Assembly (NCBI GenBank): GCA_003352285.1
Contig: QQVN01000005.1
Span: 62,001 to 126,000 of the forward strand
Source: Thermoproteota archaeon
GTDB taxonomy: Archaea > Thermoproteota > Nitrososphaeria > Nitrososphaerales > Nitrosopumilaceae
Direction: 5' to 3'
DNA length: 64,000 nucleotides
Part shown: one piece after another, positions 1-64,000 of the stretch
Numbering within the stretch: position 1 is the stretch's first letter
Layout: every line of letters begins with the position of its first letter
Program-made: the position numbers and the translations under genes
The notes under the pieces: generated by a model
Seen by the model: the letters and a program-made list of their open reading frames with translations, nothing else
What the model was told of the DNA's origin: nothing
The model's database searches: none

Positions 1-478
1 AATCAATCTTTGACCATGCCCGGGTACAGCATGCAAGAGGCTCTATCATTGATGCCTCTTCAAAGCTCATAGAATCTGGAAGTTTTAGTACACCGCCATG
101 CGTTACGTTCCACTCTGGTACAATGTACTGCTCTGATAACCCACATGGGGAGAGATTTGTCTCATAGTATTTTTTGCACATTGTTTCATTTCCATGTGTG
201 CAATAATGACATGAATAACAAGGAACATGATGATGAGTAAATACACGATCACCTTTTTTAAAATCAGTCACATTGGCGCCAACTTCTAAGACCGTGCCAG
301 CTGGCTCGTGTCCTAATTTCATTGATGGTTGACCATATTGACCAAACACTTTTTCAACATCAGAGCCACAAATCCCACAACATTGCATTTGCACTAGAAT
401 ATCACCAGGACCTAATGTCGGCAATGAGGTATCCTTGATTGAAACAACTGATGGTTTTTCAACAAAGGCAGTCTTCAT
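1..478 (-). CDS. Zinc-dependent alcohol dehydrogenase, N-terminal part (cut by window edge)
   Basis: The gene runs off the left edge; 159 codons are visible. It starts at an ATG (MKTAFVEKP). Medium-chain dehydrogenase features are in order: CGICGSD with the first catalytic-zinc cysteine, GHEPAG with the catalytic-zinc histidine, then a four-cysteine structural-zinc lobe (CYSCHYC followed by a later Cys), and an EPLACC segment leading into the missing Rossmann domain. These proteins oxidise alcohols or polyols with NAD(P)+. The exact substrate (sorbitol, threonine and alcohol dehydrogenases all share this N-terminus) cannot be read from what is present. The next gene on the other strand begins about 125 bases away, so the two are divergent. 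Confidence 0.85.
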   Translation of the reverse strand, partial: MKTAFVEKPSVVSIKDTSLPTLGPGDILVQMQCCGICGSDVEKVFGQYGQPSMKLGHEPAGTVLEVGANVTDFKKGDRVFTHHHVPCYSCHYCTHGNETMCKKYYETNLSPCGLSEQYIVPEWNVTHGGVLKLPDSMSFEEASMIEPLACCTRAWSKID

Positions 479-604
479 AAAAAAATGACGGCTGATGAGT
501 ATAAGTACATTAATGAAAATGCAAAAAATGTTTATTTTTTCGTAACAATTTGGCCAATGTGAACATGAATTTATTCATATTCTATTTTTTTGCAGCATAA
601 TCAG

Positions 605-838
605 ATGGCACGCTGGGATAACTATGAGCCTGACTGGGTAGAGTCTGAAGAAGAATCTAAACTATTAGAAAAATTCAATCAGTATGTGGATTTACAAAGG
701 GAGCAGACAAAAAAGGAAAAAGAATCAGCAGACAAGACACCAAAGTTTCTAAAAAATCAAAATATGATAATTGGAATTATTGAAGGAGTTATTCTATCAG
801 GATTAGCAGTTGCTTTTGCAATTATGGTTACTAGTTAG
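605..838 (+). CDS. Small single-pass membrane protein, unknown function
   Basis: A 77-residue protein. I use the ATG at 605 instead of a TTG 15 bases earlier because a weak TATA-like stretch near 566-578 sits at a distance suited to a leaderless message. The first 55 residues are charged and glutamate/lysine rich (ESEEESKLLEKF), likely helical and cytoplasmic. The last 25 form one hydrophobic membrane helix (MIIGIIEGVILSGLAVAFAI) ending in a short tail, a tail-anchored arrangement. I do not recognise a family. Its stop overlaps the stop of the convergent ATP synthase subunit gene by four bases. Confidence 0.6.
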   Translation: MARWDNYEPDWVESEEESKLLEKFNQYVDLQREQTKKEKESADKTPKFLKNQNMIIGIIEGVILSGLAVAFAIMVTS

Positions 839-1128
839 ACACCCAAAATCTTTTTGAGCATTACACGATAGTCAACTTCGGTCTTTTTGCTTCCAACAGA
901 TGGCAATGCAAATACCAATGTTGATGATTCTGCACGAAGAGCTGTGAGTTGATCATTTATTGGCTCAGATATATCATCGCTGACAAGAATTAATCCAACA
1001 TCAGAGTCGCCAGATAATTTTTTGATTTCATCCAGTGCTCCCTCTGGAGTTTCTGAAATAACTCCCGGAACTCCAGCTAATTGAAAGCTTGTGACAAATG
1101 ATCTGCTGCCAACAGTTACTATCTTCAC
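835..1128 (-). CDS. atpF: A-type ATP synthase subunit F
   Basis: A 97-residue protein starting at GTG. It has the size and pattern of subunit F of archaeal/vacuolar ATP synthases: an N-terminal strand and glycine turn (MKIVTVGSRSFVTSFQLAGV), a middle helix (PEGALDEIKKL), a second strand (VGLILVSDDI), and a C-terminal strand plus helix with a proline (LVFALPSVG). Subunit F sits in the central stalk and couples the rotor to the A3B3 head. It stands apart from the rest of the ATP synthase operon, which is not in this window. The assignment is by pattern; other small alpha/beta proteins are possible. Confidence 0.7.
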   Translation of the reverse strand: MKIVTVGSRSFVTSFQLAGVPGVISETPEGALDEIKKLSGDSDVGLILVSDDISEPINDQLTALRAESSTLVFALPSVGSKKTEVDYRVMLKKILGV

Positions 1129-1218
1129 AGATCAAAAGATGAATCATACCAATTTAACCCTTTTTGGAATGGATCGCAGATTAGCAAGATTGATTAGTCA
1201 AGTTTTGAGAAAACTATC

Positions 1219-1512
1219 ATGTCAGTAGATACGCAAAAGCAAGTTTACTTGTTTACTCATGGAAGAATGGACTTGCAAGAAAAATCCGTCAATGCTCTAG
1301 TTGCAAAGGGTTTTTCAAAAGACAAGATAGTCATGGCATCTCCAAACAAAGTTGGAAATGTTGGTGACTATATGGCAATGCTGTGGATGCCTCCAAATCC
1401 TGATCATATCAAAATCCAGGTGATTACCAAAGTTGAAGAGGTAAAACCAGAAGGAATGATTGGTTTGTGGAAAGGAGTATCAAAGGATGACTTGTTTACA
1501 GTTCCACTGTAG
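1219..1512 (+). CDS. Hypothetical protein, 97 residues
   Basis: Starts at ATG and has no signal peptide or membrane helix. The sequence alternates short strands and helices (VYLFTHGRM, SVNALVAKGF, IKIQVITKVEEV), consistent with a small soluble alpha/beta protein. The N-terminal phrase about handling and replicating a strand-helix unit resembles ferredoxin-like folds, but I cannot name a family. It ends two bases before the end of the convergent gene on the other strand. Confidence 0.6.
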   Translation: MSVDTQKQVYLFTHGRMDLQEKSVNALVAKGFSKDKIVMASPNKVGNVGDYMAMLWMPPNPDHIKIQVITKVEEVKPEGMIGLWKGVSKDDLFTVPL

Positions 1513-1514
1513 AG

Positions 1515-1766
1515 TTAGCTGAATCCTGCACCAAAATTGTCACCCTTTTGTAGGGGATCAAAGTCTTCATTACTTTTTAGTTTCAGATACAAGAGTGCTT
1601 CATAGACTAGTTGTAATGCTGTTTCATCATTTAGCTTAAAACTGGCCTTTGCATAGTTGTGATACTTTTCAAGCTTTTTAGGATCCTGCTCATCTGGTGA
1701 TAGATTGTCCTGAGTCATCATAGCTGAAATCTTTTCAATTTGGGAATCATAACCAGAATCAGACAA
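1515..1766 (-). CDS. Hypothetical small helical protein
   Basis: An 83-residue protein with a TTG start. It is acidic and predicted mostly helical. The central part (KLEKYHNYAKASFKLNDET followed by ALQLVYEALLYLKLK) reads as a pair of amphipathic helices. No catalytic motif, signal or membrane segment is visible. It is 36 bases downstream of the roadblock-like gene at 1803-2174 on the same strand and may be co-transcribed with it. Function unknown. Confidence 0.5.
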   Translation of the reverse strand: MSDSGYDSQIEKISAMMTQDNLSPDEQDPKKLEKYHNYAKASFKLNDETALQLVYEALLYLKLKSNEDFDPLQKGDNFGAGFS

Positions 1767-1802
1767 TAATTATCAAAAGTATCCAATGCTTTTAAGTTGT
1801 AT

Positions 1803-2174
1803 CTAGATTTTTGAGACTATTTTTTTGACAGTGTTAACGATTGAGACTTTTTTTGTAATGCTAAGCTCTGGCTCTACGGTTACAAAGACAGTGTACTTTG
1901 GAGTATACACAACTAGCTGTGTTACCTTTTCTCGTTCAACGTGAACGTATCTAACCTTTCCTAGAGTTTTATCAAATCCTTTTCTCATCTTTCTGCGTTC
2001 TGCTACTTGTTTGCAAAAGTGTTCTTCTTCTCTTTGAGATTCAAGTGAGGTCTTGCCCTCTTTCATTATTCCCTCCACAATGTTTCCCTTGAGGTCAATC
2101 ATTGCAACAAAACGTACCTTGGAATCAATCTTGATAATTTTTTCTGCGATTCCCATCAGGTTTTTTCCAGCCAA
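1803..2174 (-). CDS. Thaumarchaeal DUF6659-like protein
   Basis: A 123-residue protein with a TTG start; an internal ATG at residue 7 is an alternative. It carries a pattern I associate with a family expanded in ammonia-oxidising archaea: FVAMIDLKGN, then EGIMKEGKTSLES, a charged stretch EEEHFCKQVAERRKMR, and GKVRYVHVEREKV followed by a beta hairpin. The order strand-turn-strand, long helix, strand resembles small sensory or roadblock/profilin-like folds, which is an inference. Such proteins are often found near signalling genes. No partner is evident here. Confidence 0.6.
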   Translation of the reverse strand: MAGKNLMGIAEKIIKIDSKVRFVAMIDLKGNIVEGIMKEGKTSLESQREEEHFCKQVAERRKMRKGFDKTLGKVRYVHVEREKVTQLVVYTPKYTVFVTVEPELSITKKVSIVNTVKKIVSKI

Positions 2175-2216
2175 GTGATCATGGGCTTTACTGGCGCAAA
2201 TATAATGTTTAGTGCA

Positions 2217-2513
2217 CTATAGATCGGCAAATATTCCAGAAATAAATGATGAAAACTCTTCGTCTGAGAAAATTATCTTTTCAAATTTATTTTCCTTTTG
2301 TGCAATTCTGATTGCCTTTAGATGATAGCACTCTTTTTTGTCATTTAATTGACCAAAGTAAAATCCAGGACAGGAACAATAATCCATCTCAGGATAAATC
2401 CAATGTTCCTTTCCTTGACCCACTATAGTCCAGACTTTTCTCTGACTGGGCTCAAATAGGTGTAGTTTGATTCTGTTTTCTTCAAGGGAGCTCTGAATCT
2501 TTTCTTGAGTCAC
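2217..2513 (-). CDS. SWIM-type zinc-finger protein
   Basis: A 98-residue protein with a GTG start. The centre has the SWIM zinc-binding pattern: CSCPGF, then after about a dozen residues CYHL (CxC...CxH), with the surrounding WIYPEMDYCSC typical of this finger. SWIM domains in archaea and eukaryotes bind nucleic acid or protein partners; several archaeal ones work with RadA paralogues in recombination. Nothing but the finger and short flanks is present. It is transcribed divergently from the phosphoesterase at 2545, with about 30 bases between them, so the two likely share a control region. Confidence 0.8.
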   Translation of the reverse strand: MTQEKIQSSLEENRIKLHLFEPSQRKVWTIVGQGKEHWIYPEMDYCSCPGFYFGQLNDKKECYHLKAIRIAQKENKFEKIIFSDEEFSSFISGIFADL

Positions 2514-2544
2514 AAGGGTTTAATTGAAAATCTAGGGTATATTT

Positions 2545-3297
2545 TTGGTGGTTACTACAAGGATTGTGCCTCAAAAACCAGCCCTGATTCTAGAGGGAGA
2601 AAAAAAGAACCTCATAGTATCTGATTTACACATTGGGTTTGAGTCAAATTTTTCTGCAAATAAAATTTCCTTGGGAAAAAACACATCCACAAAAGAGACA
2701 ATATCTGAAATTTCAGAATTAATAAAATCAGAAAAACCAGATACAGTAATTTTACTAGGAGATGTTAAATCCAGTATCAAAAACATTTCAAAAAACGAAT
2801 GGGATGATGTCCCAATGTTCTTTAATGAAATCAAAGAAATGGTAGAAGTAATTCTAGTTCCTGGAAATCATGATGCAAACATTCAGAGACTAGTACCGGA
2901 AGGAGTCACAATGATTAGCTCAACAGGATTAGTAATCGATAATGTTTTGTTGACACATGGACATACAATGCCTTCTGAGAACTTTGCACATGTAGATAAG
3001 ATAATCATGGGTCATGTCCATCCAGTGTTTTTTTCAGAAGAATCAGTGCTAAATGGTCAAAGAGTTTGGGTTTCACTAAAGGCAGAAAAGCAAAACATTT
3101 TTCCATCAAGTAATGGAGAGATTGAAATTACAATCATTCCATCATTTAACAGATACTTTTATGCAACACATAGAAACAAGTTCAAAAAATCTATCTCGCC
3201 AATTATTCAAAAGATCAAAGAGGTTTCAGCTGCAAGAATTGTAACACTTGATGGAACAATAATTGGCGATGAATCAAATATCAAAGAAGTAATCTAG
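2545..3297 (+). CDS. Archaeal SbcD-related metallophosphoesterase
   Basis: About 250 residues. All core calcineurin-type metallophosphoesterase motifs are present: SDLHIG (D-x-H), LGDVK (GD), GNHD (GNH[DE]), LTHGHT and MGHVHP (GHxH). The arrangement matches the archaeal SbcD-related family, two-metal phosphodiesterases that often sit beside DNA repair genes. The start is uncertain: TTG at 2545 and GTG at 2548 are adjacent and in frame, with an AT-rich stretch right before them. The substrate is not determined; the divergent SWIM-finger gene hints at a nucleic-acid role. Confidence 0.85.
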   Translation: MVVTTRIVPQKPALILEGEKKNLIVSDLHIGFESNFSANKISLGKNTSTKETISEISELIKSEKPDTVILLGDVKSSIKNISKNEWDDVPMFFNEIKEMVEVILVPGNHDANIQRLVPEGVTMISSTGLVIDNVLLTHGHTMPSENFAHVDKIIMGHVHPVFFSEESVLNGQRVWVSLKAEKQNIFPSSNGEIEITIIPSFNRYFYATHRNKFKKSISPIIQKIKEVSAARIVTLDGTIIGDESNIKEVI

Positions 3298-3301
3298 GAA
3301 G

Positions 3302-5710
3302 TTATTTTGTTGCGTGCTTGATTGCTTTTTGTGCATGCTCCCATGCTTTCTTGAAATGATCAATTGCTTTGTCAGGTTTGCCATCATCTAACTCTTCTTG
3401 TGCTTTATCCATCTCGTCGTTTGCTTTTTCTAGTTCTTTATCGACCTTTTTGTCACCTGCAAATGAGGTTGCTGCATTAATTGCATCCTGTGCTAGTTGT
3501 CTGTCAACATCAACTAGTGCAGATATGATACCAGATACGTCAGTTGTTGGGTCATCTTTTTGTATCTTTAACAAGTCTTTTACTGCGGATTTTTCTTCAT
3601 CAAAGACTTTGTGGCCGTGTTTTTCATCTAGGGTGGTTTCAGATGCCCAGAACTTTTCATCTAGGCTCTTTTGAATATCTTTTATTGCTTTTTCAAGGTC
3701 TTTGTGAGTTTTTTTGTCTGCATCAAGTGTTAGTTGTTCCAAGGATGTGATTTGAGCTTCTTTTTGTCCTTTGTATGATAATTCTACAATTACATCAAAG
3801 AATGAATCAGAAGTGTTTCCTGATGAATCAGTTGCTGAACAGGTTACAGTGGTGGTTCCAATTGGGAATATTGAACCTGAGGAAACATCACAGATGGGAG
3901 TAATGTCTCCATCAACTAGGTCACTTGCAGATACATCAAAGATTACTATAGTACCGCTTTGGTCACCAGTACTGGTGGAAATATTATCAGGAATGATTAG
4001 TTCAGGTGCAGTGGTATCTACTACGACAATATCAAAGAATGAATCAGACGTATTTCCTGCATCATCGGTTGCAGAGCAAGTGACAGTTGTTGGTCCAAGT
4101 GGGAATGTATCACCAGAAGTTGCACTACAAGTTGGAGTCACATCTCCATCTACAATATCACTTGCAGATACATCAAAGAAGACACGAGTGTTTGGTCCTT
4201 CTGCTTCTAGTTCAATGTCATCAGGAAGATCAAGTGTAGGTGGAGTCGTATCTTCAACTGTGATTGTAAAAGAATCTTCTGCAATGTTTCCTGAAGAATC
4301 AGTAACGGAGCAAGTAACGGTAGTTGTTGCAATTGGGAACAAATCACCAGAAGTTGCATCACATGTTGGGGTTAGTGGGCCATCAATTGCATGATCACCA
4401 GTAACTACAAAACCTACATTTGCACCATCAGAACTAGTTGCTTCTTCGGTAATGTCAGAGGGGACTGTTATGGTTGGAAATGGATCAATTACTGTGATTA
4501 GTGCTTGTGGCAAATCTGCACTCATCGGAGCATTATCAGGATCATCAAAGGTTATTGTGGATTCTGTCAAGTCATTTACTGGCAAGTCAACACCGGCTAA
4601 GGTAGACTTGGCATCAAAGGATACGGAAAATGTTTCATCGACTGATAATTTCTCATCTCCATTGCCAACATGTTGTGCAATATTGTTCCATACCATTTGG
4701 GTTTGGCCTTCACCCAAAGTGGTAATTGAATCTGGAAGTATTGAAAAGTTATTCTCATCGATGATGTAACTATTAGTGGTTTCAATTAGATTAATGTTTG
4801 AAGGAGTATTTGTTGCAAGAATTTTTGCATTGATATCGCTTATGATTGTACTCAATGAGTTAAAATCTTCAACTGCGATTATGTCAGATGCAGGATCATC
4901 TACTAAACATTCTAAAATATTTGGATTCCAACTATTCCCAACTCCTATGATTATTATTTTGACGTTTAAATCTGTCAAACCATCTCGAGTTGCTTGTGCA
5001 CGGTCTCGTTGAACAGCACTCCCTCCTTGCACTAGGCAAGGATTATTGTTGTTATTTGAAACTGGGACGCCATCTGTGATCAAAAATAATAATCTTGGAG
5101 GCTCACTTGTTGTAAAAGGAGCATTTTGATACATATCTATGGCTTCGTTTAGAGCAAGTCTTGTAGAAGTAAATCCAGTTAGAAATGGCAGAGTTTGAAG
5201 ATGCGATATTATTTCAGATCTATCTTGGGACATATTCAAATCCCATTCGACATAAACATTAGTACTAAAGGTAATAATTCCCAGTAAATCACTTTCATCT
5301 GGAAATCCATTTTGAATAACATCAACCACAAAGTCTTTTTCCAAATCCCATCCAGTTGCCTCTACACTTGTAGAAGAATCCATTACAAAGATAGTATGCA
5401 AGTCTTTATCAATAGAGAATCCGGAAACATCAATTGTGATCTCAGTTATTTCTTGTCCGCCAGAGCCTTCCAAATAAATGGTGTTTGGATTGGCGTCTTT
5501 AGTTACTGAAAGTGATCCAGTACTTGGAAGTGAGATAACACACATGTTGTTTTCCCATGCACAGTATCCTGATGAACTACAGCTTGGTTCATCAGTAAAA
5601 TCAGAGCATGCTGCAGCAAATACATCTTGATGGAATGTAAAACCAATTAAAACAAAGCTAAGAAAAACTCCTAGGAGTAAATTTTTTCCAACATTCAACA
5701 ATTGTTCCAA
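3302..5710 (-). CDS. Secreted VWA-domain protein with three HYR modules
   Basis: An 802-residue exported protein with a TTG start. Residues 1-33 form a signal peptide (hydrophobic core ending in FAAA). Next comes a short cysteine cluster (about 35-57). A von Willebrand A domain spans roughly 104-295 with an intact metal site (DSSTS at 111-115). Three HYR beta-sandwich modules follow at about 410-650, each with the TTTVTCSxTD and GN signature. The last 150 residues are a charged helical region (EKANDEMDKAQEELDDGK). HYR and VWA modules mediate adhesion or protein contacts at cell surfaces. There is no C-terminal membrane anchor or sorting tail. It stands alone with its own upstream AT-rich region. 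Confidence 0.85.
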   Translation of the reverse strand: MEQLLNVGKNLLLGVFLSFVLIGFTFHQDVFAAACSDFTDEPSCSSSGYCAWENNMCVISLPSTGSLSVTKDANPNTIYLEGSGGQEITEITIDVSGFSIDKDLHTIFVMDSSTSVEATGWDLEKDFVVDVIQNGFPDESDLLGIITFSTNVYVEWDLNMSQDRSEIISHLQTLPFLTGFTSTRLALNEAIDMYQNAPFTTSEPPRLLFLITDGVPVSNNNNNPCLVQGGSAVQRDRAQATRDGLTDLNVKIIIIGVGNSWNPNILECLVDDPASDIIAVEDFNSLSTIISDINAKILATNTPSNINLIETTNSYIIDENNFSILPDSITTLGEGQTQMVWNNIAQHVGNGDEKLSVDETFSVSFDAKSTLAGVDLPVNDLTESTITFDDPDNAPMSADLPQALITVIDPFPTITVPSDITEEATSSDGANVGFVVTGDHAIDGPLTPTCDATSGDLFPIATTTVTCSVTDSSGNIAEDSFTITVEDTTPPTLDLPDDIELEAEGPNTRVFFDVSASDIVDGDVTPTCSATSGDTFPLGPTTVTCSATDDAGNTSDSFFDIVVVDTTAPELIIPDNISTSTGDQSGTIVIFDVSASDLVDGDITPICDVSSGSIFPIGTTTVTCSATDSSGNTSDSFFDVIVELSYKGQKEAQITSLEQLTLDADKKTHKDLEKAIKDIQKSLDEKFWASETTLDEKHGHKVFDEEKSAVKDLLKIQKDDPTTDVSGIISALVDVDRQLAQDAINAATSFAGDKKVDKELEKANDEMDKAQEELDDGKPDKAIDHFKKAWEHAQKAIKHATK

Positions 5711-5854
5711 AAACTTATTTCATTTAAGTGATCAGAATTTTGCAATCATTTGTAATATTTTTATAACATAATAAAGCATATGAATTTTCATTTTTAAAAT
5801 CTAAGATTTTCCTTAGTTTTTGCTTAGTTTTTTTGTGTCAAAAAAATCAAAATT

Positions 5855-8800
5855 TTATTTTATTGGGTCATAGGGCTCGATAGGATCCCTTGTTGTCTTG
5901 TTTTTTTGCAGCCAGTCAAGTGTTTTTACAAAGGATTCAGCAAATTCCGGTGTTGTCAGTACAGGAACGCCAAGCTCTAGTGCCTTGCGTCGAATCAGAT
6001 ACTCATCATCTAGCATGTCAACATATTTTTCAAGAGTTGATGTACTTGGAATATTTATGATAAAGTTGATTTTTCTATCATAGAGCAAGTCTGCAATGTT
6101 TGGCTTGCGCTCTGGTTCGCTAATCTTGTGAACTACCTGAATGTTGCCAACCTTTTCTTCAAAGAATTCAGCAGTGTGCTCTGTTGCCAAAATCTCAAAG
6201 CCGAGTTTTTTGAGTAATGCTATAGTTGGAAGTAACAACTCCTTGTTCTCAGACCCCCCTATAGTCACCAAAGCCGTACCGGATTTTGGCAGATTATACC
6301 CTACAGAGGTAAAGGCCTTTGATAATGCATCATAAAAGCTGGTACCAAAGCATGCTGCCTCACCAGTTGATTGCATCTCAACACCTAGCACAATGTCAGC
6401 TCCTGATAACTGCATGAATGAAAACTGCGGTACCTTGATTCCATAATTGTGAATCTTTTTCCACTGATCATGAGGTATTGCGGGAAGCTGTTTTCCCAAG
6501 ATTGCCTGAGATGCAAGATTAATCAAATTTGTTTTTACAAGCTTTGATACAAACGGCATTGAGCGTGATGCCCTAATGTTTAGCTCTATAACATACACCT
6601 GTCCTTCATGAATCAAAAACTGCAGATTAAATGGTCCCTTGATGTTAAACTCTAGTGCGATATTGTTTGTATAAGTTGTAATTGTTTCAATTACTTTGTT
6701 GTTTAGTCTCCATGGCGGAATGCACATCATTGCATCACCAGAGTGAACACCTGCATTGTCGATATGCTCAACGATTGCACCAATGATTACATTTTTTCCA
6801 TCAGATACTCCATCGACGTCTACCTCAAGTGAATTTAGCATAAACTTTGATATCACTACAGGATGATCAGGCGATACAGTTGTTGCTTCTTGGATGTAAT
6901 GTTTGAGCTCATCCTGTGACCATACAACCTTCATTGCAGCACCACTTAGCACATATGATGGTCTAACAATTACAGGGTATCCAACTTCTTGTGCAAAACT
7001 TTTTGCCTCATTAATGTTTGAGAATGCCTGCCACTTTGGCTGCTTTATGTGCAGCTTGTCTAGTATTGCGCTAAATGTTGAGCGATTCTCTGCCCTATCA
7101 ACATCTTTTGCACTTGTTCCAAGAATCTTTACATTATTTGCAGCAAGTCCCGGTGTGAGATTGTTTGCAGTTTGTCCTCCAACACATGTGATTACACCTT
7201 TTGGAGATTCAAAGTCTGCAATATCAAGAATTCTTTCCTGTGTTAGCTCCTCAAAGTATAATCTGCTTGGAATGTCATAATCAGTCGAAACTGTTTCAGG
7301 ATTACAGTTTACTACTGTGATGTTTTTTTCTCCATTATCTTTTAGACCCCATACCATGTTCACTGTACCCCAATCAAACTCTACACTGCTTCCAATTCTG
7401 TAGGGACCGGCACCCAGAACCATCGTTCCACGCTCAGAATCATCAATTTTGATGTCGTCGGTGTTACCGCCATATGTCATGTAAAGATAGTTTGTCTTTG
7501 CAGGCCATTCAGCAGCCAAAGTATCAATTTGGTTTACAACAGGAATAATTCCTGCATCTTTTCTTATCTTTCTGATTTCTGCAGGAGTCTTTTCGACTGC
7601 ACGGGCAATCTGATTATCAGAAAATCCAAGATGTTTTGATTCGCGTAGTAACTTTTCATCAAGGTTCTTTTCTTTGAGTCTCTTTTCTATCTGGACAATG
7701 TTGTTAATCTTTTCAATAAACCACGGGTCAATAGCTGAGAGCTTGTAAATTTTTTCAACTGAAATTCCTTTTTTGAGTGCAGCAGCAACATAATACAGAA
7801 TCAGATCATCTGGCTTTGAGAGATGATTCTCAATGTCTTCCTCATCGTATGTCTTGCCGTTTAGTCTATTCAGTACTAGTCCATCGTTTCCAATATCAAG
7901 CATCCTGATTGCCTTTTGTAGTGATTCCTCAAATGTTCTGCCAACTGCCATTACTTCACCAACTGACTTCATTGTAGGACCAAGCTTTCTGTTTACAAGC
8001 TCAAACTTTGAAAAGTCCCAACGAGGATGTTTTGTTACAACATAATCAAGTGATGGCTCAAAGCATGCAGTAGTAGATTTTGTAATTTTGTTTACAAGTT
8101 CTGGCAATGAATAACCCAATCCAATCTTTGCAGACATGTATGCTAGAGGATAACCAGTTGCTTTGCTTGCAAGTGCAGAAGAACGTGACAATCTTGGATT
8201 AATTTCAATTGCAACATATCTATCGGATTCTGGTTCCAGTGCATACTGGATGTTACATTCTCCAACTATCCCAACATGAGATGTTGCTCGCAATGCAGCA
8301 GAACGCAGCATATGATATTCATGATTATCAATTGTTTGTGATGGTGCAATGACAATGTTATCGCCAGTGTGAACTTTCATTGCAAGAACATTTTCCATGT
8401 TACACACAATTACGCTGTTCTTTTCAAAATCACGCATCACTTCATACTCGATTTGTTTCCAGTGTCCAATGTATTCCTCGATTAACACCTGACCTACTAG
8501 ACTAGCATTGATTCCCCTATCAACTATTTCGTGCAGCTCAATCTCATTGTAAGCAACACCACCACCTTTTCCACCAAGGGTGTATGCCACTCGTATAATC
8601 ACAGGATAGCCCAATTCCTCGGCAACCTTTTTTGCATCAGTAAAATTAGTAACAGTCTTGCTTCGCAGCACTGGAACGCCACATTCAGTCATGGAATCTT
8701 TGAATAGTTGCCTGTCTTCTGTGCGCTGAATTCCAGGCACCTGAGTTCCCAGTACATTTACACCATACTTTTTGAGAACCCCAGATTCTTCTAGTTTCAC

Positions 8801-9118
8801 ACCACAGTTTAGTGCAGTCTGTCCTCCATATGCAAGCATAATTCCATCTGGTCTCTCTGATTCCACAATAGACTCTACATACTCTGGATTAACAGGTAGC
8901 AAGTACACCTTGTCTGCAAATCTAGTGTCTGTTTGGATAGTAGCAATGTTTGGATTAATCAGTACACTCTTGATTCCATCTTCGCGAATTGCCTTGAGGC
9001 ATTGGCTACCGGAGTAGTCGAATTGGCGGTCGTTTTAGCGACTCTCGCCGGCTTCTCCGATTTTAATGGCCCCACTACCAAGAACTAGAATTTTTTTTAT
9101 CGACTCATTTTTTGGCAG
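5855..9118 (-). CDS. carB: Carbamoyl-phosphate synthase large subunit, coding region split by a putative 21-nt BHB intron
   Basis: Makes carbamoyl phosphate from bicarbonate, ATP and ammonia supplied by CarA, for arginine and pyrimidine synthesis. An unbroken frame of 1017 codons (from 8908 down) holds both ATP-grasp halves and the C-terminal MGS-like domain. The conserved N-terminus continues upstream as KKILVLGSGAIKIGEAG, then is interrupted by 21 nt (9023-9043) with an in-frame TAA, then resumes with FDYSGSQCLKAIR. Removing the 21 nt gives GEAGEFDYSGSQ, the family consensus, and a protein of about 1080 residues. No ATG, GTG or TTG lies in frame between an upstream in-frame TAA (9136-9134) and the conserved core. 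I place the start at CTG 9118, behind GGAGGAGGG (9132-9124), giving MPKNESIKKIL. It overlaps the end of carA. Confidence 0.85.
9023..9043 (-). other. Putative 21-nt bulge-helix-bulge mini-intron in carB mRNA
   Basis: On the minus strand GGCG (9049-9046) pairs with CGCC (9028-9025), a 4-bp central helix. It is flanked by 3-nt bulges AGA (9045-9043) and AAT (9024-9022). Inside, GTCG (9042-9039) pairs with CGAC (9032-9029) around the loop CTAAAA. Cutting each bulge after its second base, as the archaeal splicing endonuclease does, removes 9043-9023 and joins GAG to TTC (Glu-Phe), exactly the expected CarB sequence. The outer helix is weak: only CGGAG/CTCCG across a 5/10-nt internal loop, so this would be a relaxed BHB. 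Splicing is inferred, not shown. Confidence 0.7.
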
Positions 9119-10277
9119 ATGTTCCCTCCTCCATTAGGTGCTTCAGCTTTTCAAAAACGAACTTACAATCATAAGGTCCCGGTGATGCTTCCGGATGAAA
9201 TTGCACTGCAATGCATCTTTTGTCTTTGTGTTTAATTCCCTCAACAGTTTGATCATCGGCATTCTTAAACCACAACTCAAACTCGGAATTGCTTAACGAA
9301 TCAGGATCAATGCAGTATCCGTGATTCTGACTAGTAACATAAACTTGATTATTCTCTAAATTGATACAGGGTTTGTTTTGTCCTCGGTGTCCGTACTTTA
9401 GCTTGTATGTTTGTGCGTTTCCTGCAAGTCCAATTATCTGAGCCCCAAGACAGATTCCCAAAGTTGGAATGTTTTGTTTTATCAATTCCTTTGCAGTGTT
9501 AATCGTATCAGGACAACTGATGGGGTCCCCAGGTCCATTGCTAATTACAACACCCTTTGGTTTGTAAGATAGAATTTTATCAATTGATGCATTCCATGGT
9601 AACTTTACAACCTTGTATCCAATGTCGCGCACGTTTCGCAGTATTGCATTTTTTGCACCAGTGTCTATTACCACAACACAGTCAGATTCATTGCCATAGG
9701 TTTCTTCTTGTTTGGTAGATACTGCATCCATAAATTTCTCTGAATTGTAGGGTGTGACGTTTTTTAGCTGCTCTTTTACTTGAGCATCATCTATTGGCGT
9801 ATCAGATACTACAAGGGCTGCCATCATGACCCCCTGGCTTCGTAGTTTTGTAGTCAGTGCCCTAGTATCAATTCCAGAAATTCCTGGAATCTTTTCATTG
9901 TACATCCACTCATCTAATGTCATTGATAATGTCCAGTGACTGGCAGTAAGAGATAATTCATGAATTACGAGTCCACGGGCCTGAATTTTGCCTGATTCAA
10001 AGTACTTTGGAATGCCGGATTCGTCATTTGTTTTAGGGTCAGGAACACCATAGTTTCCAACTAGAGGATAGGTAAGTGTAAGAATTTGCCCGCTGTAAGA
10101 GGGATCGGTAAGCGTTTCGGTATACCCGACCATTCCTGTATTGAATACAATCTCGCCAAATGTTGTTGTAGAATAACCAAAGCCCATTCCTTCAAGAACG
10201 GTTCCATCATCTAGGATCAGCTTCCCAAACTTGTTGGCGTGTTGTGATTTTTTAGTGGAAATTGTGACCCTCGACAA
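9105..10277 (-). CDS. carA: Carbamoyl-phosphate synthase small (glutaminase) subunit
   Basis: A 390-residue class I glutamine amidotransferase that hydrolyses glutamine and passes ammonia to CarB. The N-terminal CPSase small-chain domain shows GEIVFNTGMVGYTETLTDPSY. The glutaminase domain has the nucleophile in LGICLGAQ, the KYGHRGQN stretch, and the histidine/glutamate pair in QFHPEASPGP. The start is TTG at 10277, with AATTTAAATC about 25 bases upstream acting as a TATA box for a leaderless message. It lies 51 bases downstream of cdvC and directly upstream of carB, which it overlaps by about 14 bases. Confidence 0.95.
   Translation of the reverse strand: MSRVTISTKKSQHANKFGKLILDDGTVLEGMGFGYSTTTFGEIVFNTGMVGYTETLTDPSYSGQILTLTYPLVGNYGVPDPKTNDESGIPKYFESGKIQARGLVIHELSLTASHWTLSMTLDEWMYNEKIPGISGIDTRALTTKLRSQGVMMAALVVSDTPIDDAQVKEQLKNVTPYNSEKFMDAVSTKQEETYGNESDCVVVIDTGAKNAILRNVRDIGYKVVKLPWNASIDKILSYKPKGVVISNGPGDPISCPDTINTAKELIKQNIPTLGICLGAQIIGLAGNAQTYKLKYGHRGQNKPCINLENNQVYVTSQNHGYCIDPDSLSNSEFELWFKNADDQTVEGIKHKDKRCIAVQFHPEASPGPYDCKFVFEKLKHLMEEGTSAKK
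9124..9132 (-). promoter_or_regulatory. Strong Shine-Dalgarno inside carA supporting a CTG start for carB
   Basis: The minus strand reads GGAGGAGGG here, within the last codons of carA, and the in-frame CTG of carB follows after five bases. The out-of-frame ATG that overlaps the carA stop (9108-9106) would give only Met-Ser-Arg before a stop. The motif therefore favours translational coupling from carA to a CTG-started carB. Confidence 0.6.
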
Positions 10278-10328
10278 GTACTTTTGATAGATGATTTAAA
10301 TTTTGTGAGTGGTGATCGCAGTTTTTGA

Positions 10329-11522
10329 TTATAATGCCTTGAATTCTTCGCTCCACTTGTAGTATGCGCGAATCATTTCCATTGAAACACTTGGCTTTCT
10401 TTTTGACATAATATCTCTAAAGTCTGCCATTGATAGATCGCGTGGTTGTGTAGCTTCTTCACCTTCTACTGGTTCATGATAATCAGGGGAGCTAAACAAC
10501 TCATGAACTGCTTTTAGTTGAGCGCCTTGACATACATCTTTGATATCACTTGCACTGTATCCATCAAAGAGTTTTGCAAGCTCTTGAGACTTTACTTTCA
10601 AATCTTTTTTGAGTGGTGCAGTGTATAGTTCAAATAGATTTTGTCTTGCTTCAAGTGATGGTAATGTAACATAGATTCTTTTTTGGAATCTTCTAAGGAA
10701 TGGCCAATCCAAACTCCATGGTTTGTTTGTTGCACCAATAACATACATCTTGATGTCTTTTCCTTTTCCATTGACACCATCCATCTCAGTTAGGAATTGG
10801 TTTTTAGTTCTGATTTCGCCACCTACTTCTCCGTTTCTTGCGCCAAGTAGTGAATCGATTTCATCAACAAATAGTATCACAGGTTTGTTTTCTTTTTCTG
10901 CATGACTTCTAGCCATGTGGAATAATTTTGAAACATTCTTTTCTGCCTCACCTAACCACTTGCTCATCAGTGCAGATGCATCAACGTTAATGAAATAACC
11001 ATCTAGCTCGCTAGCTGTAGCTGCTGCAAGAATTGTCTTTCCACATCCAGGAGGTCCATACAGGAGCAGTCCACGTGGCCAACCAAGTGGGAACAGGTCG
11101 GGCCTCTTTGTTGGATAAACGATAGATTCTCTTAATGCATTTTTTGCATCATCTAATCCGATAACTTCATTCCAGCTTACATCTGGCTTTTCCTTCATTA
11201 CAAGGTCATCAAAATCATTTAGTTCCTGTTGATTTGCAACAGATTTTTTCTGCTCTTCTGGAGATGCCTTGGGGTCTACTGCAGGCTCTACACCGTGGGC
11301 CTCTTGCAGTGCTTTAATTCTATTATGATATGATGTGGTTCTATCTTTGTAAATTGGATTTAGTTTGCTAGTAGGGTATAATCTCATGAGCTTTACTAGT
11401 GAATCGATTGCCTTTTGGTAATTGGCAATGGCCATACCACGAGCACCTTGTGAATCAAACTTTATTGCATCAGACGCATATCTGCTTGCGCTATTTTCTA
11501 ATTCTTGCGGTGCTAGACTCAT
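10329..11522 (-). CDS. cdvC: CdvC, Vps4-like AAA+ ATPase of the division machinery
   Basis: A 397-residue protein. Residues 1-75 form a MIT-type three-helix domain (AIANYQKAIDSLVKLMRLYP) that binds ESCRT-III tails. A linker follows, then one AAA+ module with Walker A GPPGCGKT (156-163), the pore-loop SKWLGEAEK, Walker B ILFVDEID (216-223) and an arginine-finger region (RRFQKR). It ends in the Vps4-type C-terminal helix. CdvC disassembles ESCRT-III (CdvB) polymers during membrane constriction. Start is ATG. Upstream on the same strand, 39 bases away, lie two genes, one of them ESCRT-III-like, which strengthens the call. Confidence 0.93.
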   Translation of the reverse strand: MSLAPQELENSASRYASDAIKFDSQGARGMAIANYQKAIDSLVKLMRLYPTSKLNPIYKDRTTSYHNRIKALQEAHGVEPAVDPKASPEEQKKSVANQQELNDFDDLVMKEKPDVSWNEVIGLDDAKNALRESIVYPTKRPDLFPLGWPRGLLLYGPPGCGKTILAAATASELDGYFINVDASALMSKWLGEAEKNVSKLFHMARSHAEKENKPVILFVDEIDSLLGARNGEVGGEIRTKNQFLTEMDGVNGKGKDIKMYVIGATNKPWSLDWPFLRRFQKRIYVTLPSLEARQNLFELYTAPLKKDLKVKSQELAKLFDGYSASDIKDVCQGAQLKAVHELFSSPDYHEPVEGEEATQPRDLSMADFRDIMSKRKPSVSMEMIRAYYKWSEEFKAL

Positions 11523-11561
11523 TATCTATTCAGGCATAAGTTTAGCTATAGGTTGGTATCC

Positions 11562-12020
11562 TTAGGTGTAAACAGGGATCGAAGATTTGGTTAAATTAAT
11601 TGAACCATTTTTCTTAGAATCAACCTCTTCAGGTTCTTGGAGGCGTTTTCTGGTTTCATTTAACACAAAATTATCAGATACGTTTCCTTGTAGTTCCTTG
11701 ATATTTTTTGTATGATCTTCAGCAGACATTACTAGTTCGTCAATCTGATCATTTAGGTCACCAAGGGAATATGATGAGTTATTCACAATATCTACAAAAT
11801 CTTTTAAAAGAGAATGAACTGCCTTGCGTTCTTCGTATTTACAAAGCAAATAGTCGGCAAACTGGAGAATTTTATTAAAATCCTGTAACTCCTCGTATGT
11901 TAATTTCTCAATCTTTTTCTCATCATCTAATTGACTTAATTTTTTCTCTACAATGTTTGAGAATCTTCGTACCTTTTCCAAATCCTTTTGAGTGTCTCTA
12001 GAGTGATGCAGTATTGTCAA
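11562..12020 (-). CDS. Coiled-coil protein in the cdvC gene cluster
   Basis: A 152-residue protein, almost entirely helical and charged, with heptad-like stretches (DLEKVRRFSNIVEKKLSQL and LQFADYLLCKYEERKAV). It starts at TTG in a TTGA overlap with the stop of the upstream ESCRT-III-like gene, so the two are translationally coupled, and it precedes cdvC by 39 bases. I see no MIT-binding motif with certainty. Length and helical make-up fit either the N-terminal helices of a split ESCRT-III protein or a separate partner. Function is inferred only from position. Confidence 0.6.
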   Translation of the reverse strand: MTILHHSRDTQKDLEKVRRFSNIVEKKLSQLDDEKKIEKLTYEELQDFNKILQFADYLLCKYEERKAVHSLLKDFVDIVNNSSYSLGDLNDQIDELVMSAEDHTKNIKELQGNVSDNFVLNETRKRLQEPEEVDSKKNGSINLTKSSIPVYT

Positions 12021-12580
12021 GTATCAGCTAGTTTTGGAAAATCTAGATTAGGGTACTGCTTGTTTATTTTAGAGTCCACCATCAATTTTGCTTCATCTAG
12101 TATTAGCCAAGAAGCATTGTTGTGTTCAGCAAAATCAAATTTGGCACCTGTAATTGTGCCTGAATCCATCACCACACTACCCAAAACAGTGGATAATTCA
12201 GATAATTCGTGACTAGTCTTTGGCATTAGCTCATAAAGACTAGCACTAATTGTGCGAATTACAAGTATTGCAGAGGGCAGAACTGTTGGAAATGTATCAA
12301 TTGTAGATAGATTCTGAATTTTTTTATAAATTTGGTTCAAGGACTCTATTGCAAAAGAGATTGTTTTTTCAGTCTCTAATCTTGCGATATCTTCTTTATC
12401 ATAATCAGTGCTGTTTTTCAAAGTGGATTTATTCTCCTTGCTAAGGGCAGATTGCTCCTTTTTTAGAATCGCGAGTAGTTCTGAAAAGCGGTCAATAGTA
12501 TATGATAACCGCGGCATGATTGTGGAATTGTAGGAGATATGGGGGTATCTATAGCCACTACCAAACCGCTGTGTCATCAT
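12017..12580 (-). CDS. ESCRT-III (CdvB/Snf7)-like protein
   Basis: A 187-residue helical protein beginning MMTQ. The second half follows the CdvB pattern closely: LPSAILVIRTISASLYELMP, then LSELSTVLGSVVMDSGTI, and ILDEAKLMVDSKI leading to YPNLDFPKL, matching the core and closing helix of thaumarchaeal CdvB. The N-terminal half has two long charged helices as in the ESCRT-III hairpin. CdvB proteins polymerise on membranes at the division site and are remodelled by CdvC, encoded just downstream. There is no obvious C-terminal MIT-interacting tail after PKLADT, so this may be a divergent or accessory paralogue. An alternative ATG is at 12517. Confidence 0.7.
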   Translation of the reverse strand: MMTQRFGSGYRYPHISYNSTIMPRLSYTIDRFSELLAILKKEQSALSKENKSTLKNSTDYDKEDIARLETEKTISFAIESLNQIYKKIQNLSTIDTFPTVLPSAILVIRTISASLYELMPKTSHELSELSTVLGSVVMDSGTITGAKFDFAEHNNASWLILDEAKLMVDSKINKQYPNLDFPKLADT

Positions 12581-12739
12581 AATGTGTAAGAATCAAAAAT
12601 TTGCTATTTCAGGACAATGTAATTTCTGAATTAGTAACTGCAGTGACACTATTCTGAGGATACATTTTGTAATTTTTTTGAGCATTTGTGCAAAGGAATT
12701 TAGCTTCGAGTCTTACCTAATGATTAGTATAGAGAAGTC

Positions 12740-13897
12740 ATGGTCGATGAGAATGCTCTATCAGTTAGCCTAGAGGAATTTGGGCTCAGCAAGTACGAAT
12801 CAAGAGCATATGTCAGCTTACTTACAAAGGGAAGCATTTCTGCAAGTGAATTATCATACTATTCTGAAATTCCAAGAACCAAGGTATATCCCGTGTTATT
12901 AAAACTAGAGAAAAAAAGACTAGTCATTCTATCAAAGAGCAAACCAATTATCTGCACACCAATTGCACCAGAAGATGCATTTGATGATATTGTACATGAG
13001 CAGATTAACAAAGTAAATGCAATGAATAGTCTTGTATCAAATTTAAAACAAGTAAATGAGGCAAGCAAAAAATCCAGAGGTTCTGAAGAAAAGAGATACT
13101 TTCATGTCTCTGCCAATAATGTGCTGAATCAGTTACGAACCATGATTGATGGTTCTAAGAGCTCAATTCAGATAATGGCAGATCAATGGGGAATGGGGTT
13201 ATTAGCCGAATGCAAAGACGAGTTGTTATCAGTATTACGAAGAGGTCTTGAGGTAAAACTAATCATTCCTTCAACATTGATTGGTTCTGAATCATTTAAG
13301 ATAATTCCAAATGAAGTAAAGATTCGTATATCAGAAATAACACAAAACTGCTTTATCTTTGATCAAACAGAGCTGCTAATAATAGATAGTGATAATGGAA
13401 AGGGCGCAACCTTTTCATCAACAGACATACTTGGGGCAAATCAAACAAAGTTATTTGCCCAGGTATGGAAGAGTGGAATCAAAGTAAACAGTATGTTTGA
13501 TATGACAAAGGCAGAGGCTCAGGAAATTTACAGGATTATTAAATTGGTAAATGAGGGAGCTTTAGGCCATCTACTCACCACGACAATATCATCAAAGGAT
13601 TCTCAAACTGAAATTCTCAATATGCTTGAAAGTAACGGTGTTAACATTAAAGAAAAGACATTAGATGATGTTTTGGAAATCATGGATGTTGCACTAGAAG
13701 TAATGTGTTCAGGCAGAGTTACATTTGATACTAAAAATAAAAACATCTCAATAGAGTCAAAGATGAACAGCGGTCACTCTTTGCCATGGGTAATGATACT
13801 AGATGAATACCTAAAGAGTAATGGATACAAGACTCGCCTTGTATACCAAAGCCAGCAACAAAAAGGCGAAAAGACACACATTAAGATCAGCTCTTAA
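12740..13897 (+). CDS. TrmB-family transcriptional regulator
   Basis: A 385-residue protein starting at ATG. Residues 8-75 are a winged helix-turn-helix of TrmB type (LEEFGLSKYESRAYVSLL, SASELSYYSEIPRTKVYPVLLKLEKK). A coiled-coil linker follows near 90-110 and then the TrmB-like regulatory domain (SSIQIMADQWGMGLL, VKLIIPS) up to about 260. The final 110 residues form an extra alpha/beta domain outside the usual family core. TrmB proteins sense small molecules, often sugars or redox state, and repress or activate neighbouring genes. The target is unknown; a RidA gene follows by 31 bases but has its own TATA box. Confidence 0.85.
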   Translation: MVDENALSVSLEEFGLSKYESRAYVSLLTKGSISASELSYYSEIPRTKVYPVLLKLEKKRLVILSKSKPIICTPIAPEDAFDDIVHEQINKVNAMNSLVSNLKQVNEASKKSRGSEEKRYFHVSANNVLNQLRTMIDGSKSSIQIMADQWGMGLLAECKDELLSVLRRGLEVKLIIPSTLIGSESFKIIPNEVKIRISEITQNCFIFDQTELLIIDSDNGKGATFSSTDILGANQTKLFAQVWKSGIKVNSMFDMTKAEAQEIYRIIKLVNEGALGHLLTTTISSKDSQTEILNMLESNGVNIKEKTLDDVLEIMDVALEVMCSGRVTFDTKNKNISIESKMNSGHSLPWVMILDEYLKSNGYKTRLVYQSQQQKGEKTHIKISS

Positions 13898-13928
13898 ATT
13901 TAAAAACAAGTCAAATTCTTGATTACTT

Positions 13929-14381
13929 GTGATTGATGAAAAGATTGAATCATTAGGAATTACTTTACCGGATCCGCCAACTCCAGCTGGCTCTTACATT
14001 CCAGTAGTCATTGCAGGAAATCTAGCATTTGTATCAGGACAGATTCCAATGCAAAACGGAAAGGTCCTCTTTACCGGTAAAGTATCAAATGATAATATTG
14101 ATGAGGCAAAAAAATCAGCAAAAATTTGCGCTATCAACATTTTGGCACAACTAAAACGAGAATTAGGTAATTTAGATAGAGTGACACGAGTCGTCAGATT
14201 ATCTGGATTTGTAAATTCAACTCCAGATTTTACTGCACATCCTAAAGTCATCAATGAGGCATCTGATCTAATCCATGAAATTTTTGGAGAGAAAGGAAAG
14301 CATGCAAGAATTGCACTGGGGGTAGCGGCACTCCCACTTGATTCTATGACCGAAATTGATGCAATAGTAGAGTTTTCTTAA
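13929..14381 (+). CDS. RidA/YjgF-family protein
   Basis: A 150-residue protein starting at GTG. Recognisable RidA features include a proline-rich N-terminus (LPDPPTPAGSYIPVV), the FVSGQIP turn, NILAQLKRELGNLDRVTRVV and a C-terminal ARIALGVAALPLDSMTEID strand with the substrate-site arginine. RidA enzymes hydrolyse reactive enamine/imine intermediates from PLP enzymes. This longer subgroup (about 150 residues) is common in archaea and bacteria. A TATA-like AATTTAAAAAC about 27 bases before the GTG points to a leaderless transcript. Confidence 0.85.
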   Translation: MIDEKIESLGITLPDPPTPAGSYIPVVIAGNLAFVSGQIPMQNGKVLFTGKVSNDNIDEAKKSAKICAINILAQLKRELGNLDRVTRVVRLSGFVNSTPDFTAHPKVINEASDLIHEIFGEKGKHARIALGVAALPLDSMTEIDAIVEFS

Positions 14382-14523
14382 ATTTAGAAAACATTTGGAG
14401 ATTTTTTTAAATAAATTTTAGAAGAAAAGATACCATGACCTATGAAGTATCAAGAATTTAATTTAAAATAAAAAAAGAAAAAGGAAAGAAAAGAACTGGA
14501 ATCATTTTAGATGTTCAGTTAAA

Positions 14524-14574
14524 TTAATTCTGTGGTGGTTGAGTACCTTTTGATTTCTTTTGTTTTTTGTCCAT
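14524..14574 (-). CDS. 16-residue lysine-rich small ORF with strong SD
   Basis: MDKKQKKSKGTQPPQN, ATG start. AGGAGG (14587-14582) sits 7 bases upstream, an unusually good SD for this genome, where many genes look leaderless. A long U-rich tract on the same strand (about 14500-14460) gives a plausible terminator, and the leader upstream is highly structured. The peptide is basic and polar with no membrane segment. Whether the peptide itself matters or its translation is a regulatory device is unknown. Confidence 0.55.
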   Translation of the reverse strand: MDKKQKKSKGTQPPQN

Positions 14575-14740
14575 ATTGACACCTCCTCATAAAGCACACT
14601 CAAGGAGGCAACTTTCAAAGGGAATAGGCAATACAAAGTAACACTCATCGCTAGGAGTAGTGTAGACAATGTAAAAGGAACTTTGAAAATTCCGATTTAC
14701 CATATCAGTGTGCTCGGCAGTTGCACACTATCAATCCATG
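14575..14740 (-). ncRNA. Structured leader (candidate switch) upstream of the 16-residue ORF
   Basis: The only gap over 500 bases (14382-14969) holds this element. On the minus strand: AGTGTGC (14729-14723) pairs with GCACACT (14713-14707); CTTTGAAA-type arms at 14688-14681 and 14620-14613 pair over 8 bp; within them AGTGT/ACACT (14663-14659/14645-14641) pairs; and CCTCCT (14608-14603) pairs with the SD AGGAGG (14587-14582). The loop of the SD hairpin contains a second AGTGTGC (14600-14594) able to pair with 14713-14707 instead. The rest of the gap, 14382-14460 and 14741-14969, is AT-rich and shows nothing else beyond the promoter of the next gene. Confidence 0.5.
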
Positions 14741-14969
14741 AATTAAAAGATATCGCATTTTTTATTCTTTGAAAATCAGTCGTTAAATCTTTCATAGAGT
14801 TTTGAAAATATTACAAAATTAAATGAAAATCTTTCATGGTTTGTTAACGCACGTGGAATTTGATTCGGCAAAAAAGATTCTTAATCCAATGACGTAACAA
14901 GTGTTCATCAGTTAATCAACTGTCATGCAATGCTTGGTTTAATCGAGAGATCTCATCTATAGCAAATTC

Positions 14970-15524
14970 ATGATTGCCTTAAAACGCAGTTACTTAATTT
15001 TGCTCATAGGTGCAGGAACACTTGTGGCAGGTTCAGTAGTTTTAGGAGTCAATTCTAGTGCGTTAGCAACTGATTTTCTTGCAAACAACCTAATCATAAA
15101 GCAAACACACCTAGAATCAGGTCAACAACACCAAACAGACATGGTGGCAAAATCAAGCGATACAGTCTCGATTTTGCTTAGAGGTCAACCATTTAATGCA
15201 CAATTGCAAGCTACAGTTACTGAAGCTGGTACCGCAGTTTGGCAAACATCATTTAATGGAGACCACATTGGCAACTTCCAACCAGTTGAAGGACACACCT
15301 ACAGCATAATAATCAAAAATGTAGGTACTGAAACTGCAACGGTTGATGCTATAGTAGGCAATGTTCCATTCTTAGGTCAAGGCAATGGTGATAAACTTGG
15401 CAATGTTGCCGGTACACTTGCAGGCCTAGGTGTAGGATTTATTGGAATCGCTCTCCTTGTAATAGGCGGAGTAGTATTCTTTGTTGATAGAAGAGCAGTA
15501 AAGAAAATTGCTCCAACTAACTAG
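14970..15524 (+). CDS. Membrane-anchored extracytoplasmic protein, unknown function
   Basis: A 184-residue protein with an N-terminal hydrophobic helix (YLILLIGAGTLVAGSVVLG), a central extracytoplasmic beta-rich region of about 100 residues and a C-terminal membrane helix (FIGIALLVIGGVVFFV) followed by a short basic tail (DRRAVKK). The central part (SVNxLL-type strands, HTYSIIIKNVGTETATVDA) resembles small beta-sandwich modules; no catalytic residues stand out. Two-helix proteins of this shape with an external domain are common in Nitrosopumilus. It is flanked by the structured leader on one side and a convergent MFS gene on the other. Confidence 0.7.
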   Translation: MIALKRSYLILLIGAGTLVAGSVVLGVNSSALATDFLANNLIIKQTHLESGQQHQTDMVAKSSDTVSILLRGQPFNAQLQATVTEAGTAVWQTSFNGDHIGNFQPVEGHTYSIIIKNVGTETATVDAIVGNVPFLGQGNGDKLGNVAGTLAGLGVGFIGIALLVIGGVVFFVDRRAVKKIAPTN

Positions 15525-15574
15525 ACTCTAAAACACAACATTTTCTTTTTTTGTTTTCAAGTGGTGGATATTAC

Positions 15575-16849
15575 CTAGACTACTTTGTGAGAGAGACGAT
15601 GTTTCAGGTATGACCTAAATGTTAGTAAAGAGAAAAAGATTCCTACTGAGGCAATAGTAAATGCTACAGGATAATTTATTGAGTTTGCAACAAAGCCAGA
15701 TGTAATTGCACCCAAAAAGATTCCCAACCCCACCATAAAGCTGTTCACACCCAAGAATCTTCCTTCAAAACCTCGCGGAATGGTTTTGAAGAGAATCACA
15801 GAGCTTGCAGTACTAAATATTGAAAATGCAGACACCATTAAACTAGATGAAACAGCAGCCACAATAAATGAATCAAATCCACTTGCTATTGGAATTAGTG
15901 CAGATGCAATAATTATTCCAAGAATTCTTGGCAAGTATGCAATTTGGGCAGCTTTTTCTTCTGAAACTTTTGCAATTAATTTTGGAACTACAAAAAATAT
16001 TGCAAGTAAAGTAATTGTCTGAATCAGATATATGATAAAGACTTGGGAATCAGTAAAGCTGTACTCTTTTAAAAACGGAATAAATGCTGTAAAGTAGATG
16101 TTGCTACCAAAATAGAAAAGAAAATTTGTAAAATATAGAATTCCGATCTCATGGGACATTTTTCTTTGAAAGAGTGAAGTAAGATGCCTAAAATCGTATT
16201 TTTTTGGAATCTTGGTAAATATTAACTGAAAATTATAACGATTGTGATTAAAGACGTGCTTTAGACCATAAACAGAATGAACCAAAGTCTCCCTTTCAAG
16301 AAAGCTCTTGCTTCCAACAAGAATACTAAACAGTACCGCACCTGCACTAGTTAATGCACAAAATAGAAAGTATGGCTTCAAATCAAAAAATGAATCCCAT
16401 ATAGAGCCTACAACAAAGGCAATGAGACTGCCAAATCCAGTAAGAATCGAGATGTTTGCAAATAATTTACTCCACTGGTTATTTGGAACAGATTCCATTA
16501 CAAGAAGTTGCGTTACAGGGTTTTTTCCAATAATAAAAAATCCAGCAATTGGAGATATTAGAAAAACTGCACTCAACTCTGTAATGAAGAATAACCAAAT
16601 ACAACATGCAGTTATTACAGAAAAACTGACGAGTAGAATTATCCTCTTTACGTGATACTTGTCAATTATCTTTCCCCAAAAAATTGAGCCAAGCGATGAA
16701 AATGCATAATGTAATCCAATTACAATTCCAACATCAGCTACATTTCCTCCAAGAAACAAAACATACAATGGCATTGCAATGTGCAGTCCTTCTGCTGCAA
16801 TGCTGGAAGGCATGATGAAAAATAACCACTTTTTGCTACTTTGAAACAT
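15575..16849 (-). CDS. Major facilitator superfamily transporter
   Basis: A 424-residue membrane protein with about twelve hydrophobic helices in two sets of six and a basic loop between them (residues about 185-230, HNRYNFQLIFTKIPKKYDF). The loop between helices 2 and 3 carries the degenerate MFS signature (GSIFWGKIIDKYHVKRI). Such carriers are proton-coupled exporters or importers; the substrate cannot be read. No companion gene suggests a compound. ATG start; monocistronic by its flanks. Confidence 0.85.
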   Translation of the reverse strand: MFQSSKKWLFFIMPSSIAAEGLHIAMPLYVLFLGGNVADVGIVIGLHYAFSSLGSIFWGKIIDKYHVKRIILLVSFSVITACCIWLFFITELSAVFLISPIAGFFIIGKNPVTQLLVMESVPNNQWSKLFANISILTGFGSLIAFVVGSIWDSFFDLKPYFLFCALTSAGAVLFSILVGSKSFLERETLVHSVYGLKHVFNHNRYNFQLIFTKIPKKYDFRHLTSLFQRKMSHEIGILYFTNFLFYFGSNIYFTAFIPFLKEYSFTDSQVFIIYLIQTITLLAIFFVVPKLIAKVSEEKAAQIAYLPRILGIIIASALIPIASGFDSFIVAAVSSSLMVSAFSIFSTASSVILFKTIPRGFEGRFLGVNSFMVGLGIFLGAITSGFVANSINYPVAFTIASVGIFFSLLTFRSYLKHRLSHKVV

Positions 16850-16929
16850 AAGAAATTCTAGACCATATCATAACCGACTTTGTAATTTTAAGTTACTAAT
16901 TATCTAAGATTTTGTAGTTTTTGGAGAAA

Positions 16930-17970
16930 TCAGTTTAATTTTTTGTTGAACTCTTTGAGGAATGCTTTGATCTTGGGTTTTGGAATTACAGCACCACATG
17001 CCTTATCATGTCCACCGCCAGAGCCACCAAGTTCTGTAGCCAAGTCATTGACTATCTTGCCAAGATGCACCTTACAAGATTTAGAGCCACGAACAGATAC
17101 TGCATAGATTCCATGGTCAACTCTTTCTTTGAATGCAACACCAACATCTTTTCCGGATAATCCAAGTACGAAATTAACTGCTCCACTTGCACCTGCATCT
17201 GTAATCTCCATGAAGCCAAGATTCTTCATAGTCTTCATACCCTTTTTGACTTTGGCAATCATTTCTGCAAGTTTGCCAACCTGAATTTGTGCAAATTCGT
17301 AAGTGTTTGGGATTTCATGAGGATACTTGCCTTCTGCAAGTTCCTCTGTAAGGTATAGAAGATAATCAGGGTCCTTTTGGTGGCCCACAATGTTGTAAGT
17401 CATAACAGTGGCACTAATCAATGCAAATTGTCTATCATAGATTTGCAATAGTTTTGATCCTATTGGTCTGTCTTCCATATAATCAGTAATTGCAGCACAT
17501 GCAGCAACAAAGGCTGCATGATCAGTTAGTTTTGATTTGAATTTATTGTAAACCTGAACTGTAGTGCATTCATTGATATCATGAATCATCTTTACTTTGA
17601 GTTTTTCTAGTTGCTTGACAATCTTTGGGTCAATATCATGATGGTCAATGTATGTAATTGATACGCCTCTCTTTCTTAGAGTTCCCATCATCTCAACAAA
17701 TTGGTCCTGATTCTTTTTGCTCAGACCCAAATCACAGATGTATAATGCCTTTAGTTTCTCATCAGCTACCAAGGACTCGAGTGCTTCCATCTGTCCTGGG
17801 TAATCAACCAAGATAGAATCTCCTCCAAAGGCTTGGCGAATTAATGCAGCAGAGCTTATTCCATCACAGTCTTCTTTGTGAGAGAGACAAATGATTTTTG
17901 TTTTTGTTGATTTTTTCTTTGTTGTCTTTGTGGTTTTTGCCTTTTTTGCTGCCATAGGAGTAAAAACCAT
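16930..17970 (-). CDS. DHH-family phosphoesterase (archaeal RecJ/GAN-type)
   Basis: A 346-residue protein. The DHH domain shows SHKEDCDGISSAALI (motif I), ICDLGLS (motif II) and YIDHHD (the DHH motif). The C-terminal DHHA1 domain ends with GSGGGHDKACGA, the nucleic-acid-binding glycine motif. This fits archaeal RecJ-like nucleases or oligonucleotide phosphodiesterases acting in replication, repair or RNA turnover. A lysine-rich N-terminal tail (AKTTKTTKKKSTK) precedes the domain. The TATA-like TTTAAA at 17981-17986 fits a leaderless start at the second ATG (17955), giving MAAKKAKT; the longer form from 17970 is less likely. Confidence 0.88.
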   Translation of the reverse strand: MVFTPMAAKKAKTTKTTKKKSTKTKIICLSHKEDCDGISSAALIRQAFGGDSILVDYPGQMEALESLVADEKLKALYICDLGLSKKNQDQFVEMMGTLRKRGVSITYIDHHDIDPKIVKQLEKLKVKMIHDINECTTVQVYNKFKSKLTDHAAFVAACAAITDYMEDRPIGSKLLQIYDRQFALISATVMTYNIVGHQKDPDYLLYLTEELAEGKYPHEIPNTYEFAQIQVGKLAEMIAKVKKGMKTMKNLGFMEITDAGASGAVNFVLGLSGKDVGVAFKERVDHGIYAVSVRGSKSCKVHLGKIVNDLATELGGSGGGHDKACGAVIPKPKIKAFLKEFNKKLN

Positions 17971-17996
17971 ACAGCCCTCATTTAAACCAAGAATGG

Positions 17997-18227
17997 TTAT
18001 TTTTTATTTTTATTTTTAAGAGATTGCGCCTGTGTAATTGATTTATGATCATATGATTTTGAGTTTACAAGAGCGTCATAGATAGTTGTTCCATTTAGCT
18101 GATTGTCAAGATCCACTTTTTGCATCTGCTCTAATTCTTCTGGAGTTGCATTGAGTATCTGCTCATCAATGCTTTTCATATGTTCACGTTCAATTGGAGA
18201 CATCTGCATATGCTGAAAAATTTTCAT
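17997..18227 (-). CDS. Hypothetical 76-residue protein
   Basis: ATG start. Methionine-rich, polar and helical (MSPIEREHMKSIDEQILN, PEELEQMQKVDLDNQ), ending in a lysine/asparagine tail. No family recognised. It lies 27 bases upstream of the DHH phosphoesterase on the same strand, but that gene has a TATA box in the gap, so co-transcription is not required. It is divergent from citrate synthase, with about 100 bases between. Confidence 0.5.
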   Translation of the reverse strand: MKIFQHMQMSPIEREHMKSIDEQILNATPEELEQMQKVDLDNQLNGTTIYDALVNSKSYDHKSITQAQSLKNKNKK

Positions 18228-18332
18228 TATATCGAGCAGTGTTGATAGATTAGACTAAATGCTAAATTCAGAGGTGTTTTTTTGACAAGTACAGAATATA
18301 AGATATTATAGATGAATCAATAAACGAGCAAT

Positions 18333-19499
18333 ATGGATACAAAAAATATTGGTCTGCGAGGAGTTGAAGTTGCAGATACCAAGATTTCAAATATTGACGG
18401 TGAGCGTGGAAAGCTAATCTATCGTGGATATGACATTTTAGATCTTACAAAAAATTCCAATTTTGAAGAGACTGCATATCTATTACTTCATGATGATTTG
18501 CCAAATCAGGCCCAGTATGATGATTTTGTTCATAAAATGAGAGAAGCCAGCTGGATTCCAAAGAGAATGCAAATCAACATGGCAAACTGGCGAAAGGATG
18601 CAGACCCAATGGATATGCTTCAAGCATTTGTTGCAGCACTTGCAGGATATTATGATGAAGAGTTTTCAAACAAAGAGGCAAGTTATGATAGGGCAATCAA
18701 TCTAATTGCAAAGGTTCCAACAATCATTGCAAGCTGGCAGAGAATCAGAGACGGACAAGAGATTGTGGATCCTGATTCCAAATTATCTCATGCTGCAAAC
18801 TTTCTTTACATGATGTCAGGTGAAGTACCAGACAAAGAGATTGAAAAGATTTTTGATATTTGCCTAATTTTACATGCTGATCATACATTTAATGCATCAA
18901 CGTTTACTGCCAGACAAGTAGCTTCGACTAGAGCACACATGTATTCTGCTGCAAGTGCAGCTATTGGAGCCCTTAGTGGAGAATTACACGGAGGTGCAAA
19001 TTATGAAGTAATGCGAATGCTCTTAGATATTGGTTCAGAAGACAAGGTTGAATCTTGGATAAAAAATAGAATGGATGAAGGACAAAGAATAATGGGAATG
19101 GGTCATGCAGTGTATCGAACTTATGACCCAAGAGCTCAAGTGTTAAAAGAGCTTTCAAGAAAGCTGGCAGAAAAAACCGGCGACCCATGGTTTAAGATTA
19201 CAGAAAAGGTTGAAGAAGTAACTAAAGCAGAGATGAAGAAGCGAAAGAATGCTGATATTTATCCAAACGTTGATCTTTACAGTGCATCAGTTTACTATAT
19301 GCTAAAGATTCCAATGGATCTTAACACACCAATATTTGCAATATCACGTGTTGCAGGATGGGCAGCACATGTCATTGAAGAAAAGTTTGCCGAGGCTGCA
19401 CCAAAACCAGCATTGTACAGACCAAAAGCAGTCTATGTTGGAAAGTATTGCGGTCCAGAAGGATGCGAATACAAACCACTTGATTTGAGAGATTCTTAA
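18333..19499 (+). CDS. gltA: Citrate synthase
   Basis: A 388-residue type I-like citrate synthase, the short archaeal/Gram-positive form. It condenses oxaloacetate with acetyl-CoA at the head of the citric-acid branch that supplies 2-oxoglutarate for biosynthesis. Key motifs: RGYDI near the start, LHADHTFNAST (first active-site histidine region), LSGELHGGANYEV, GMGHAVYRTYDPRA with the catalytic histidine, and the aspartate region NVDLYSASVYY. AT-rich TATA-like bases at about 18303-18310 precede the ATG by some 27 nt. Its stop overlaps the stop of the convergent small gene by four bases. Confidence 0.95.
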   Translation: MDTKNIGLRGVEVADTKISNIDGERGKLIYRGYDILDLTKNSNFEETAYLLLHDDLPNQAQYDDFVHKMREASWIPKRMQINMANWRKDADPMDMLQAFVAALAGYYDEEFSNKEASYDRAINLIAKVPTIIASWQRIRDGQEIVDPDSKLSHAANFLYMMSGEVPDKEIEKIFDICLILHADHTFNASTFTARQVASTRAHMYSAASAAIGALSGELHGGANYEVMRMLLDIGSEDKVESWIKNRMDEGQRIMGMGHAVYRTYDPRAQVLKELSRKLAEKTGDPWFKITEKVEEVTKAEMKKRKNADIYPNVDLYSASVYYMLKIPMDLNTPIFAISRVAGWAAHVIEEKFAEAAPKPALYRPKAVYVGKYCGPEGCEYKPLDLRDS

Positions 19500-19702
19500 T
19501 TTCTAGAGTTCAGCCACTCTTTTGCTTTAGAGTTCACATCGTGTTTGTAGAGAACTTCAAAGACCATATCATAAAATGAAATTCCTTTCTTTTGTGCTTG
19601 ATCATCTAGCCATTTTATTCCATCTGCAAGTTCTGGGTCATACTGTGAGAACTCTACTAGTTCATCGACCATCTTTGTGAAAAAGACGTGAGATTCAAGC
19701 AT
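19496..19702 (-). CDS. Hypothetical small soluble protein
   Basis: I take the ATG at 19702 (MLESHVFFTKMVDELVEF), giving 68 residues; an upstream extension to 19765 is open but reads like non-coding sequence and would run through the promoter region. The protein is acidic and helical (DELVEFSQYDPELADGIKWL, FYDMVFEVLYKHDV). It is tail-to-tail with citrate synthase with overlapping stop codons. No family recognised. Confidence 0.55.
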   Translation of the reverse strand: MLESHVFFTKMVDELVEFSQYDPELADGIKWLDDQAQKKGISFYDMVFEVLYKHDVNSKAKEWLNSRN

Positions 19703-19807
19703 GATGATGACTTTCAATCTATGATCATAAGTGGGAAATTCAAATAATATAGACAAAGAAGTCACATTAGACAGGGTAAATTTGACTAAATTTTTTAAAA
19801 TTAAATT

Positions 19808-20242
19808 CTAGATTTTTGCCAACAGTTGTTTCTTTTTTAGTTGGAATTCTTTTTCTGTAATGATTCCTTGTTTTTTGAGTCGGTTCAATTTTTCAATAAG
19901 CTTGATTGTTTCTTGTTTTGATGGGGATTTTGCTGCATCAATCTTTGCTTTGATTTGTTTGCTGCTCTGTTTTTTTAATTTCGTAGTCTCTTTCATTGCT
20001 TGCTGTTGAAGTTTTGTTGCCTCTAGTGTTGCCTGCTTTTTTAATTTTGTAGCTTCTAGTTTTGCTTGACTTGCAGTGAGTGCTCCCTTTTCAATTCCTG
20101 CATCAAGTGCCTCATCTGCTTTTTTGATACCATCTTGTATTGCTTTATCAGCATTTTTCATTCCAGTGGAGATTGCATCATCTGCTTTTTTTAGAAATTT
20201 GCTAATGTATCCACGCTTTTTGACTTTTTTTGTCTGAGCCAA
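19808..20242 (-). CDS. Coiled-coil protein with C-terminal SHOCT domain
   Basis: A 144-residue, very lysine- and alanine-rich protein with a TTG start. Residues 15-110 are heptad and 11-residue-type repeats (ADDAISTGMKNADKAIQDG, KLKKQATLEATKLQQQA), giving one long amphipathic helix. The last 32 residues match the SHOCT module (LIEKLNRLKKQGIITEKEF then KKKQLLAK), a short oligomerisation or nucleic-acid-associated domain found at protein ends. No membrane segment. The basic, repetitive helix recalls histone-H1-like or membrane-binding proteins, but that is only a resemblance. Confidence 0.7.
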   Translation of the reverse strand: MAQTKKVKKRGYISKFLKKADDAISTGMKNADKAIQDGIKKADEALDAGIEKGALTASQAKLEATKLKKQATLEATKLQQQAMKETTKLKKQSSKQIKAKIDAAKSPSKQETIKLIEKLNRLKKQGIITEKEFQLKKKQLLAKI

Positions 20243-20328
20243 GTAAAACTAATCGATCGTAGTGGATTATAATAGTTCTCATTTAGAGGTTGCATCCTTT
20301 AAAAGAAACCAAAAATTATTGAGAATAC

Positions 20329-20715
20329 TTGGAGCATGTTTTATTTTGTGATGGAGATGCCAAAAAAATTGCATGGCTTGTAAAGACAGGCGAAAAAATT
20401 ACAAAGCAGTACAGAGACCACGCAGAAATTTATTTAGATATTGTATCGCCAGAGCAATCAAAGTATATTGCATTACATGTAGGGATTTTTTGGTCGATTG
20501 GAACTTTTTTGATAAAAAATGGGGATTCGATAAAAGTAATGCTCGACTCTAAAGAAATGTTTGAGCATTTAGAAAAAAATAATCTCGTCAAAGATGAGTT
20601 TATTGAAAAACGAACCATGTTTATCAAATTACTAATCAAACAACGAAATCTGGATGTATCCTATGAATTAATTAACGCAAAAGAGAATCAGGCTACACCT
20701 TTGATTCAACATTAG
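20329..20715 (+). CDS. Hypothetical 128-residue protein
   Basis: TTG start at 20329; TTTAAAAG about 28 bases upstream supports a leaderless message. Soluble alpha/beta protein with a short N-terminal strand (HVLFCDGDAKKIAWLV), a middle helix pair and a lysine-rich C-terminus. No motif that I recognise. The last 23 bases overlap the end of the convergent membrane-protein gene. Confidence 0.6.
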   Translation: MEHVLFCDGDAKKIAWLVKTGEKITKQYRDHAEIYLDIVSPEQSKYIALHVGIFWSIGTFLIKNGDSIKVMLDSKEMFEHLEKNNLVKDEFIEKRTMFIKLLIKQRNLDVSYELINAKENQATPLIQH

Positions 20716-20962
20716 CTGTAAGAAGCTTTTGTGGAACAGAGTGGCCAAGTTTGATTTTTTCTTCTCTAAACTGTACGCTGTAAGAGAATCTTAATCCAAA
20801 GTATAGAAACAAGAAGAATAAGCCAACTGCGCCGGCAACTGCATAGCTAAAGTATGCTTCAGAGCCAATCATGACAGTATACTTTTGATCACTTAGTATC
20901 CACAGTTCTGCAATTAGCATTCCTAAGCCCAATTGCAATTGTGTAATTGGGAGTGTGATCAT
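20693..20962 (-). CDS. Small two-helix membrane protein
   Basis: An 89-residue protein with two predicted membrane helices (GLGMLIAELWILS and FSYAVAGAVGLFFLFLYFGL), the second followed by a basic cytoplasmic tail (REEKIKLGHSVPQK). The ATG at 20962 lies inside a perfect 16-bp inverted repeat (20956-20971), which may be an operator. No family recognised. It overlaps the tail of the convergent gene by 23 bases. Confidence 0.6.
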   Translation of the reverse strand: MITLPITQLQLGLGMLIAELWILSDQKYTVMIGSEAYFSYAVAGAVGLFFLFLYFGLRFSYSVQFREEKIKLGHSVPQKLLTANVESKV

Positions 20963-20971
20963 GTATGATCA
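20956..20971. promoter_or_regulatory. Perfect inverted repeat over a start codon
   Basis: TGATCAT-GT-ATGATCA: two 7-base arms around a 2-base spacer, covering the start codon of the minus-strand membrane protein at 20693-20962. For a leaderless gene this is where a repressor could block initiation. It could also be chance in AT-rich DNA. Confidence 0.3.
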
Positions 20972-21060
20972 TGCCCCATAGTGTAATACCCCTCCATATC
21001 CAATGCCCGACTAACTAAAACGCGGTTTGAAGATAAGAACTAGGGAAAATTTGTGAGAAA

Positions 21061-21083
21061 AATAATTCCATTTTGGAATTATT
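21061..21083. terminator. Hairpin at the end of the glycerate kinase gene
   Basis: AATAATTCC (21061-21069) and GGAATTATT (21075-21083) form a perfect 9-bp stem with a 5-base loop, ATTTT. The stop codon of the glycerate kinase lies inside the stem. It may stabilise or end the minus-strand transcript. Confidence 0.4.
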
Positions 21084-22356
21084 GTGGAATAATTATGCCA
21101 ATATCTTGGAGATTTGTATGAGTATATCCAGTTTTGACCAAACCTTTTGTTTTTGCAAAAAATTCACTAGAATTGCTATTCATGAGATATTTGTTTACAG
21201 TAGAGACATCAATCTCTGAAGAAGATATGGCGCCAGCATACTCTGTGTTGCCATCAATGCCATCAGTTCCAATTGATGCTACAACAAATTTTGAATCTAA
21301 TTTCTGCATGTTTTTTAACAGACGCAAAACAATCTCTTGATTTCGTCCTCCCTTTCCATTACCCAACACCTCAACAGTTGTCTCACCCCCAAATATCAGA
21401 ACTGATTTTGAAGATGGGAGTTCTTTTAGAATTTTTTGTGTTGCATCTTTGATATTTCCAGAAACTTTCAAGACTTTAGCAGAATAACCAAAGTCCTTGG
21501 CCTTTTTTATCATCGCATCAATGCAGTCTTGATTGCTAGCAACAATATAGTTAGGAATTACTGGTTCTTTTGGAGTCTCAGAAATCTTACCGTTTACACC
21601 ATCAAAAATTCTATTCATGACATTTTCCGGCATCTTCTTTACAAGATTGTATTTTCGAATTATTTTCAAGGCATCAGAAAATGTGGTGTTATCACAGTAT
21701 GTAGTGCCAGAAGAAATTGCAGATAAATCATTATCATCAACATCAGACATTATGAGTGATATTGCATCACATGCAAGTCCTTGGACTAATCTACCACCCT
21801 TGATTTGTGATAGGTGTTTTCTAACGCAGTTAAACTCTTGAATGGTAGCGCCAGATTTGAGAAGCAAATCATTTGCATACATTTTATCAGATAAATCTAC
21901 ACCATCAGGCAGACACACAAGTGATGACCCTCCACCTGAGACTAGGAAAATTACCAACTCAGATTTTTTTCTTCTCTTTAAAAACTTCTGAATTGCTTTT
22001 GCAGCATCAACGCTGGTTTGATTTGGTGTAGGATGACTGGCATTAAATATTTGGAATTTTTTCCCAGAAAGCACTGACTTTGAGCCTTTAGGAATTACGA
22101 TAAACCCACTCTTTACATCTAAGAGAAAATTCACAGTCTTTGCCATATAGTCTGCTGCCTTGCCAAATGCAACTAGATGAATTGCAGTATAATTTTCAGA
22201 AAGAAATTCAGTAGAATCAATTTTGATCTTGCCTTTTTTGATGTATTTCTCCAATCCAATGTTTGGTGCAGCTGCTTCTAAACCGGATTCAAGTATCTGT
22301 AATGCATGTTTTTTTGTTCTGTTTTGGGCAAGTTCCCTATAATTTTGAATAATCAT
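21079..22356 (-). CDS. Glycerate 2-kinase (MOFRL type)
   Basis: A 425-residue class II glycerate kinase that phosphorylates D-glycerate to 2-phosphoglycerate using ATP. The N-terminal DUF4147 domain has HLVAFGKAADYM, HPTPNQTS, FLVSGGGSSL (the glycine-rich phosphate loop) and NCVRKHLSQIKGGRL. The C-terminal MOFRL domain has IFGGETTVEVLGNGKGGRNQ and SIGTDGIDGNTEYAGA. All substrate-binding motifs are intact. It is divergent from the semialdehyde reductase; the short gap holds a TATA-like element at a suitable distance from both starts. Confidence 0.92.
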   Translation of the reverse strand: MIIQNYRELAQNRTKKHALQILESGLEAAAPNIGLEKYIKKGKIKIDSTEFLSENYTAIHLVAFGKAADYMAKTVNFLLDVKSGFIVIPKGSKSVLSGKKFQIFNASHPTPNQTSVDAAKAIQKFLKRRKKSELVIFLVSGGGSSLVCLPDGVDLSDKMYANDLLLKSGATIQEFNCVRKHLSQIKGGRLVQGLACDAISLIMSDVDDNDLSAISSGTTYCDNTTFSDALKIIRKYNLVKKMPENVMNRIFDGVNGKISETPKEPVIPNYIVASNQDCIDAMIKKAKDFGYSAKVLKVSGNIKDATQKILKELPSSKSVLIFGGETTVEVLGNGKGGRNQEIVLRLLKNMQKLDSKFVVASIGTDGIDGNTEYAGAISSSEIDVSTVNKYLMNSNSSEFFAKTKGLVKTGYTHTNLQDIGIIIPQ

Positions 22357-22382
22357 GATTAGTTTCTACCCGGAATTTGTAA

Positions 22383-22392
22383 GATATAATAA
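22383..22392. promoter_or_regulatory. TATA element shared by two divergent leaderless genes
   Basis: GATATAATAA lies about 28 bases before the ATG at 22414 on the plus strand; its complement (TTATTATATC) lies about 30 bases before the ATG at 22356 on the minus strand. One AT-rich box could seat TBP in either direction for both genes. Confidence 0.45.
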
Positions 22393-22413
22393 TAATCAAT
22401 GATGTTTCCCATC

Positions 22414-23358
22414 ATGTACACAGTACGTATTCCAAAAGTTATCAAATTTGGAGAAAACGCACTAGGTGAGACTGAATACCCAAAAAATGCACTAGTTGTC
22501 ACTACTGCTCCACCAGAACTCTCTGGTAAGTGGTTAGACAAAATGGGAATTCAGGATTACATGTTGTATGATAAAGTCAAACCAGAGCCATCAATTGATG
22601 ATGTGAAATCTGTTATTTCAGAATTCAAGGGAAAGAATCCTTCTGCATTAATTGGTCTTGGCGGTGGAAGCTCAATGGATGTTGTAAAATATGCAGCACC
22701 AGAGATGGGAAAAGAAAAGATACTCATCCCAACAACGTTTGGTACCGGAGCTGAAATGACTACATACTGCGTTTTGAAGTTTGATGGCAAAAAGAAACTA
22801 CTTCGCGAAGACAAGTTCCTAGCAGACATGGCAGTTGTTGATTCGTACTTTATGAAAGGTACGCCTGAACAAATTATCAAAAATTCTGTTTGTGACGCAT
22901 GTGCACAAGCAACAGAAGGCTATGATAGTAAACTAGGAAATGACTTGACACGAACACTTTGCAAGCAAGCATTTGATGTACTATATGATGCAATAATGAA
23001 TGACAAACCAGAAAACTACCCATATGGTTCAATGTTATCTGGTATGGGATTTGGAAACTGTTCCACAACATTAGGTCATGCATTATCATATGTATTCTCA
23101 AATGAAGGAGTTCCACACGGATACTCTCTTTCTGCATGTACAACTGTGGCCCACAAGCACAACAAATCCATCTTCTATGAAAAGTTCAAGCAAATTGTAG
23201 AGAAACTAGGATTTGACAAATTGGACTTGAAGGCAGATGTTTCAGAAGCAGCAGACACAGTTATGACAGACAGAGGACATTTGGACCCAAACCCAATTCC
23301 TATCAGCAAAGAAGACGTGATAAAATGTCTAAACGACATTAAAGCAGGTAATTTGTAA
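22414..23358 (+). CDS. Iron-type alcohol dehydrogenase, probable malonic/succinic semialdehyde reductase
   Basis: A 314-residue Fe-ADH from the ATG at 22414 (MYTVRIPKVIKFG); ATGs at 22399 and 22402 are in frame but the TATA element fits 22414. Motifs include LGGGSSMDVVKYA (nucleotide binding), PTTFGTGAEMT, and metal-site histidines in LGHALSYVF and PHGYSLS. The family member in Nitrosopumilus maritimus has been assigned to the 3-hydroxypropionate/4-hydroxybutyrate carbon-fixation cycle, reducing malonic or succinic semialdehyde. By resemblance and genome type I infer the same here. It is shorter than most Fe-ADHs (about 380 residues), mainly at the C-terminus. Confidence 0.82.
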   Translation: MYTVRIPKVIKFGENALGETEYPKNALVVTTAPPELSGKWLDKMGIQDYMLYDKVKPEPSIDDVKSVISEFKGKNPSALIGLGGGSSMDVVKYAAPEMGKEKILIPTTFGTGAEMTTYCVLKFDGKKKLLREDKFLADMAVVDSYFMKGTPEQIIKNSVCDACAQATEGYDSKLGNDLTRTLCKQAFDVLYDAIMNDKPENYPYGSMLSGMGFGNCSTTLGHALSYVFSNEGVPHGYSLSACTTVAHKHNKSIFYEKFKQIVEKLGFDKLDLKADVSEAADTVMTDRGHLDPNPIPISKEDVIKCLNDIKAGNL

Positions 23359-23462
23359 AAATTTCCTTTATTTTTTACATTTTTTATAACTCCAACAGTA
23401 CGAAATCTGGCATCCAGACTACACTTAATTACCACAAAAAGTGAAAACACAATACAGAAAAA

Positions 23463-24557
23463 ATGAACAAGCTAAAGTTTGGAATTCAAAATGGTCTTAA
23501 CGTTGCAAGAGCAGGGTACTCAGAAGACCAGATTCTAACGGCTTGTATGCTTGCAGACAAGACAGGTTATGATTCTATATTTTACATGGACCACACAAAT
23601 GTTCCACAGTGGAAAAAAGCAATTGTGCTTGACCCATGGGTAATGCTTTCAGCTATTGCTGCAGTTACTAACAATGTAGAGCTTGGAACGTGTGTTACAG
23701 ATGCAATTAGAAGACATCCTTCAAACATTGCACTTGCAGCTATTACACTAGATAGAATTTCAAAAGGAAGAGCAATCTTGGGAATTGGTGCAGGAGAAGC
23801 TCAAAACCTCAAAGAGTTTTGCATTCCGTTTGAGAAACCAGTATCAAAATGGGAAGAACAAATCGAAGTTATTCACACATTATACAAATCAGATCCTGAT
23901 AAAACAGTAGATTATGATGGAAAGTATTACAAGCTTGAAGGCGCATGTCTACAAGCACCACCAATTAGAAAACCAAGACCACCAACATACATGGCATCAG
24001 GTGGTACACGAACTCTTGGCTTGACAGGAAAACTTGGTGACGGATGGTTACCAATCGGATACACACCAGAATTGTTTGAAGATCATGCTGCACAAATTAA
24101 AAAATCAATGGATGAGAATGGAAGAACACAAGAAGAAAAAGACAACTTCCAGTATGCATTAGATATTGATGTCTATTTTTCAGAAGATGCAGAAGAATCC
24201 TGGGCAAAGATGAAAGAAGCAGTAAAGGTAAGCTTGTTCAAACCAGAAGTTCTCAGAGTACACGGATTAAAAGAGATTGAAGGATTTGACTTTAGAAAGT
24301 ACTTTACAGAATATTCCATGTCAAACCAAGACTGGATTGTAAAGATGAGAGAAGCAGCTACAAAGATTCCAGATCCAATTGCACGTTCTTCAACTGCAGT
24401 AGGAACACCAGAGGATGTAATTCCAGTCTTTGAGAGATTTATGAAGGCAGGCGTTAACCACTTTGTAATTAGATTCTGGGGCAAAAACTACTTTGGCAGC
24501 ATTGACAAGTTTGCAAGCTCTGTTATGCCATATCTCAGAGAGCAGGCAAATAAATAA
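23463..24557 (+). CDS. LLM-class F420-dependent oxidoreductase (Mer-like)
   Basis: A 364-residue TIM-barrel protein of the luciferase-like monooxygenase superfamily. Diagnostic parts are MLADKTGYDSIFYMDHTNV, VELGTCVTDAIRRHPSNIALAA, GRAILGIGAGEAQNL, and MASGGTRTLGLTGKLGDGW. Close relatives include methylenetetrahydromethanopterin reductase (Mer) and F420-dependent dehydrogenases, which transfer hydride from reduced F420. The substrate here is not known. ATG start; followed 20 bases later by a flavin/F420-type split-barrel gene, a frequent pairing that suggests a shared cofactor. Confidence 0.85.
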   Translation: MNKLKFGIQNGLNVARAGYSEDQILTACMLADKTGYDSIFYMDHTNVPQWKKAIVLDPWVMLSAIAAVTNNVELGTCVTDAIRRHPSNIALAAITLDRISKGRAILGIGAGEAQNLKEFCIPFEKPVSKWEEQIEVIHTLYKSDPDKTVDYDGKYYKLEGACLQAPPIRKPRPPTYMASGGTRTLGLTGKLGDGWLPIGYTPELFEDHAAQIKKSMDENGRTQEEKDNFQYALDIDVYFSEDAEESWAKMKEAVKVSLFKPEVLRVHGLKEIEGFDFRKYFTEYSMSNQDWIVKMREAATKIPDPIARSSTAVGTPEDVIPVFERFMKAGVNHFVIRFWGKNYFGSIDKFASSVMPYLREQANK

Positions 24558-24577
24558 TCAATCAGACAATCAAATCT

Positions 24578-25210
24578 GTGCAGCTATTAGGAAGATTAGA
24601 AATTAAATCAAAACAGAGAATCAGAGAATTCTTAAATGAAGAACATGTTGGGCGAATTGCATCAATTGATGATTCGGGGTTTCCGCAGATTATTCCAATG
24701 AATTTTGTGTATCTTGATGATGCAATATACATGCATTCTCATACAAGAGGAGAAAAGATAGACAACGTACGCCAAAACAACAAGGTCGGATTTGAAGTAG
24801 ACAGGGAGCTTGAGTTTTTGCCATCATACTTTGAGGATCCAAAAAACGCATCACTTGCAGATACGCTTTACATCAGTGTAGTGATTAAGGGAAAAGCAGT
24901 CATCGTAAATGACAAGGATGAAAAAGTTCTTGCACTAAATGGATTGATGGGAAAATATCAGCCAGAAGGCCACTATGAGTCATTAAACTCATCCATGGAA
25001 GTGCTCAATGAAGTTGCAGTAATCAAAGTCATTCCAGATTCAATTCGTGGAAAATACAAGATTGGGCAGGGTTTACAAAAGGGCAGAAGGATGGAGTTGG
25101 CACAAAAGATTCTAAATCGAAATTCACCCACAGCAAAAGAGACACTGAAAATCATGGGCTTTGAAGTAACAGAGTCAGGACTAGTTATGGTCGATGAGCC
25201 TGTCTGGTAG
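24578..25210 (+). CDS. Pyridoxamine 5'-phosphate oxidase-like (split-barrel flavin/F420) protein
   Basis: A 210-residue protein starting at GTG, 20 bases after the LLM-class gene. The N-terminal 140 residues match the PNPOx-like split barrel: LNEEHVGRIASIDDSGFPQI, IYMHSHTRGEKIDNVRQNNKVGFEVD and a later IKGKAVIV strand. These proteins bind FMN, F420 or haem and reduce or bind small substrates. The 50-residue C-terminal extension (QKILNRNSPTAKETLKIMGF) is helical and outside the core. The substrate is unknown; likely in an operon with the upstream gene. Confidence 0.82.
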   Translation: MQLLGRLEIKSKQRIREFLNEEHVGRIASIDDSGFPQIIPMNFVYLDDAIYMHSHTRGEKIDNVRQNNKVGFEVDRELEFLPSYFEDPKNASLADTLYISVVIKGKAVIVNDKDEKVLALNGLMGKYQPEGHYESLNSSMEVLNEVAVIKVIPDSIRGKYKIGQGLQKGRRMELAQKILNRNSPTAKETLKIMGFEVTESGLVMVDEPVW

Positions 25211-25243
25211 ATTTTTGATAAAATTATCACCATTGTTTTAAAT

Positions 25244-25348
25244 TCAGTTCAATGAATCTTCATAAGATTTCAAAGTGCAGTCGGTAGAACAGAAATTACT
25301 TGCACGGTTTTCAAACGCGTGTTTACAAATTGGGCATGTTTTTCTCAT
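25244..25348 (-). CDS. 34-residue zinc-finger microprotein
   Basis: ATG start at 25348. The peptide reads MRKTCPICKHAFENRASN, then FCSTDCTLKSYEDSLN. Four cysteines in CxxC-x11-CxxxC spacing form a zinc knuckle, similar to tiny zinc-ribbon proteins in archaea. A textbook TATA (TTTATATAG, minus strand, 25377-25369) lies about 25 bases before the ATG, so a leaderless transcript is expected. The function is unknown; short zinc fingers of this type often bind nucleic acid or protein. Confidence 0.65.
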   Translation of the reverse strand: MRKTCPICKHAFENRASNFCSTDCTLKSYEDSLN

Positions 25349-25368
25349 AAAATGCGTCTTGTATTTTT

Positions 25369-25377
25369 CTATATAAA
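25369..25377 (-). promoter_or_regulatory. TATA box of the zinc-finger microprotein
   Basis: TTTATATAG on the minus strand, ending 20 bases before the ATG at 25348; placement fits archaeal TATA spacing for a leaderless message. Confidence 0.6.
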
Positions 25378-25484
25378 GAAAGAATTCAAAAGCAACTAGT
25401 GGTAACGGATTGATTCATCATAAACTATCACGTATTAAGCCAACAAACGTTAGCTATAAGTTCAGTTTGAAAGGATCGTAACTG

Positions 25485-27434
25485 TTGCAACAAATTCAAA
25501 AATTTGAATTAATTTCAGATTATCAACCCACAGGGGATCAGCCCGAAGCAATCCAAAAGATAGTACATGGAATATCAAAAGAGAAAATTCAGACATTACT
25601 AGGCGTAACAGGCAGTGGTAAAACATTCACTGTTGCAAATGCAATTGCAAGAACTGGGAAAAACACCCTAGTTATTTCTCATAACAAGACTTTGGCAGCT
25701 CAGCTTTATGCTGAGCTAAAACAGTTTTTTCCAAAAAATAATGTAGGCTACTTTGTCTCATATTATGACTATTATCAGCCAGAGAGTTACATTCCTCAAA
25801 CAGATACCTATATCGAAAAAGATACGCAGATTAATGAAAAAATTGAAAAGATGAGGCTTGAGGCAACTGCAATGCTGCTCTCAGGGGAGCCAACAATTAT
25901 TGTATCAACAGTATCATGCATCTATTCACTGGGAAACCCAAAAGACTGGGACGAGATGGCAATTACGCTTTCTCAAAAACAGGAGATCAATAGAAGCGAG
26001 ATAATCAAGAAACTAATCAATGCAAGATATGAGAGAAACGATACAGAGATTGCTCCAGGGAATTTTAGAGTAAAGGGCGACACAATAGATATCGTCCCAG
26101 CATACTCTGAAGACATAATCAGAATCTCACTATTTGGAGATGAGATAGAAAAGATTACAATTCTTGATAATGTTTCCCTCAAAGAGAAGAAAAAGATTTC
26201 ACAGATTAGAATTTTTCCTGCAAAGCACTATCTAATAGCAAAAGATGTTAGAGAAAATGCAATCAAATCAATAAAATCAGAACTAAAGAAAAGACTGCCA
26301 GAATTAAACGAATTAGAAAAACAAAGGCTTGAGATGAGGACAAAATTTGACCTTGAGATGATAGAGGAATTAGGGTATTGTTCTGGAATAGAAAACTATT
26401 CGCGCCATTTTGATGGAAGAAAAGCAGGAGAGAAAGCATTTTGTTTGTTGGATTTTTTTGGGAAGGACTTTTTGCTTGTAATTGATGAATCTCATGTCAC
26501 ACTACCACAGTTGCATGGAATGTACAAGGGTGATCACTCTAGAAAAAAAGAGCTTGTCACATATGGATTTAGGCTTCCTAGTGCATATGATAACAGACCT
26601 CTAAAATTTGAAGAGTTTGAGGATTACATCAAAAATACAATCTTTGTTTCTGCAACACCTGGTGAATATGAGAAGAAGAGATCATTTCAGATTGTAGAGC
26701 AGTTAGTGAGGCCAACAGGATTAATTGATCCCATAGTCGAGATAAGGCCCAGTAAAGATCAGATGGATGATCTTATCTCAGAGATTAACAAGACGGCAAA
26801 AAAAGACCAGAGAGTTCTTGTCACAACTTTGACAAAAAGAATGGCAGAAGATTTGGCAGAGTATCTATCAAAGAAACAAATTCGTGTTAGATACATGCAT
26901 GCAGAAATTGAAGGGTTGCAAAGAACTGAGCTAATCAGGCAGCTTAGGCTAGGGGAATTTGATGTTCTAGTAGGAATCAATCTGTTAAGGGAAGGACTAG
27001 ATATTCCTGAAGTATCCCTTGTTGCAATACTTGATGCAGACAAGGAAGGATTTCTAAGAAATGTCACCAGTTTAATTCAAACATTTGGAAGAGCGGCTAG
27101 AAATGCAAATGGAAGTGTGATAATGTATGCAGATTCAGTAACAAAATCCATGAAGGAGGCCTTAGATGAGACAAAACGACGTAGGGAAAAACAAATTCAA
27201 TATAACAAAGAACACAACATTACACCAAAGACCATAATCAAATCAATTCCAGCGCAAGTTGCAAATCTTGATGAAATTAAACATAAATCACCTCATGACT
27301 TGTCAACGGATATAATTGAGCTTGATGCTCAAATGAAAAAGTATGCTGAAGATTTGGACTTTGAGCGAGCAATAGAATGCCGTGAAAGAATTAAAAGAAT
27401 ACAAAAGGAAATTGAAAAGAAAAATGAAAATTGA
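25485..27434 (+). CDS. uvrB: Excinuclease ABC subunit B
   Basis: A 649-residue UvrB, the damage-verifying helicase-like subunit of nucleotide excision repair. Walker A is GVTGSGKT; the strand-separating beta-hairpin is YYDYYQPESYIPQTDTYIEKD-like (YYDYYQPESYIPQTDTY); SF2 motifs continue with VIDESHVT, TLTKRMAEDL, GINLLREGLDIPE and QTFGRAARN. The C-terminal UVR motif (LDFERAIECRERI), which contacts UvrC, is present. Start is TTG at 25485 with TAGCTATAAG about 28 bases upstream. UvrA overlaps its 3' end by 11 bases. Bacterial-type Uvr proteins in mesophilic archaea are generally taken as acquired by transfer. Confidence 0.97.
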   Translation: MQQIQKFELISDYQPTGDQPEAIQKIVHGISKEKIQTLLGVTGSGKTFTVANAIARTGKNTLVISHNKTLAAQLYAELKQFFPKNNVGYFVSYYDYYQPESYIPQTDTYIEKDTQINEKIEKMRLEATAMLLSGEPTIIVSTVSCIYSLGNPKDWDEMAITLSQKQEINRSEIIKKLINARYERNDTEIAPGNFRVKGDTIDIVPAYSEDIIRISLFGDEIEKITILDNVSLKEKKKISQIRIFPAKHYLIAKDVRENAIKSIKSELKKRLPELNELEKQRLEMRTKFDLEMIEELGYCSGIENYSRHFDGRKAGEKAFCLLDFFGKDFLLVIDESHVTLPQLHGMYKGDHSRKKELVTYGFRLPSAYDNRPLKFEEFEDYIKNTIFVSATPGEYEKKRSFQIVEQLVRPTGLIDPIVEIRPSKDQMDDLISEINKTAKKDQRVLVTTLTKRMAEDLAEYLSKKQIRVRYMHAEIEGLQRTELIRQLRLGEFDVLVGINLLREGLDIPEVSLVAILDADKEGFLRNVTSLIQTFGRAARNANGSVIMYADSVTKSMKEALDETKRRREKQIQYNKEHNITPKTIIKSIPAQVANLDEIKHKSPHDLSTDIIELDAQMKKYAEDLDFERAIECRERIKRIQKEIEKKNEN

Positions 27435-30243
27435 TAAATTAAAAATCCGGGGAGCACGTCATCATAATTTAAAAAATATTGATATTGATATTCCAAAAAA
27501 CAATCTAGTAGTTATCAGTGGATTATCCGGCTCTGGAAAATCAACCCTAGCATTTGACACAATTTATGCCGAAGGACAGAGACGATACGTAGAGTCACTT
27601 TCTGCATATGCAAGACAATTCCTGGAGATGATGGACAAGCCAAATGTTGATTCCATAGAGGGATTATCACCTGCAATATCCATCCAGCAAAAGACAACAA
27701 GCAAAAATCCCCGCTCCACAGTTGGGACAACTACAGAGATTTACGACTATTTGAGATTACTTTATGCAAGAATTGGTATTCCACACTGCACAAATTGTGG
27801 GCGAAAGATATCCACACAGTCAGTAGAGACTATTTGTGACTCTATCTTAAAGGATTTTGCAAAGAAAAAGATTCTCGTTTTGGCCCCTATTATTCAGAGA
27901 AAAAAGGGAACATATGAGAAGCTATTTGAGCAGATCAAAAAAGATGGATATTCAAGAATCAGACTAGATGGGGAAATTACATCACTTGATGAAGAGATTC
28001 CACCTCTTGATAAGCAAAAGTGGCACAACATTGAGATTGTTGTTGATAGAATTACAATCGAAAAGGCAGAAAAATCAAGACTTTTTGAGGCAATCCAAAC
28101 TGCAATTAAAACATCAAAAGGCGATGTGATGATATCAACTGAGAAACAAGATAAGATATTTTCACAAAACAATGCATGTCCATATTGTGGAATTACAATT
28201 GGAGAATTAGAACCAAGAACATTTTCGTTTAATTCTCCATTTGGAATGTGTAAAGCGTGTAATGGATTAGGAATAAAGATGGAGTTTGATGAGGATTTAG
28301 TGATACCAGACAAATCAAAATCAATTCTTGAGGGAGCTATTGTTCCATGGAGTGGACGATTCTCATCATTTAGAAAACAAGCATTACGTGCTGTGGGGAA
28401 AAAATTTGGTTTTGATCTAATGACTCCATTAAACAAAATAAAACCAAATCATCTAAAGATAATTCTCCACGGTACAGACGAGATGATTGATTTTAGATAT
28501 CAATCAAAGTCAGGAGATTCATCATGGCAGTATACTGATGCATTTGAAGGAGTATTAGAGAACTTGCAACGTGTGTTTATGGAGACAGATTCTGAATCAA
28601 AAAGAGAGTGGTTAAAGCAATTCATGCGAGACACCCCATGTAATGTATGCAATGCACAAAAGCTAAAACCAGAATCACTTGCAGTAAAAATTAACGATAG
28701 AGGAATAATGGATGTATGTAATCTCTCAATAGATCAGTGTTATGACTTTTTTGATTCCTTAAAACTAACAGAGACAGAGCAGTACATTGCAAGAGATGTA
28801 TTAAAAGAAATTAAGGAACGTTTAGAGTTTTTAAAAAATGTCGGATTAAACTATCTTACACTCAATAGAAGAAGCTCCACGTTATCAGGGGGAGAATCAC
28901 AAAGAATTCGTCTTGCAACACAAATTGGCTCAAATCTTACTGGTGTGCTATATGTGCTAGATGAGCCAACAATTGGACTCCATCAAAGAGATAATGCAAA
29001 GCTCATAAAAACGCTAACAAAGCTACGAAATCTTGGAAATACAGTCATTGTAGTGGAGCATGACGAGGAAATTATACGAAGTTCGGACTGGATGATTGAC
29101 TTGGGACCAGGCGCAGGAGTCCATGGCGGAAATGTAGTTTTTGAAGGCAAGGTAAACAAAATTCTAAACGGTCACAAATCAGTAACAGGAAAGTACCTGA
29201 AAGACAAATCACTTATCACTCTAAAAGATAAAAAAAGAAAACAAGAAGGAGTAATCACAATAAAAGGGGCATCAGAGAACAATCTAAAAGATATCAACGT
29301 AGAATTCCCATTAGGATTATTCATTACAGTTACAGGGGTTTCAGGTTCAGGAAAATCGACTTTGATTAATGAGATATTGTTAAAATCACTAGAATCACAC
29401 TTTTACAAATCAACATCAAGACCAGGTGCACATAAAGAAATCACAGGAATTGAAAACATCGACAAGGTAATTTCAATTGATCAGTCCCCCATTGGAAGAA
29501 CTCCAAGATCAAATCCTGCAACATACATTGGTGCATTTACACCAATCAGGGAGTTATTCTCAAACACAGAGCTATCTAAGGAGAGAGGTTACAAGCCAGG
29601 TCAGTTTTCGTTTAATGTTGCAGATGGAAGATGTTTTGCATGCGAAGGTGATGGGGTAAAACAAATTGAAATGCAGTTTCTTTCTGATGTATATGTAAAG
29701 TGTGATGAGTGTAAAGGAAAAAGATACAACTCTGAAACATTATCAGTTCATTACAAGGGTAAAAACATTGCAGATATTTTAGAGATGACTGTACTAGAGG
29801 CATTAGAATTTTTTGAAAACATTCCAGCAATCAAAAGAAAATTACAAACAATTTTTGATGTAGGGTTAGGATACATCAAGCTTGGACAATCCTCAACAAC
29901 ACTTTCTGGAGGTGAAGCACAAAGAGTAAAGCTTGCATCAGAGTTATCAAAGAAAGGAACAGGAAAAACACTATACATTCTTGATGAACCAACAACGGGA
30001 TTACATTTTGCTGATGTGCAAAAACTTCTTGATGTTCTAAACCGCTTGGTAAATCTTGGAAACACAATAGTAGTAATTGAGCACAATATGGATGTAATCA
30101 AAAATGCAGATTGGATTATTGATTTAGGCCCAGAAGGAGGAGATGAGGGAGGCAGAATCGTGACTGTAGGCACGCCTGAACAAGTCTCTAAAGCCCCTGG
30201 AAGCTACACAGGAAAGTATCTCAAAGAATTCATGCAAAGATGA
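27424..30243 (+). CDS. uvrA: Excinuclease ABC subunit A
   Basis: A 939-residue UvrA starting at ATG 27424 (MKIDKLKIRGARHHN), overlapping uvrB by 11 bases; an earlier in-frame ATG would extend into a lysine-rich tail and is unlikely. It is a tandem ABC ATPase: Walker A GLSGSGKST and GVSGSGKST, signature motifs LSGGESQR and LSGGEAQR, Walker B YVLDEPTIGLH and YILDEPTTGLH. Zinc sites are intact: CTNCG, CPYCG with CKAC, and CFACEGDG with CDECKGKR. UvrA scans DNA for lesions and loads UvrB. Confidence 0.97.
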   Translation: MKIDKLKIRGARHHNLKNIDIDIPKNNLVVISGLSGSGKSTLAFDTIYAEGQRRYVESLSAYARQFLEMMDKPNVDSIEGLSPAISIQQKTTSKNPRSTVGTTTEIYDYLRLLYARIGIPHCTNCGRKISTQSVETICDSILKDFAKKKILVLAPIIQRKKGTYEKLFEQIKKDGYSRIRLDGEITSLDEEIPPLDKQKWHNIEIVVDRITIEKAEKSRLFEAIQTAIKTSKGDVMISTEKQDKIFSQNNACPYCGITIGELEPRTFSFNSPFGMCKACNGLGIKMEFDEDLVIPDKSKSILEGAIVPWSGRFSSFRKQALRAVGKKFGFDLMTPLNKIKPNHLKIILHGTDEMIDFRYQSKSGDSSWQYTDAFEGVLENLQRVFMETDSESKREWLKQFMRDTPCNVCNAQKLKPESLAVKINDRGIMDVCNLSIDQCYDFFDSLKLTETEQYIARDVLKEIKERLEFLKNVGLNYLTLNRRSSTLSGGESQRIRLATQIGSNLTGVLYVLDEPTIGLHQRDNAKLIKTLTKLRNLGNTVIVVEHDEEIIRSSDWMIDLGPGAGVHGGNVVFEGKVNKILNGHKSVTGKYLKDKSLITLKDKKRKQEGVITIKGASENNLKDINVEFPLGLFITVTGVSGSGKSTLINEILLKSLESHFYKSTSRPGAHKEITGIENIDKVISIDQSPIGRTPRSNPATYIGAFTPIRELFSNTELSKERGYKPGQFSFNVADGRCFACEGDGVKQIEMQFLSDVYVKCDECKGKRYNSETLSVHYKGKNIADILEMTVLEALEFFENIPAIKRKLQTIFDVGLGYIKLGQSSTTLSGGEAQRVKLASELSKKGTGKTLYILDEPTTGLHFADVQKLLDVLNRLVNLGNTIVVIEHNMDVIKNADWIIDLGPEGGDEGGRIVTVGTPEQVSKAPGSYTGKYLKEFMQR

Positions 30244-31850
30244 GCTTCAATATCAAAAACATCACCATTCCAGCACATCCAGGAATATACCTGATGAAGG
30301 ACAATACTGGGAAAATAATCTACATCGGTAAAGCTAAAAATCTAAAAAATAGGGTAAGATCATACTTTTTAAAAAATCAAAATTTTAAGACGCAAAAACT
30401 AGTTGAAAAAATTTCAGACATTGAATTTGTTTTAACTGATAATGAAAGTGAAGCCTTTCTCTTAGAATCAAACATGATCAAAAGGTACAGACCAATGTAC
30501 AACATTGAGCTAAAAGACCAACAGAGATACACATATCTCAGACTAACAGAAGAGAAATTTCCAAGACTACTTGTTGCAAGAAGAATGCGGACAGGAAAAT
30601 TTTTGGGCGGAGGGAAAATATTTGGCCCATTTACTCAAGGTAGCTCAAAACTACTTACAATTGGCAGCCTAAGAAAAGCATTCAAGATTAGAATATGCAA
30701 GTCGCTCCCAAAGAAAGCCTGCCTTGAATATCATTTGGGAAACTGTGAGGCACCTTGCGAATTTAAAACTGCACAAGAAAACTATTCAAAAAACATTCTA
30801 GAGTTAGAATCCATTCTAAAGGGTAAAAAAGAGATGCAAGAGTTTGTCTCAAAGCTAAAGCAAGAGATGCAAGAAGCGTCAGATTCACAACAGTTTGAGC
30901 GAGCAAAAGAGATAAGAGATACTCTTCACAGACTAGGCAGTCTTAACACGAATCAAAAGATGGAGTATGTTGAGAACGCACCCGATGAAGATTATTTTGG
31001 AATCATGATTGAAGATCATACAGCACATATCATGACATTAAAACAAAAACAAGGAGTGATAAGAGATAGAGAGAGATTCTCTTTTGATCTTGTAGCAGAC
31101 AATACATTTTCAAATTTTTTATTCCAATATTACACTACACATAAGATTCCAAAATTTGTAATTGTAAATAGTATTCCAGAGAATGTAAAAATTCTAGAGT
31201 CATTACTAAGCAAACATGCTGGGTTTTCAGTAAAGATACTTGCCCCAAAACTTGGAAAAAGAAAAAAGATGATAGATTTGATCATGAAAAACATCAAATT
31301 AATTCAGACAACAGGTGCAGAACCAGGACTAGTAGAGCTCAGAGACATACTAGGTCTAAAGGAGACTCCACGAGTAATCGAATGTTTTGATATATCTAAT
31401 CATGGAGCAGATTATGCTGTAGCATCCATGTCTAGATTCGTCGAAGGTAGGCCTGATAAATCAGGATACAGAAAATTCAGAATAAAGACAGTCACCGGAA
31501 GGGATGATTACGCAATGATTGGCGAGGTAATCAAGAGAAGATATCTGAAACTGGCAGAAGAGAAGCTCAAGTTTCCAGATTTAATCTTGATTGATGGTGG
31601 TAAAGGACAGCTAAGAGCAGCAATTGATTCGCTTGCTTCCCTTGCAGTAAACATTCCTTGTGTGTCATTAGCGAAGAAAAATGAGGAAGTGTTTGTACCC
31701 AAGAAAAAAGAACCAGTAATCATTCCCAAAGAAGAGCAAGCACTCAAGATTCTACAGCATGCAAGAGATGAAGCACATAGATTTGGCGTCTCGTATAACA
31801 GAAATCTTAGAAAAATAGAAACTAAAAAGAAAAAAGGAAAAAATTTGTAG
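30240..31850 (+). CDS. uvrC: Excinuclease ABC subunit C, lacking C-terminal HhH region
   Basis: A 536-residue UvrC that makes the incisions on both sides of the lesion. The GIY-YIG nuclease (HPGIYLMKDNTGKIIYIGKAK, residues about 13-40) cuts 3'; the RNase H-like domain (ECFDISNHGADYAVASM onward) cuts 5'. A UVR motif (SQQFERAKEIRDTL) lies between. Bacterial UvrC usually runs to about 600 residues and ends in a tandem helix-hairpin-helix; here the protein stops in a lysine tail (ETKKKKGKNL) where that would begin. The ATG overlaps the uvrA stop (ATGA). The last 28 bases are copied 754 bp downstream. Confidence 0.95.
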   Translation: MSFNIKNITIPAHPGIYLMKDNTGKIIYIGKAKNLKNRVRSYFLKNQNFKTQKLVEKISDIEFVLTDNESEAFLLESNMIKRYRPMYNIELKDQQRYTYLRLTEEKFPRLLVARRMRTGKFLGGGKIFGPFTQGSSKLLTIGSLRKAFKIRICKSLPKKACLEYHLGNCEAPCEFKTAQENYSKNILELESILKGKKEMQEFVSKLKQEMQEASDSQQFERAKEIRDTLHRLGSLNTNQKMEYVENAPDEDYFGIMIEDHTAHIMTLKQKQGVIRDRERFSFDLVADNTFSNFLFQYYTTHKIPKFVIVNSIPENVKILESLLSKHAGFSVKILAPKLGKRKKMIDLIMKNIKLIQTTGAEPGLVELRDILGLKETPRVIECFDISNHGADYAVASMSRFVEGRPDKSGYRKFRIKTVTGRDDYAMIGEVIKRRYLKLAEEKLKFPDLILIDGGKGQLRAAIDSLASLAVNIPCVSLAKKNEEVFVPKKKEPVIIPKEEQALKILQHARDEAHRFGVSYNRNLRKIETKKKKGKNL

Positions 31851-32172
31851 TTTAGTTTACGTTAACGTTGCCTACCATCCAAGGATGGACGATGCAGAAG
31901 TAATCAACACTTCCTTTCTCATCAAATGTGACATCGAAAGTTGCACCTGGAGACATTAAACTACTATCGAATTTTCCGTCAGGTCCGCCTGCAGATGGAC
32001 TACCACTGGTAACAGTGTGTGCTGCTGCATCATCGTTTGTCCAATGAACTGTGTCACCTACGTTGATAGATACAGATGCTGGGATGTAACATTCGTTAGT
32101 TTCCTCACATCCTGGAATTCCAGAGCCTTGGGGCATTGAAACATTGACTGTTTTTGGTCCCATTGCTTTTGG
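31823..32172. repeat. 350-bp direct repeat, copy 1
   Basis: Identical to 32577-32926 by eye. It covers the last 28 bases of uvrC and the cupredoxin domain plus part of the linker of the 199-residue protein. The pair points to a recent tandem duplication or gene conversion. Confidence 0.85.
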
Positions 32173-32451
32173 TTTCTCCTCCATTGCTTTTGGTTTTTCT
32201 TCAACTTTTGGTTTTTCGTCCATTGCTTTTGGAGTTTCTTCCATCTTAGGTTCAGCTGCTTTTTCTTTTACCTTTTCTGCAATATCTGCAAATGGATCAG
32301 TTTGTGTTGTCTTCTCCATTGGAGCAGTAACTTTAGCTGCAGGTGCTACGACAGCAGTACTTTGAAGATCATCGCCTACTGCTGCTATTCCAGCACCAAA
32401 TGCAACTATTGCTATAGTCCAAGCTATTGCGGCTTTATCAATTGCTGCCAT
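31852..32451 (-). CDS. Membrane-anchored plastocyanin-like blue copper protein
   Basis: A 199-residue protein with an uncleaved or signal-anchor N-terminal helix (IAWTIAIVAFGAGIAAVG), a low-complexity KPKAMEEKPK-type linker (residues about 45-100) and a C-terminal cupredoxin domain. Copper ligands are readable: the first histidine in AAAHTVTSG, then Cys, His and Met in FCIVHPWM. Plastocyanin-like proteins are thought to carry electrons in the copper-based respiratory chain of ammonia-oxidising archaea. The last 110 residues are the same as in the gene at 32606-33847. Its stop lies one base past the uvrC stop. Confidence 0.88.
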   Translation of the reverse strand: MAAIDKAAIAWTIAIVAFGAGIAAVGDDLQSTAVVAPAAKVTAPMEKTTQTDPFADIAEKVKEKAAEPKMEETPKAMDEKPKVEEKPKAMEEKPKAMGPKTVNVSMPQGSGIPGCEETNECYIPASVSINVGDTVHWTNDDAAAHTVTSGSPSAGGPDGKFDSSLMSPGATFDVTFDEKGSVDYFCIVHPWMVGNVNVN

Positions 32452-32576
32452 TTGCTTTGAAGAAAATTCATTAGAATATTAAGCTACTAATCAAATATCA
32501 TCAAGGACACTAGATTACTGGTTTTCATTGGCAAGAAATGACATGCAGGTGTGCACGTACTGCCCAATCTAGGAAT

Positions 32577-32926
32577 TAAAAAGAAAAAAGGAAAAAATTT
32601 GTAGTTTAGTTTACGTTAACGTTGCCTACCATCCAAGGATGGACGATGCAGAAGTAATCAACACTTCCTTTCTCATCAAATGTGACATCGAAAGTTGCAC
32701 CTGGAGACATTAAACTACTATCGAATTTTCCGTCAGGTCCGCCTGCAGATGGACTACCACTGGTAACAGTGTGTGCTGCTGCATCATCGTTTGTCCAATG
32801 AACTGTGTCACCTACGTTGATAGATACAGATGCTGGGATGTAACATTCGTTAGTTTCCTCACATCCTGGAATTCCAGAGCCTTGGGGCATTGAAACATTG
32901 ACTGTTTTTGGTCCCATTGCTTTTGG
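32577..32926. repeat. 350-bp direct repeat, copy 2
   Basis: Identical to 31823-32172, including a non-coding relic of the uvrC 3' end at 32577-32604. This shows that the duplicated unit came from the uvrC-proximal copy or that the block was converted together with it. Confidence 0.85.
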
Positions 32927-33847
32927 AGTTTCTTCAACTTTTGGTGTGGTTACAGTAACTTTCTCTGGAGCAGTTGATGTTGCGCTAACAGAGTAGCTTA
33001 CAGTAAACTCATTGGTGTTCAATGTGTGAACAGCTAATGCATTTCCTGAAAATTCCCATGAGCCCATGGCATTTTTAGGATCTACAAATGTCAATTCAAA
33101 GATAGTTTCTCCATCAGGAGTCCATGTCTTTTCTGCTGTCATTCCCTCAGCCAGAGGTCCTTTTAGTGAGACTAATTGGATTGGTTCAGATGCTGAATAT
33201 GAGAGAATACCAGAATAGGTATTTTCACTTGGTGGCAGAATTATTGCAAGCTGGTGGGATTCATGTCCAACACCTGGGTCTTGCATTGAGCCCATGGTTC
33301 CTGTCTTTACAGATTCACTCATTGCTTTTTCTGTAACGTCGACTTTGTAGTCAACGATAAATGGGGTTGTCTTCATGGTATGTACTGCAAGAGCATTACC
33401 AGAAAATTTCCATTCACCTTTGGATTTCTTCTCATCGACAAATGTTAATGCAAATTTGGTTTCACCGTCTGGTGTCCATATTGCTTGGCCTTTATCCTCA
33501 CCTGGACTTAGTGGTCCATGTAATGTGACAAGCTGAATTGGCTCTGATGCATCATACTTGAGTGTACCAGAGTATACTTTGTCACTTGGTGCTAAGATGA
33601 TTGCAAGCTGGTGGGATTCATGTCCAACACCTGGGTCTTGTTGAGAGGTTAAGCGTTCATAACCTGCCATCATGGCTTTGGTTGGCTCCTCTTTCATCTC
33701 GGCTTTTGGTGGAGTAACAGTTGCTGCAGTTGGTGCTTTTACTTCAGATGTAGAGCTTTGAAGATCATCGCCTACTGCTGCTATTCCAGCACCAAATGCA
33801 ACTATTGCTATAGTCCAAGCTATTGCGGCTTTGTCAATTGTTGCCAT
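32606..33847 (-). CDS. Cupredoxin protein with two internal repeats
   Basis: A 413-residue paralogue of the neighbouring blue copper protein. The N-terminal anchor is almost the same as in that gene. Then come two copies of a domain of about 120 residues (each beginning QDPGVGHESHQLAIIL and containing GNALAVHT), a short linker and the C-terminal cupredoxin with His, Cys, His and Met ligands (AAAHTV, FCIVHPWM). The two repeats, at residues about 69-185 and 195-300, also carry conserved histidines (GHESHQ, AVHT) and may bind metal, which is inference. Extracytoplasmic electron transfer or copper handling is likely. ATG start. Confidence 0.85.
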   Translation of the reverse strand: MATIDKAAIAWTIAIVAFGAGIAAVGDDLQSSTSEVKAPTAATVTPPKAEMKEEPTKAMMAGYERLTSQQDPGVGHESHQLAIILAPSDKVYSGTLKYDASEPIQLVTLHGPLSPGEDKGQAIWTPDGETKFALTFVDEKKSKGEWKFSGNALAVHTMKTTPFIVDYKVDVTEKAMSESVKTGTMGSMQDPGVGHESHQLAIILPPSENTYSGILSYSASEPIQLVSLKGPLAEGMTAEKTWTPDGETIFELTFVDPKNAMGSWEFSGNALAVHTLNTNEFTVSYSVSATSTAPEKVTVTTPKVEETPKAMGPKTVNVSMPQGSGIPGCEETNECYIPASVSINVGDTVHWTNDDAAAHTVTSGSPSAGGPDGKFDSSLMSPGATFDVTFDEKGSVDYFCIVHPWMVGNVNVN

Positions 33848-33909
33848 TTGGGCTGTATAATTTACTTAATGAATATTAATGATCTGTATGTTGCGGGTAT
33901 CGGCAAATT

Positions 33910-34008
33910 TTAGGCAAATTTTTGCCTATGAAAGTATCTTCTCACTTCTGAGATAAACCACTTTTCAAATGGAGTTAATTCAAAGATTCCAGGCTCATTT
34001 TCACTCAT
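33910..34008 (-). CDS. 32-residue small protein
   Basis: ATG at 34008; the peptide starts MSENEPGIFELTPFEKW and ends RRYFHRQKFA. An SD-like AGGTGA lies about four to nine bases before the ATG and forms the end of an even shorter frame (ATG at about 34028, Met-Ser-Asp-Phe-Arg, stop). The amphipathic, aromatic sequence looks coding but I do not recognise it. The stop codon lies beside a perfect inverted repeat. Confidence 0.45.
   Translation of the reverse strand: MSENEPGIFELTPFEKWFISEVRRYFHRQKFA
33911..33928. terminator. Perfect inverted repeat at the end of the 32-residue ORF
   Basis: TAGGCAAA-TT-TTTGCCTA, two 8-base arms. On the minus strand it lies over the last codons of the small ORF and could act as a processing or termination hairpin. 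Confidence 0.35.
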
Positions 34009-34108
34009 GATTTCACCTAAAATCGCTCATGATTGATAAGGGATACTATTTGAAAAATAGTAGAAAAGCTGCGTAACCGCTTATTATCAAAATTACAAAT
34101 CAGACATA

Positions 34109-35041
34109 ATGAAATCGATAATGAATGCAAAACTATTCTCAGCACTAACACTGCTTCTAGTTTTAGCCATTGCACCAATTTCATCATCTGCATTTGCCCA
34201 AACAAGTGTGGAAGGCGATGTAAAAGCAAGTACAGGAAATACAGATGTTTCTGTAAGTGCTACAGCCGAAGTTGACGACGACCAAGACGGTACAACTGAT
34301 GAAAACGATGAGACGGATGAAACTGATGAATCAGACAGAGATGAAAGAAAAGAAGACAGAAAAGAAATCAGAGATGAAAGAAAAGAAGACAGAAAAGAAA
34401 TCAGAGATGAAAGAAAAGAAGACAGAAAAGAAATCAGAGATGAAAGAAAAGAAGACAGAAAAGAAATCAGAGATGAAAGACGAGATCAGATCAAAGACTT
34501 TAGAGAACAAGTTGCAGAAAGATATCAAGAGAGAATTCGTAATTCCGTTGATGCAGACATTAGACCACAAGTAGTTGATCCAAATAGACCAGCAGATCTA
34601 ACATTTGAAGGAAAGACTTCTGGATACATGCTATTTGGAAACATTGCATGGGGTTCACAAATTCATTTGACTGACGGTGTTGCTCATCACGCATCTGGCG
34701 ATATGTGGAGAGTTAAGACACATGGAGTCATCTCAATTGATGACAGCAGAACAGCAAAGATTGACATGTCTGGATATGCAAAAGGAAATAGAATTCTTCT
34801 CAATGGAAGTGGGGAGCTTGATAATGGTGAAAAAGTACGATTATTCTTGAGAGGACACTTTGCTCCAACCAATGAATATGGAGTCTTTGCACTAGCATTT
34901 ACTCAAGCAGGAGTTCACAACATAAACACTGGTGAGAAGATCCCATTGATGCATGTAGGAGAAGTCATTGTTACACCAACTACTGACGTTACTCCTGATG
35001 TATTAGGCGATGCTATCCCAGTACCAACAGATTTGGGTTAA
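34109..35041 (+). CDS. Secreted protein with charged 11-residue repeats
   Basis: A 310-residue exported protein: signal peptide (MKSIMNAKLFSALTLLLVLA... ending AFAQT), an acidic stretch (DDDQDGTTDENDETDETDES), about four tandem repeats of ERKEDRKEIRD (residues about 77-120), then a 170-residue C-terminal beta-rich domain (YMLFGNIAWGSQIHLTDGV, GRFF-like strands LFLRGHFAPTNEYG). The repeat block would form a long salt-bridged helix, a stalk between the surface and the C-terminal domain. No sorting signal is seen. An ATG four codons further in is an alternative start. Confidence 0.7.
   Translation: MKSIMNAKLFSALTLLLVLAIAPISSSAFAQTSVEGDVKASTGNTDVSVSATAEVDDDQDGTTDENDETDETDESDRDERKEDRKEIRDERKEDRKEIRDERKEDRKEIRDERKEDRKEIRDERRDQIKDFREQVAERYQERIRNSVDADIRPQVVDPNRPADLTFEGKTSGYMLFGNIAWGSQIHLTDGVAHHASGDMWRVKTHGVISIDDSRTAKIDMSGYAKGNRILLNGSGELDNGEKVRLFLRGHFAPTNEYGVFALAFTQAGVHNINTGEKIPLMHVGEVIVTPTTDVTPDVLGDAIPVPTDLG
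34338..34469. repeat. Four tandem 33-bp repeats
   Basis: Units starting GAGATGAAAG at 34338, 34371, 34404 and 34437 are virtually identical at DNA level; a fifth start at 34470 diverges. They encode 11 residues each, in frame, so copy number can change without breaking the gene. Confidence 0.85.
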
Positions 35042-35155
35042 TCCCATTTCATTTTTTATTTTTGATAAAAAATTGTACAGTTTTTTTTATAAAACTAAAT
35101 AAACGCAAAGTCAAAAGCTGATGAATTTCATATACAATGAAGAGTAAGTTTCCTT

Positions 35156-35401
35156 ATGGAAACAGTATATGTGTTAATTCAGTGTGACTTGGGTTCAGAA
35201 GTCGAGATTATCCAAAGTCTGATGAAGATTTCCGAGGTAAAAGAGGTTCGTGGAACCTACGGAATTTATGATATTTTTTGCAAGATAGAGGCAGATTCAA
35301 AGGATTCCCTAGATGGGGTAATTACTAATAAAGTCAGAAAAATTCCAAAGATTCGCTCTACAATTTCACTGCATTGGATTCCAACCCAAGGTGGGAGATA
35401 G
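35156..35401 (+). CDS. Stand-alone Lrp/AsnC ligand-binding (RAM) domain protein
   Basis: An 81-residue protein with only the C-terminal RAM domain of Lrp/AsnC regulators: a beta-alpha-beta-beta-alpha-beta pattern (VYVLIQCDLGSEVEIIQSLMK, VRGTYGIYDIFCKIEA, STISLHWIP). There is no DNA-binding part. Such single RAM proteins form ring oligomers that bind amino acids and may tune full-length Lrp proteins. CATATAC about 27 bases upstream fits a leaderless start at ATG 35156. It shares one base with the next gene. Confidence 0.85.
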   Translation: METVYVLIQCDLGSEVEIIQSLMKISEVKEVRGTYGIYDIFCKIEADSKDSLDGVITNKVRKIPKIRSTISLHWIPTQGGR

Positions 35402-35637
35402 TGATTCAAAAGCAATTTGACCCAGATTTACTATACAATAGGATTGTCCACTATTACATTGACAAAAAAGGATTCTCTAAGGAACAGGCCAACTTAATTG
35501 CGCAAAGAGTTGTCAAGCGAGAAAAAGAGCGAAGACAATGCAAGAATCAGAATTGCCATCACTCACTTGATGATCATATAAGAAATTCAGACACGTGTTT
35601 GAAATTAAATTGTGATTGTGTAAAATTTGTAAATTAG
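35401..35637 (+). CDS. Hypothetical protein with cysteine-rich C-terminus
   Basis: I use the GTG at 35401, which overlaps the last base of the preceding stop (TAGTG), giving 78 residues beginning VIQKQFDPDLLYNRIV. A helical, basic N-terminal part (ANLIAQRVVKREKERRQ) leads to CKNQNCHHSLDDH and CLKLNCDCVKF, several Cys/His that could bind zinc. The tight junction with the RAM-domain gene implies co-expression. Function unknown. Confidence 0.6.
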   Translation: MIQKQFDPDLLYNRIVHYYIDKKGFSKEQANLIAQRVVKREKERRQCKNQNCHHSLDDHIRNSDTCLKLNCDCVKFVN

Positions 35638-35638
35638 T

Positions 35639-36031
35639 TTATCCGCCAGACATATCCATTGATTCAGATAAAGAGATCTTCTTTTCTACTTTTTCTTCGG
35701 ACTCGTCGGCTTGCCCTTCATCTTCTAACTGCATCTGTTCTTCCAAGTCTTTTACTGCATCATCATTAGTATCAACATCCATTGTTACTCCACCTTCAAT
35801 GATTTCACCCCAACCTGCAGAAAACAATCGCTCAGCAGTATCTGGCAACACACATGCCGCAGAGCCATCATTTTTTACCATAAGCTGATAGCCAGTCATG
35901 CAAATTACCTCTTCAGCTGGCACACCAGCAGCCATTTGTTGTCTTGGGGGTTTGAATGCGTCAGCTGAAACTCCTGCTATTGAAATAGTTCCAGCAAGAA
36001 TAATTGCTAGTAAAAGAATTGTCTTTTGCAA
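35639..36031 (-). CDS. Secreted protein with thaumarchaeal cysteine-pair domain
   Basis: A 130-residue exported protein, TTG start, signal peptide MQKTILLLAIILAGTISIAG ending near VSADA. The mature N-terminus has a module repeated in many proteins of this lineage: GVPAEEVICMTGYQLMVKNDGSAACV...TAERLFSAGW, with two cysteines likely forming a disulfide. The C-terminal 50 residues are acidic and helical. TTAAATAAAA sits about 28 bases before the start. Role not known; exported, perhaps a surface or binding protein. Confidence 0.65.
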   Translation of the reverse strand: MQKTILLLAIILAGTISIAGVSADAFKPPRQQMAAGVPAEEVICMTGYQLMVKNDGSAACVLPDTAERLFSAGWGEIIEGGVTMDVDTNDDAVKDLEEQMQLEDEGQADESEEKVEKKISLSESMDMSGG

Positions 36032-36074
36032 TCAGTTAACGGACTAATCTTTTTTATTTAACCTTTTATCTGAA

Positions 36075-37055
36075 CTAGAAAAAATCATCGAGTGAATCTT
36101 CACGTAGGGGTTGTGCATCCAGACCCAGTTTTCTTAGATGTGCAGCAAATTCCTCAACAAAACCATGAATCGTGTATACTTTTTCAGCTTCAGATCGCAA
36201 AACCATATCTGTTAATTCATTAAAATCACAATGGTCACTCAGTGGAATAGAAAAATCACATTTTCTTCCAAATGGAAATCGCATTGATTTTGCCCATCCA
36301 GTAAAACCAACAGTCATTGCACCATATTTTGATTTCATGTGTTTTACAAATGAATTTTTTTCAGACATCATGGGAGACACCATAACCCATGGTTTTTTAT
36401 CAAGTAATCCAAGTTTTTCTGCTTCAGAATGACCCTTTGCGTCCTTGAGGTCAACGCCTAATCTCCTATGCAAATCATTCATTGACTTGACAGAGTCATG
36501 GTAGTACAGAGGATCCCAATGGCCAAATAACTGAGATATTGTCTGTGCCTTTCCTAGTTGATAACCCATCAGTATTACAGGAGTACCTCGTGAATAGCAT
36601 TCTGAAATTATCTGGTTAACCTGTTGTTCGATTTCGTGGATTTTTGGAAAAGCAAATTCTGGCAATCCAAAGGTGCATTCTGTGATCAGTGTCTTGCATT
36701 TAGGAACAGTTGCACCTTTTAGAAACCCACGATTACGAGTACAGATATCGCCAGTGTAAAAAACATCATCTGCTAACAAGCCCATAGAGCCCAAAATATG
36801 ACCACTATCAACTAATGAAAAATCTTCAAGAGAAGCTACATGGTTATGCATCTCAAATCCTCGGAGAGTTGCAATTTGATTTGTTTCATTTGAAGCAAGT
36901 ATTGTCCCTCCGTTTTTTGTTGGCAGGTGATCAAAATGTGCATGTGAGACAAAATTTACACCTTCTTGAATTGCTTTTTTTGGATCTAGTGTAACAGTTG
37001 TGTTATTTATCTGACAGACAATCCCATTTTCTGTCATTCTGATTTTATTCAACAT
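36075..37055 (-). CDS. Metallo-beta-lactamase-fold nuclease (RNA/DNA processing type)
   Basis: A 326-residue MBL-fold protein. Metal motifs: SHAHFDHLP (HxHxDH), the GHILGS segment, YTGDI with the bridging aspartate, and LSDHCDFNEL with the later histidine near the end. The C-terminal IHGF segment follows the pattern of the RNA/DNA-cleaving subgroup (exonucleases annotated as mRNA 3'-end processing factors, or SNM1/Artemis relatives). No KH or beta-CASP insertion of full size is obvious, so I cannot tell RNA from DNA activity. ATG start, monocistronic. Confidence 0.8.
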   Translation of the reverse strand: MLNKIRMTENGIVCQINNTTVTLDPKKAIQEGVNFVSHAHFDHLPTKNGGTILASNETNQIATLRGFEMHNHVASLEDFSLVDSGHILGSMGLLADDVFYTGDICTRNRGFLKGATVPKCKTLITECTFGLPEFAFPKIHEIEQQVNQIISECYSRGTPVILMGYQLGKAQTISQLFGHWDPLYYHDSVKSMNDLHRRLGVDLKDAKGHSEAEKLGLLDKKPWVMVSPMMSEKNSFVKHMKSKYGAMTVGFTGWAKSMRFPFGRKCDFSIPLSDHCDFNELTDMVLRSEAEKVYTIHGFVEEFAAHLRKLGLDAQPLREDSLDDFF

Positions 37056-37131
37056 AGAAACGAAAGTAAAATTCGATATAAACTGAGAGTTTAGTCAACT
37101 AGACATTAGGATCAATTGGTTTTTGACAAAA

Positions 37132-37635
37132 TCACTTTACCAAGACAACAGGACAATTTGCATTCAATGCAACATCAGTGGAGACGCGTCCAAGCATCAT
37201 CTCTTTTGGCATACCTTTTCCTCTAGTTCCCATCACAGTGAGATCAATCTTGTTTGTGCTGATAAATGAAATCAAAGTTTCAGCAATGGAATGAGAACTT
37301 AACAGTGCATGATCAAAAGGGACATTAAGCTTTTTGGCCTGACTTTGCATCTTTCTAATTTGCTCTTTGAGAATATCCTTACTGCTTTTTGTCATGTTCT
37401 TTTCTCTTCCAGGAGTGTCATTTACCCAACTCTTCTCAATGCTGTCCTGTATTATCGAGACTACTACAAGGGATGCGTTTCGTTTTTGGGCCATATCGAG
37501 GGCAAATCCAAATGCCCGCACAGCATGTTTTGAATTATCAAAAGGAACTAGTATCTTTTTGATAAGTGAGCCCTGAACCGTAGAGCAGCTATCAAGGTCA
37601 GTACATAGAATCTGACTCACACCATTTGAATCCAC
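37132..37635 (-). CDS. Universal stress protein (UspA family)
   Basis: A 167-residue protein with GTG start. One Usp domain: KKILVPFDNSKHAVRAFGFALDMA at the N-terminal strand/helix, and the nucleotide-binding end MGTRGKGMPKEMMLGRVSTDVALNANCPVVLVK, with the G-2x-G-9x-G[S/T] pattern that binds ATP. About 23 residues precede the domain. Usp proteins support survival under stress or starvation. Not in an operon with its neighbours. Confidence 0.88.
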   Translation of the reverse strand: MDSNGVSQILCTDLDSCSTVQGSLIKKILVPFDNSKHAVRAFGFALDMAQKRNASLVVVSIIQDSIEKSWVNDTPGREKNMTKSSKDILKEQIRKMQSQAKKLNVPFDHALLSSHSIAETLISFISTNKIDLTVMGTRGKGMPKEMMLGRVSTDVALNANCPVVLVK

Positions 37636-37759
37636 ATATGTAATTTGATTTTGGATGATAAATTCAGATGTTTGTTCAATTATGATAAAACTATCATAAA
37701 TGCTGTAGTATAATGAAAAATCAACAGAATTTTATTCCCATCTAGGGATAGCAAAATAA

Positions 37760-38377
37760 TTGCTTAATCTTGGAATATTGATATCTGGTCGCGGTAGTAA
37801 CATGGAAGCCATTCTAAAGGCCATCAAAAGGAAAAAGATTCCAATCAATGTTGCTGTTGTAATTTCAAACAAATCAGATGCGAGGGGTTTAGTGATTGCA
37901 CAAAAATTTGGAATAAAAACAGAAGTTGTGGAAAGTAAAGGATTCAAGGGGACAAGATGGGATTATGATAAAATGTTAATCTCAGTTTTAGAAAAATACA
38001 AAGTAACCCCAAAGAATGGACTAGTTTGTTTAGCAGGTTTTATGAGAATTATCAGCTCAGAGTTTGTTAGAAAGTACAAGCACAGAATTTTGAATATGCA
38101 TCCTGCATTATTGCCATCTTTTCCGGGACTTGATGCACAAAAACAAGCAGTTGAATATGGTGCAAAGTATTCTGGATGCACTGTACACTTTGTAGATGAG
38201 GGAGTAGATACAGGTCCAGTAATTATTCAATCAGTCGTTAAAGTAAAAGAAGATGATACATCAGAGACATTGGCAAAAAGAATTCTTGTGCAAGAACATA
38301 AAATCTATCCAGAAGCTGTTAGATTAATTGCAGAAGGCAGGGTAAAAATTATTGGAAGAAGGACAAAGATAAATTAA
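37760..38377 (+). CDS. purN: Phosphoribosylglycinamide formyltransferase
   Basis: A 205-residue PurN that transfers a formyl group from 10-formyl-THF to GAR, the third step of purine synthesis. The N-terminal ISGRGSNMEAIL, LAGFMRI, MHPALLPSFPGLDAQKQAVEYG and GCTVHFVDEGVDTGP with the catalytic Asn/His/Asp region (substituted N by M-H context) match the family. Start is TTG at 37760 (LNLGILISGRG). Its stop overlaps that of the convergent cupin gene by four bases. folD, the cyclo-ligase and purD follow, grouping formyl-folate supply with its users. Confidence 0.92.
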   Translation: MLNLGILISGRGSNMEAILKAIKRKKIPINVAVVISNKSDARGLVIAQKFGIKTEVVESKGFKGTRWDYDKMLISVLEKYKVTPKNGLVCLAGFMRIISSEFVRKYKHRILNMHPALLPSFPGLDAQKQAVEYGAKYSGCTVHFVDEGVDTGPVIIQSVVKVKEDDTSETLAKRILVQEHKIYPEAVRLIAEGRVKIIGRRTKIN

Positions 38378-38694
38378 GAATCCGGTCCGCCAAAAAAATA
38401 CACAACAACTAGTTCTTTTGTGTTTGAATGAAAATAATGCTCAATATCTTTTTGAACAAAAAATGCTTTTCCATCAGATACCGAGTAATCCTTTTTGTTT
38501 ATTCTAAGACACCCGTCTCCTCGGACTACATAATACACCTCATCAGAATCGTGAGGTGCTTGAGTATCTTCTTCACCAGGTTGCAGTACAAGAATTCCCG
38601 CGGCTATATTTTGACGATTCAGAAATGTGTGAAAATAGTTTGATTGTTTTTTCAAGTCAGATACGTATTGCATAGTATCAAATTCAATTTTCAT
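38374..38694 (-). CDS. Small cupin-domain protein
   Basis: A 106-residue single cupin: conserved motif 1 around LQPGEEDTQAPHDSDEVYYVVRGDG (two metal histidine/glutamate positions) and motif 2 KAFFVQKDIEHYFHS. Such small cupins bind a divalent metal and range from isomerases to dioxygenases or regulators; the activity here is unknown. ATG start, convergent with purN and overlapping its stop. Confidence 0.8.
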   Translation of the reverse strand: MKIEFDTMQYVSDLKKQSNYFHTFLNRQNIAAGILVLQPGEEDTQAPHDSDEVYYVVRGDGCLRINKKDYSVSDGKAFFVQKDIEHYFHSNTKELVVVYFFGGPDS

Positions 38695-38782
38695 GAATAA
38701 TCAGATGAAAATTTACTTTTAAAGTTAGTTCCAAAGGAATAACTCTCCAAGAATTAAATAAGTAATCCATGACGGTACACTA

Positions 38783-39646
38783 TTGACTGGAATAAAAATT
38801 GACGGCAAAATCATTGCAGAATCTGTAAAAAACAGAATCAAACTGGCAGTTGATGAGCTAAAAAAACAGGGAGTATCACCATGCCTTGCTACAGTACTTG
38901 TAGGAGACAATCCAGCATCTGCAACTTATGTTAAAAATAAACACAAAGCATGTGAAGAGGTTGGAATTACTACAAAGGATCACAAGTTGCCATCTACAAT
39001 TACTCAAAATGAGCTAAACGAGGTTATTGATTCACTAAATTCAGATTCTGCAGTACATGGAATTTTGGTACAGCTGCCATTACCAAATCAAATTGATGAA
39101 TTTCAAACAATAACTAGAATATCACCTATCAAAGATGTAGACGGCTTAACTCCGCATAATGCAGGACTTTTGGCGATGAAAAAGGCAGTTCTGGTTGCAT
39201 GTACTCCATCAGGAGTTATGGAGATGTTTGATTATCACAACATAGACCTTGCTGGAAAAGATGTGGTTTTGATTAATAGGAGCAACCTTGTGGGAAAGCC
39301 ACTTTACCATTTGCTCTTAGAGAAAAATGCCACTGTAATTACTTGTCATTCAAAAACAAAGGATCTAAAAAAGCACTGTCAAAATGCAGACGTAATAATT
39401 ACAGCAGTTGGAGATAGAACAAAATTTGAGCTAACCCCAGATATGATAAAGCAAGGTGCAATAGTAATTGATGTGGCAATTACAAGACACAATGACAAGC
39501 TTGCTGGCGATGCAGATTATAATAAAATTATAGAAAAGGCTTCCTTTGCAACACCAGTCCCAGGAGGAGTCGGACCCATGACAGTTGCAATGCTTTTAAA
39601 AAATACAGTTACTGCAGCATCATTGAGTAAAGGACTTGGAAGCTGA
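38783..39646 (+). CDS. folD: Methylene-THF dehydrogenase/cyclohydrolase
   Basis: A 287-residue bifunctional FolD linking 5,10-methylene-THF to 10-formyl-THF with NAD(P). Motifs: VLVGDNPASATYVKNKHKACEEVG with the catalytic lysine/tyrosine, GILVQLPLP, SPIKDVDGLTPHNAG, INRSNLVGKP (nucleotide site) and PVPGGVGPMTVAML. Start is TTG at 38783. The cyclo-ligase gene overlaps its end by 11 bases. Its presence shows a folate-type C1 pathway in this archaeon. Confidence 0.95.
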   Translation: MTGIKIDGKIIAESVKNRIKLAVDELKKQGVSPCLATVLVGDNPASATYVKNKHKACEEVGITTKDHKLPSTITQNELNEVIDSLNSDSAVHGILVQLPLPNQIDEFQTITRISPIKDVDGLTPHNAGLLAMKKAVLVACTPSGVMEMFDYHNIDLAGKDVVLINRSNLVGKPLYHLLLEKNATVITCHSKTKDLKKHCQNADVIITAVGDRTKFELTPDMIKQGAIVIDVAITRHNDKLAGDADYNKIIEKASFATPVPGGVGPMTVAMLLKNTVTAASLSKGLGS

Positions 39647-40205
39647 TCCTGTAAAAGCATCTCTTAGAAAAACTCTACTTGAAAAAAGAGATGGAATTTC
39701 ATTTGAACTGCTAAAAATTTCTAGTAAGAAAATTCACAAGAATCTAAAAAAGATCAAAGAGTTCAAGGATGCGGAAAATATTGCATGCTACTATCCAATC
39801 GGAAGTGAAGTGTTCACACAAGAAATCATTCAGGAAGCATTAAGCAATAACAAAAACGTCTTTTTACCAAGAATTGAAGGAAATTCACTTAGTTTTAGAA
39901 AGATAACAGGCACAAAAGATCTACAACATGGAAAATTTGACATACTAGAGCCAAAAGAAGACTGTCCTGTTTTTGAGAGTCTTGATGTCGTATTGGTTCC
40001 AACTATTGGTGCATCAAAGGATGGTGCCAGATTAGGATACGGTCATGGGTATTATGATAGATTTCTATCAAAAGTCAAGACAACATCCATTGCACTGACA
40101 TTTTCAAAGCAGATCATAAAGTCAGTTCCAGCATATGTGCACGATGTCAAAGTGAATTGGATTGTAACTGAAGATAAAGTGATTAACGCATCAAAGATAG
40201 GCTAG
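39636..40205 (+). CDS. 5-formyltetrahydrofolate cyclo-ligase family protein
   Basis: A 189-residue protein that converts 5-formyl-THF to 5,10-methenyl-THF using ATP. The N-terminal basic helix (KASLRKTLLEKRD), YYPIGSEVFTQEII, the FLPRIEG strand and the C-terminal VPTIGASKDGARLGYGHGYYDRFL (metal and ATP binding) are characteristic. TTG start at 39636 inside the end of folD, so translation is coupled. It is convergent with purD, which it overlaps by 15 bases. Confidence 0.9.
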   Translation: MEADPVKASLRKTLLEKRDGISFELLKISSKKIHKNLKKIKEFKDAENIACYYPIGSEVFTQEIIQEALSNNKNVFLPRIEGNSLSFRKITGTKDLQHGKFDILEPKEDCPVFESLDVVLVPTIGASKDGARLGYGHGYYDRFLSKVKTTSIALTFSKQIIKSVPAYVHDVKVNWIVTEDKVINASKIG

Positions 40206-41453
40206 GCCTTTTTTGCCAATATCTTTTCTGCAATATTTGTGAGGCCAAGATATTTTTTCTGTAGCAGAATATGCATTATCAATTGCATTTCTTAGTGAAT
40301 CACCTAAAGCAGTTACTCCCAACACTCGGCCACCATTTGTTAGAATTTTTCCATTAACAGAATTTGTTCCAGCATGAAACACGTAAGAAGTATCATCATT
40401 TGCATCTAATCCTGAAATCTCCTCACCTTTGGGATAAGATTCTGGATAACCTTGTGATGCTAAAACAATGCACACTGCACTTTGTTTTTTCCAAGAAGGC
40501 ATTGGTAGAGAATTCAAATTTCCAGTTGATGCAGCATACAGATAATCATACAAATCAAAATCCATTCGCATTGTGATTGGTTGGCATTCAGGATCACCCA
40601 TTCTTACATTATACTCTAACACAAATGGCTCTTTGTTTTTTATCATTATTCCAGCATACAAAAATCCTCGAAATGTGTTTCCTTCTTTTTTCATTGCATG
40701 AATTGTTTTATCTATGATGTCTGTTTGAATTTTTTTAGCCATGGATTCATCAATGATTGGAGTTGGAGAATATGCACCCATACCACCAGTGTTAGGTCCT
40801 TTGTCATCATCATAGATTCTCTTATGGTCTTGACTAGATGCCATTGGCACTGCAACGTTACCATCTGATAGTGCAATGTATGATGCTTCTATGCCATCAA
40901 TTCTTTCTTCAATTATTATCTTGTTTCCAGCATCACCAAATGTTTTTTTTACAAGAATCGTATCGATTGCAGAGAAAGCCTCGTCTTTACTATTGCAGAC
41001 AATCACTCCCTTTCCTGCTGCAAGCCCATCGGCTTTTACAACAACAGGATGATCAACAGACTCTACATATGATGATGCTTCGTTATGGTCATCAAATATT
41101 TCGAATTTGGCAGTTGGAATATCGTTTCTTTTCATAAACTGCTTTGCCCAAATTTTACTTGATTCTAATTGCGCTCCATTTTTTGATGGTCCAAATATTC
41201 CCAAGTTTTTGGATTCAAAGTAATCCACGATGCCATTGGCAAGTGGAACCTCTGGCCCTACAACGGTAAAACATTGGTTTTTTGAAGCAAAATCGGCCAA
41301 TTCCTTGATGTTCTCAACTGGGATAGGTACGTTATTTTTCGTTCCACCGTTTCCAGGGGAAGTAAAGACTTTGTCGACTTTGCTACTTTGTGAGAGCTTC
41401 CAAGATAATGCATGTTCACGTCCGCCAGAGCCTACTACAAGGATATTTACCAA
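40191..41453 (-). CDS. purD: Phosphoribosylamine-glycine ligase
   Basis: A 420-residue ATP-grasp enzyme making GAR from phosphoribosylamine, glycine and ATP, the second purine step. Clear parts: VVGSGGREHALSWKL, VVGPEVPLANGIVD, VVKADGLAAGKGVIV, DHKRIYDDDKGPNTGGMGAYSP, and LEYNVRMGDPECQ. Start is TTG at 41453. It opposes the folD pair; PurN (its successor in the pathway) is about 1.8 kb away on the other strand. Confidence 0.95.
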   Translation of the reverse strand: MVNILVVGSGGREHALSWKLSQSSKVDKVFTSPGNGGTKNNVPIPVENIKELADFASKNQCFTVVGPEVPLANGIVDYFESKNLGIFGPSKNGAQLESSKIWAKQFMKRNDIPTAKFEIFDDHNEASSYVESVDHPVVVKADGLAAGKGVIVCNSKDEAFSAIDTILVKKTFGDAGNKIIIEERIDGIEASYIALSDGNVAVPMASSQDHKRIYDDDKGPNTGGMGAYSPTPIIDESMAKKIQTDIIDKTIHAMKKEGNTFRGFLYAGIMIKNKEPFVLEYNVRMGDPECQPITMRMDFDLYDYLYAASTGNLNSLPMPSWKKQSAVCIVLASQGYPESYPKGEEISGLDANDDTSYVFHAGTNSVNGKILTNGGRVLGVTALGDSLRNAIDNAYSATEKISWPHKYCRKDIGKKGLAYL

Positions 41454-41550
41454 TAAATGAGATTTTCAACTCTGTAATATTAATCCAAAATTGTTTCATA
41501 CTGCAAAACTAATTTAGCTTTATAATGTCATCAGCATTTAGCGTTTTCAG

Positions 41551-44500
41551 ATGGAATTAGCAAAGGAATTTGATTCAAAAAAAATAGAAGCTCAAATGAG
41601 AGATATTTCATCTAAAAGTAATTTACATGAATTAATTTTTGATTCAAAAAATAAAGACAAGAAGATCATGTTTATCGAAGGCCCGCCAACAATGAATGGA
41701 ATTCCACATGCAGGTCATCTTAGAGGAAGAGTGATCAAAGATTTTTGGTACAGATATAACACACTCAAAGGATACAAGATAATCTTCAATGCAGGATGGG
41801 ACACACAGGGATTACCAGTAGAGCTTCAAGCACAAAAAGAACTTGGAGTCACTGGTGGAAAAACTGAGATAATCAAAACGGTTGGAATTGAAAAACTCGT
41901 ATCAGAATGTAAAGTACTTGTGAAAAAATATAATGAAAAATGGGTACAAGTAGATAATTTACTCGGGATGTCATTTAATCAAAAAGATGCATACTGGACA
42001 TACCGAGATGAATTCATTGAAAGAGAATGGCAATTTCTAAAGAAAGCAAATGAAAATAAAATTTTAGAAGAAGATTTTACAGTTATTGCATATTGCCCCA
42101 GCTGTCAGACATCACTAAGTCATGCAGAAGTAAACCAAGGATATGAAGAAGTCAAGGATCCATCACTGTACTACAAAGTAAAACTGGTTGATGAAGATGC
42201 ATTTTTGATTGTCTGGACTACGATGCCCTTTACTTTAGTCACTGATGCAATGGTCGGATTAAATCCAAATGAGGATTACCATTACGTCAAAGTTGGGAAT
42301 GAAACATGGATTATTGGAAAAACAAGATTAGAAGAGTTTCTTTCAGAAGCAAAGATAGAAGAGCACTCTATTACAAAGACTCTCAAAGGTTCAGAATTTG
42401 AGGGAAAAAAGTACATCCATCCATTGCTTGATGAAATTCCAGCCTTGGCAGACCTTGCAAAGGAAGAAAATTATCACATAGCCGTTTCAGAAGAATTTGT
42501 CGATGCAAGCACAGGAAGCGGTTTGGTTCACTTGTCGCCTGCAAATGGTGAGGAGGATATCGCCATTGCAAATAGACGTAAAGTCAAAATCTTCAATCCA
42601 ATAGATGATGAGGTCAAATTCACCAAATTAGCTGGAAAGTATGAAGGGCTATTTGTCAGAGACGCAGATGAGAAAATTGTAACAGATGTCAAAGAAAAAG
42701 ATGCTCTAGTTAAAATTGGAAAGATAAAACACAAGTACCCACTCTGTTGGCGTTCGCATCACCCAATTGTGTGGCTTGCAAGAAAAGGGTGGTTTTACAA
42801 GCTAGACAGGCTTGGAGACAAGGCCATTGATGCAGCTGAAAAGGTAGAGTACTTTTTTGACCAACCAAAAAATAGATTCCTAGGAATTATCAAAGAGAGA
42901 CATCCTTGGTGTATTTCTCGTGAAAGATTTTGGGGTTGTCCACTACCAGTATGGAGTTGCAAAGATTGTGGAAACAAAGATTGGTTTTATTCTAGAAAGG
43001 AGATAATTGAATCAGCTGATAAACTTCCAGACGGAGAGAATTTTGAGTTACACAGACCATGGATAGATAATCTAGTTATCAAATGCTCAAAATGTAACAG
43101 TGTCAATACCGAGCGAGAACCATACGTGTTAGATACATGGCACAATAGTGGTTCAGCACCATATTCATCATTAACAGATGAGGCATATTCAGAATACATA
43201 CCTGCACCGTTTTTTACAGAAGGAATAGACCAAACAAGAGGATGGGCATATACACTACTAATTGAAAATGTAATTTTAAACAATGCACCAGTATCACCAT
43301 ACAATGCATTTTTGTTTCAAGGACATGTACTTGATAAAAATGGTAGTAAGATGAGTAAAAGTTTAGGAAATGTTTTGGATGCACAGGAATTACTTGAAAA
43401 ATATCCTGTTGATTTAATTAGATTTTATTTCATGTGGAAATCAAGTCCAATAGAACCTCTTAATTTTAGCACAGAAGAATTAATGTCAAGACCATATCAA
43501 GTTCTTAGTACTCTATATCATCTACATTTGTACTTTAAGCAAAACAGCGAGTTCGATAAATTTGATAAATCAAAGACTGCGACATGGGCAAAACAAAACA
43601 ATCAACTGCAGTCACCAGATATTTGGTTGTTATCAAAACTTCAAAAATTAATAATAAAAACAAATGAACACAATGACAAATGCAGATTTCACGAATCAGC
43701 AAAAGCTATTGAAGATTTTATCATAAATCTACTTAGCCAAATTTACATCCCAATTACTAGAGGCCAATTATGGGATGAAGATGATTCAAAAAAAGACAGA
43801 AGATTTGCAATTTATGCAGTACTACAGGAGATTCTTAGAACATTGGATGTGATATTACATCCAATTTGTCCATATACCACTGAATATCTGTACCAAAATA
43901 CATTTTCAGAAAAAAATAGTATTCTTCTTGATTCCTGGCCACAAGTTCAAGAATCCCTAATTGATGAAAAGATAGAAGAGTCGTTTGATTTGATGAAGGA
44001 TGCAGTATCAGTATCAGCAGCTGCAAGAATGAAAGGAAAGCTCAAAAGACGATGGCCGTTAAATGAGGCAATAATTTGTGTAGAGAAAGGAAATAAAACA
44101 AAGTTAGAATCCTTATCTGAGCTCTTGATTTCACAGCTGAATGTTGAAAAGTATTCCATCATAGAAACTCAAAAGAGTGAAGGTTTGGAGGAGTTCCTTC
44201 AGTTACAAAATCTGGGCCTGCCTGTTGTACCAAAGATTGAGCTAGAAAGAAAACAAATCGGTCCCAAAGTAAAACAGCACATGGGAAAACTGGTGCAAAT
44301 GTTTGCGGAAACGAAACAAGAACAGATCATTTCAGAACTAGACAAAAGTGGTTCATTTACATTTGATGTGGAAGGAAATAAAATAATTTTAGATAAACAA
44401 GACTTTGTAATAGATTTTGATGCAAAGGAAGGATATGCAATGGCAAAACGGGATGAATTTATTGTGTTTATTTCAACTACAAGAAACAAAGAGATGATGG

Positions 44501-44751
44501 CAAGAGGACTGGTAAAAGATCTTGCAAGAAGATTACAGACCTTGCGAAAAGAAAGAGGATACAACCCAACAGATGTTTTGAGTGTGGCATCAATTTTGGA
44601 ACTGGATGATGAACAAACAGAGATGATTAAAGAGAAAGCAAAAGATTTGTCATTTTTAGTCAGAGTGCAAAAAATCAACTTTGAGGAATCATGCAAACAA
44701 TACAAAGATGATGACCTAGATGGTCAAAAGATTAGAATTTCAGTAGAATAG
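41551..44751 (+). CDS. ileS: Isoleucyl-tRNA synthetase
   Basis: A 1066-residue class I synthetase of the archaeal/eukaryotic type, charging tRNA-Ile. The HIGH-like motif is in PPTMNGIPHAGHLRG; the CP1 editing domain follows, with its zinc-like CPSC; WYTRE-type catalytic blocks and KMSKS (NGSKMSKSLGN) near residue 597; then the anticodon domain and a C-terminal region. ATG start. An AT-rich hairpin lies just past the stop. Confidence 0.96.
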   Translation: MELAKEFDSKKIEAQMRDISSKSNLHELIFDSKNKDKKIMFIEGPPTMNGIPHAGHLRGRVIKDFWYRYNTLKGYKIIFNAGWDTQGLPVELQAQKELGVTGGKTEIIKTVGIEKLVSECKVLVKKYNEKWVQVDNLLGMSFNQKDAYWTYRDEFIEREWQFLKKANENKILEEDFTVIAYCPSCQTSLSHAEVNQGYEEVKDPSLYYKVKLVDEDAFLIVWTTMPFTLVTDAMVGLNPNEDYHYVKVGNETWIIGKTRLEEFLSEAKIEEHSITKTLKGSEFEGKKYIHPLLDEIPALADLAKEENYHIAVSEEFVDASTGSGLVHLSPANGEEDIAIANRRKVKIFNPIDDEVKFTKLAGKYEGLFVRDADEKIVTDVKEKDALVKIGKIKHKYPLCWRSHHPIVWLARKGWFYKLDRLGDKAIDAAEKVEYFFDQPKNRFLGIIKERHPWCISRERFWGCPLPVWSCKDCGNKDWFYSRKEIIESADKLPDGENFELHRPWIDNLVIKCSKCNSVNTEREPYVLDTWHNSGSAPYSSLTDEAYSEYIPAPFFTEGIDQTRGWAYTLLIENVILNNAPVSPYNAFLFQGHVLDKNGSKMSKSLGNVLDAQELLEKYPVDLIRFYFMWKSSPIEPLNFSTEELMSRPYQVLSTLYHLHLYFKQNSEFDKFDKSKTATWAKQNNQLQSPDIWLLSKLQKLIIKTNEHNDKCRFHESAKAIEDFIINLLSQIYIPITRGQLWDEDDSKKDRRFAIYAVLQEILRTLDVILHPICPYTTEYLYQNTFSEKNSILLDSWPQVQESLIDEKIEESFDLMKDAVSVSAAARMKGKLKRRWPLNEAIICVEKGNKTKLESLSELLISQLNVEKYSIIETQKSEGLEEFLQLQNLGLPVVPKIELERKQIGPKVKQHMGKLVQMFAETKQEQIISELDKSGSFTFDVEGNKIILDKQDFVIDFDAKEGYAMAKRDEFIVFISTTRNKEMMARGLVKDLARRLQTLRKERGYNPTDVLSVASILELDDEQTEMIKEKAKDLSFLVRVQKINFEESCKQYKDDDLDGQKIRISVE

Positions 44752-44787
44752 AATTTAGGGAGGCCTTTTGGAGGCCATAGAAATTCT
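44750..44787. terminator. Inverted repeat after ileS
   Basis: AGAATTT (44750-44756) and AAATTCT (44781-44787) pair over 7 bp, enclosing two GGCC blocks that can also pair. It begins at the ileS stop codon and may end or protect its transcript. The rest of the gap to 44921 is AT-rich; TTTTATTATAC near 44857 may be the promoter of the next gene. Confidence 0.4.
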
Positions 44788-44921
44788 ATTTGATATGGAT
44801 GGATATTATTTCTAACAAAATAAGTATAAAAGCGCAGTATTTTTTCAGGCGTGAATTTTATTATACTTACAGTGAACCAAGTAGTTAGCTTTTTGCTAAA
44901 CAGGCATAATAAATAGAAAAA

Positions 44922-45266
44922 ATGCGTATACTGTACATGGTAAAACAGATTAGTCTAGATGCATGGCAGATTCAGCATCTTACTGAGCTCTTAAGAAAAG
45001 CATCACTTGTTGTTGCAAAGACAAATTCACCAATTATTCTATACAGGCAAACACTAGAGGAAGAAGGAGAGTCATATGAAGAGATTGTTTGTACCCTTAC
45101 CCAAGATCATATCATAGAGCAATTGGTTACATCTGGCGGCGTATTACCACCAACATTTCATGAACAGTTTGTTTTCTCAATTGATGAATATCCAGAAAAA
45201 TTAATCAGAAAAAGTAGAGATCGGTTCTTGCAAATTGTGTCTCTGCTTGAAAATCAGCTAAAATGA
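44922..45266 (+). CDS. Hypothetical 114-residue protein
   Basis: ATG at 44922, or at 44937 (MVKQISLDAWQIQHL). Soluble, with helices (HLTELLRKASLVVAK, EYPEKLIRKSRDRFLQIVSLLENQLK) around a small beta part (SPIILYRQTLEEEG). No family recognised. It is 40 bases upstream of sucC and could be co-transcribed with sucCD. Confidence 0.6.
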   Translation: MRILYMVKQISLDAWQIQHLTELLRKASLVVAKTNSPIILYRQTLEEEGESYEEIVCTLTQDHIIEQLVTSGGVLPPTFHEQFVFSIDEYPEKLIRKSRDRFLQIVSLLENQLK

Positions 45267-45306
45267 TATCATAGATTATAAAGACCGTAATTGACAAAAT
45301 TCTTGC

Positions 45307-46413
45307 ATGCGGCTATTAGAGTATCAAGCCAAGGAATTATTCAAAGAATATGGAATTAAAGTTCCACCTAGTAAAGCATCCAAAGATATCGAACAGGGAA
45401 GAAAGGATGCCAAAGAATTAGGATATCCATTTGTCATAAAGGCTCAAGTTCCAGTTGGCGGAAGAGGAAAGGCAGGAGGAATTCAAAAATGCAACAGTGA
45501 TGATGAATTTGAATTAAAGTATCCTCAGGTCCTAGAAATGTCAATCAAAGGAGAAAAGACTAGAGCAATTTTACTTGAAAAGATGGCAGACATCAAAAAA
45601 GAATTGTATCTATCATTATTTTTGAATCGAAGTAAAAGGTGTTACACAATCATTGCATCAGCTGAAGGAGGAGTAGAGATCGAATCAGTAAAGAATCAAA
45701 TCATAAAAGAAGTTGGACTTGGTCATGTTGATGAAGCAACAGCTCGTGAAGTAGCAAAAGAGATGAAACTTGATGAAAAAGCATCAAATGACCTGGTAGA
45801 CTTTTTGAAAAGATTATCAAAATTAACTATTGAAAAAGAAGCAGAATTAGCAGAGATTAACCCACTTGCCATTATTGGTGATGGTTCTCTATTAGCATTA
45901 GATGGTAAAGTCATGACAGATGATAACTCTAATTTTAGACATGAAGAATTACAAAAGTATCAAGAAAAATCAGAATTAGAAGAAAAAGCAGAAAAGAGTG
46001 GATTTTCTCTAGTAGAGCTTGAAGGAAACATTGCGGTAGTTGGAAATGGTGCAGGACTAGTAATGTCTACACTTGACATGTTATCAGATAATGGAGGAAA
46101 ACCAGCATGCTTTTTGGATGTAGGAGGTGGTGCAACAACTGAATCAGTCTATGAAGCATTAACTTTGATTAGTAAAATGAAGAGAGTCAAAGGAATTCTT
46201 GTTAATCTTTATGGCGGAATTGTCAAAACATCAGTTGTAGCAGCAGCGTTTATTCAAGCATATGAAAATAATCTGATTGATTTACCAGTCTTTGCAAGAT
46301 TACGAGGGGCAGAATCTGAAAAAGCTAAAGAGATGCTCAAAGACACAAAGACAAAATTATTTGATTCGGTAGAAGATGCAATCAATGCAGCAGTTATGGG
46401 GATTAAGAAATGA
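45307..46413 (+). CDS. sucC: Succinyl-CoA ligase (ADP/GDP-forming) beta subunit
   Basis: A 368-residue ATP-grasp beta subunit. Motifs: EYQAKELFKEYGIKVPPS, VIKAQVPVGGRGKAGG, EINPLAII, and FLDVGGGATTESVYEAL with GILVNLYGGIVKTSVVA. With SucD it interconverts succinyl-CoA and succinate with NTP. In organisms fixing carbon through 4-hydroxybutyrate it links the cycle to the citric-acid intermediates. Its stop overlaps the sucD start by four bases. Confidence 0.93.
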   Translation: MRLLEYQAKELFKEYGIKVPPSKASKDIEQGRKDAKELGYPFVIKAQVPVGGRGKAGGIQKCNSDDEFELKYPQVLEMSIKGEKTRAILLEKMADIKKELYLSLFLNRSKRCYTIIASAEGGVEIESVKNQIIKEVGLGHVDEATAREVAKEMKLDEKASNDLVDFLKRLSKLTIEKEAELAEINPLAIIGDGSLLALDGKVMTDDNSNFRHEELQKYQEKSELEEKAEKSGFSLVELEGNIAVVGNGAGLVMSTLDMLSDNGGKPACFLDVGGGATTESVYEALTLISKMKRVKGILVNLYGGIVKTSVVAAAFIQAYENNLIDLPVFARLRGAESEKAKEMLKDTKTKLFDSVEDAINAAVMGIKK

Positions 46414-47327
46414 CAAGAGTTTTTGAGTTATTACAGGGAAAACCAAGTGATCCTGACTTTAAGAAAAAACCAGTGATTGTTCAAGGAATAACTGGGAAAT
46501 TTGGTTCGTTGCATACAAAATTAATGATGGAATATGGAACAAACATTGCAGCTGGAGTAACTCCGGGAAAGGGAGGAGAGAAATTTGAAGGAGTGCCAAT
46601 TTACAATTCTGTAAAAGAAGCAGTCGATGCTACGGGTGCAAAAATTTCAATAATTTTTGTTCCAGCAAAGTTCTTTCTAGGTGCTGCAAAGGATGCACTT
46701 GAAGCAGGAATCAAATTGCTTGTTGCAATTCCAGAACATGTCCCAGTAAGAGACACATTAGAAGTTCTTGCATTAGCACAAAAAAATGATGCAATAGTGA
46801 TTGGCCCTAACACTCCAGGAATTATGATTCCAGAGGTAATCAAGATAGGAATTATGCCTGCTAGTCCATTTAAGGCAGGAGATGTTGCAGTACTATCAAA
46901 AAGCGGTACATTACTTTATGAGATTTCAAACAGCCTTACGCAAGCTGGTTTTGGTCAAAGCATAACTATTGGAATTGGCGGAGACCCAGTAAATGGAACC
47001 AGACTAATTGATGCATTTGAGATGGTCAAAGATTTGCCTGATCTTAGAGGGCTAGTCATAGTAGGGGAAATTGGAGGAGACGCAGAAGAACTACTTGCAA
47101 AGAGAATTATCGATAGTGGATTCAAAAAACCAGTTGTCGCATATATTGCAGGAAGAGCAGCACCAAAGGAGAAAAGAATGGGACATGCAGGCGCAATCGT
47201 GATGGGAACATACGGTTCTGCAGAATCAAAGGTTTCAATGTTTAACAAGGCAAACATTCCTGTAGCAAAAAGACCAGTAGAAGTGCCTGTGTTGCTAGCC
47301 AAAAAGATGGATAGTTATTCCGATTAA
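46410..47327 (+). CDS. sucD: Succinyl-CoA ligase alpha subunit
   Basis: A 305-residue alpha subunit. IVQGITGKFGSLHTKLMMEYGT is the CoA-binding Rossmann start; IGPNTPGIMIPE and LSKSGTLLYEIS follow; the phosphorylated histidine lies in RMGHAGAIVMGTYGSAESK. Translated in an ATGA overlap with sucC, so the two subunits are made together. Confidence 0.94.
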   Translation: MTRVFELLQGKPSDPDFKKKPVIVQGITGKFGSLHTKLMMEYGTNIAAGVTPGKGGEKFEGVPIYNSVKEAVDATGAKISIIFVPAKFFLGAAKDALEAGIKLLVAIPEHVPVRDTLEVLALAQKNDAIVIGPNTPGIMIPEVIKIGIMPASPFKAGDVAVLSKSGTLLYEISNSLTQAGFGQSITIGIGGDPVNGTRLIDAFEMVKDLPDLRGLVIVGEIGGDAEELLAKRIIDSGFKKPVVAYIAGRAAPKEKRMGHAGAIVMGTYGSAESKVSMFNKANIPVAKRPVEVPVLLAKKMDSYSD

Positions 47328-47359
47328 ATTAAAAGAGAGGAAATTAGGGAGAAAATAAG

Positions 47360-47527
47360 ATGCCAATAACAGACCCACAAAAAAAACAGATTGCTCAAAA
47401 AGCACGTCTTCACATGAAAGTTTGCTTTAACTGCGGGGCTAGAAATTCTATTGCCGCTACACGATGCAGAAAGTGTCACAACGGCTATCTAAGATTAAAG
47501 AATAGAAACCTCGGCATTAAGAAATAG
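47360..47527 (+). CDS. rpl40e: Ribosomal protein L40e
   Basis: A 55-residue large-subunit protein beginning MPITDPQKKQIAQKARLHMK. Four cysteines (VCFNCGARN and CRKCHNGYLRLKNR) form the L40e zinc ribbon, and the lysine/arginine-rich sequence fits rRNA binding. GGGAG lies a few bases before the ATG at 47360, an SD-led gene. It precedes tRNA-Val by 54 bases. Confidence 0.93.
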   Translation: MPITDPQKKQIAQKARLHMKVCFNCGARNSIAATRCRKCHNGYLRLKNRNLGIKK

Positions 47528-47581
47528 TCTTTTCAAAGAATAACCTAAAGACACAAAAACTTGTTCAAATTTATCACCTAT

Positions 47582-47676
47582 GGACCGGTTGTCTAGTGGC
47601 TAGGATGACGCACTCACACTGCGTATGAATTTTAAAAATTCCGCAAAGGTCATGGGTTCAAATCCCATCCGGTCCA
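47582..47676 (+). tRNA. tRNA-Val (CAC) with a 22-nt intron
   Basis: Acceptor GGACCGG (47582-47588) pairs with CCGGTCC (47669-47675), discriminator A at 47676. The anticodon stem ACGCA/TGCGT holds loop CTCACAC with anticodon CAC. The T arm is ATGGG-TTCAAAT-CCCAT. The stretch between the anticodon stem and T arm is 27 bases where five are expected; removing 47626-47647 leaves AGGTC. No 3' CCA is encoded. Confidence 0.95.
47626..47647 (+). other. tRNA-Val intron, bulge-helix-bulge, position 44/45
   Basis: TGCG (47620-47623) pairs with CGCA (47642-47645); 3-nt bulges are TAT (47624-47626) and AAG (47646-47648); inside, GAATTT pairs with AAATTC around TAA. Cuts after TA and AA remove 22 nt. Position 44/45 is in the variable region, a non-canonical intron site as known for thaumarchaea and crenarchaea. 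The outer helix is only about 2 bp. Confidence 0.85.
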
Positions 47677-47736
47677 CTATTTCCTAAAGCCAAGGATAAG
47701 ATTAAAGGACAAGATCAAGTACATGAAGGATAGTAA

Positions 47737-48741
47737 ATGAAGAAAATAGAGATTACCTGTCATGAGCAACGAGGTTCAGCGATTGAATTTGTTCTCAAAA
47801 AATACAAGGTCCCATATCACCTAAATTTGGTCATGTATGATGAAGACAAACTACTTAGATACACCGCAATTTGTCTTGATATTTTAGCCTCAAACCTTGT
47901 AAACGAATTAAATAAAATTGTCGACACTAGACAAAAAGAAGTTCTCATTACCAGTCAAACAATTGATGCTACTTTATCTGAATACATCAATAAATTAGAA
48001 GAGGAAGAAAAAGAAAAGCACAAAAAAGTTGAAAAGAAAAAACTATCTGAAGAATTCAAGGAAATCGTAGAGCCAAGTGTAGAGTTTAACAAGAATCTTC
48101 TTTTCATGATTATCATTGCAGCTAGTGTTGCAACAGTTGGATTATTTGCAAACAATGCATCTTTAGTAATTGGCGCAATGTTGATCTCACCACTTTTGGG
48201 ACCAATTACTGCATTTTCATTTAATGTTGCAGTTGGAAAACCACAAAAAGTTTACAAGGCAACAATTTCAGGATTAATACTACTAGCAGCAGTAATTGCA
48301 ACAGGAACAATACTTACTGCAATAGCATTACAATTCTCTGATTTACCTATGACAAATGAAATTTTATCAAGGACTGAAATTTCACCTGTCTATCTAGGCG
48401 TGGCTATTGCTCTAGGATTTGCAGGAGGGATTGCAATGACTACAAAAATCCCAGGCATTCTTGTCGGTGTAGCTATTGCAGCAGCTCTAGTTCCACCAGC
48501 AACAGTTGCAGGAATCGGAATTGCGTTATGGAATTTCAGTATATTTTCAAGTGCGCTAACTCTAACTGCAGCCAATGTCATAGGGTTGATTTTGGGCACT
48601 ACAGCCGTATTTTTCATAGAAGGAATCACCCCAAGACGAGTATATGAAAAAGAAAAAGCTAGGAGCCAGATGTGGAAAACAATTGCAATCTTTATCGGAT
48701 TGAGTGTAATTCTTGGGTTCTTACTGTTAAAACCAGACTAG
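47737..48741 (+). CDS. DUF389 / TIGR00341-family membrane protein
   Basis: A 334-residue protein with a soluble N-terminal region (about 120 residues, ending in a charged KKVEKKKLSEE) and a C-terminal membrane half of about six helices (NKNLLFMIIIAASVATVGLF, ASLVIGAMLISPLLGPI, VGVAIAAALVPPATVAGIGIA, TLTAANVIGLILGT). The P-L-x-GP and VPPA turns in the membrane half are typical of DUF389. Its biochemical role is unknown; transport has been suggested for the family. ATG start. Confidence 0.85.
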   Translation: MKKIEITCHEQRGSAIEFVLKKYKVPYHLNLVMYDEDKLLRYTAICLDILASNLVNELNKIVDTRQKEVLITSQTIDATLSEYINKLEEEEKEKHKKVEKKKLSEEFKEIVEPSVEFNKNLLFMIIIAASVATVGLFANNASLVIGAMLISPLLGPITAFSFNVAVGKPQKVYKATISGLILLAAVIATGTILTAIALQFSDLPMTNEILSRTEISPVYLGVAIALGFAGGIAMTTKIPGILVGVAIAAALVPPATVAGIGIALWNFSIFSSALTLTAANVIGLILGTTAVFFIEGITPRRVYEKEKARSQMWKTIAIFIGLSVILGFLLLKPD

Positions 48742-48776
48742 ATAAAATATAAAACACAGAATAAGAATTTGGTATT

Positions 48777-49154
48777 ATGGCAGAAGGTAAATTTGCTACA
48801 GCAATTAATTGTATAGACGGAAGAACACAAACCCCAGTATCAGAATGGATTAAGAAGAATCATTCTGCTGATTATGTGGACACAGTTACAGAGCCAGGAT
48901 GTGACAAGACTCTATTACAAAATCCAGAAAAAATTGATCAAATTAAAGCCAAAGTCCAGATTTCAATAAATGCTCATGGCTCATCACTGATTGCAATAGC
49001 AGGGCATCATGATTGTGCAGGAAACCCAGTATCAAAGGAAGAGCATATTTCTCAGATAAAAAAATCGGTCGACATAATCAAATCTTGGAATTTACCTGTT
49101 AAGGTTGTTGGCCTATGGGTAAATGATCAGTGGAAGATCGAGCAGGTTCAGTAA
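48777..49154 (+). CDS. Small beta-carbonic-anhydrase-like protein
   Basis: A 125-residue protein with the zinc-site signature of beta-carbonic anhydrases: CIDGR (C12, D14, R16; CxDxR) and GHHDCAGN (H77, C80; HxxC). It is shorter than canonical beta-CAs (about 170-220 residues) and lacks their N-terminal arm and part of the core. The Cys-His-Cys zinc triad and the Asp-Arg dyad can be read directly. CO2 hydration would supply bicarbonate to the carboxylases of this autotroph and to CarB, but the activity is inferred. ATG start. Confidence 0.75.
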   Translation: MAEGKFATAINCIDGRTQTPVSEWIKKNHSADYVDTVTEPGCDKTLLQNPEKIDQIKAKVQISINAHGSSLIAIAGHHDCAGNPVSKEEHISQIKKSVDIIKSWNLPVKVVGLWVNDQWKIEQVQ

Positions 49155-49221
49155 AAATTTAGTTGAATATTATTATCAAGTAACCCTGACTTCCCTACAA
49201 CAATTTTTGTTATCTGTAATC

Positions 49222-49656
49222 CTAAGAACGCAACAATAGTAGAGGTACTGCAACTTCATGAGAAATGGTTTTGATTATATCATCATAATAGGACTCTTCA
49301 AAATCAGTTAGGTGAGGATGATCAATTATTAGTAAATCAGTTCTGTGCTCTTTTACATAATCATGAATCCAATCAGGAATGGATTCTGTTAGGGCCAAAA
49401 CAGTTTTTACAGAAATATTTGCACCTTTTGCCTTTGCTTCAAATTCTTTTAGAGTTTTTTCACCTGCAAGTTTTTGCTTTTTTGCAGCTTGCTTGTCGTC
49501 TTTAGTCTCAAACAGTACGAACTTTGGAGTTTTCTTAAGTACACATTCAATTATTGTGAGATTTCCATTAAATTTTTGGGCCATAGCCATACCAACCATG
49601 AATGGTTTAGTCCGAACACTTCTGGTGATAAAAGCCACGGTAATATTCTTGAACAT
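49222..49656 (-). CDS. Universal stress protein-like (UspA)
   Basis: From the ATG at 49656 (MFKNITVAFITRS) the protein has 144 residues; a TTG four codons upstream is possible, but TTAAATTC about 25 bases before the ATG favours it. The fold follows Usp (FMVGMAMAQKFNGNLTIIECV, DLLIIDHPHL, ISHEVAVPLLLLRS), but the C-terminal ATP loop (GxxGxxxxxxxxxG[ST]) is not preserved, so this is likely a non-ATP-binding member. Confidence 0.75.
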   Translation of the reverse strand: MFKNITVAFITRSVRTKPFMVGMAMAQKFNGNLTIIECVLKKTPKFVLFETKDDKQAAKKQKLAGEKTLKEFEAKAKGANISVKTVLALTESIPDWIHDYVKEHRTDLLIIDHPHLTDFEESYYDDIIKTISHEVAVPLLLLRS

Positions 49657-49698
49657 GTTTAGTCTCAAACTAGGATGAATTTAAGAATTACAAGTCGC

Positions 49699-49983
49699 TC
49701 ATTTTGACTGTTTTTGAATTTCGACTTTTTGTGCACGTCTTTTTTTGATTAGACTAAACATAATCATACCAACGTTAATGATAGATACAATCTCAATTAG
49801 GTCAACACCATATAGTAACCAGTCTAGTGCAGGATGTAACCTACTGATGTGTCCTGTCTGTAAATACAAATCAGCATTCCATACCATATGTGGAATTTGG
49901 ATGAATTGAATAATTGCAATTATGACTATACTTCCTAGAATTTTATTTTCATACCATTTCCAAAATTTATTCCATGCATTCAT
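49699..49983 (-). CDS. Small two-helix membrane protein
   Basis: A 94-residue protein with a hydrophobic helix (ILGSIVIIAIIQFIQIPHMVW), an external loop with histidines (TGHISRLHPALDW) and a second helix (LIEIVSIINVGMIMFSLI) before a basic tail. ATG start. No family recognised. Thirty bases after the UspA-like gene start region, on the same strand. Confidence 0.6.
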   Translation of the reverse strand: MNAWNKFWKWYENKILGSIVIIAIIQFIQIPHMVWNADLYLQTGHISRLHPALDWLLYGVDLIEIVSIINVGMIMFSLIKKRRAQKVEIQKQSK

Positions 49984-50122
49984 AACATTACATACACTTC
50001 TTTACCAATAAAGGATTTGAAAATTAGATAGGACTAATTAGACTAGACTAATTTTTTTGTTCGTAATTTTTTAAGAAATTAATCCAAGCTAACTTTTTAT
50101 TTTCTAATTTTTAATTTACAAC

Positions 50123-50377
50123 ATGACAGAATTATGTGAACATTTTGCACAAGAAAAAAATGTCGAACCAACAACAAAAGGATGTAAAGAATGTGAAGAA
50201 GAGCATTTACCATGGGTCGCTATACGAATGTGTTTAACTTGCGGTCATGTAGGATGTTGTGATTCATCATATGGCAAACACGCTACAAAACATTTTGAAG
50301 AGTCTGGACATCCAGTAATGATTGCAGTTCCAGATAAATCATGGAAGTGGTGTTATGTTCACAAAGAATACTATTGA
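50123..50377 (+). CDS. UBP-type zinc-finger protein
   Basis: An 84-residue protein that is nearly all one ZnF-UBP domain: the CEH start (C5, H7), CKECEEEH, MCLTCGHVGCCDSSYGKHATKHFEESGHPV, and the final CYVH. In eukaryotes this finger binds ubiquitin C-termini; archaeal versions stand alone and their ligand is unknown. ATG start. The M3 peptidase gene follows by 30 bases and may be in the same transcript. Confidence 0.85.
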   Translation: MTELCEHFAQEKNVEPTTKGCKECEEEHLPWVAIRMCLTCGHVGCCDSSYGKHATKHFEESGHPVMIAVPDKSWKWCYVHKEYY

Positions 50378-50407
50378 TTTTATAGTGGTCTAAACTAACA
50401 ATGTTAA

Positions 50408-52177
50408 ATGGTCTACAAAGCTGGAAGTTGGAATTTAACAGAGCTAGTAAAAGATCCAAAGAGACCAGAATTTGAAAATCAAATTAGACGTATTCAAAAA
50501 AAGGCAACTGAATTTGAAAAGATAAAATCAAAACTAAAACCAACCATTTCAACATCAGAATTTTTAAAAATTATCAAAAATTTAGAGACAATTTCTGAAG
50601 AGATTAGTGTTGTTGGAGGATATGCATCTCTTTCCTACTCTGCAAACACACAATCAGATGAGGCAACATCACTATTAACAAGAATGAGCAAGCTGGGCTC
50701 AGATGTCTCTAATCAGATTTTATTCTTTGATTTATGGTGGAAGCAAGGAATTGATGAAAAAAATGCAAACCGTTTAATCAAAGATGCAGGAGATTTGGCC
50801 CAATATCTCAGACACAAACGCCTTGTTGCAAAATACTCCCTTAGTGAGGCAGAAGAGCGAATAATCAATACTTTGGATGTGACGGGAATTACCGCTCTCA
50901 TCAAGCTCTATGATAAAATAACTAACGCCTTTGAGTACTCAATTATCTTAAGAGGTAAAAAAAGAAAAATGACTCGAGAGCAATTATCTGGTCTTGTTAG
51001 AAGCACTAATGGAAAGACAAGAGAAGCAGCTTACAAAGTCCTATTATCAAAATATTCACAAAACAGAGGAGTTCTAGGCGAAATTTATCAAAACATTGTT
51101 CTTAATTGGAAAGATGAAGGAATCGACATTCGTGGATATCCATCTCCTATTTCTATGAGAAACATTGGTAATGATGTAGACGACAAAACAGTATCCTCAC
51201 TATTGCATGTATGTAAAAAAAATGCTCCAGTATTTCAAAAATTCTTTCAACAAAAAGCAAAGATGTTAGGCCTAAAGAAACTTAGAAGATACGATCTATA
51301 TGCTCCAACAAATACAAAGGTTAAAGAAAAAAATTATCCATACGATAAATCAGTCAGACTAGTCTTTGAATCATTAGGAAAGTTTAGTCCAAAGCTTGCA
51401 GAGTTTGCAAAAAACATTTTTGATAAGAATCATATCGATTCTTCAATACGTCCAGGAAAGAGAGATGGGGCATTCTGCAGTACGCTATCTCCAAAGATTA
51501 CCCCGTTTGTACTAGTGAACTTTACTGGAAAATCACGAGATGTATTTACACTTGCACATGAGCTAGGTCATGCAGTCCATAGTCAAGCAGCTGAAGGAAA
51601 ATCAATTCTTGTTCAGGATGCACCACTGCCATTGGCAGAAACAGCGTCAACATTTTCAGAATTACTTTTGTATGAAAATCTAGCAGATAAGGTAAAGACT
51701 AGTGAAAGAAGAGCTATGCTTTCTGAAAAGATTGATGATCTATATGCAACAATTGGAAGACAATCATTTTTTACTTTGTTTGAGGTAGATGCTCATAAAC
51801 AAATTGCAGAAAGCACCACAGTGGATCAGATTTCAAAAACATATCTTGAAAATTTGAAAGTTCAGTTTGGAAGCTCTGTTGCATTAACTGATGATTTTGC
51901 AATAGAGTGGAGTTGTATTCCACATTTTTATCATACACCATTTTACTGCTATGCATACTCTTTTGGGAATTTACTGGCCCTATCGTTATTTCAGAGATAC
52001 AAAAAGGAGGGTACAAGTTTTAGTAAAGCATACATTGAGATTTTAGCTGCGGGAGGATCACAAAAACCAGAAAAGCTGCTCGCAGAGTACGGTTTTGATA
52101 TAAGATCACCTGAATTTTGGCAGGAAGGCTTTGATTATGTCAATAGTCAAGTCAAGGAATTAAGTAAACTGGAATAA
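50408..52177 (+). CDS. M3-family oligoendopeptidase
   Basis: A 589-residue zinc metallopeptidase of the PepF/oligoendopeptidase F group that degrades short peptides in the cytoplasm. The zinc site HELGHAVHS (HExxH) is followed by the third ligand in PLAETASTFSELLL. The N-terminal helical region and the C-terminal FSYCYAYSFGNLLAL-like segment are normal for the family, as is the total length. ATG start at 50408. Confidence 0.93.
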   Translation: MVYKAGSWNLTELVKDPKRPEFENQIRRIQKKATEFEKIKSKLKPTISTSEFLKIIKNLETISEEISVVGGYASLSYSANTQSDEATSLLTRMSKLGSDVSNQILFFDLWWKQGIDEKNANRLIKDAGDLAQYLRHKRLVAKYSLSEAEERIINTLDVTGITALIKLYDKITNAFEYSIILRGKKRKMTREQLSGLVRSTNGKTREAAYKVLLSKYSQNRGVLGEIYQNIVLNWKDEGIDIRGYPSPISMRNIGNDVDDKTVSSLLHVCKKNAPVFQKFFQQKAKMLGLKKLRRYDLYAPTNTKVKEKNYPYDKSVRLVFESLGKFSPKLAEFAKNIFDKNHIDSSIRPGKRDGAFCSTLSPKITPFVLVNFTGKSRDVFTLAHELGHAVHSQAAEGKSILVQDAPLPLAETASTFSELLLYENLADKVKTSERRAMLSEKIDDLYATIGRQSFFTLFEVDAHKQIAESTTVDQISKTYLENLKVQFGSSVALTDDFAIEWSCIPHFYHTPFYCYAYSFGNLLALSLFQRYKKEGTSFSKAYIEILAAGGSQKPEKLLAEYGFDIRSPEFWQEGFDYVNSQVKELSKLE

Positions 52178-52190
52178 TTTTGTAATTAAT

Positions 52191-52273
52191 GGGGCCGACA
52201 GCCATACGCACAGGCTGCCGGCTTGTTCCCCGATCGGTTTGAATCGATGTCAAGTCTAATATTCCATATTAGA
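52191..52273 (+). ncRNA. Candidate structured RNA, GC-rich, downstream of the M3 peptidase
   Basis: In an otherwise AT-rich gap, GCCGACAGCC (52194-52203) pairs with GGCTGCCGGC (52213-52222), 10 bp with one mismatch. GGG (52191-52193) can pair with the C run at 52228-52231. ATCG/CGAT (52233-52236/52245-52248) closes a loop GTTTGAAT resembling a tRNA T-loop, and TCTAATAT/ATATTAGA (52255-52262/52266-52273) is a perfect 8-bp hairpin. No ORF is found here. Strand is assumed from the flanking genes. Confidence 0.5.
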
Positions 52274-52337
52274 AATTTAAACGTTTGAGAAAAATCCAGA
52301 ATAAATTGTAGCAACCTTAATACTGTAAATTAGAAAC

Positions 52338-53525
52338 GTGCATTTTGTGTATAGAGTATTTGCCATAATCGCAATTGCCATAGCCTCCTTTGGAATCAGT
52401 CAAGCAGATTCCCAAGAACTCCAATTTGCAACATTCCAAGAGATGGGACAGGTGTTAATTGATCAACAAATATCAAACAATGTAACTGCATCAATTACTC
52501 TTCAGAGCACCAGCAATCAAGAGATGAAGATACCCTCAGACGTTGAACAAAAGATTAGAGAAAATCCGCAGATCATCTCAGTGATTTTAACAAATGAAGA
52601 AAGATGCATTCTCGGAGTCTTTGATCAAGCATGTATTTTGATTAATGTTTCACAGCATCCAGACTGGAAAGGTATCAATGCAATTCAAGATGGAACTAGA
52701 ATGATTGGGGATTCGTTAATTGATGATATTAACAGAGTTTTTGATACTAACGCAGAATTTCATTCAGTATACATTCATCACAGTGATGAAGCAAACAAAC
52801 TACTTGATACATCAGGGGTTGTTTCAGGAAGAGGAACAGTTTCAGCAGTATATGTAATGCCGCTTGAGGACACAATGTCAATGTATGAAAAGATTTCATC
52901 AATTTTGATACCCAAAGTAATTAGGGATTCGGGAGGATTTTATGAAAATGCAAAAAAGATGTCTTCTGATCCAAATGCAAGTATGACATTTTCAATTATT
53001 CCAAGAGATAATGCATCGTTATTTCAACTAAAATTATCAATTGATTATCCTAATGCTGCTGATAAGGTGAGCACCATTAAACCATTAGAATTTTTACATG
53101 CAGATGAATTAAGAAGATCATCATACTTTTCGGGAGGATTTTATCCACTAAATTCATTATTACAAGTAGTGGTATTATCACCAGAATCAACCAGTATTGA
53201 AAAAGTTCGAGGTAGTTTGATGGACACTCATCTTATTGATGAAGAAAAAATCCCAACGGATGTAACCCAGACTGGTTGGATATTTGATCCAGATTCAGGT
53301 GAAAAAATTGAAGGAAAGTTTCTCTTTGGAAAAGAATCGGTAGTAAAAAGTGAAGACTTGGAATTTACGTTAACAGGATTTGGCGGGGAGTTTACCGAAA
53401 AGCCAATTATAGAAAATGTTGACGTCGAGGAAAATTACGAATCAATGATCATAGTTGCAATTATTGCCATAGTAGCAATCGGTGCAGCATTATACTACCT
53501 TAAAGGATATAGAAAATCAGCCTAG
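52338..53525 (+). CDS. Secreted, C-terminally membrane-anchored protein
   Basis: A 395-residue protein with GTG start. An N-terminal signal (FAIIAIAIASFGISQADS), a large external part of about 340 residues and a C-terminal helix (MIIVAIIAIVAIGAALYYL) with a short basic end. The external part has strand-rich repeats (SVILTNEERCILGVFDQACILI with a Cys pair) but no motif that I can name. Likely a surface-exposed protein of unknown role. It is preceded by the structured RNA candidate. Confidence 0.7.
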   Translation: MHFVYRVFAIIAIAIASFGISQADSQELQFATFQEMGQVLIDQQISNNVTASITLQSTSNQEMKIPSDVEQKIRENPQIISVILTNEERCILGVFDQACILINVSQHPDWKGINAIQDGTRMIGDSLIDDINRVFDTNAEFHSVYIHHSDEANKLLDTSGVVSGRGTVSAVYVMPLEDTMSMYEKISSILIPKVIRDSGGFYENAKKMSSDPNASMTFSIIPRDNASLFQLKLSIDYPNAADKVSTIKPLEFLHADELRRSSYFSGGFYPLNSLLQVVVLSPESTSIEKVRGSLMDTHLIDEEKIPTDVTQTGWIFDPDSGEKIEGKFLFGKESVVKSEDLEFTLTGFGGEFTEKPIIENVDVEENYESMIIVAIIAIVAIGAALYYLKGYRKSA

Positions 53526-54073
53526 ACAATCAAGACTGCTGCAGCAAACACGGTAGTCCATTTACCATCTTTGTTTCCAATTGCAGTTTGAGTAATGTTT
53601 GATGATTTGTAGATTTGTCCAGAGATATTCCATTGTTGTCGTTTCTCATCCCAGCTTTTGTCAATATCAAAAGGAATGCCTAAAGATGATGCCAACATTT
53701 GTGCAGCGATGTCTTCTGCATAGTCACCTGCTTGTTTTTCACTTTGTCCAAAGGAATCATACTCTGAAAGATATCCATATCGATTAGGATCCTTTGGTTG
53801 TGCAATTCCTACTGATGCAGCAGTTAATCTATGCGGTTCATTAGTTTGGTTACGGGAATAAATTGTAAAGAGAATCTGTCCGGGATTAATTAGCTTTAAT
53901 CCTTCCTTTCTTGAGACAAGTTTTGCATGTGGTGGAAAAATACTAGAGATTAAGACAAGGTTAGTTCCAGCAATTCCTGCATCTCGTAAGGCATACTCAA
54001 AACTAGTTAGCCTATCTTCGTGTACTCCTTTTCCTTTTGTTAAAAATAATTTCTTTGCTACTAGGTCTAACAA
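53522..54073 (-). CDS. pdaD: Pyruvoyl-dependent arginine decarboxylase
   Basis: A 183-residue proenzyme that self-cleaves to form a pyruvoyl group and turns arginine into agmatine, the first step of archaeal polyamine synthesis and a precursor of agmatidine. The cleavage site is in LVLISSIFPPHAK, between the two serines. PGQILFTIYSRN, SVGIAQPKDPNRYGYLSEYD and YAEDIAAQML follow the family. ATG start. Convergent with the preceding gene, with overlapping stops. Confidence 0.93.
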   Translation of the reverse strand: MLDLVAKKLFLTKGKGVHEDRLTSFEYALRDAGIAGTNLVLISSIFPPHAKLVSRKEGLKLINPGQILFTIYSRNQTNEPHRLTAASVGIAQPKDPNRYGYLSEYDSFGQSEKQAGDYAEDIAAQMLASSLGIPFDIDKSWDEKRQQWNISGQIYKSSNITQTAIGNKDGKWTTVFAAAVLIV

Positions 54074-54111
54074 TTTGTCATTTCTCTAAGATATTATTAT
54101 TTATATTTTGA

Positions 54112-54603
54112 TTAAACAGAGGAATCCGCAATTTGTCTAAGAGTTTGAAGTATCTCCTGCCCGTGAGATTCTACTGAGATATCTCTAAAGATTTTCCTAA
54201 TCAGTCCGTTTTTGTCTATAATGTATGTACAACGCTTTGGTAATCCAGCTATATTCAAGCCAGCATAGAGCCTACATGTGTCTTTTTTAGTATCACTTAG
54301 GTGCTTGTATGGGATTTCATATTCATCTACAAACTTTTTTTGTGAATCAATGGTATCTATAGAAATTGCAAACAGTACAGAATCAGTAGAAACGATATCA
54401 TCATAGGATGCAATTATACTTTGGGCCATTTTGAAGACTTTTTTTGAAGGACATGCAAAAAGATGATTCTTTGGATAAAAGCACAAGACTACGTTCTTTT
54501 TTCCCTTAAAAGAGCTCAAGGAAACCTTGGAACCATCATGTGCATCAAGCTCAAAGTTTGGTGCAGGTTCAGATTCTTGCATGGGAATTATCTTCATGCT
54601 CAA
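54112..54603 (-). CDS. Peroxiredoxin (BCP/AhpC-TSA family), altered active site
   Basis: About 163 residues; start TTG 54603 or ATG 54597. The thioredoxin-fold core is clear (NFELDAHDGSKVSLSSFKGKKNVVLCFYP, AISIDTIDSQKKFVDEY, TYIIDKNGLI). The peroxidatic Cys is C51 (TTG numbering) in FYPKNHLFACPSK. The conserved Thr of the PxxxTxxC motif is replaced by Leu at 48, and the BCP resolving Cys at +5 is absent; other cysteines (TCRLY, KRCTY) might resolve. It reduces peroxides if active. Confidence 0.82.
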   Translation of the reverse strand: MSMKIIPMQESEPAPNFELDAHDGSKVSLSSFKGKKNVVLCFYPKNHLFACPSKKVFKMAQSIIASYDDIVSTDSVLFAISIDTIDSQKKFVDEYEIPYKHLSDTKKDTCRLYAGLNIAGLPKRCTYIIDKNGLIRKIFRDISVESHGQEILQTLRQIADSSV

Positions 54604-54669
54604 TATTTAACAAATTGCTTCCCAAATGACTGGTTTCTAACTAGAATTTTTATACTATGTAAATAGGGT

Positions 54670-55227
54670 TTGAGTGTTTTGGAAGAGTCGTTTTTTGAAT
54701 CAGACATCTTTATTGTAGGATACTATGTCTTGACGGTTGGTGCATCTCTTCTTTTAATCAAGGACACCAAAAAAAGGCTAAGTGATCTAAAACAAGGATT
54801 ACGTTCAATCAAGTATGCACCATTTGCATTTGGAATAGTTATTGTTTATGCTATTTTATTATTTGATTTTCTAGATACGATTCCTTTTCTAAATTGGAGC
54901 TGGCTTGGATACAATATTGCCTTTGGGCCTTTTGCAGAACAGGGAATTTGGGGAATAATTCCTTTCATTCCCTTGTTGGTGTACATGTTTATTCACATCA
55001 ACTATGTAGAAGAATTTTACTTTAGGAAAAGCAAAAAGATGGTACTAGTTTGGGCACTCATTCATATTGCAATGGGAATTAAAGTACACACTGCATTATT
55101 CCTAATACCAATTGGATTTTTGTTCAAGTATGTTTATGACAAAAAGGGTATCAATCATTCGTATGCGATGCATTTTGCAACCAACATAATGATTGTAATG
55201 TCACTTTTCCTTACGTTTGTCTCGTAA
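54670..55227 (+). CDS. CPBP-type intramembrane protease-like protein
   Basis: A 185-residue membrane protein with five or six hydrophobic helices; TTG start at 54670, with TTTTATACT about 22 bases before. The C-terminal half has the CPBP/Rce1-like motifs: EEFYFR (EExxxR), WALIH (FxxxH-type) and HFATN (HxxxN). These glutamic intramembrane proteases include CAAX-processing enzymes and bacteriocin-immunity proteins; the substrate is unknown. It overlaps the end of the convergent small gene by 27 bases. Confidence 0.7.
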   Translation: MSVLEESFFESDIFIVGYYVLTVGASLLLIKDTKKRLSDLKQGLRSIKYAPFAFGIVIVYAILLFDFLDTIPFLNWSWLGYNIAFGPFAEQGIWGIIPFIPLLVYMFIHINYVEEFYFRKSKKMVLVWALIHIAMGIKVHTALFLIPIGFLFKYVYDKKGINHSYAMHFATNIMIVMSLFLTFVS

Positions 55228-55404
55228 TCTTGGTTTTTGTGTAAGAAATATCCATCCGGCAAATCCACCAAGACAGAGATTAATCACTCCAAGAAATGTC
55301 AAATAAAACACATTGTTGTTAAGACCTAAAAAAATTCCTGCAATACCAGTTCCAAAGAACAAACCCATTATCACTTTTAGTTTATGAGGCGGGATGTATT
55401 TCAT
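55201..55404 (-). CDS. Small two-helix membrane protein
   Basis: A 67-residue protein from the ATG at 55404 (MKYIPPHKLKVIMG). An open extension upstream would run over tRNA-Thr and is not used. TTTATAATC on the minus strand about 26 bases before the ATG is a good TATA box. Two membrane helices (LKVIMGLFFGTGIAGIFLG and VFYLTFLGVINLCLGGFAGW) end in a lysine/arginine tail (RLRDKRKEK). No family recognised. Confidence 0.6.
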   Translation of the reverse strand: MKYIPPHKLKVIMGLFFGTGIAGIFLGLNNNVFYLTFLGVINLCLGGFAGWIFLTQKPRLRDKRKEK

Positions 55405-55494
55405 TGCTGATCTGCACAATCCGAGATTATAAAAACTGACGGGGTAAATGAGGAGAGAACACTTTAAACTATCTGAAATTTCATTGTACTCCGT

Positions 55495-55569
55495 GCCAAT
55501 GTAGCTCAGCCTGGCTAGAGCATTCGCCTTGTAAGCGAAAGGTCGCGAGTCCAAATCTCGCCATTGGCT
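55495..55569 (+). tRNA. tRNA-Thr (TGT)
   Basis: Acceptor GCCAATG/CATTGGC, D arm GCTC...GAGC, anticodon stem TTCGC/GCGAA with loop CTTGTAA (anticodon TGT), variable AGGTC, T arm GCGAG-TCCAAAT-CTCGC, discriminator T as expected for archaeal tRNA-Thr. No intron, no encoded CCA. CTTTAAAC about 30 bases upstream fits a promoter. Confidence 0.96.
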
Positions 55570-55647
55570 CATCAAATTTTATCAAATTAGCTCATCCAAA
55601 GTTTACAATGGTTTATTATACGTGTAAGGACCAGTTAAATTGGAAAT

Positions 55648-55684
55648 AATGACGATCAGGCAATGATGCTGTTTTCGTCATTGC
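55648..55684 (+). promoter_or_regulatory. Mutually exclusive hairpins in the DEAD-box helicase leader
   Basis: AATGACGA (55648-55655) pairs perfectly with TCGTCATT (55675-55682); alternatively GCAATGA (55660-55666) pairs with TCATTGC (55678-55684). Both stems use TCATT, so only one can form. A TATA-like TTTATTATACG near 55610 would start the RNA about 70 bases before the ATG, so the leader is transcribed. Confidence 0.5.
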
Positions 55685-55703
55685 TTTACGAGAGAAAAAT
55701 AAA

Positions 55704-57167
55704 ATGACAAAATTTAGTGAGTTAGGAGTAAGACAAGAGGTACTAGATGCTCTAGAAGATATGGGCTTCAAAGAAGCATTCCCTATTCAAGAGGCTACAA
55801 TTCCAGTTTTACTAACAGGAAGAGATGTTATTGGTCAAGCACACACCGGAACAGGTAAGACTGGTGCATATTCTATCTCAATGCTAAACCAAATTATTCC
55901 AAAAAACGGAATTCAGGGATTAATTTTAGCACCTACTAGAGAGTTAGCAGTTCAGATTACAGAAGAGATAAAAAAATTCGCTAAGTACACTGGAATTAAG
56001 GTCGTATCAATTTATGGTGGACAAAGTATGGGACCACAACTCTCAGCTATTGCAAGAGGTGTTGAAATCATAGTTGCAACACCAGGAAGATTAATCGATC
56101 ACCTAAAACGGGGTTCTTTAGACCTTGATGATATTGCTCATGTAGTTTTAGATGAAGCAGACACCATGTTAGATATGGGATTTATTGACGACATTCAGTT
56201 CATTTTAGATAAAACACCAGATGAAAAGACAATGTCATTGTTTTCAGCAACTATGCCCGTAGAAATATTAAGATTATCAGAAGAGTATTTGAGAAATCCA
56301 AAACAGTTTCTTCTTGACGCAGATGATCTTAGTGGAGAAGGAATAGATCAATCATATCTAGTTATCAAAGATAAAGACAAGATGAAGTATCTAATTGATT
56401 TTATTAATCAAAATAAAGGCAGACAGTCAATTGTTTTTTGTTCAACTAAACACAGAACTCGTGATGTCACAAGAATGCTACACCAAAGTAACTTTGATGC
56501 AGTTGCAATCGAAGGAGACATGTCACAACACAGAAGAGAACAAGCCATGGGACGATTTAGAACTGGAAAAGCAGAAATTTTAGTTGCAACAGATGTAGCT
56601 GCAAGAGGAATTGATGTACCAAGAGTGGCTTTGGTTGTAAACTATGATGTTCCAAACCAAGAGATGGTTTATTTCCATAGAATCGGAAGAACCGCACGAG
56701 CTGGAGCCAAAGGAAGAGCAATTACACTTGTATCATATTCATCTGTAGGAGAATTCAATCTTATCAAACGACAGATCAAAGTAAAGATGACTGATCTAAA
56801 CCAAGAGATGGGAATTGAGATTAACATTCCTGACCCATTAAAGCGCGAAGTACCCCAAAGAAGGTATGGAGGATACGGTGGAGGAGCCAGAAGAGGAGGC
56901 GGATATGGGCGCAGTGGTGGCTATGGTAACCGTGGAGGAAGATTCCGAAGGGATGGGGACGCCAGAGATGGCAGAGTAGGCAAAGGCGGTGGAAGAAACA
57001 ATTATGGTGGAAGAAGTTACGGCGGACGTAGTTATGGTGGAAATAGTTCCTATAGAAGAGATGATGATTCAAGAGATAATAGAAAAGAGAGTGGAAATTC
57101 TGAAAGAAAGCCATATAGAAAATTTAGCTCAGAGAAGAACCATTACGGTCTTCGAAGTCGCTGGTAG
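55704..57167 (+). CDS. DEAD-box RNA helicase with RGG/YGG tail
   Basis: A 487-residue ATP-dependent RNA helicase. Motifs: Q motif FKEAFPIQEATIP, AHTGTGKTGA (Walker A), PTRELAVQI, TPGRLIDHL, LDEAD, SAT, FCSTKHRTRD, TDVAARGIDVP and HRIGRTARAG. After residue about 385 the chain becomes a glycine/arginine/tyrosine tail (GGYGRSGGYGNRGG) that binds RNA. Such helicases remodel RNA and ribosomes, often at low temperature. ATG start; its leader can fold in two ways. Confidence 0.93.
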   Translation: MTKFSELGVRQEVLDALEDMGFKEAFPIQEATIPVLLTGRDVIGQAHTGTGKTGAYSISMLNQIIPKNGIQGLILAPTRELAVQITEEIKKFAKYTGIKVVSIYGGQSMGPQLSAIARGVEIIVATPGRLIDHLKRGSLDLDDIAHVVLDEADTMLDMGFIDDIQFILDKTPDEKTMSLFSATMPVEILRLSEEYLRNPKQFLLDADDLSGEGIDQSYLVIKDKDKMKYLIDFINQNKGRQSIVFCSTKHRTRDVTRMLHQSNFDAVAIEGDMSQHRREQAMGRFRTGKAEILVATDVAARGIDVPRVALVVNYDVPNQEMVYFHRIGRTARAGAKGRAITLVSYSSVGEFNLIKRQIKVKMTDLNQEMGIEINIPDPLKREVPQRRYGGYGGGARRGGGYGRSGGYGNRGGRFRRDGDARDGRVGKGGGRNNYGGRSYGGRSYGGNSSYRRDDDSRDNRKESGNSERKPYRKFSSEKNHYGLRSRW

Positions 57168-57221
57168 ATATTGGAAAAAATCTAAAACTTAAGAGTCAGT
57201 AATACACAGATAAATTAAGAG

Positions 57222-57458
57222 ATGCATTCTGGCTACATTTTGTTAAACTGTGATTTAGGCGCAGAAGAATATATTGTAGAAGAATTACGAACCATGCCAG
57301 AAATAAAAAATGCGTTTTTAACTTTTGGCGCTTATGATGTAATTGCAGAAGTTCATGCAGAGACTCAGGACGAGTTTGAAAAGATTGTAGGTACAAAAAT
57401 AAGAAAACTGGCAAGAGTAGTCAGTACAATGACTCTAAATGTAATTAATCCCGAATGA
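57222..57458 (+). CDS. Stand-alone Lrp/AsnC ligand-binding (RAM) domain protein
   Basis: A 78-residue RAM-domain protein lacking a DNA-binding part, a paralogue of the one at 35156: GYILLNCDLGAEEYIVEELRT, FLTFGAYDVIAEVHAETQ, and STMTLNVI. It likely assembles and binds a small ligand such as an amino acid, and may act on DNA-binding Lrp proteins. ATG start, 54 bases after the helicase. Confidence 0.85.
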   Translation: MHSGYILLNCDLGAEEYIVEELRTMPEIKNAFLTFGAYDVIAEVHAETQDEFEKIVGTKIRKLARVVSTMTLNVINPE

Positions 57459-57493
57459 TTGTTATATTAGACACACTGGAATTTTGATACGAC

Positions 57494-57781
57494 ATGGAAA
57501 AGATAGAATATGAGGGAACAGTTTGGGCAATAAATCACAACAATCCCGAACCGCTTGTTGAGCATTCATTAAAAGTTCTTCAAACACATGGCGTAAAAAA
57601 AGAAGATATTGTTCTGACAGATGCTCCAGAGAATGTCAAGGTGGGTGCAATTGTTGTCGAGATTTGGCCACATCACTTGGATGTAGGCAGAGTAAGAACA
57701 ATAAGAAATGAGTCATTCATTAGTGGAACAGTCATGGTTATAGAATTAAAAACAGATGTTGAAGGAAACTATATAGAATAA
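57494..57781 (+). CDS. Hypothetical 95-residue protein
   Basis: ATG start. Soluble, beta-rich with a middle helix (HSLKVLQTHGVKKEDIVLTDA) and a closing strand (GTVMVIELKTDVEG). Histidines lie in WPHHLDVGRV. No family recognised. The next gene starts two bases after its stop, so these are probably one unit. Confidence 0.6.
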   Translation: MEKIEYEGTVWAINHNNPEPLVEHSLKVLQTHGVKKEDIVLTDAPENVKVGAIVVEIWPHHLDVGRVRTIRNESFISGTVMVIELKTDVEGNYIE

Positions 57782-57783
57782 AT

Positions 57784-58278
57784 TTGAAGAAGAAGAAAAT
57801 TCAAAACATTGTTCTTGCAAGCATTGCAGTTATTATAATTTCAGGAGTTGTGGGGTACAACTATTACATAGACCAAGTAAAGATCAAAGGATTTACTTTT
57901 GGAAACGAGATTCAGCAAATTCAAGAGGAATTAAAAAAATCCCAAGATGAATTTTTGGCAAGTGAAAAGATGTTAAAAAATGAAGAAATTTCAAAGGAGG
58001 AATTTTTGGAAGTAGCAGAGAAACATACTGCAAAGATGCAGGAATTAATTTTACGATATGACTCTTTGAGTCCACCTGAACCATTTAAGGCATCAGTAGA
58101 TTTGCTAAAGTTGTCAACGCAGACTCAACTAGAGGCAGAGAATCTGATAATTAGTTGGGCCAAAACAGGCAATACAGACGATCTTTTACGAGCAGATGCA
58201 ATATTTCAAGAGGCTTTTGAGTACGAGATGGCAGGATTATCAGAATTTAATGCAGTAAAGGCAGGAATCAAACCATAA
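57784..58278 (+). CDS. Membrane-anchored helical protein, unknown function
   Basis: A 164-residue protein starting at TTG two bases after the previous stop. One N-terminal membrane helix (IVLASIAVIIISGVVGYNYY) and an external helical part with coiled-coil character (IQQIQEELKKSQDEFLASEKM). The C-terminal half (QAENLIISWAKTGNTDDLLRA-type) is also helical. No family recognised. Confidence 0.6.
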   Translation: MKKKKIQNIVLASIAVIIISGVVGYNYYIDQVKIKGFTFGNEIQQIQEELKKSQDEFLASEKMLKNEEISKEEFLEVAEKHTAKMQELILRYDSLSPPEPFKASVDLLKLSTQTQLEAENLIISWAKTGNTDDLLRADAIFQEAFEYEMAGLSEFNAVKAGIKP

Positions 58279-58310
58279 TTCCTTTTAATTATGATTGACA
58301 AGTAGAGTTA

Positions 58311-59060
58311 TTGAGATATCTCTTATTTTTATTACCAATTTTTTTAATTCCAAATGCATGGGCAGATGTCGCTATACAAAATGATCAGCAATATCTAGGA
58401 ATTGATGGTTCCTATCACATTGTAGGAGAAATATACAATGGTCTTGATGCACCCATAACACAAATTGAAGTTTCTTCATCACTATATGCAAATTCTGAAT
58501 TAGTTGACACCATCTCTGCAAGCTCACTTGTCAATACCATAATGCCGGGGATGAAAGGTCCCTTTGAGATTCTAGCTACAGGAAAAGATGTCGCATACAT
58601 TGATAGTTATTTGCTTGCACTAGATTACAAAGTCTCGACACCGAAAAATCAAGTTATCGATGTCATAGATTCTGAGATATTAAGAGATGCTCACAATAAT
58701 TTAATGATAAAAGGCACAGTAGCAAACAAGGGTGAGATTACTGCAAACATCGTATCTGTTGTGGCAACACTCTATGACAGAAGCGGTAATGTTGCAGCTG
58801 TAGAAAGAATACACACCGAACCAGATTACCTAAGATCAAATTCTGAGGCATTTTTTTTGGTATCAGTTCCAGATAAAACACAATCAAGCACAGTTGTCGA
58901 TTATTCACTAATTGCAGAATCTGAAGAGTATGCAGCAGTTCCAGAATTTCCATTAGGAACATCTTTGTTGTTTGTTTCCTCCATTATCGCATATGTTGCA
59001 TTTACAAAATATCCCAATAAATTCATAACAAACCTTGTGTCTGCAGCTGATCCAAAATAG
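58311..59060 (+). CDS. Secreted FxLYD-type protein with PEF-like C-terminal sorting signal
   Basis: A 249-residue protein, TTG start. A signal peptide (LLFLLPIFLIPNAWA) is followed by two beta modules of FxLYD type (DGSYHIVGEIYNGLDAPI and NNLMIKGTVANKGEITANIVSV). It ends VPEFPLGTSLLFVSS...YVAFTKYPNK, a PEF motif, a hydrophobic helix and a basic tail. This tripartite end resembles PEFG/PGF-CTERM signals processed by archaeosortases, common in thaumarchaea. Likely a surface protein. The last 38 bases overlap the convergent gene. Confidence 0.72.
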   Translation: MRYLLFLLPIFLIPNAWADVAIQNDQQYLGIDGSYHIVGEIYNGLDAPITQIEVSSSLYANSELVDTISASSLVNTIMPGMKGPFEILATGKDVAYIDSYLLALDYKVSTPKNQVIDVIDSEILRDAHNNLMIKGTVANKGEITANIVSVVATLYDRSGNVAAVERIHTEPDYLRSNSEAFFLVSVPDKTQSSTVVDYSLIAESEEYAAVPEFPLGTSLLFVSSIIAYVAFTKYPNKFITNLVSAADPK

Positions 59061-59484
59061 GCTCCAACTCTTCTAAAAGTAACTTTTTATCAAGAGGAGT
59101 TGGTTTTGAAAATTTTACTGGAAAAGTAATGCTCAGCATGTCATGATCAGTGTGAGATAATCGAACAAAGTGAGAATTATTTCCAGAGAGAGTCATAAAA
59201 TTTTTCCACATCTGTATTCTTTGGTTTGCAGAATTGAGCTGAGCTTCTAATGTGGAGATATCTGCCTGATAATCAGGATCAAAAATACCAAACTTTACCA
59301 TTGGTAGCATCAAAAAACCTCCAGGTACTTTTTCATGCTCTTTTAGCATTTTCTCAATTATTTCTTCCTCATTGTCTCGTGGATATATGTCCCCATAACT
59401 AGGATCAAAGTATCCAGCAATCTGTTTTTTAGAATCATACACCCGAAAGTACTGCTCTTCTAATTCGAGTTTCCACATAAGCAA
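59023..59484 (-). CDS. Hypothetical 153-residue protein
   Basis: Start TTG 59484 or ATG 59478. A soluble alpha/beta protein; N-terminal strands (KLELEEQYFRVYDSKKQIAGYFD) and a central helical stretch with coiled-coil character (DISTLEAQLNSANQRIQMWKNF). No family recognised. It sits between the convergent surface protein, which it overlaps by 38 bases, and the DsbA gene on the same strand. Confidence 0.55.
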   Translation of the reverse strand: MLMWKLELEEQYFRVYDSKKQIAGYFDPSYGDIYPRDNEEEIIEKMLKEHEKVPGGFLMLPMVKFGIFDPDYQADISTLEAQLNSANQRIQMWKNFMTLSGNNSHFVRLSHTDHDMLSITFPVKFSKPTPLDKKLLLEELEPILDQLQTQGLL

Positions 59485-59503
59485 AAGATTACGAAATATC
59501 TTT

Positions 59504-60250
59504 TTACGTGTTTAGTTGGGACTCTATAATACTCTGAAAGTCAGAAAAGGGTTTTGCCCCTGAAAGTTTTACAAATCCAATTTCATCATTTCCTATAAAG
59601 AATGTTGGAGTTCCTGTAACACCATAGCCAGTTGCTTGCGCATAATCTTTTTGAACTTCTTCTAGAATGCTTGCTGACTTTATACAAGAATTAAACGAAG
59701 AATCAAGGCCTAGTTCTTTTGCATACTCGGTTAGTTTTTCTTCTAATGACATAGAGTCTAGGTTTTGCCATTGATTTTGTCTCTCAAATAAAATATCATG
59801 ATATGCCCAAAACGCACCCTGAACATTTGCACATTCTGCTGCAATATGGGAAGGAATAGCATTTTTATGAATTCCTAAAGGCATGTCCCGATAAACTAGT
59901 TTAACCATACCAGTGTTGATGTAAGCTTGCTCAATTGATGGAAGAGTTTCTTGGTAAAAACGTGAGCAGAACGGACATTGAAAATCCGAAAACTCTACAA
60001 TGGTTATTGGAGCATCAGGATTTCCCATGAAAGGATCATTATCATGAGATACAAAAATCGGAGACGGGTCAGTTGGGGCCTGTACCGCCTCTTGTATCTG
60101 CAGTGGTTTTTTATTATATTCCATGATTAGCTTCGCAATTTCATCATCAGATGGGCTTGAACTTGTACCCAAAACATAACCACCAAAAAAGGCAGCAATT
60201 GCAATTGCTGCAATTAATCCTTTAAGCATATTACCGCTATTAGCACTCAT
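59504..60250 (-). CDS. DsbA-family thiol-disulfide oxidoreductase
   Basis: A 248-residue membrane-anchored protein facing outside the cell: an N-terminal helix (GLIAAIAIAAFFGGYVLG), a linker and a thioredoxin-fold domain with an inserted helical part, as in DsbA. The active site is C92-P-F-C95, and the cis-proline is in GTPTFFIG. It forms or shuffles disulfides in exported proteins, several of which in this window have cysteine pairs (blue copper and secreted proteins). ATG start. Confidence 0.9.
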   Translation of the reverse strand: MSANSGNMLKGLIAAIAIAAFFGGYVLGTSSSPSDDEIAKLIMEYNKKPLQIQEAVQAPTDPSPIFVSHDNDPFMGNPDAPITIVEFSDFQCPFCSRFYQETLPSIEQAYINTGMVKLVYRDMPLGIHKNAIPSHIAAECANVQGAFWAYHDILFERQNQWQNLDSMSLEEKLTEYAKELGLDSSFNSCIKSASILEEVQKDYAQATGYGVTGTPTFFIGNDEIGFVKLSGAKPFSDFQSIIESQLNT

Positions 60251-60326
60251 TTCTTAATGACCTCATAAGGTGCATTTTTATTAATTTATATGATTTTTAC
60301 CAAGTTATGAGCAGAAGGTTTAATCC

Positions 60327-60638
60327 ATGGCAATAGCAAAAGAGACAAAAAATTTCATTGATAGCTTAATTGATTACTATATCAGCGAAGCAGCATCATA
60401 CAAACAGATAGCAGAATCATATGTTCCAGAAATCAATTCAGTGGCAGATACAGCATTTGGCATTATTTCTGGATGTGTATATTCAGGATTTTTACAGGCG
60501 TATCAGAATCAAGAAAAAACACCAGATCTTGAGGACATTAAAGAATTCAACAAGATTCTAAAAGACAGGGCCCCACTCATAAAAAAAGCAATACTTGAAG
60601 ACCCAGATAGTCCAAAAAAAAACACCAGTGAAGAATAA
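60327..60638 (+). CDS. Hypothetical 103-residue helical protein
   Basis: ATG start. Four predicted helices with no membrane segment; FIDSLIDYYISEAASYKQIAES and AFGIISGCVYSGFLQAY are the most ordered. The tail is polar (SPKKNTSEE). No family recognised. It is followed by the structured non-coding stretch. Confidence 0.55.
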   Translation: MAIAKETKNFIDSLIDYYISEAASYKQIAESYVPEINSVADTAFGIISGCVYSGFLQAYQNQEKTPDLEDIKEFNKILKDRAPLIKKAILEDPDSPKKNTSEE

Positions 60639-60654
60639 TATTTTTTGAGAAGTG

Positions 60655-60745
60655 GTTTCTTGAGGGACACAGTTCTCATACTATCTCGGGATTTGGTCGT
60701 GGCATCGCAGGACGATGTGAGAATTGTTCCCACTACTTGCGATAC
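60655..60745. ncRNA. Candidate structured non-coding stretch
   Basis: GC content is higher than the flanks. TTCTCA (60673-60678) pairs with TGAGAA (60718-60723); TCGT (60697-60700) pairs with ACGA (60712-60715) inside; outside, GGGA/TCCC or AGTGG/CCACT can pair as alternatives. A T run (ATTTTTG) follows near 60757 on the plus strand. The rest of the gap, 60750-60833, holds nothing clear. Strand unproven. Confidence 0.4.
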
Positions 60746-60833
60746 GTGAATTAGGCATTTTTGTATTAAAACGATTACGTAGAAATCATCAGTATAGTTA
60801 GAGATAAATGCAAACTATTGAAACAGAAAAGCA

Positions 60834-61154
60834 TTGAGTGAAATTAATGAATTTAGAATACAACAAATTGTTGATAATGGTCAAGTTGTCCAACTATCAC
60901 TAGTTGAAAATGTCAACACCGAACCTGTTTCACAAAAACAGATGATCATTGATTCGGTTTCTAAAAGATTAGATACAGAAACAAAAGAACAAGTGATGCC
61001 ATTACTTGATGCAATTCTCCAAGCACAGCCAACTGTCAAAATAAAAAGTTACCAACAAATTTCAATCAACATTGCAATGCCCAAAAATCGTTATGAAAGA
61101 CTTGGAAGACCACAAGTTGGGGAAATTTTGCAAATAGATATGAAGAAAAATTAG
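60834..61154 (+). CDS. Hypothetical 106-residue protein
   Basis: TTG start at 60834 ([17 protein letters not shown]). Soluble, helical centre ([23 protein letters not shown]) and strand-rich ends ([24 protein letters not shown]). No family recognised. Its stop overlaps that of the convergent YyaL-type gene by four bases. Confidence 0.55.
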
Positions 61155-63181
61155 ATGAGTGTTTCGATTTCAGAGATTTTTTCAAGAGGTAGCGAACAAG
61201 AAAAATCCTTACATACAAATGCAGTTGTTTTGTCTTGATGAAACTCTTTTCCTGCAAAGAACATCAAAGTAGATAGTTTATCCAATTGAGATTTATTTTT
61301 AATGGCAACAACAATAGAGCCGGGCAGAAACTCTTTGAAGATAAAATTTGTCATTTCATCATTTTGGGAATTTAAAATAGTGATTTCGGATGGTTTTTGC
61401 AGATACATGTAGATGGTATTTAGCAAATATCCAAATCCAAATGGATTCTCAGCTGCCATCATGGCCTGAGATTTCATTACCTTCGTAGCAGATTCAAGGA
61501 ATTTTTGTTCCTGAGTCAAGTGATATAATCGTAAAAGTGCGTATGCAGCAACAGAATTCCCAGAAGGCATTGAAAGATCATAGTTGCTCTTAGGCCTAAT
61601 GATTAACTGCTCATGATTATCTGCAGTCATGAAAAAGCTTGATTGGGATTCATCCCAGAAATGATCCAGTAGATAATTTCCGAAAACTTTAGCTTTTTCC
61701 AAATATTCAGCATCAGGGGACATTTCAAAAACATCAATCAAAGAATTTGTAAAATAGGCGTAATCTTCCAAGTAGCCCTGGATTTTTGCAGTACCATTTT
61801 TGTATGTACGAAGAAGTTTTCCATCTGCAAACAGTTTTTCATTAATAAAAGAAACGCATTTCTTTGCAGCGGTTAGATAGGTTTCATCATTTGAGACCTG
61901 ATAGCCTTTTGCAAAAGCAGTAATCATCAAAGCATTCCAAGAGGTGAGAATTTTATCATCCAAGCCTGGGCGGATTCGTTTTTCTCGAATTTGCAAAAGT
62001 TTCTCAGAAGAGGCATTAATGATTTCTCTTACTTTATCTTCAGATATACCAAAGTGAAAAGCAACTGATGAGGCATTAACATTGTTGCAGAGAATCGAGT
62101 TTCCTTCCCAGTTTCCTCCATCGGTTACATCATAGTACAAACAAAAGACATCTGCATCTTTTCCAAGTACTTGGGTTATCTCTTTTTTGGACCAAACATA
62201 GAACTTTCCTTCTTCACCTTCAGAGTCAGCGTCTTCTGCAGAATAAAATCCACCTTCAGGAGAAGTCATGTCTCTTAGAACATAATTGAGTGTTTTTTTC
62301 ATTACATTAAGATAAAATTGATCTTTTGTAATCTGAAATGCTTCAGCATAATTAATTGGAATTAATGCATTATCATAAAGCATCTTTTCAAAGTGTGGTA
62401 CTAACCACCTTGCATCAGTAGAATAGCGATGAAATCCACCACCAAGTTGATCAAAAATTCCACCTTTTGCCATCTTATCTAATGTCTTCAATCCAAACTC
62501 TTTGAATTTAGATATCTTTGAAATTTTGTAATACCTAAAGAGAAACGAAATATTTGCAGCATTTGGAAACTTTGGTGCATTACCAAATCCCCCATATGTT
62601 GGATCCCCCATTTGTAAGAGATTTACAGCAGCCTCATCAAGAATGGATTTTTCTATCTCAGAAGGCGCAGAAATTTTTTCAGATCCCTGAAGGGTGTTTA
62701 AGAAATTTTCCGCAGTTTTTTCAATATCCTTTGGTTTTTCTTTCCATGCTTGAGCCAATTGCCTAAGAATACTACCAAACCCAGGCCGTCCATAACTATC
62801 CAGAATGGGAAAATACGTACCAACGTAGAAGGGCTTTTGATCAGGAGTAAGAAATACGCTTAATGGCCACCCTCCTTGCCCGGTAGCAATCTGGCATACC
62901 TTTTGATAGATATCATCAATGTCAGGTCGCTCTTCTCGGTCAACTTTGATGTTGATAAAATTCTCATTCATTATTTGTGCAATATCATCATTTTCAAATG
63001 ATTCATGGGCCATAACATGACACCAATGGCATGAGCTGTATCCAACACTAAGAAAGATGGGCTTGTTTTCCTTCTTTGCTTTCTCCAACGTATCTTGATT
63101 CCACGCATACCAATTAACAGGATTTTTTGCATGTTGCAGTAAATACGGACTAGTTTCATGAATTAAGCTATTTTCAGCCAC
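61151..63181 (-). CDS. YyaL/DUF255 thioredoxin-domain protein
   Basis: A 676-residue protein of the family that includes bacterial YyaL and human SPATA20. GTG start. The N-terminal thioredoxin-like domain has the SSCHWCHVM motif (CxxC-like Cys/His) and YVGTYFP; the rest is an (alpha/alpha)6 barrel with [26 protein letters not shown] and [17 protein letters not shown], as in the family. The barrel resembles glucosaminyl epimerases, but the true activity is unknown. It is nearly full length, with all blocks in order. Confidence 0.93.
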
Positions 63182-63215
63182 ATGGAAATTATGGTACTAC
63201 CGTATTTGTATCTAA

Positions 63216-63443
63216 TTAGATTCCTTGACGCCCTTCTTCATGTTCATAAATTGCAACATTGATCTTTGCCAATAATTTTGATTTTGATTTTTGTGCTTTT
63301 TTGCTATGACTGTAATCTTTCTTTTCAACTAAAATTTGCAATCTTTGAAGTTCATTAAGATTCAGTTCTTTCAACCCCTTTTTTGTAACCTTTTGAAGAA
63401 GTGAAACTCGTTCTTTGTCTTCTTCAGTTAGCCTATAATCCAT
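63216..63443 (-). CDS. Hypothetical 75-residue protein
   Basis: ATG start. Two charged helices (LTEEDKERVSLLQKVTKKGL and LNELQRLQILVEKKD), then a lysine-rich stretch (SHSKKAQKSKSKLLAK). No family recognised. It lies 34 bases before the YyaL-type gene on the same strand and may be co-transcribed with it. Confidence 0.5.
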   Translation of the reverse strand: MDYRLTEEDKERVSLLQKVTKKGLKELNLNELQRLQILVEKKDYSHSKKAQKSKSKLLAKINVAIYEHEEGRQGI

Positions 63444-63516
63444 ATTTGGAGTAACAACTCATTGCTTAATTTTCTTCCTAACAAATCTAAAAATATGTTA
63501 AAGGTTTTCACGAATC

Positions 63517-64000
63517 ATGGTAGAAAAGATGAGGGCGATGATGTTAACACAGTTAGGCCCTATAGAGAACAAGCCGTTAAAGCTTTCACAAATAGATAAA
63601 CATGAGATTAAAAATCCAGATGAAATTTTATTAAAAATTGAAGCATGTGGAGTATGTCACTCACAATTACACGGAATTGAAGGAGATTGGAAAGAATTAG
63701 GTATCCCACCAACACTACCAACAGTTCCAGGTCATGAAGTAGTAGGCAAAGTAGTAGAGATTGGAAATAAAGTTAGTAAATTCAAGGTAGGTGATAGAGC
63801 AGGCATAACCCCATTGTTAGAATCATGCTTAGAATGCGAATATTGTTTAGAAGGAAAGGAATACCTTTGCGAATCAAATGTAGTAACAGGTGAATCACTT
63901 CGTGGAGGTTACTCAGAATACATTACAGTTTCAGAAAAATTTGCAACAAAGGTTCCAGATACTATGAAATCCGAATATGCTGCACCCTTATTTTGTGCAG
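63517..64000 (+). CDS. Zinc-dependent alcohol dehydrogenase, N-terminal part (cut by window edge)
   Basis: The first 161 codons of a medium-chain dehydrogenase, ATG at 63517. CGVCHSQLHGIEGD holds the first catalytic-zinc Cys, PGHEVVGKV the catalytic His/Glu, and CLECEYCLEGKEYLC the four structural-zinc cysteines. The nucleotide-binding half lies beyond the edge. The pattern is nearer to AdhA/cinnamyl-type alcohol dehydrogenases than to the polyol type of the left-edge gene; the two are not the same gene. Confidence 0.88.
   Translation, partial: MVEKMRAMMLTQLGPIENKPLKLSQIDKHEIKNPDEILLKIEACGVCHSQLHGIEGDWKELGIPPTLPTVPGHEVVGKVVEIGNKVSKFKVGDRAGITPLLESCLECEYCLEGKEYLCESNVVTGESLRGGYSEYITVSEKFATKVPDTMKSEYAAPLFCA

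Follow-up and report, generated by a model that had tools for sequence, protein, structure and literature searches.

The element described here lies in a 64-kb window, the whole stretch of DNA that was analysed, from a Nitrosopumilaceae archaeon with a 1.69-Mb genome in five contigs. The host is near Nitrosopumilus sp. b1 (hereafter b1), like it a marine ammonia oxidizer, which belongs to the same genus and is the sole close relative in the compared set; the corresponding b1 locus is on NZ_MU078707.1. The element is intergenic, with a RidA-type gene (13929-14381, plus strand) on one side and the gene for a 184-aa protein (14970-15524, plus strand), for which we found no Pfam match, on the other. 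Beyond the 184-aa gene lie an MFS transporter gene (15575-16849, minus strand) and then a DHH phosphoesterase gene (16930-17970, minus strand). In several other genera the gene directly after RidA is either DHH-like or encodes a small cysteine-rich protein of 65 aa, so the element and its two neighbors appear to be a genus-specific insertion. This apparent insertion occupies 14381-16930, between the RidA and DHH genes, and holds the RNA element, the 184-aa protein and the MFS transporter. Next to RidA there is also a remnant ORF, MTYEVSRI (14435-14461, plus strand). Its b1 counterpart (11955-12152), with the same start and end, encodes a cysteine-rich (zinc-ribbon-like) protein of 65 codons, which other genera also have after RidA, and the host has undergone an in-frame loss of 57 codons.

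A read of the minus strand of the window from 14300 to 15100, on which our coordinate check is based, gave the following features, listed in the direction of the presumed transcript:

14769 to 14758, minus strand: candidate TATA-like promoter element AAGAATAAAAAA, the best upstream site, a weak motif
14762 to 14465, minus strand: conserved element and presumed transcription unit of ~280 nt, with 4 of 298 positions changed in b1
14729 to 14707, minus strand: upstream hairpin AGTGTGC-N9-GCACACT, pair probability 0.98 at 37 °C
14695 to 14677, minus strand: local hairpin GGAATTT/AAGTTCC, exclusive with a long-range stem (14690-14681 with 14620-14611)
14664 to 14640, minus strand: hairpin ACACT...AGTGT, whose internal loop carries the sole b1 substitution in the leader (14647)
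14608 to 14603, minus strand: anti-SD arm CCTCCT, a hexamer shared with the 3' end of 16S rRNA
14600 to 14594, minus strand: loop AGTGTGC, the proposed switching strand, an exact repeat of the upstream hairpin's 5' arm
14587 to 14582, minus strand: Shine-Dalgarno (SD) sequence AGGAGG, paired in the predicted fold
14574 to 14524, minus strand: 16-codon ORF MDKKQKKSKGTQPPQN with its stop, found only here and in b1
14499 to 14466, minus strand: U-rich tract, by its sequence a probable archaeal U-tract terminator

At the level of letters, a preliminary description of the locus was accurate. The SD seven bases 5' of the ATG (14574-14572), the complementary CCTCCT, the AGTGTGC between them and both arms of the upstream hairpin (14729-14723 and 14713-14707) stand exactly where it had placed them, and the U-rich tract does follow the ORF. 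The long-range stem it had given as 8 bp is also present, but the best match, ATTTTCAAAG with CTTTGAAAGT, spans 9-10 bp. A genome search returned GGATCACCTCCT once, at what is presumably the 3' end of the 16S rRNA; the SD therefore matches the anti-SD. The TATA-like motif was learned from 38 upstream regions in the window, and the candidate would put the start of the transcript near 14734-14742. Termination at U-tracts has been described for archaeal aCPSF1, a thaumarchaeal one among them (PMC8716108). The block contains no ORF of at least 40 aa apart from an unsupported TTG-started frame. This 55-aa hydrophobic frame, which runs over the leader, was rejected: its internal ATG is AAG in b1, and it has no SD. 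Two short repeats occur in the same region: AAATCTTTCAT twice, 42 bp apart, in 14785-14837, and TTTGAAAAT in three copies spread over 14682-14809; judged by position, they are possible regulator sites beside divergent promoters.

To place these features in an evolutionary frame, we aligned the host with b1 and used fourfold sites of eleven genes as the neutral yardstick. Divergence at fourfold sites in the aligned region is 18.4%. Against this rate the leader (14575-14742), with one change in 168 positions, has a binomial P of ~5e-14. The adjoining stretch, 14763-14905, differs at 16 of 143 positions (11%; Fisher P ~1e-5 against the element). Other intergenic sequence has changed by 2.8%, and several other intergenic regions by 1-3%. 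The edges of the conserved block coincide with the TATA-like candidate and the U-rich tract. Constraint thus spans the whole unit, beyond the SD hairpin or the ORF, and this is the main new fact that the alignment provides. Conservation exceeds the neutral level, as a functional small RNA unit requires; because the element lies far below both fourfold and flank divergence, it is probably a functional, genus-restricted RNA unit.

The pairing arms are all identical in b1, the only relative with the element, and the loss of these arms in close relatives, which the preliminary description had named as counting against it, is therefore not what we see. The sole leader substitution falls in a loop and only two near-identical homologs can be compared, so covariation cannot test the pairing. 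One further change, U to C at 14522 in b1, converts G-U to G-C in a helix that may close the RNA by pairing its 5' end with the region after the stop codon; it is a single one-sided change. The 5' end has a second set of competing partners, the start-codon region and the post-stop region.

Two other stretches of low divergence stand out in the alignment. About 250 bp (14907-15157), running from upstream of the 184-aa gene into its N-terminal part, are perfectly identical in b1; together with the low fourfold change of that gene (6%), this reflects either strong constraint or recent exchange. A mostly intergenic stretch at 19500-19807, with 4 of 308 positions changed, overlaps a possible 89-aa ORF and may be coding or a further RNA.

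Among 250 genomes of the family, the element (~14742 to 14465) is present in two, the host and b1. DNA searches of the family genomes gave, outside the genus, only A-rich chance matches inside other genes. A covariance model run on the 250 genomes found the host and b1, with two others at noise level (E 0.17 and 0.64). Following the suggestion that relatives be searched for the MDKKQKKSKG peptide and the stems, we recovered both in b1 alone and obtained no covariation. An SD-plus-peptide pattern likewise matched only these two among 400 genomes of the order. No such element lies beside the orthologs of the neighboring genes in another genus (58-59% identity) or downstream of RidA orthologs in other genera, and three exact patterns had no match in viral contigs. 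No Rfam family matched the element at gathering or relaxed thresholds; at the gathering score the window contains no Rfam riboswitch, and the relaxed search gave a best E of 3.

How the SD is held was addressed with an energy model, without ligand and with assumed start sites. In the minimum-energy fold of both genomes the SD pairs with the anti-SD arm, in agreement with the proposal that a strong SD is hidden. At 37 °C the SD:anti-SD helix has a probability of 0.83. Throughout 5-50 °C the SD remains paired, with some of the pairing at 5-20 °C made to partners other than CCTCCT, and its unpaired probability is 0.02 at 30 °C, 0.019 at 50 °C and 0.07 at 60 °C. With starts near 14735-14760 it is mostly 2-10% unpaired at 30 °C; with assumed starts at 14720, 14700 and 14660 its partner differs, yet it is still mostly paired. 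Occlusion is thus robust to the start chosen, and the exact partner depends on the 5' end. Overall, the structure is predicted to be largely static, with the SD occluded.

The motifs themselves are less unusual than the block that carries them. In dinucleotide shuffles, for which the features tested were chosen after the fact, CCTCCT appeared anywhere in the 158 nt upstream in 4.5%, and the three-way 7-mer arrangement in 0.9%. Genome-wide, AGGAGG-N(3-10)-ATG occurs 98 times, against 99 in a reversed control. Across the 250 family genomes CCTCCT-N-AGGAGG-N-ATG has approximate counts of ~65 against ~68 in the control, and most of the other instances fall within longer reading frames. As a class, the SD-hairpin motif is at chance frequency; alone it is weak evidence, and the weight comes from the conserved block.

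The preliminary description had gone further, to two competing folds that decide whether the SD is free. In such a translational switch a ligand, protein or small RNA would stabilize the pairing of loop AGTGTGC with 14713-14707 and so open the SD hairpin. The exact identity of loop and upstream arm, the rarity of the three-way arrangement among shuffles and the preservation of every arm in b1 fit this proposal, and forcing the alternative stem (14713-14707:14600-14594) does lift SD accessibility to ~0.5-0.6. However, that stem has a probability of ~0.0003 at 37 °C and is hardly populated at temperatures below 60 °C. The alternative is 5-7 kcal/mol worse at 20-37 °C (by ensemble energy, forcing it costs ~5 kcal/mol at 37 °C and 7.5 at 20 °C), and growing-chain folds show the upstream hairpin forming first during transcription and then persisting. 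A riboswitch finds little footing in an RNA with no Rfam aptamer match and no two folds of comparable energy, and no gene follows the 16 codons: the enzyme or transporter that a riboswitch usually regulates is missing. While the observation in the sequence was confirmed, the mechanism of two competing folds, as riboswitch or thermosensor, is not supported by the modeled energies, and we regard a switch as unlikely. A specific form of it, a genus-specific thaumarchaeal switch whose ligand or partner RNA swaps the SD-hairpin loop into the upstream hairpin and turns on a 16-residue regulatory peptide, would be rather improbable.

Selection might instead act on the 16-residue lysine-rich peptide, with the leader merely its 5' UTR. 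The 7-nt SD spacing is good and the ORF is identical in both genomes; that identity extends to the DNA, so coding selection cannot be judged. But SD-ATG pairs occur at chance frequency in the host genome, the 168-nt leader is conserved as much as the ORF, and we found no homologous peptide beyond the host and b1, which leaves this reading with a low probability. Equally doubtful is a DNA-level element, such as binding sites or a regulatory region shared with the divergent gene at 14970. The intergenic position beside that gene, which likewise has a highly conserved upstream region, suits it, but between block and gene lies the diverged stretch 14763-14905. A replication origin was also considered and set aside, as the only clear orc1/cdc6 gene sits on another contig and so gives no sign of an origin at the element.

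Caution is needed because the 184-aa gene is itself slow, and locally reduced divergence or exchange may contribute to the low divergence of the block. Carried to its end, this argument makes the segment recently exchanged or slowly diverged and its complementarity fortuitous, and CCTCCT is indeed not very rare among shuffles. Against this, the 143 bp between the block and the conserved pre-gene stretch have diverged at the 11% given above, and both block edges match plausible transcript ends; we think chance an improbable account. An RNA thermometer, releasing the SD on melting, is very unlikely, for although a continuous helix sequesters the SD, at most ~2% of it is unpaired at 30-50 °C and 7% at 60 °C in the energy model, and the Nitrosopumilaceae, the host's family, are mesophiles.

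Our best reading is that the element is a new orphan structured RNA or a short mRNA with a constitutively occluded SD. The minus strand would be transcribed for ~280 nt, from the candidate promoter to the U-rich terminator, and the transcript would fold into a multi-hairpin RNA carrying the 16-codon ORF, with the anti-SD arm holding the SD in a static hairpin. Translation of the ORF would then be low, or confined to ribosomes able to open the hairpin. Genes in the host's group are thought to be mostly leaderless. Archaea rich in leaderless mRNAs differ in how the SD functions (review PMC7531240), so it should not be taken for granted that the 16 codons are translated. The selected product would most likely be the whole RNA, small and structured or dual-function, rather than a two-state switch. 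Some results count against this explanation. Fold stability is mildly unusual for the leader (z -1.9 to -2.2), but the whole 243-nt unit folds hardly better than its shuffles (z -1.06); the good conservation of several other intergenic regions and the slow change of the 184-aa gene, both given above, weigh the same way. On balance, we give about even credence to a short, independent minus-strand unit, confined to one small Nitrosopumilaceae genus, whose RNA as a whole is selected and whose SD is statically occluded.

Structured regulatory RNAs in ammonia-oxidizing archaea are, to our knowledge, little explored. If true, a discrete and strongly conserved RNA unit that hides its SD would offer a good opportunity to test how these organisms use the SD and regulate through RNA. 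Among known systems, translational riboswitches with an SD-sequestering platform share the anti-SD arm over the SD, a hairpin upstream and a strand that could serve as alternative partner. Unlike them, the element has no conserved aptamer and no Rfam match, its alternative fold is unpopulated, and it precedes a lone 16-codon ORF. RNA thermometers of the ROSE and fourU type also place the SD within a hairpin, whereas here a perfect 6-bp G+C-rich core is not predicted to melt physiologically and there is no heat-shock gene. Tan1 of marine Thalassoarchaea is an abundant, lineage-specific ncRNA of 229 nt, found by RNA-seq, with homologs at 75-79% (PMC5069720). The element is known from sequence alone and the likeness is one of description, not of sequence comparison, but it too would be an orphan structured RNA of similar length from marine archaea, known from few relatives. 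Dual-function small RNAs combine an RNA role with a tiny ORF, as in bacterial SgrS and RNAIII. With these the element shares its layout only, a presumed short transcript that is structured on either side of a very small ORF. For now it is an orphan whose putative function is plausible.
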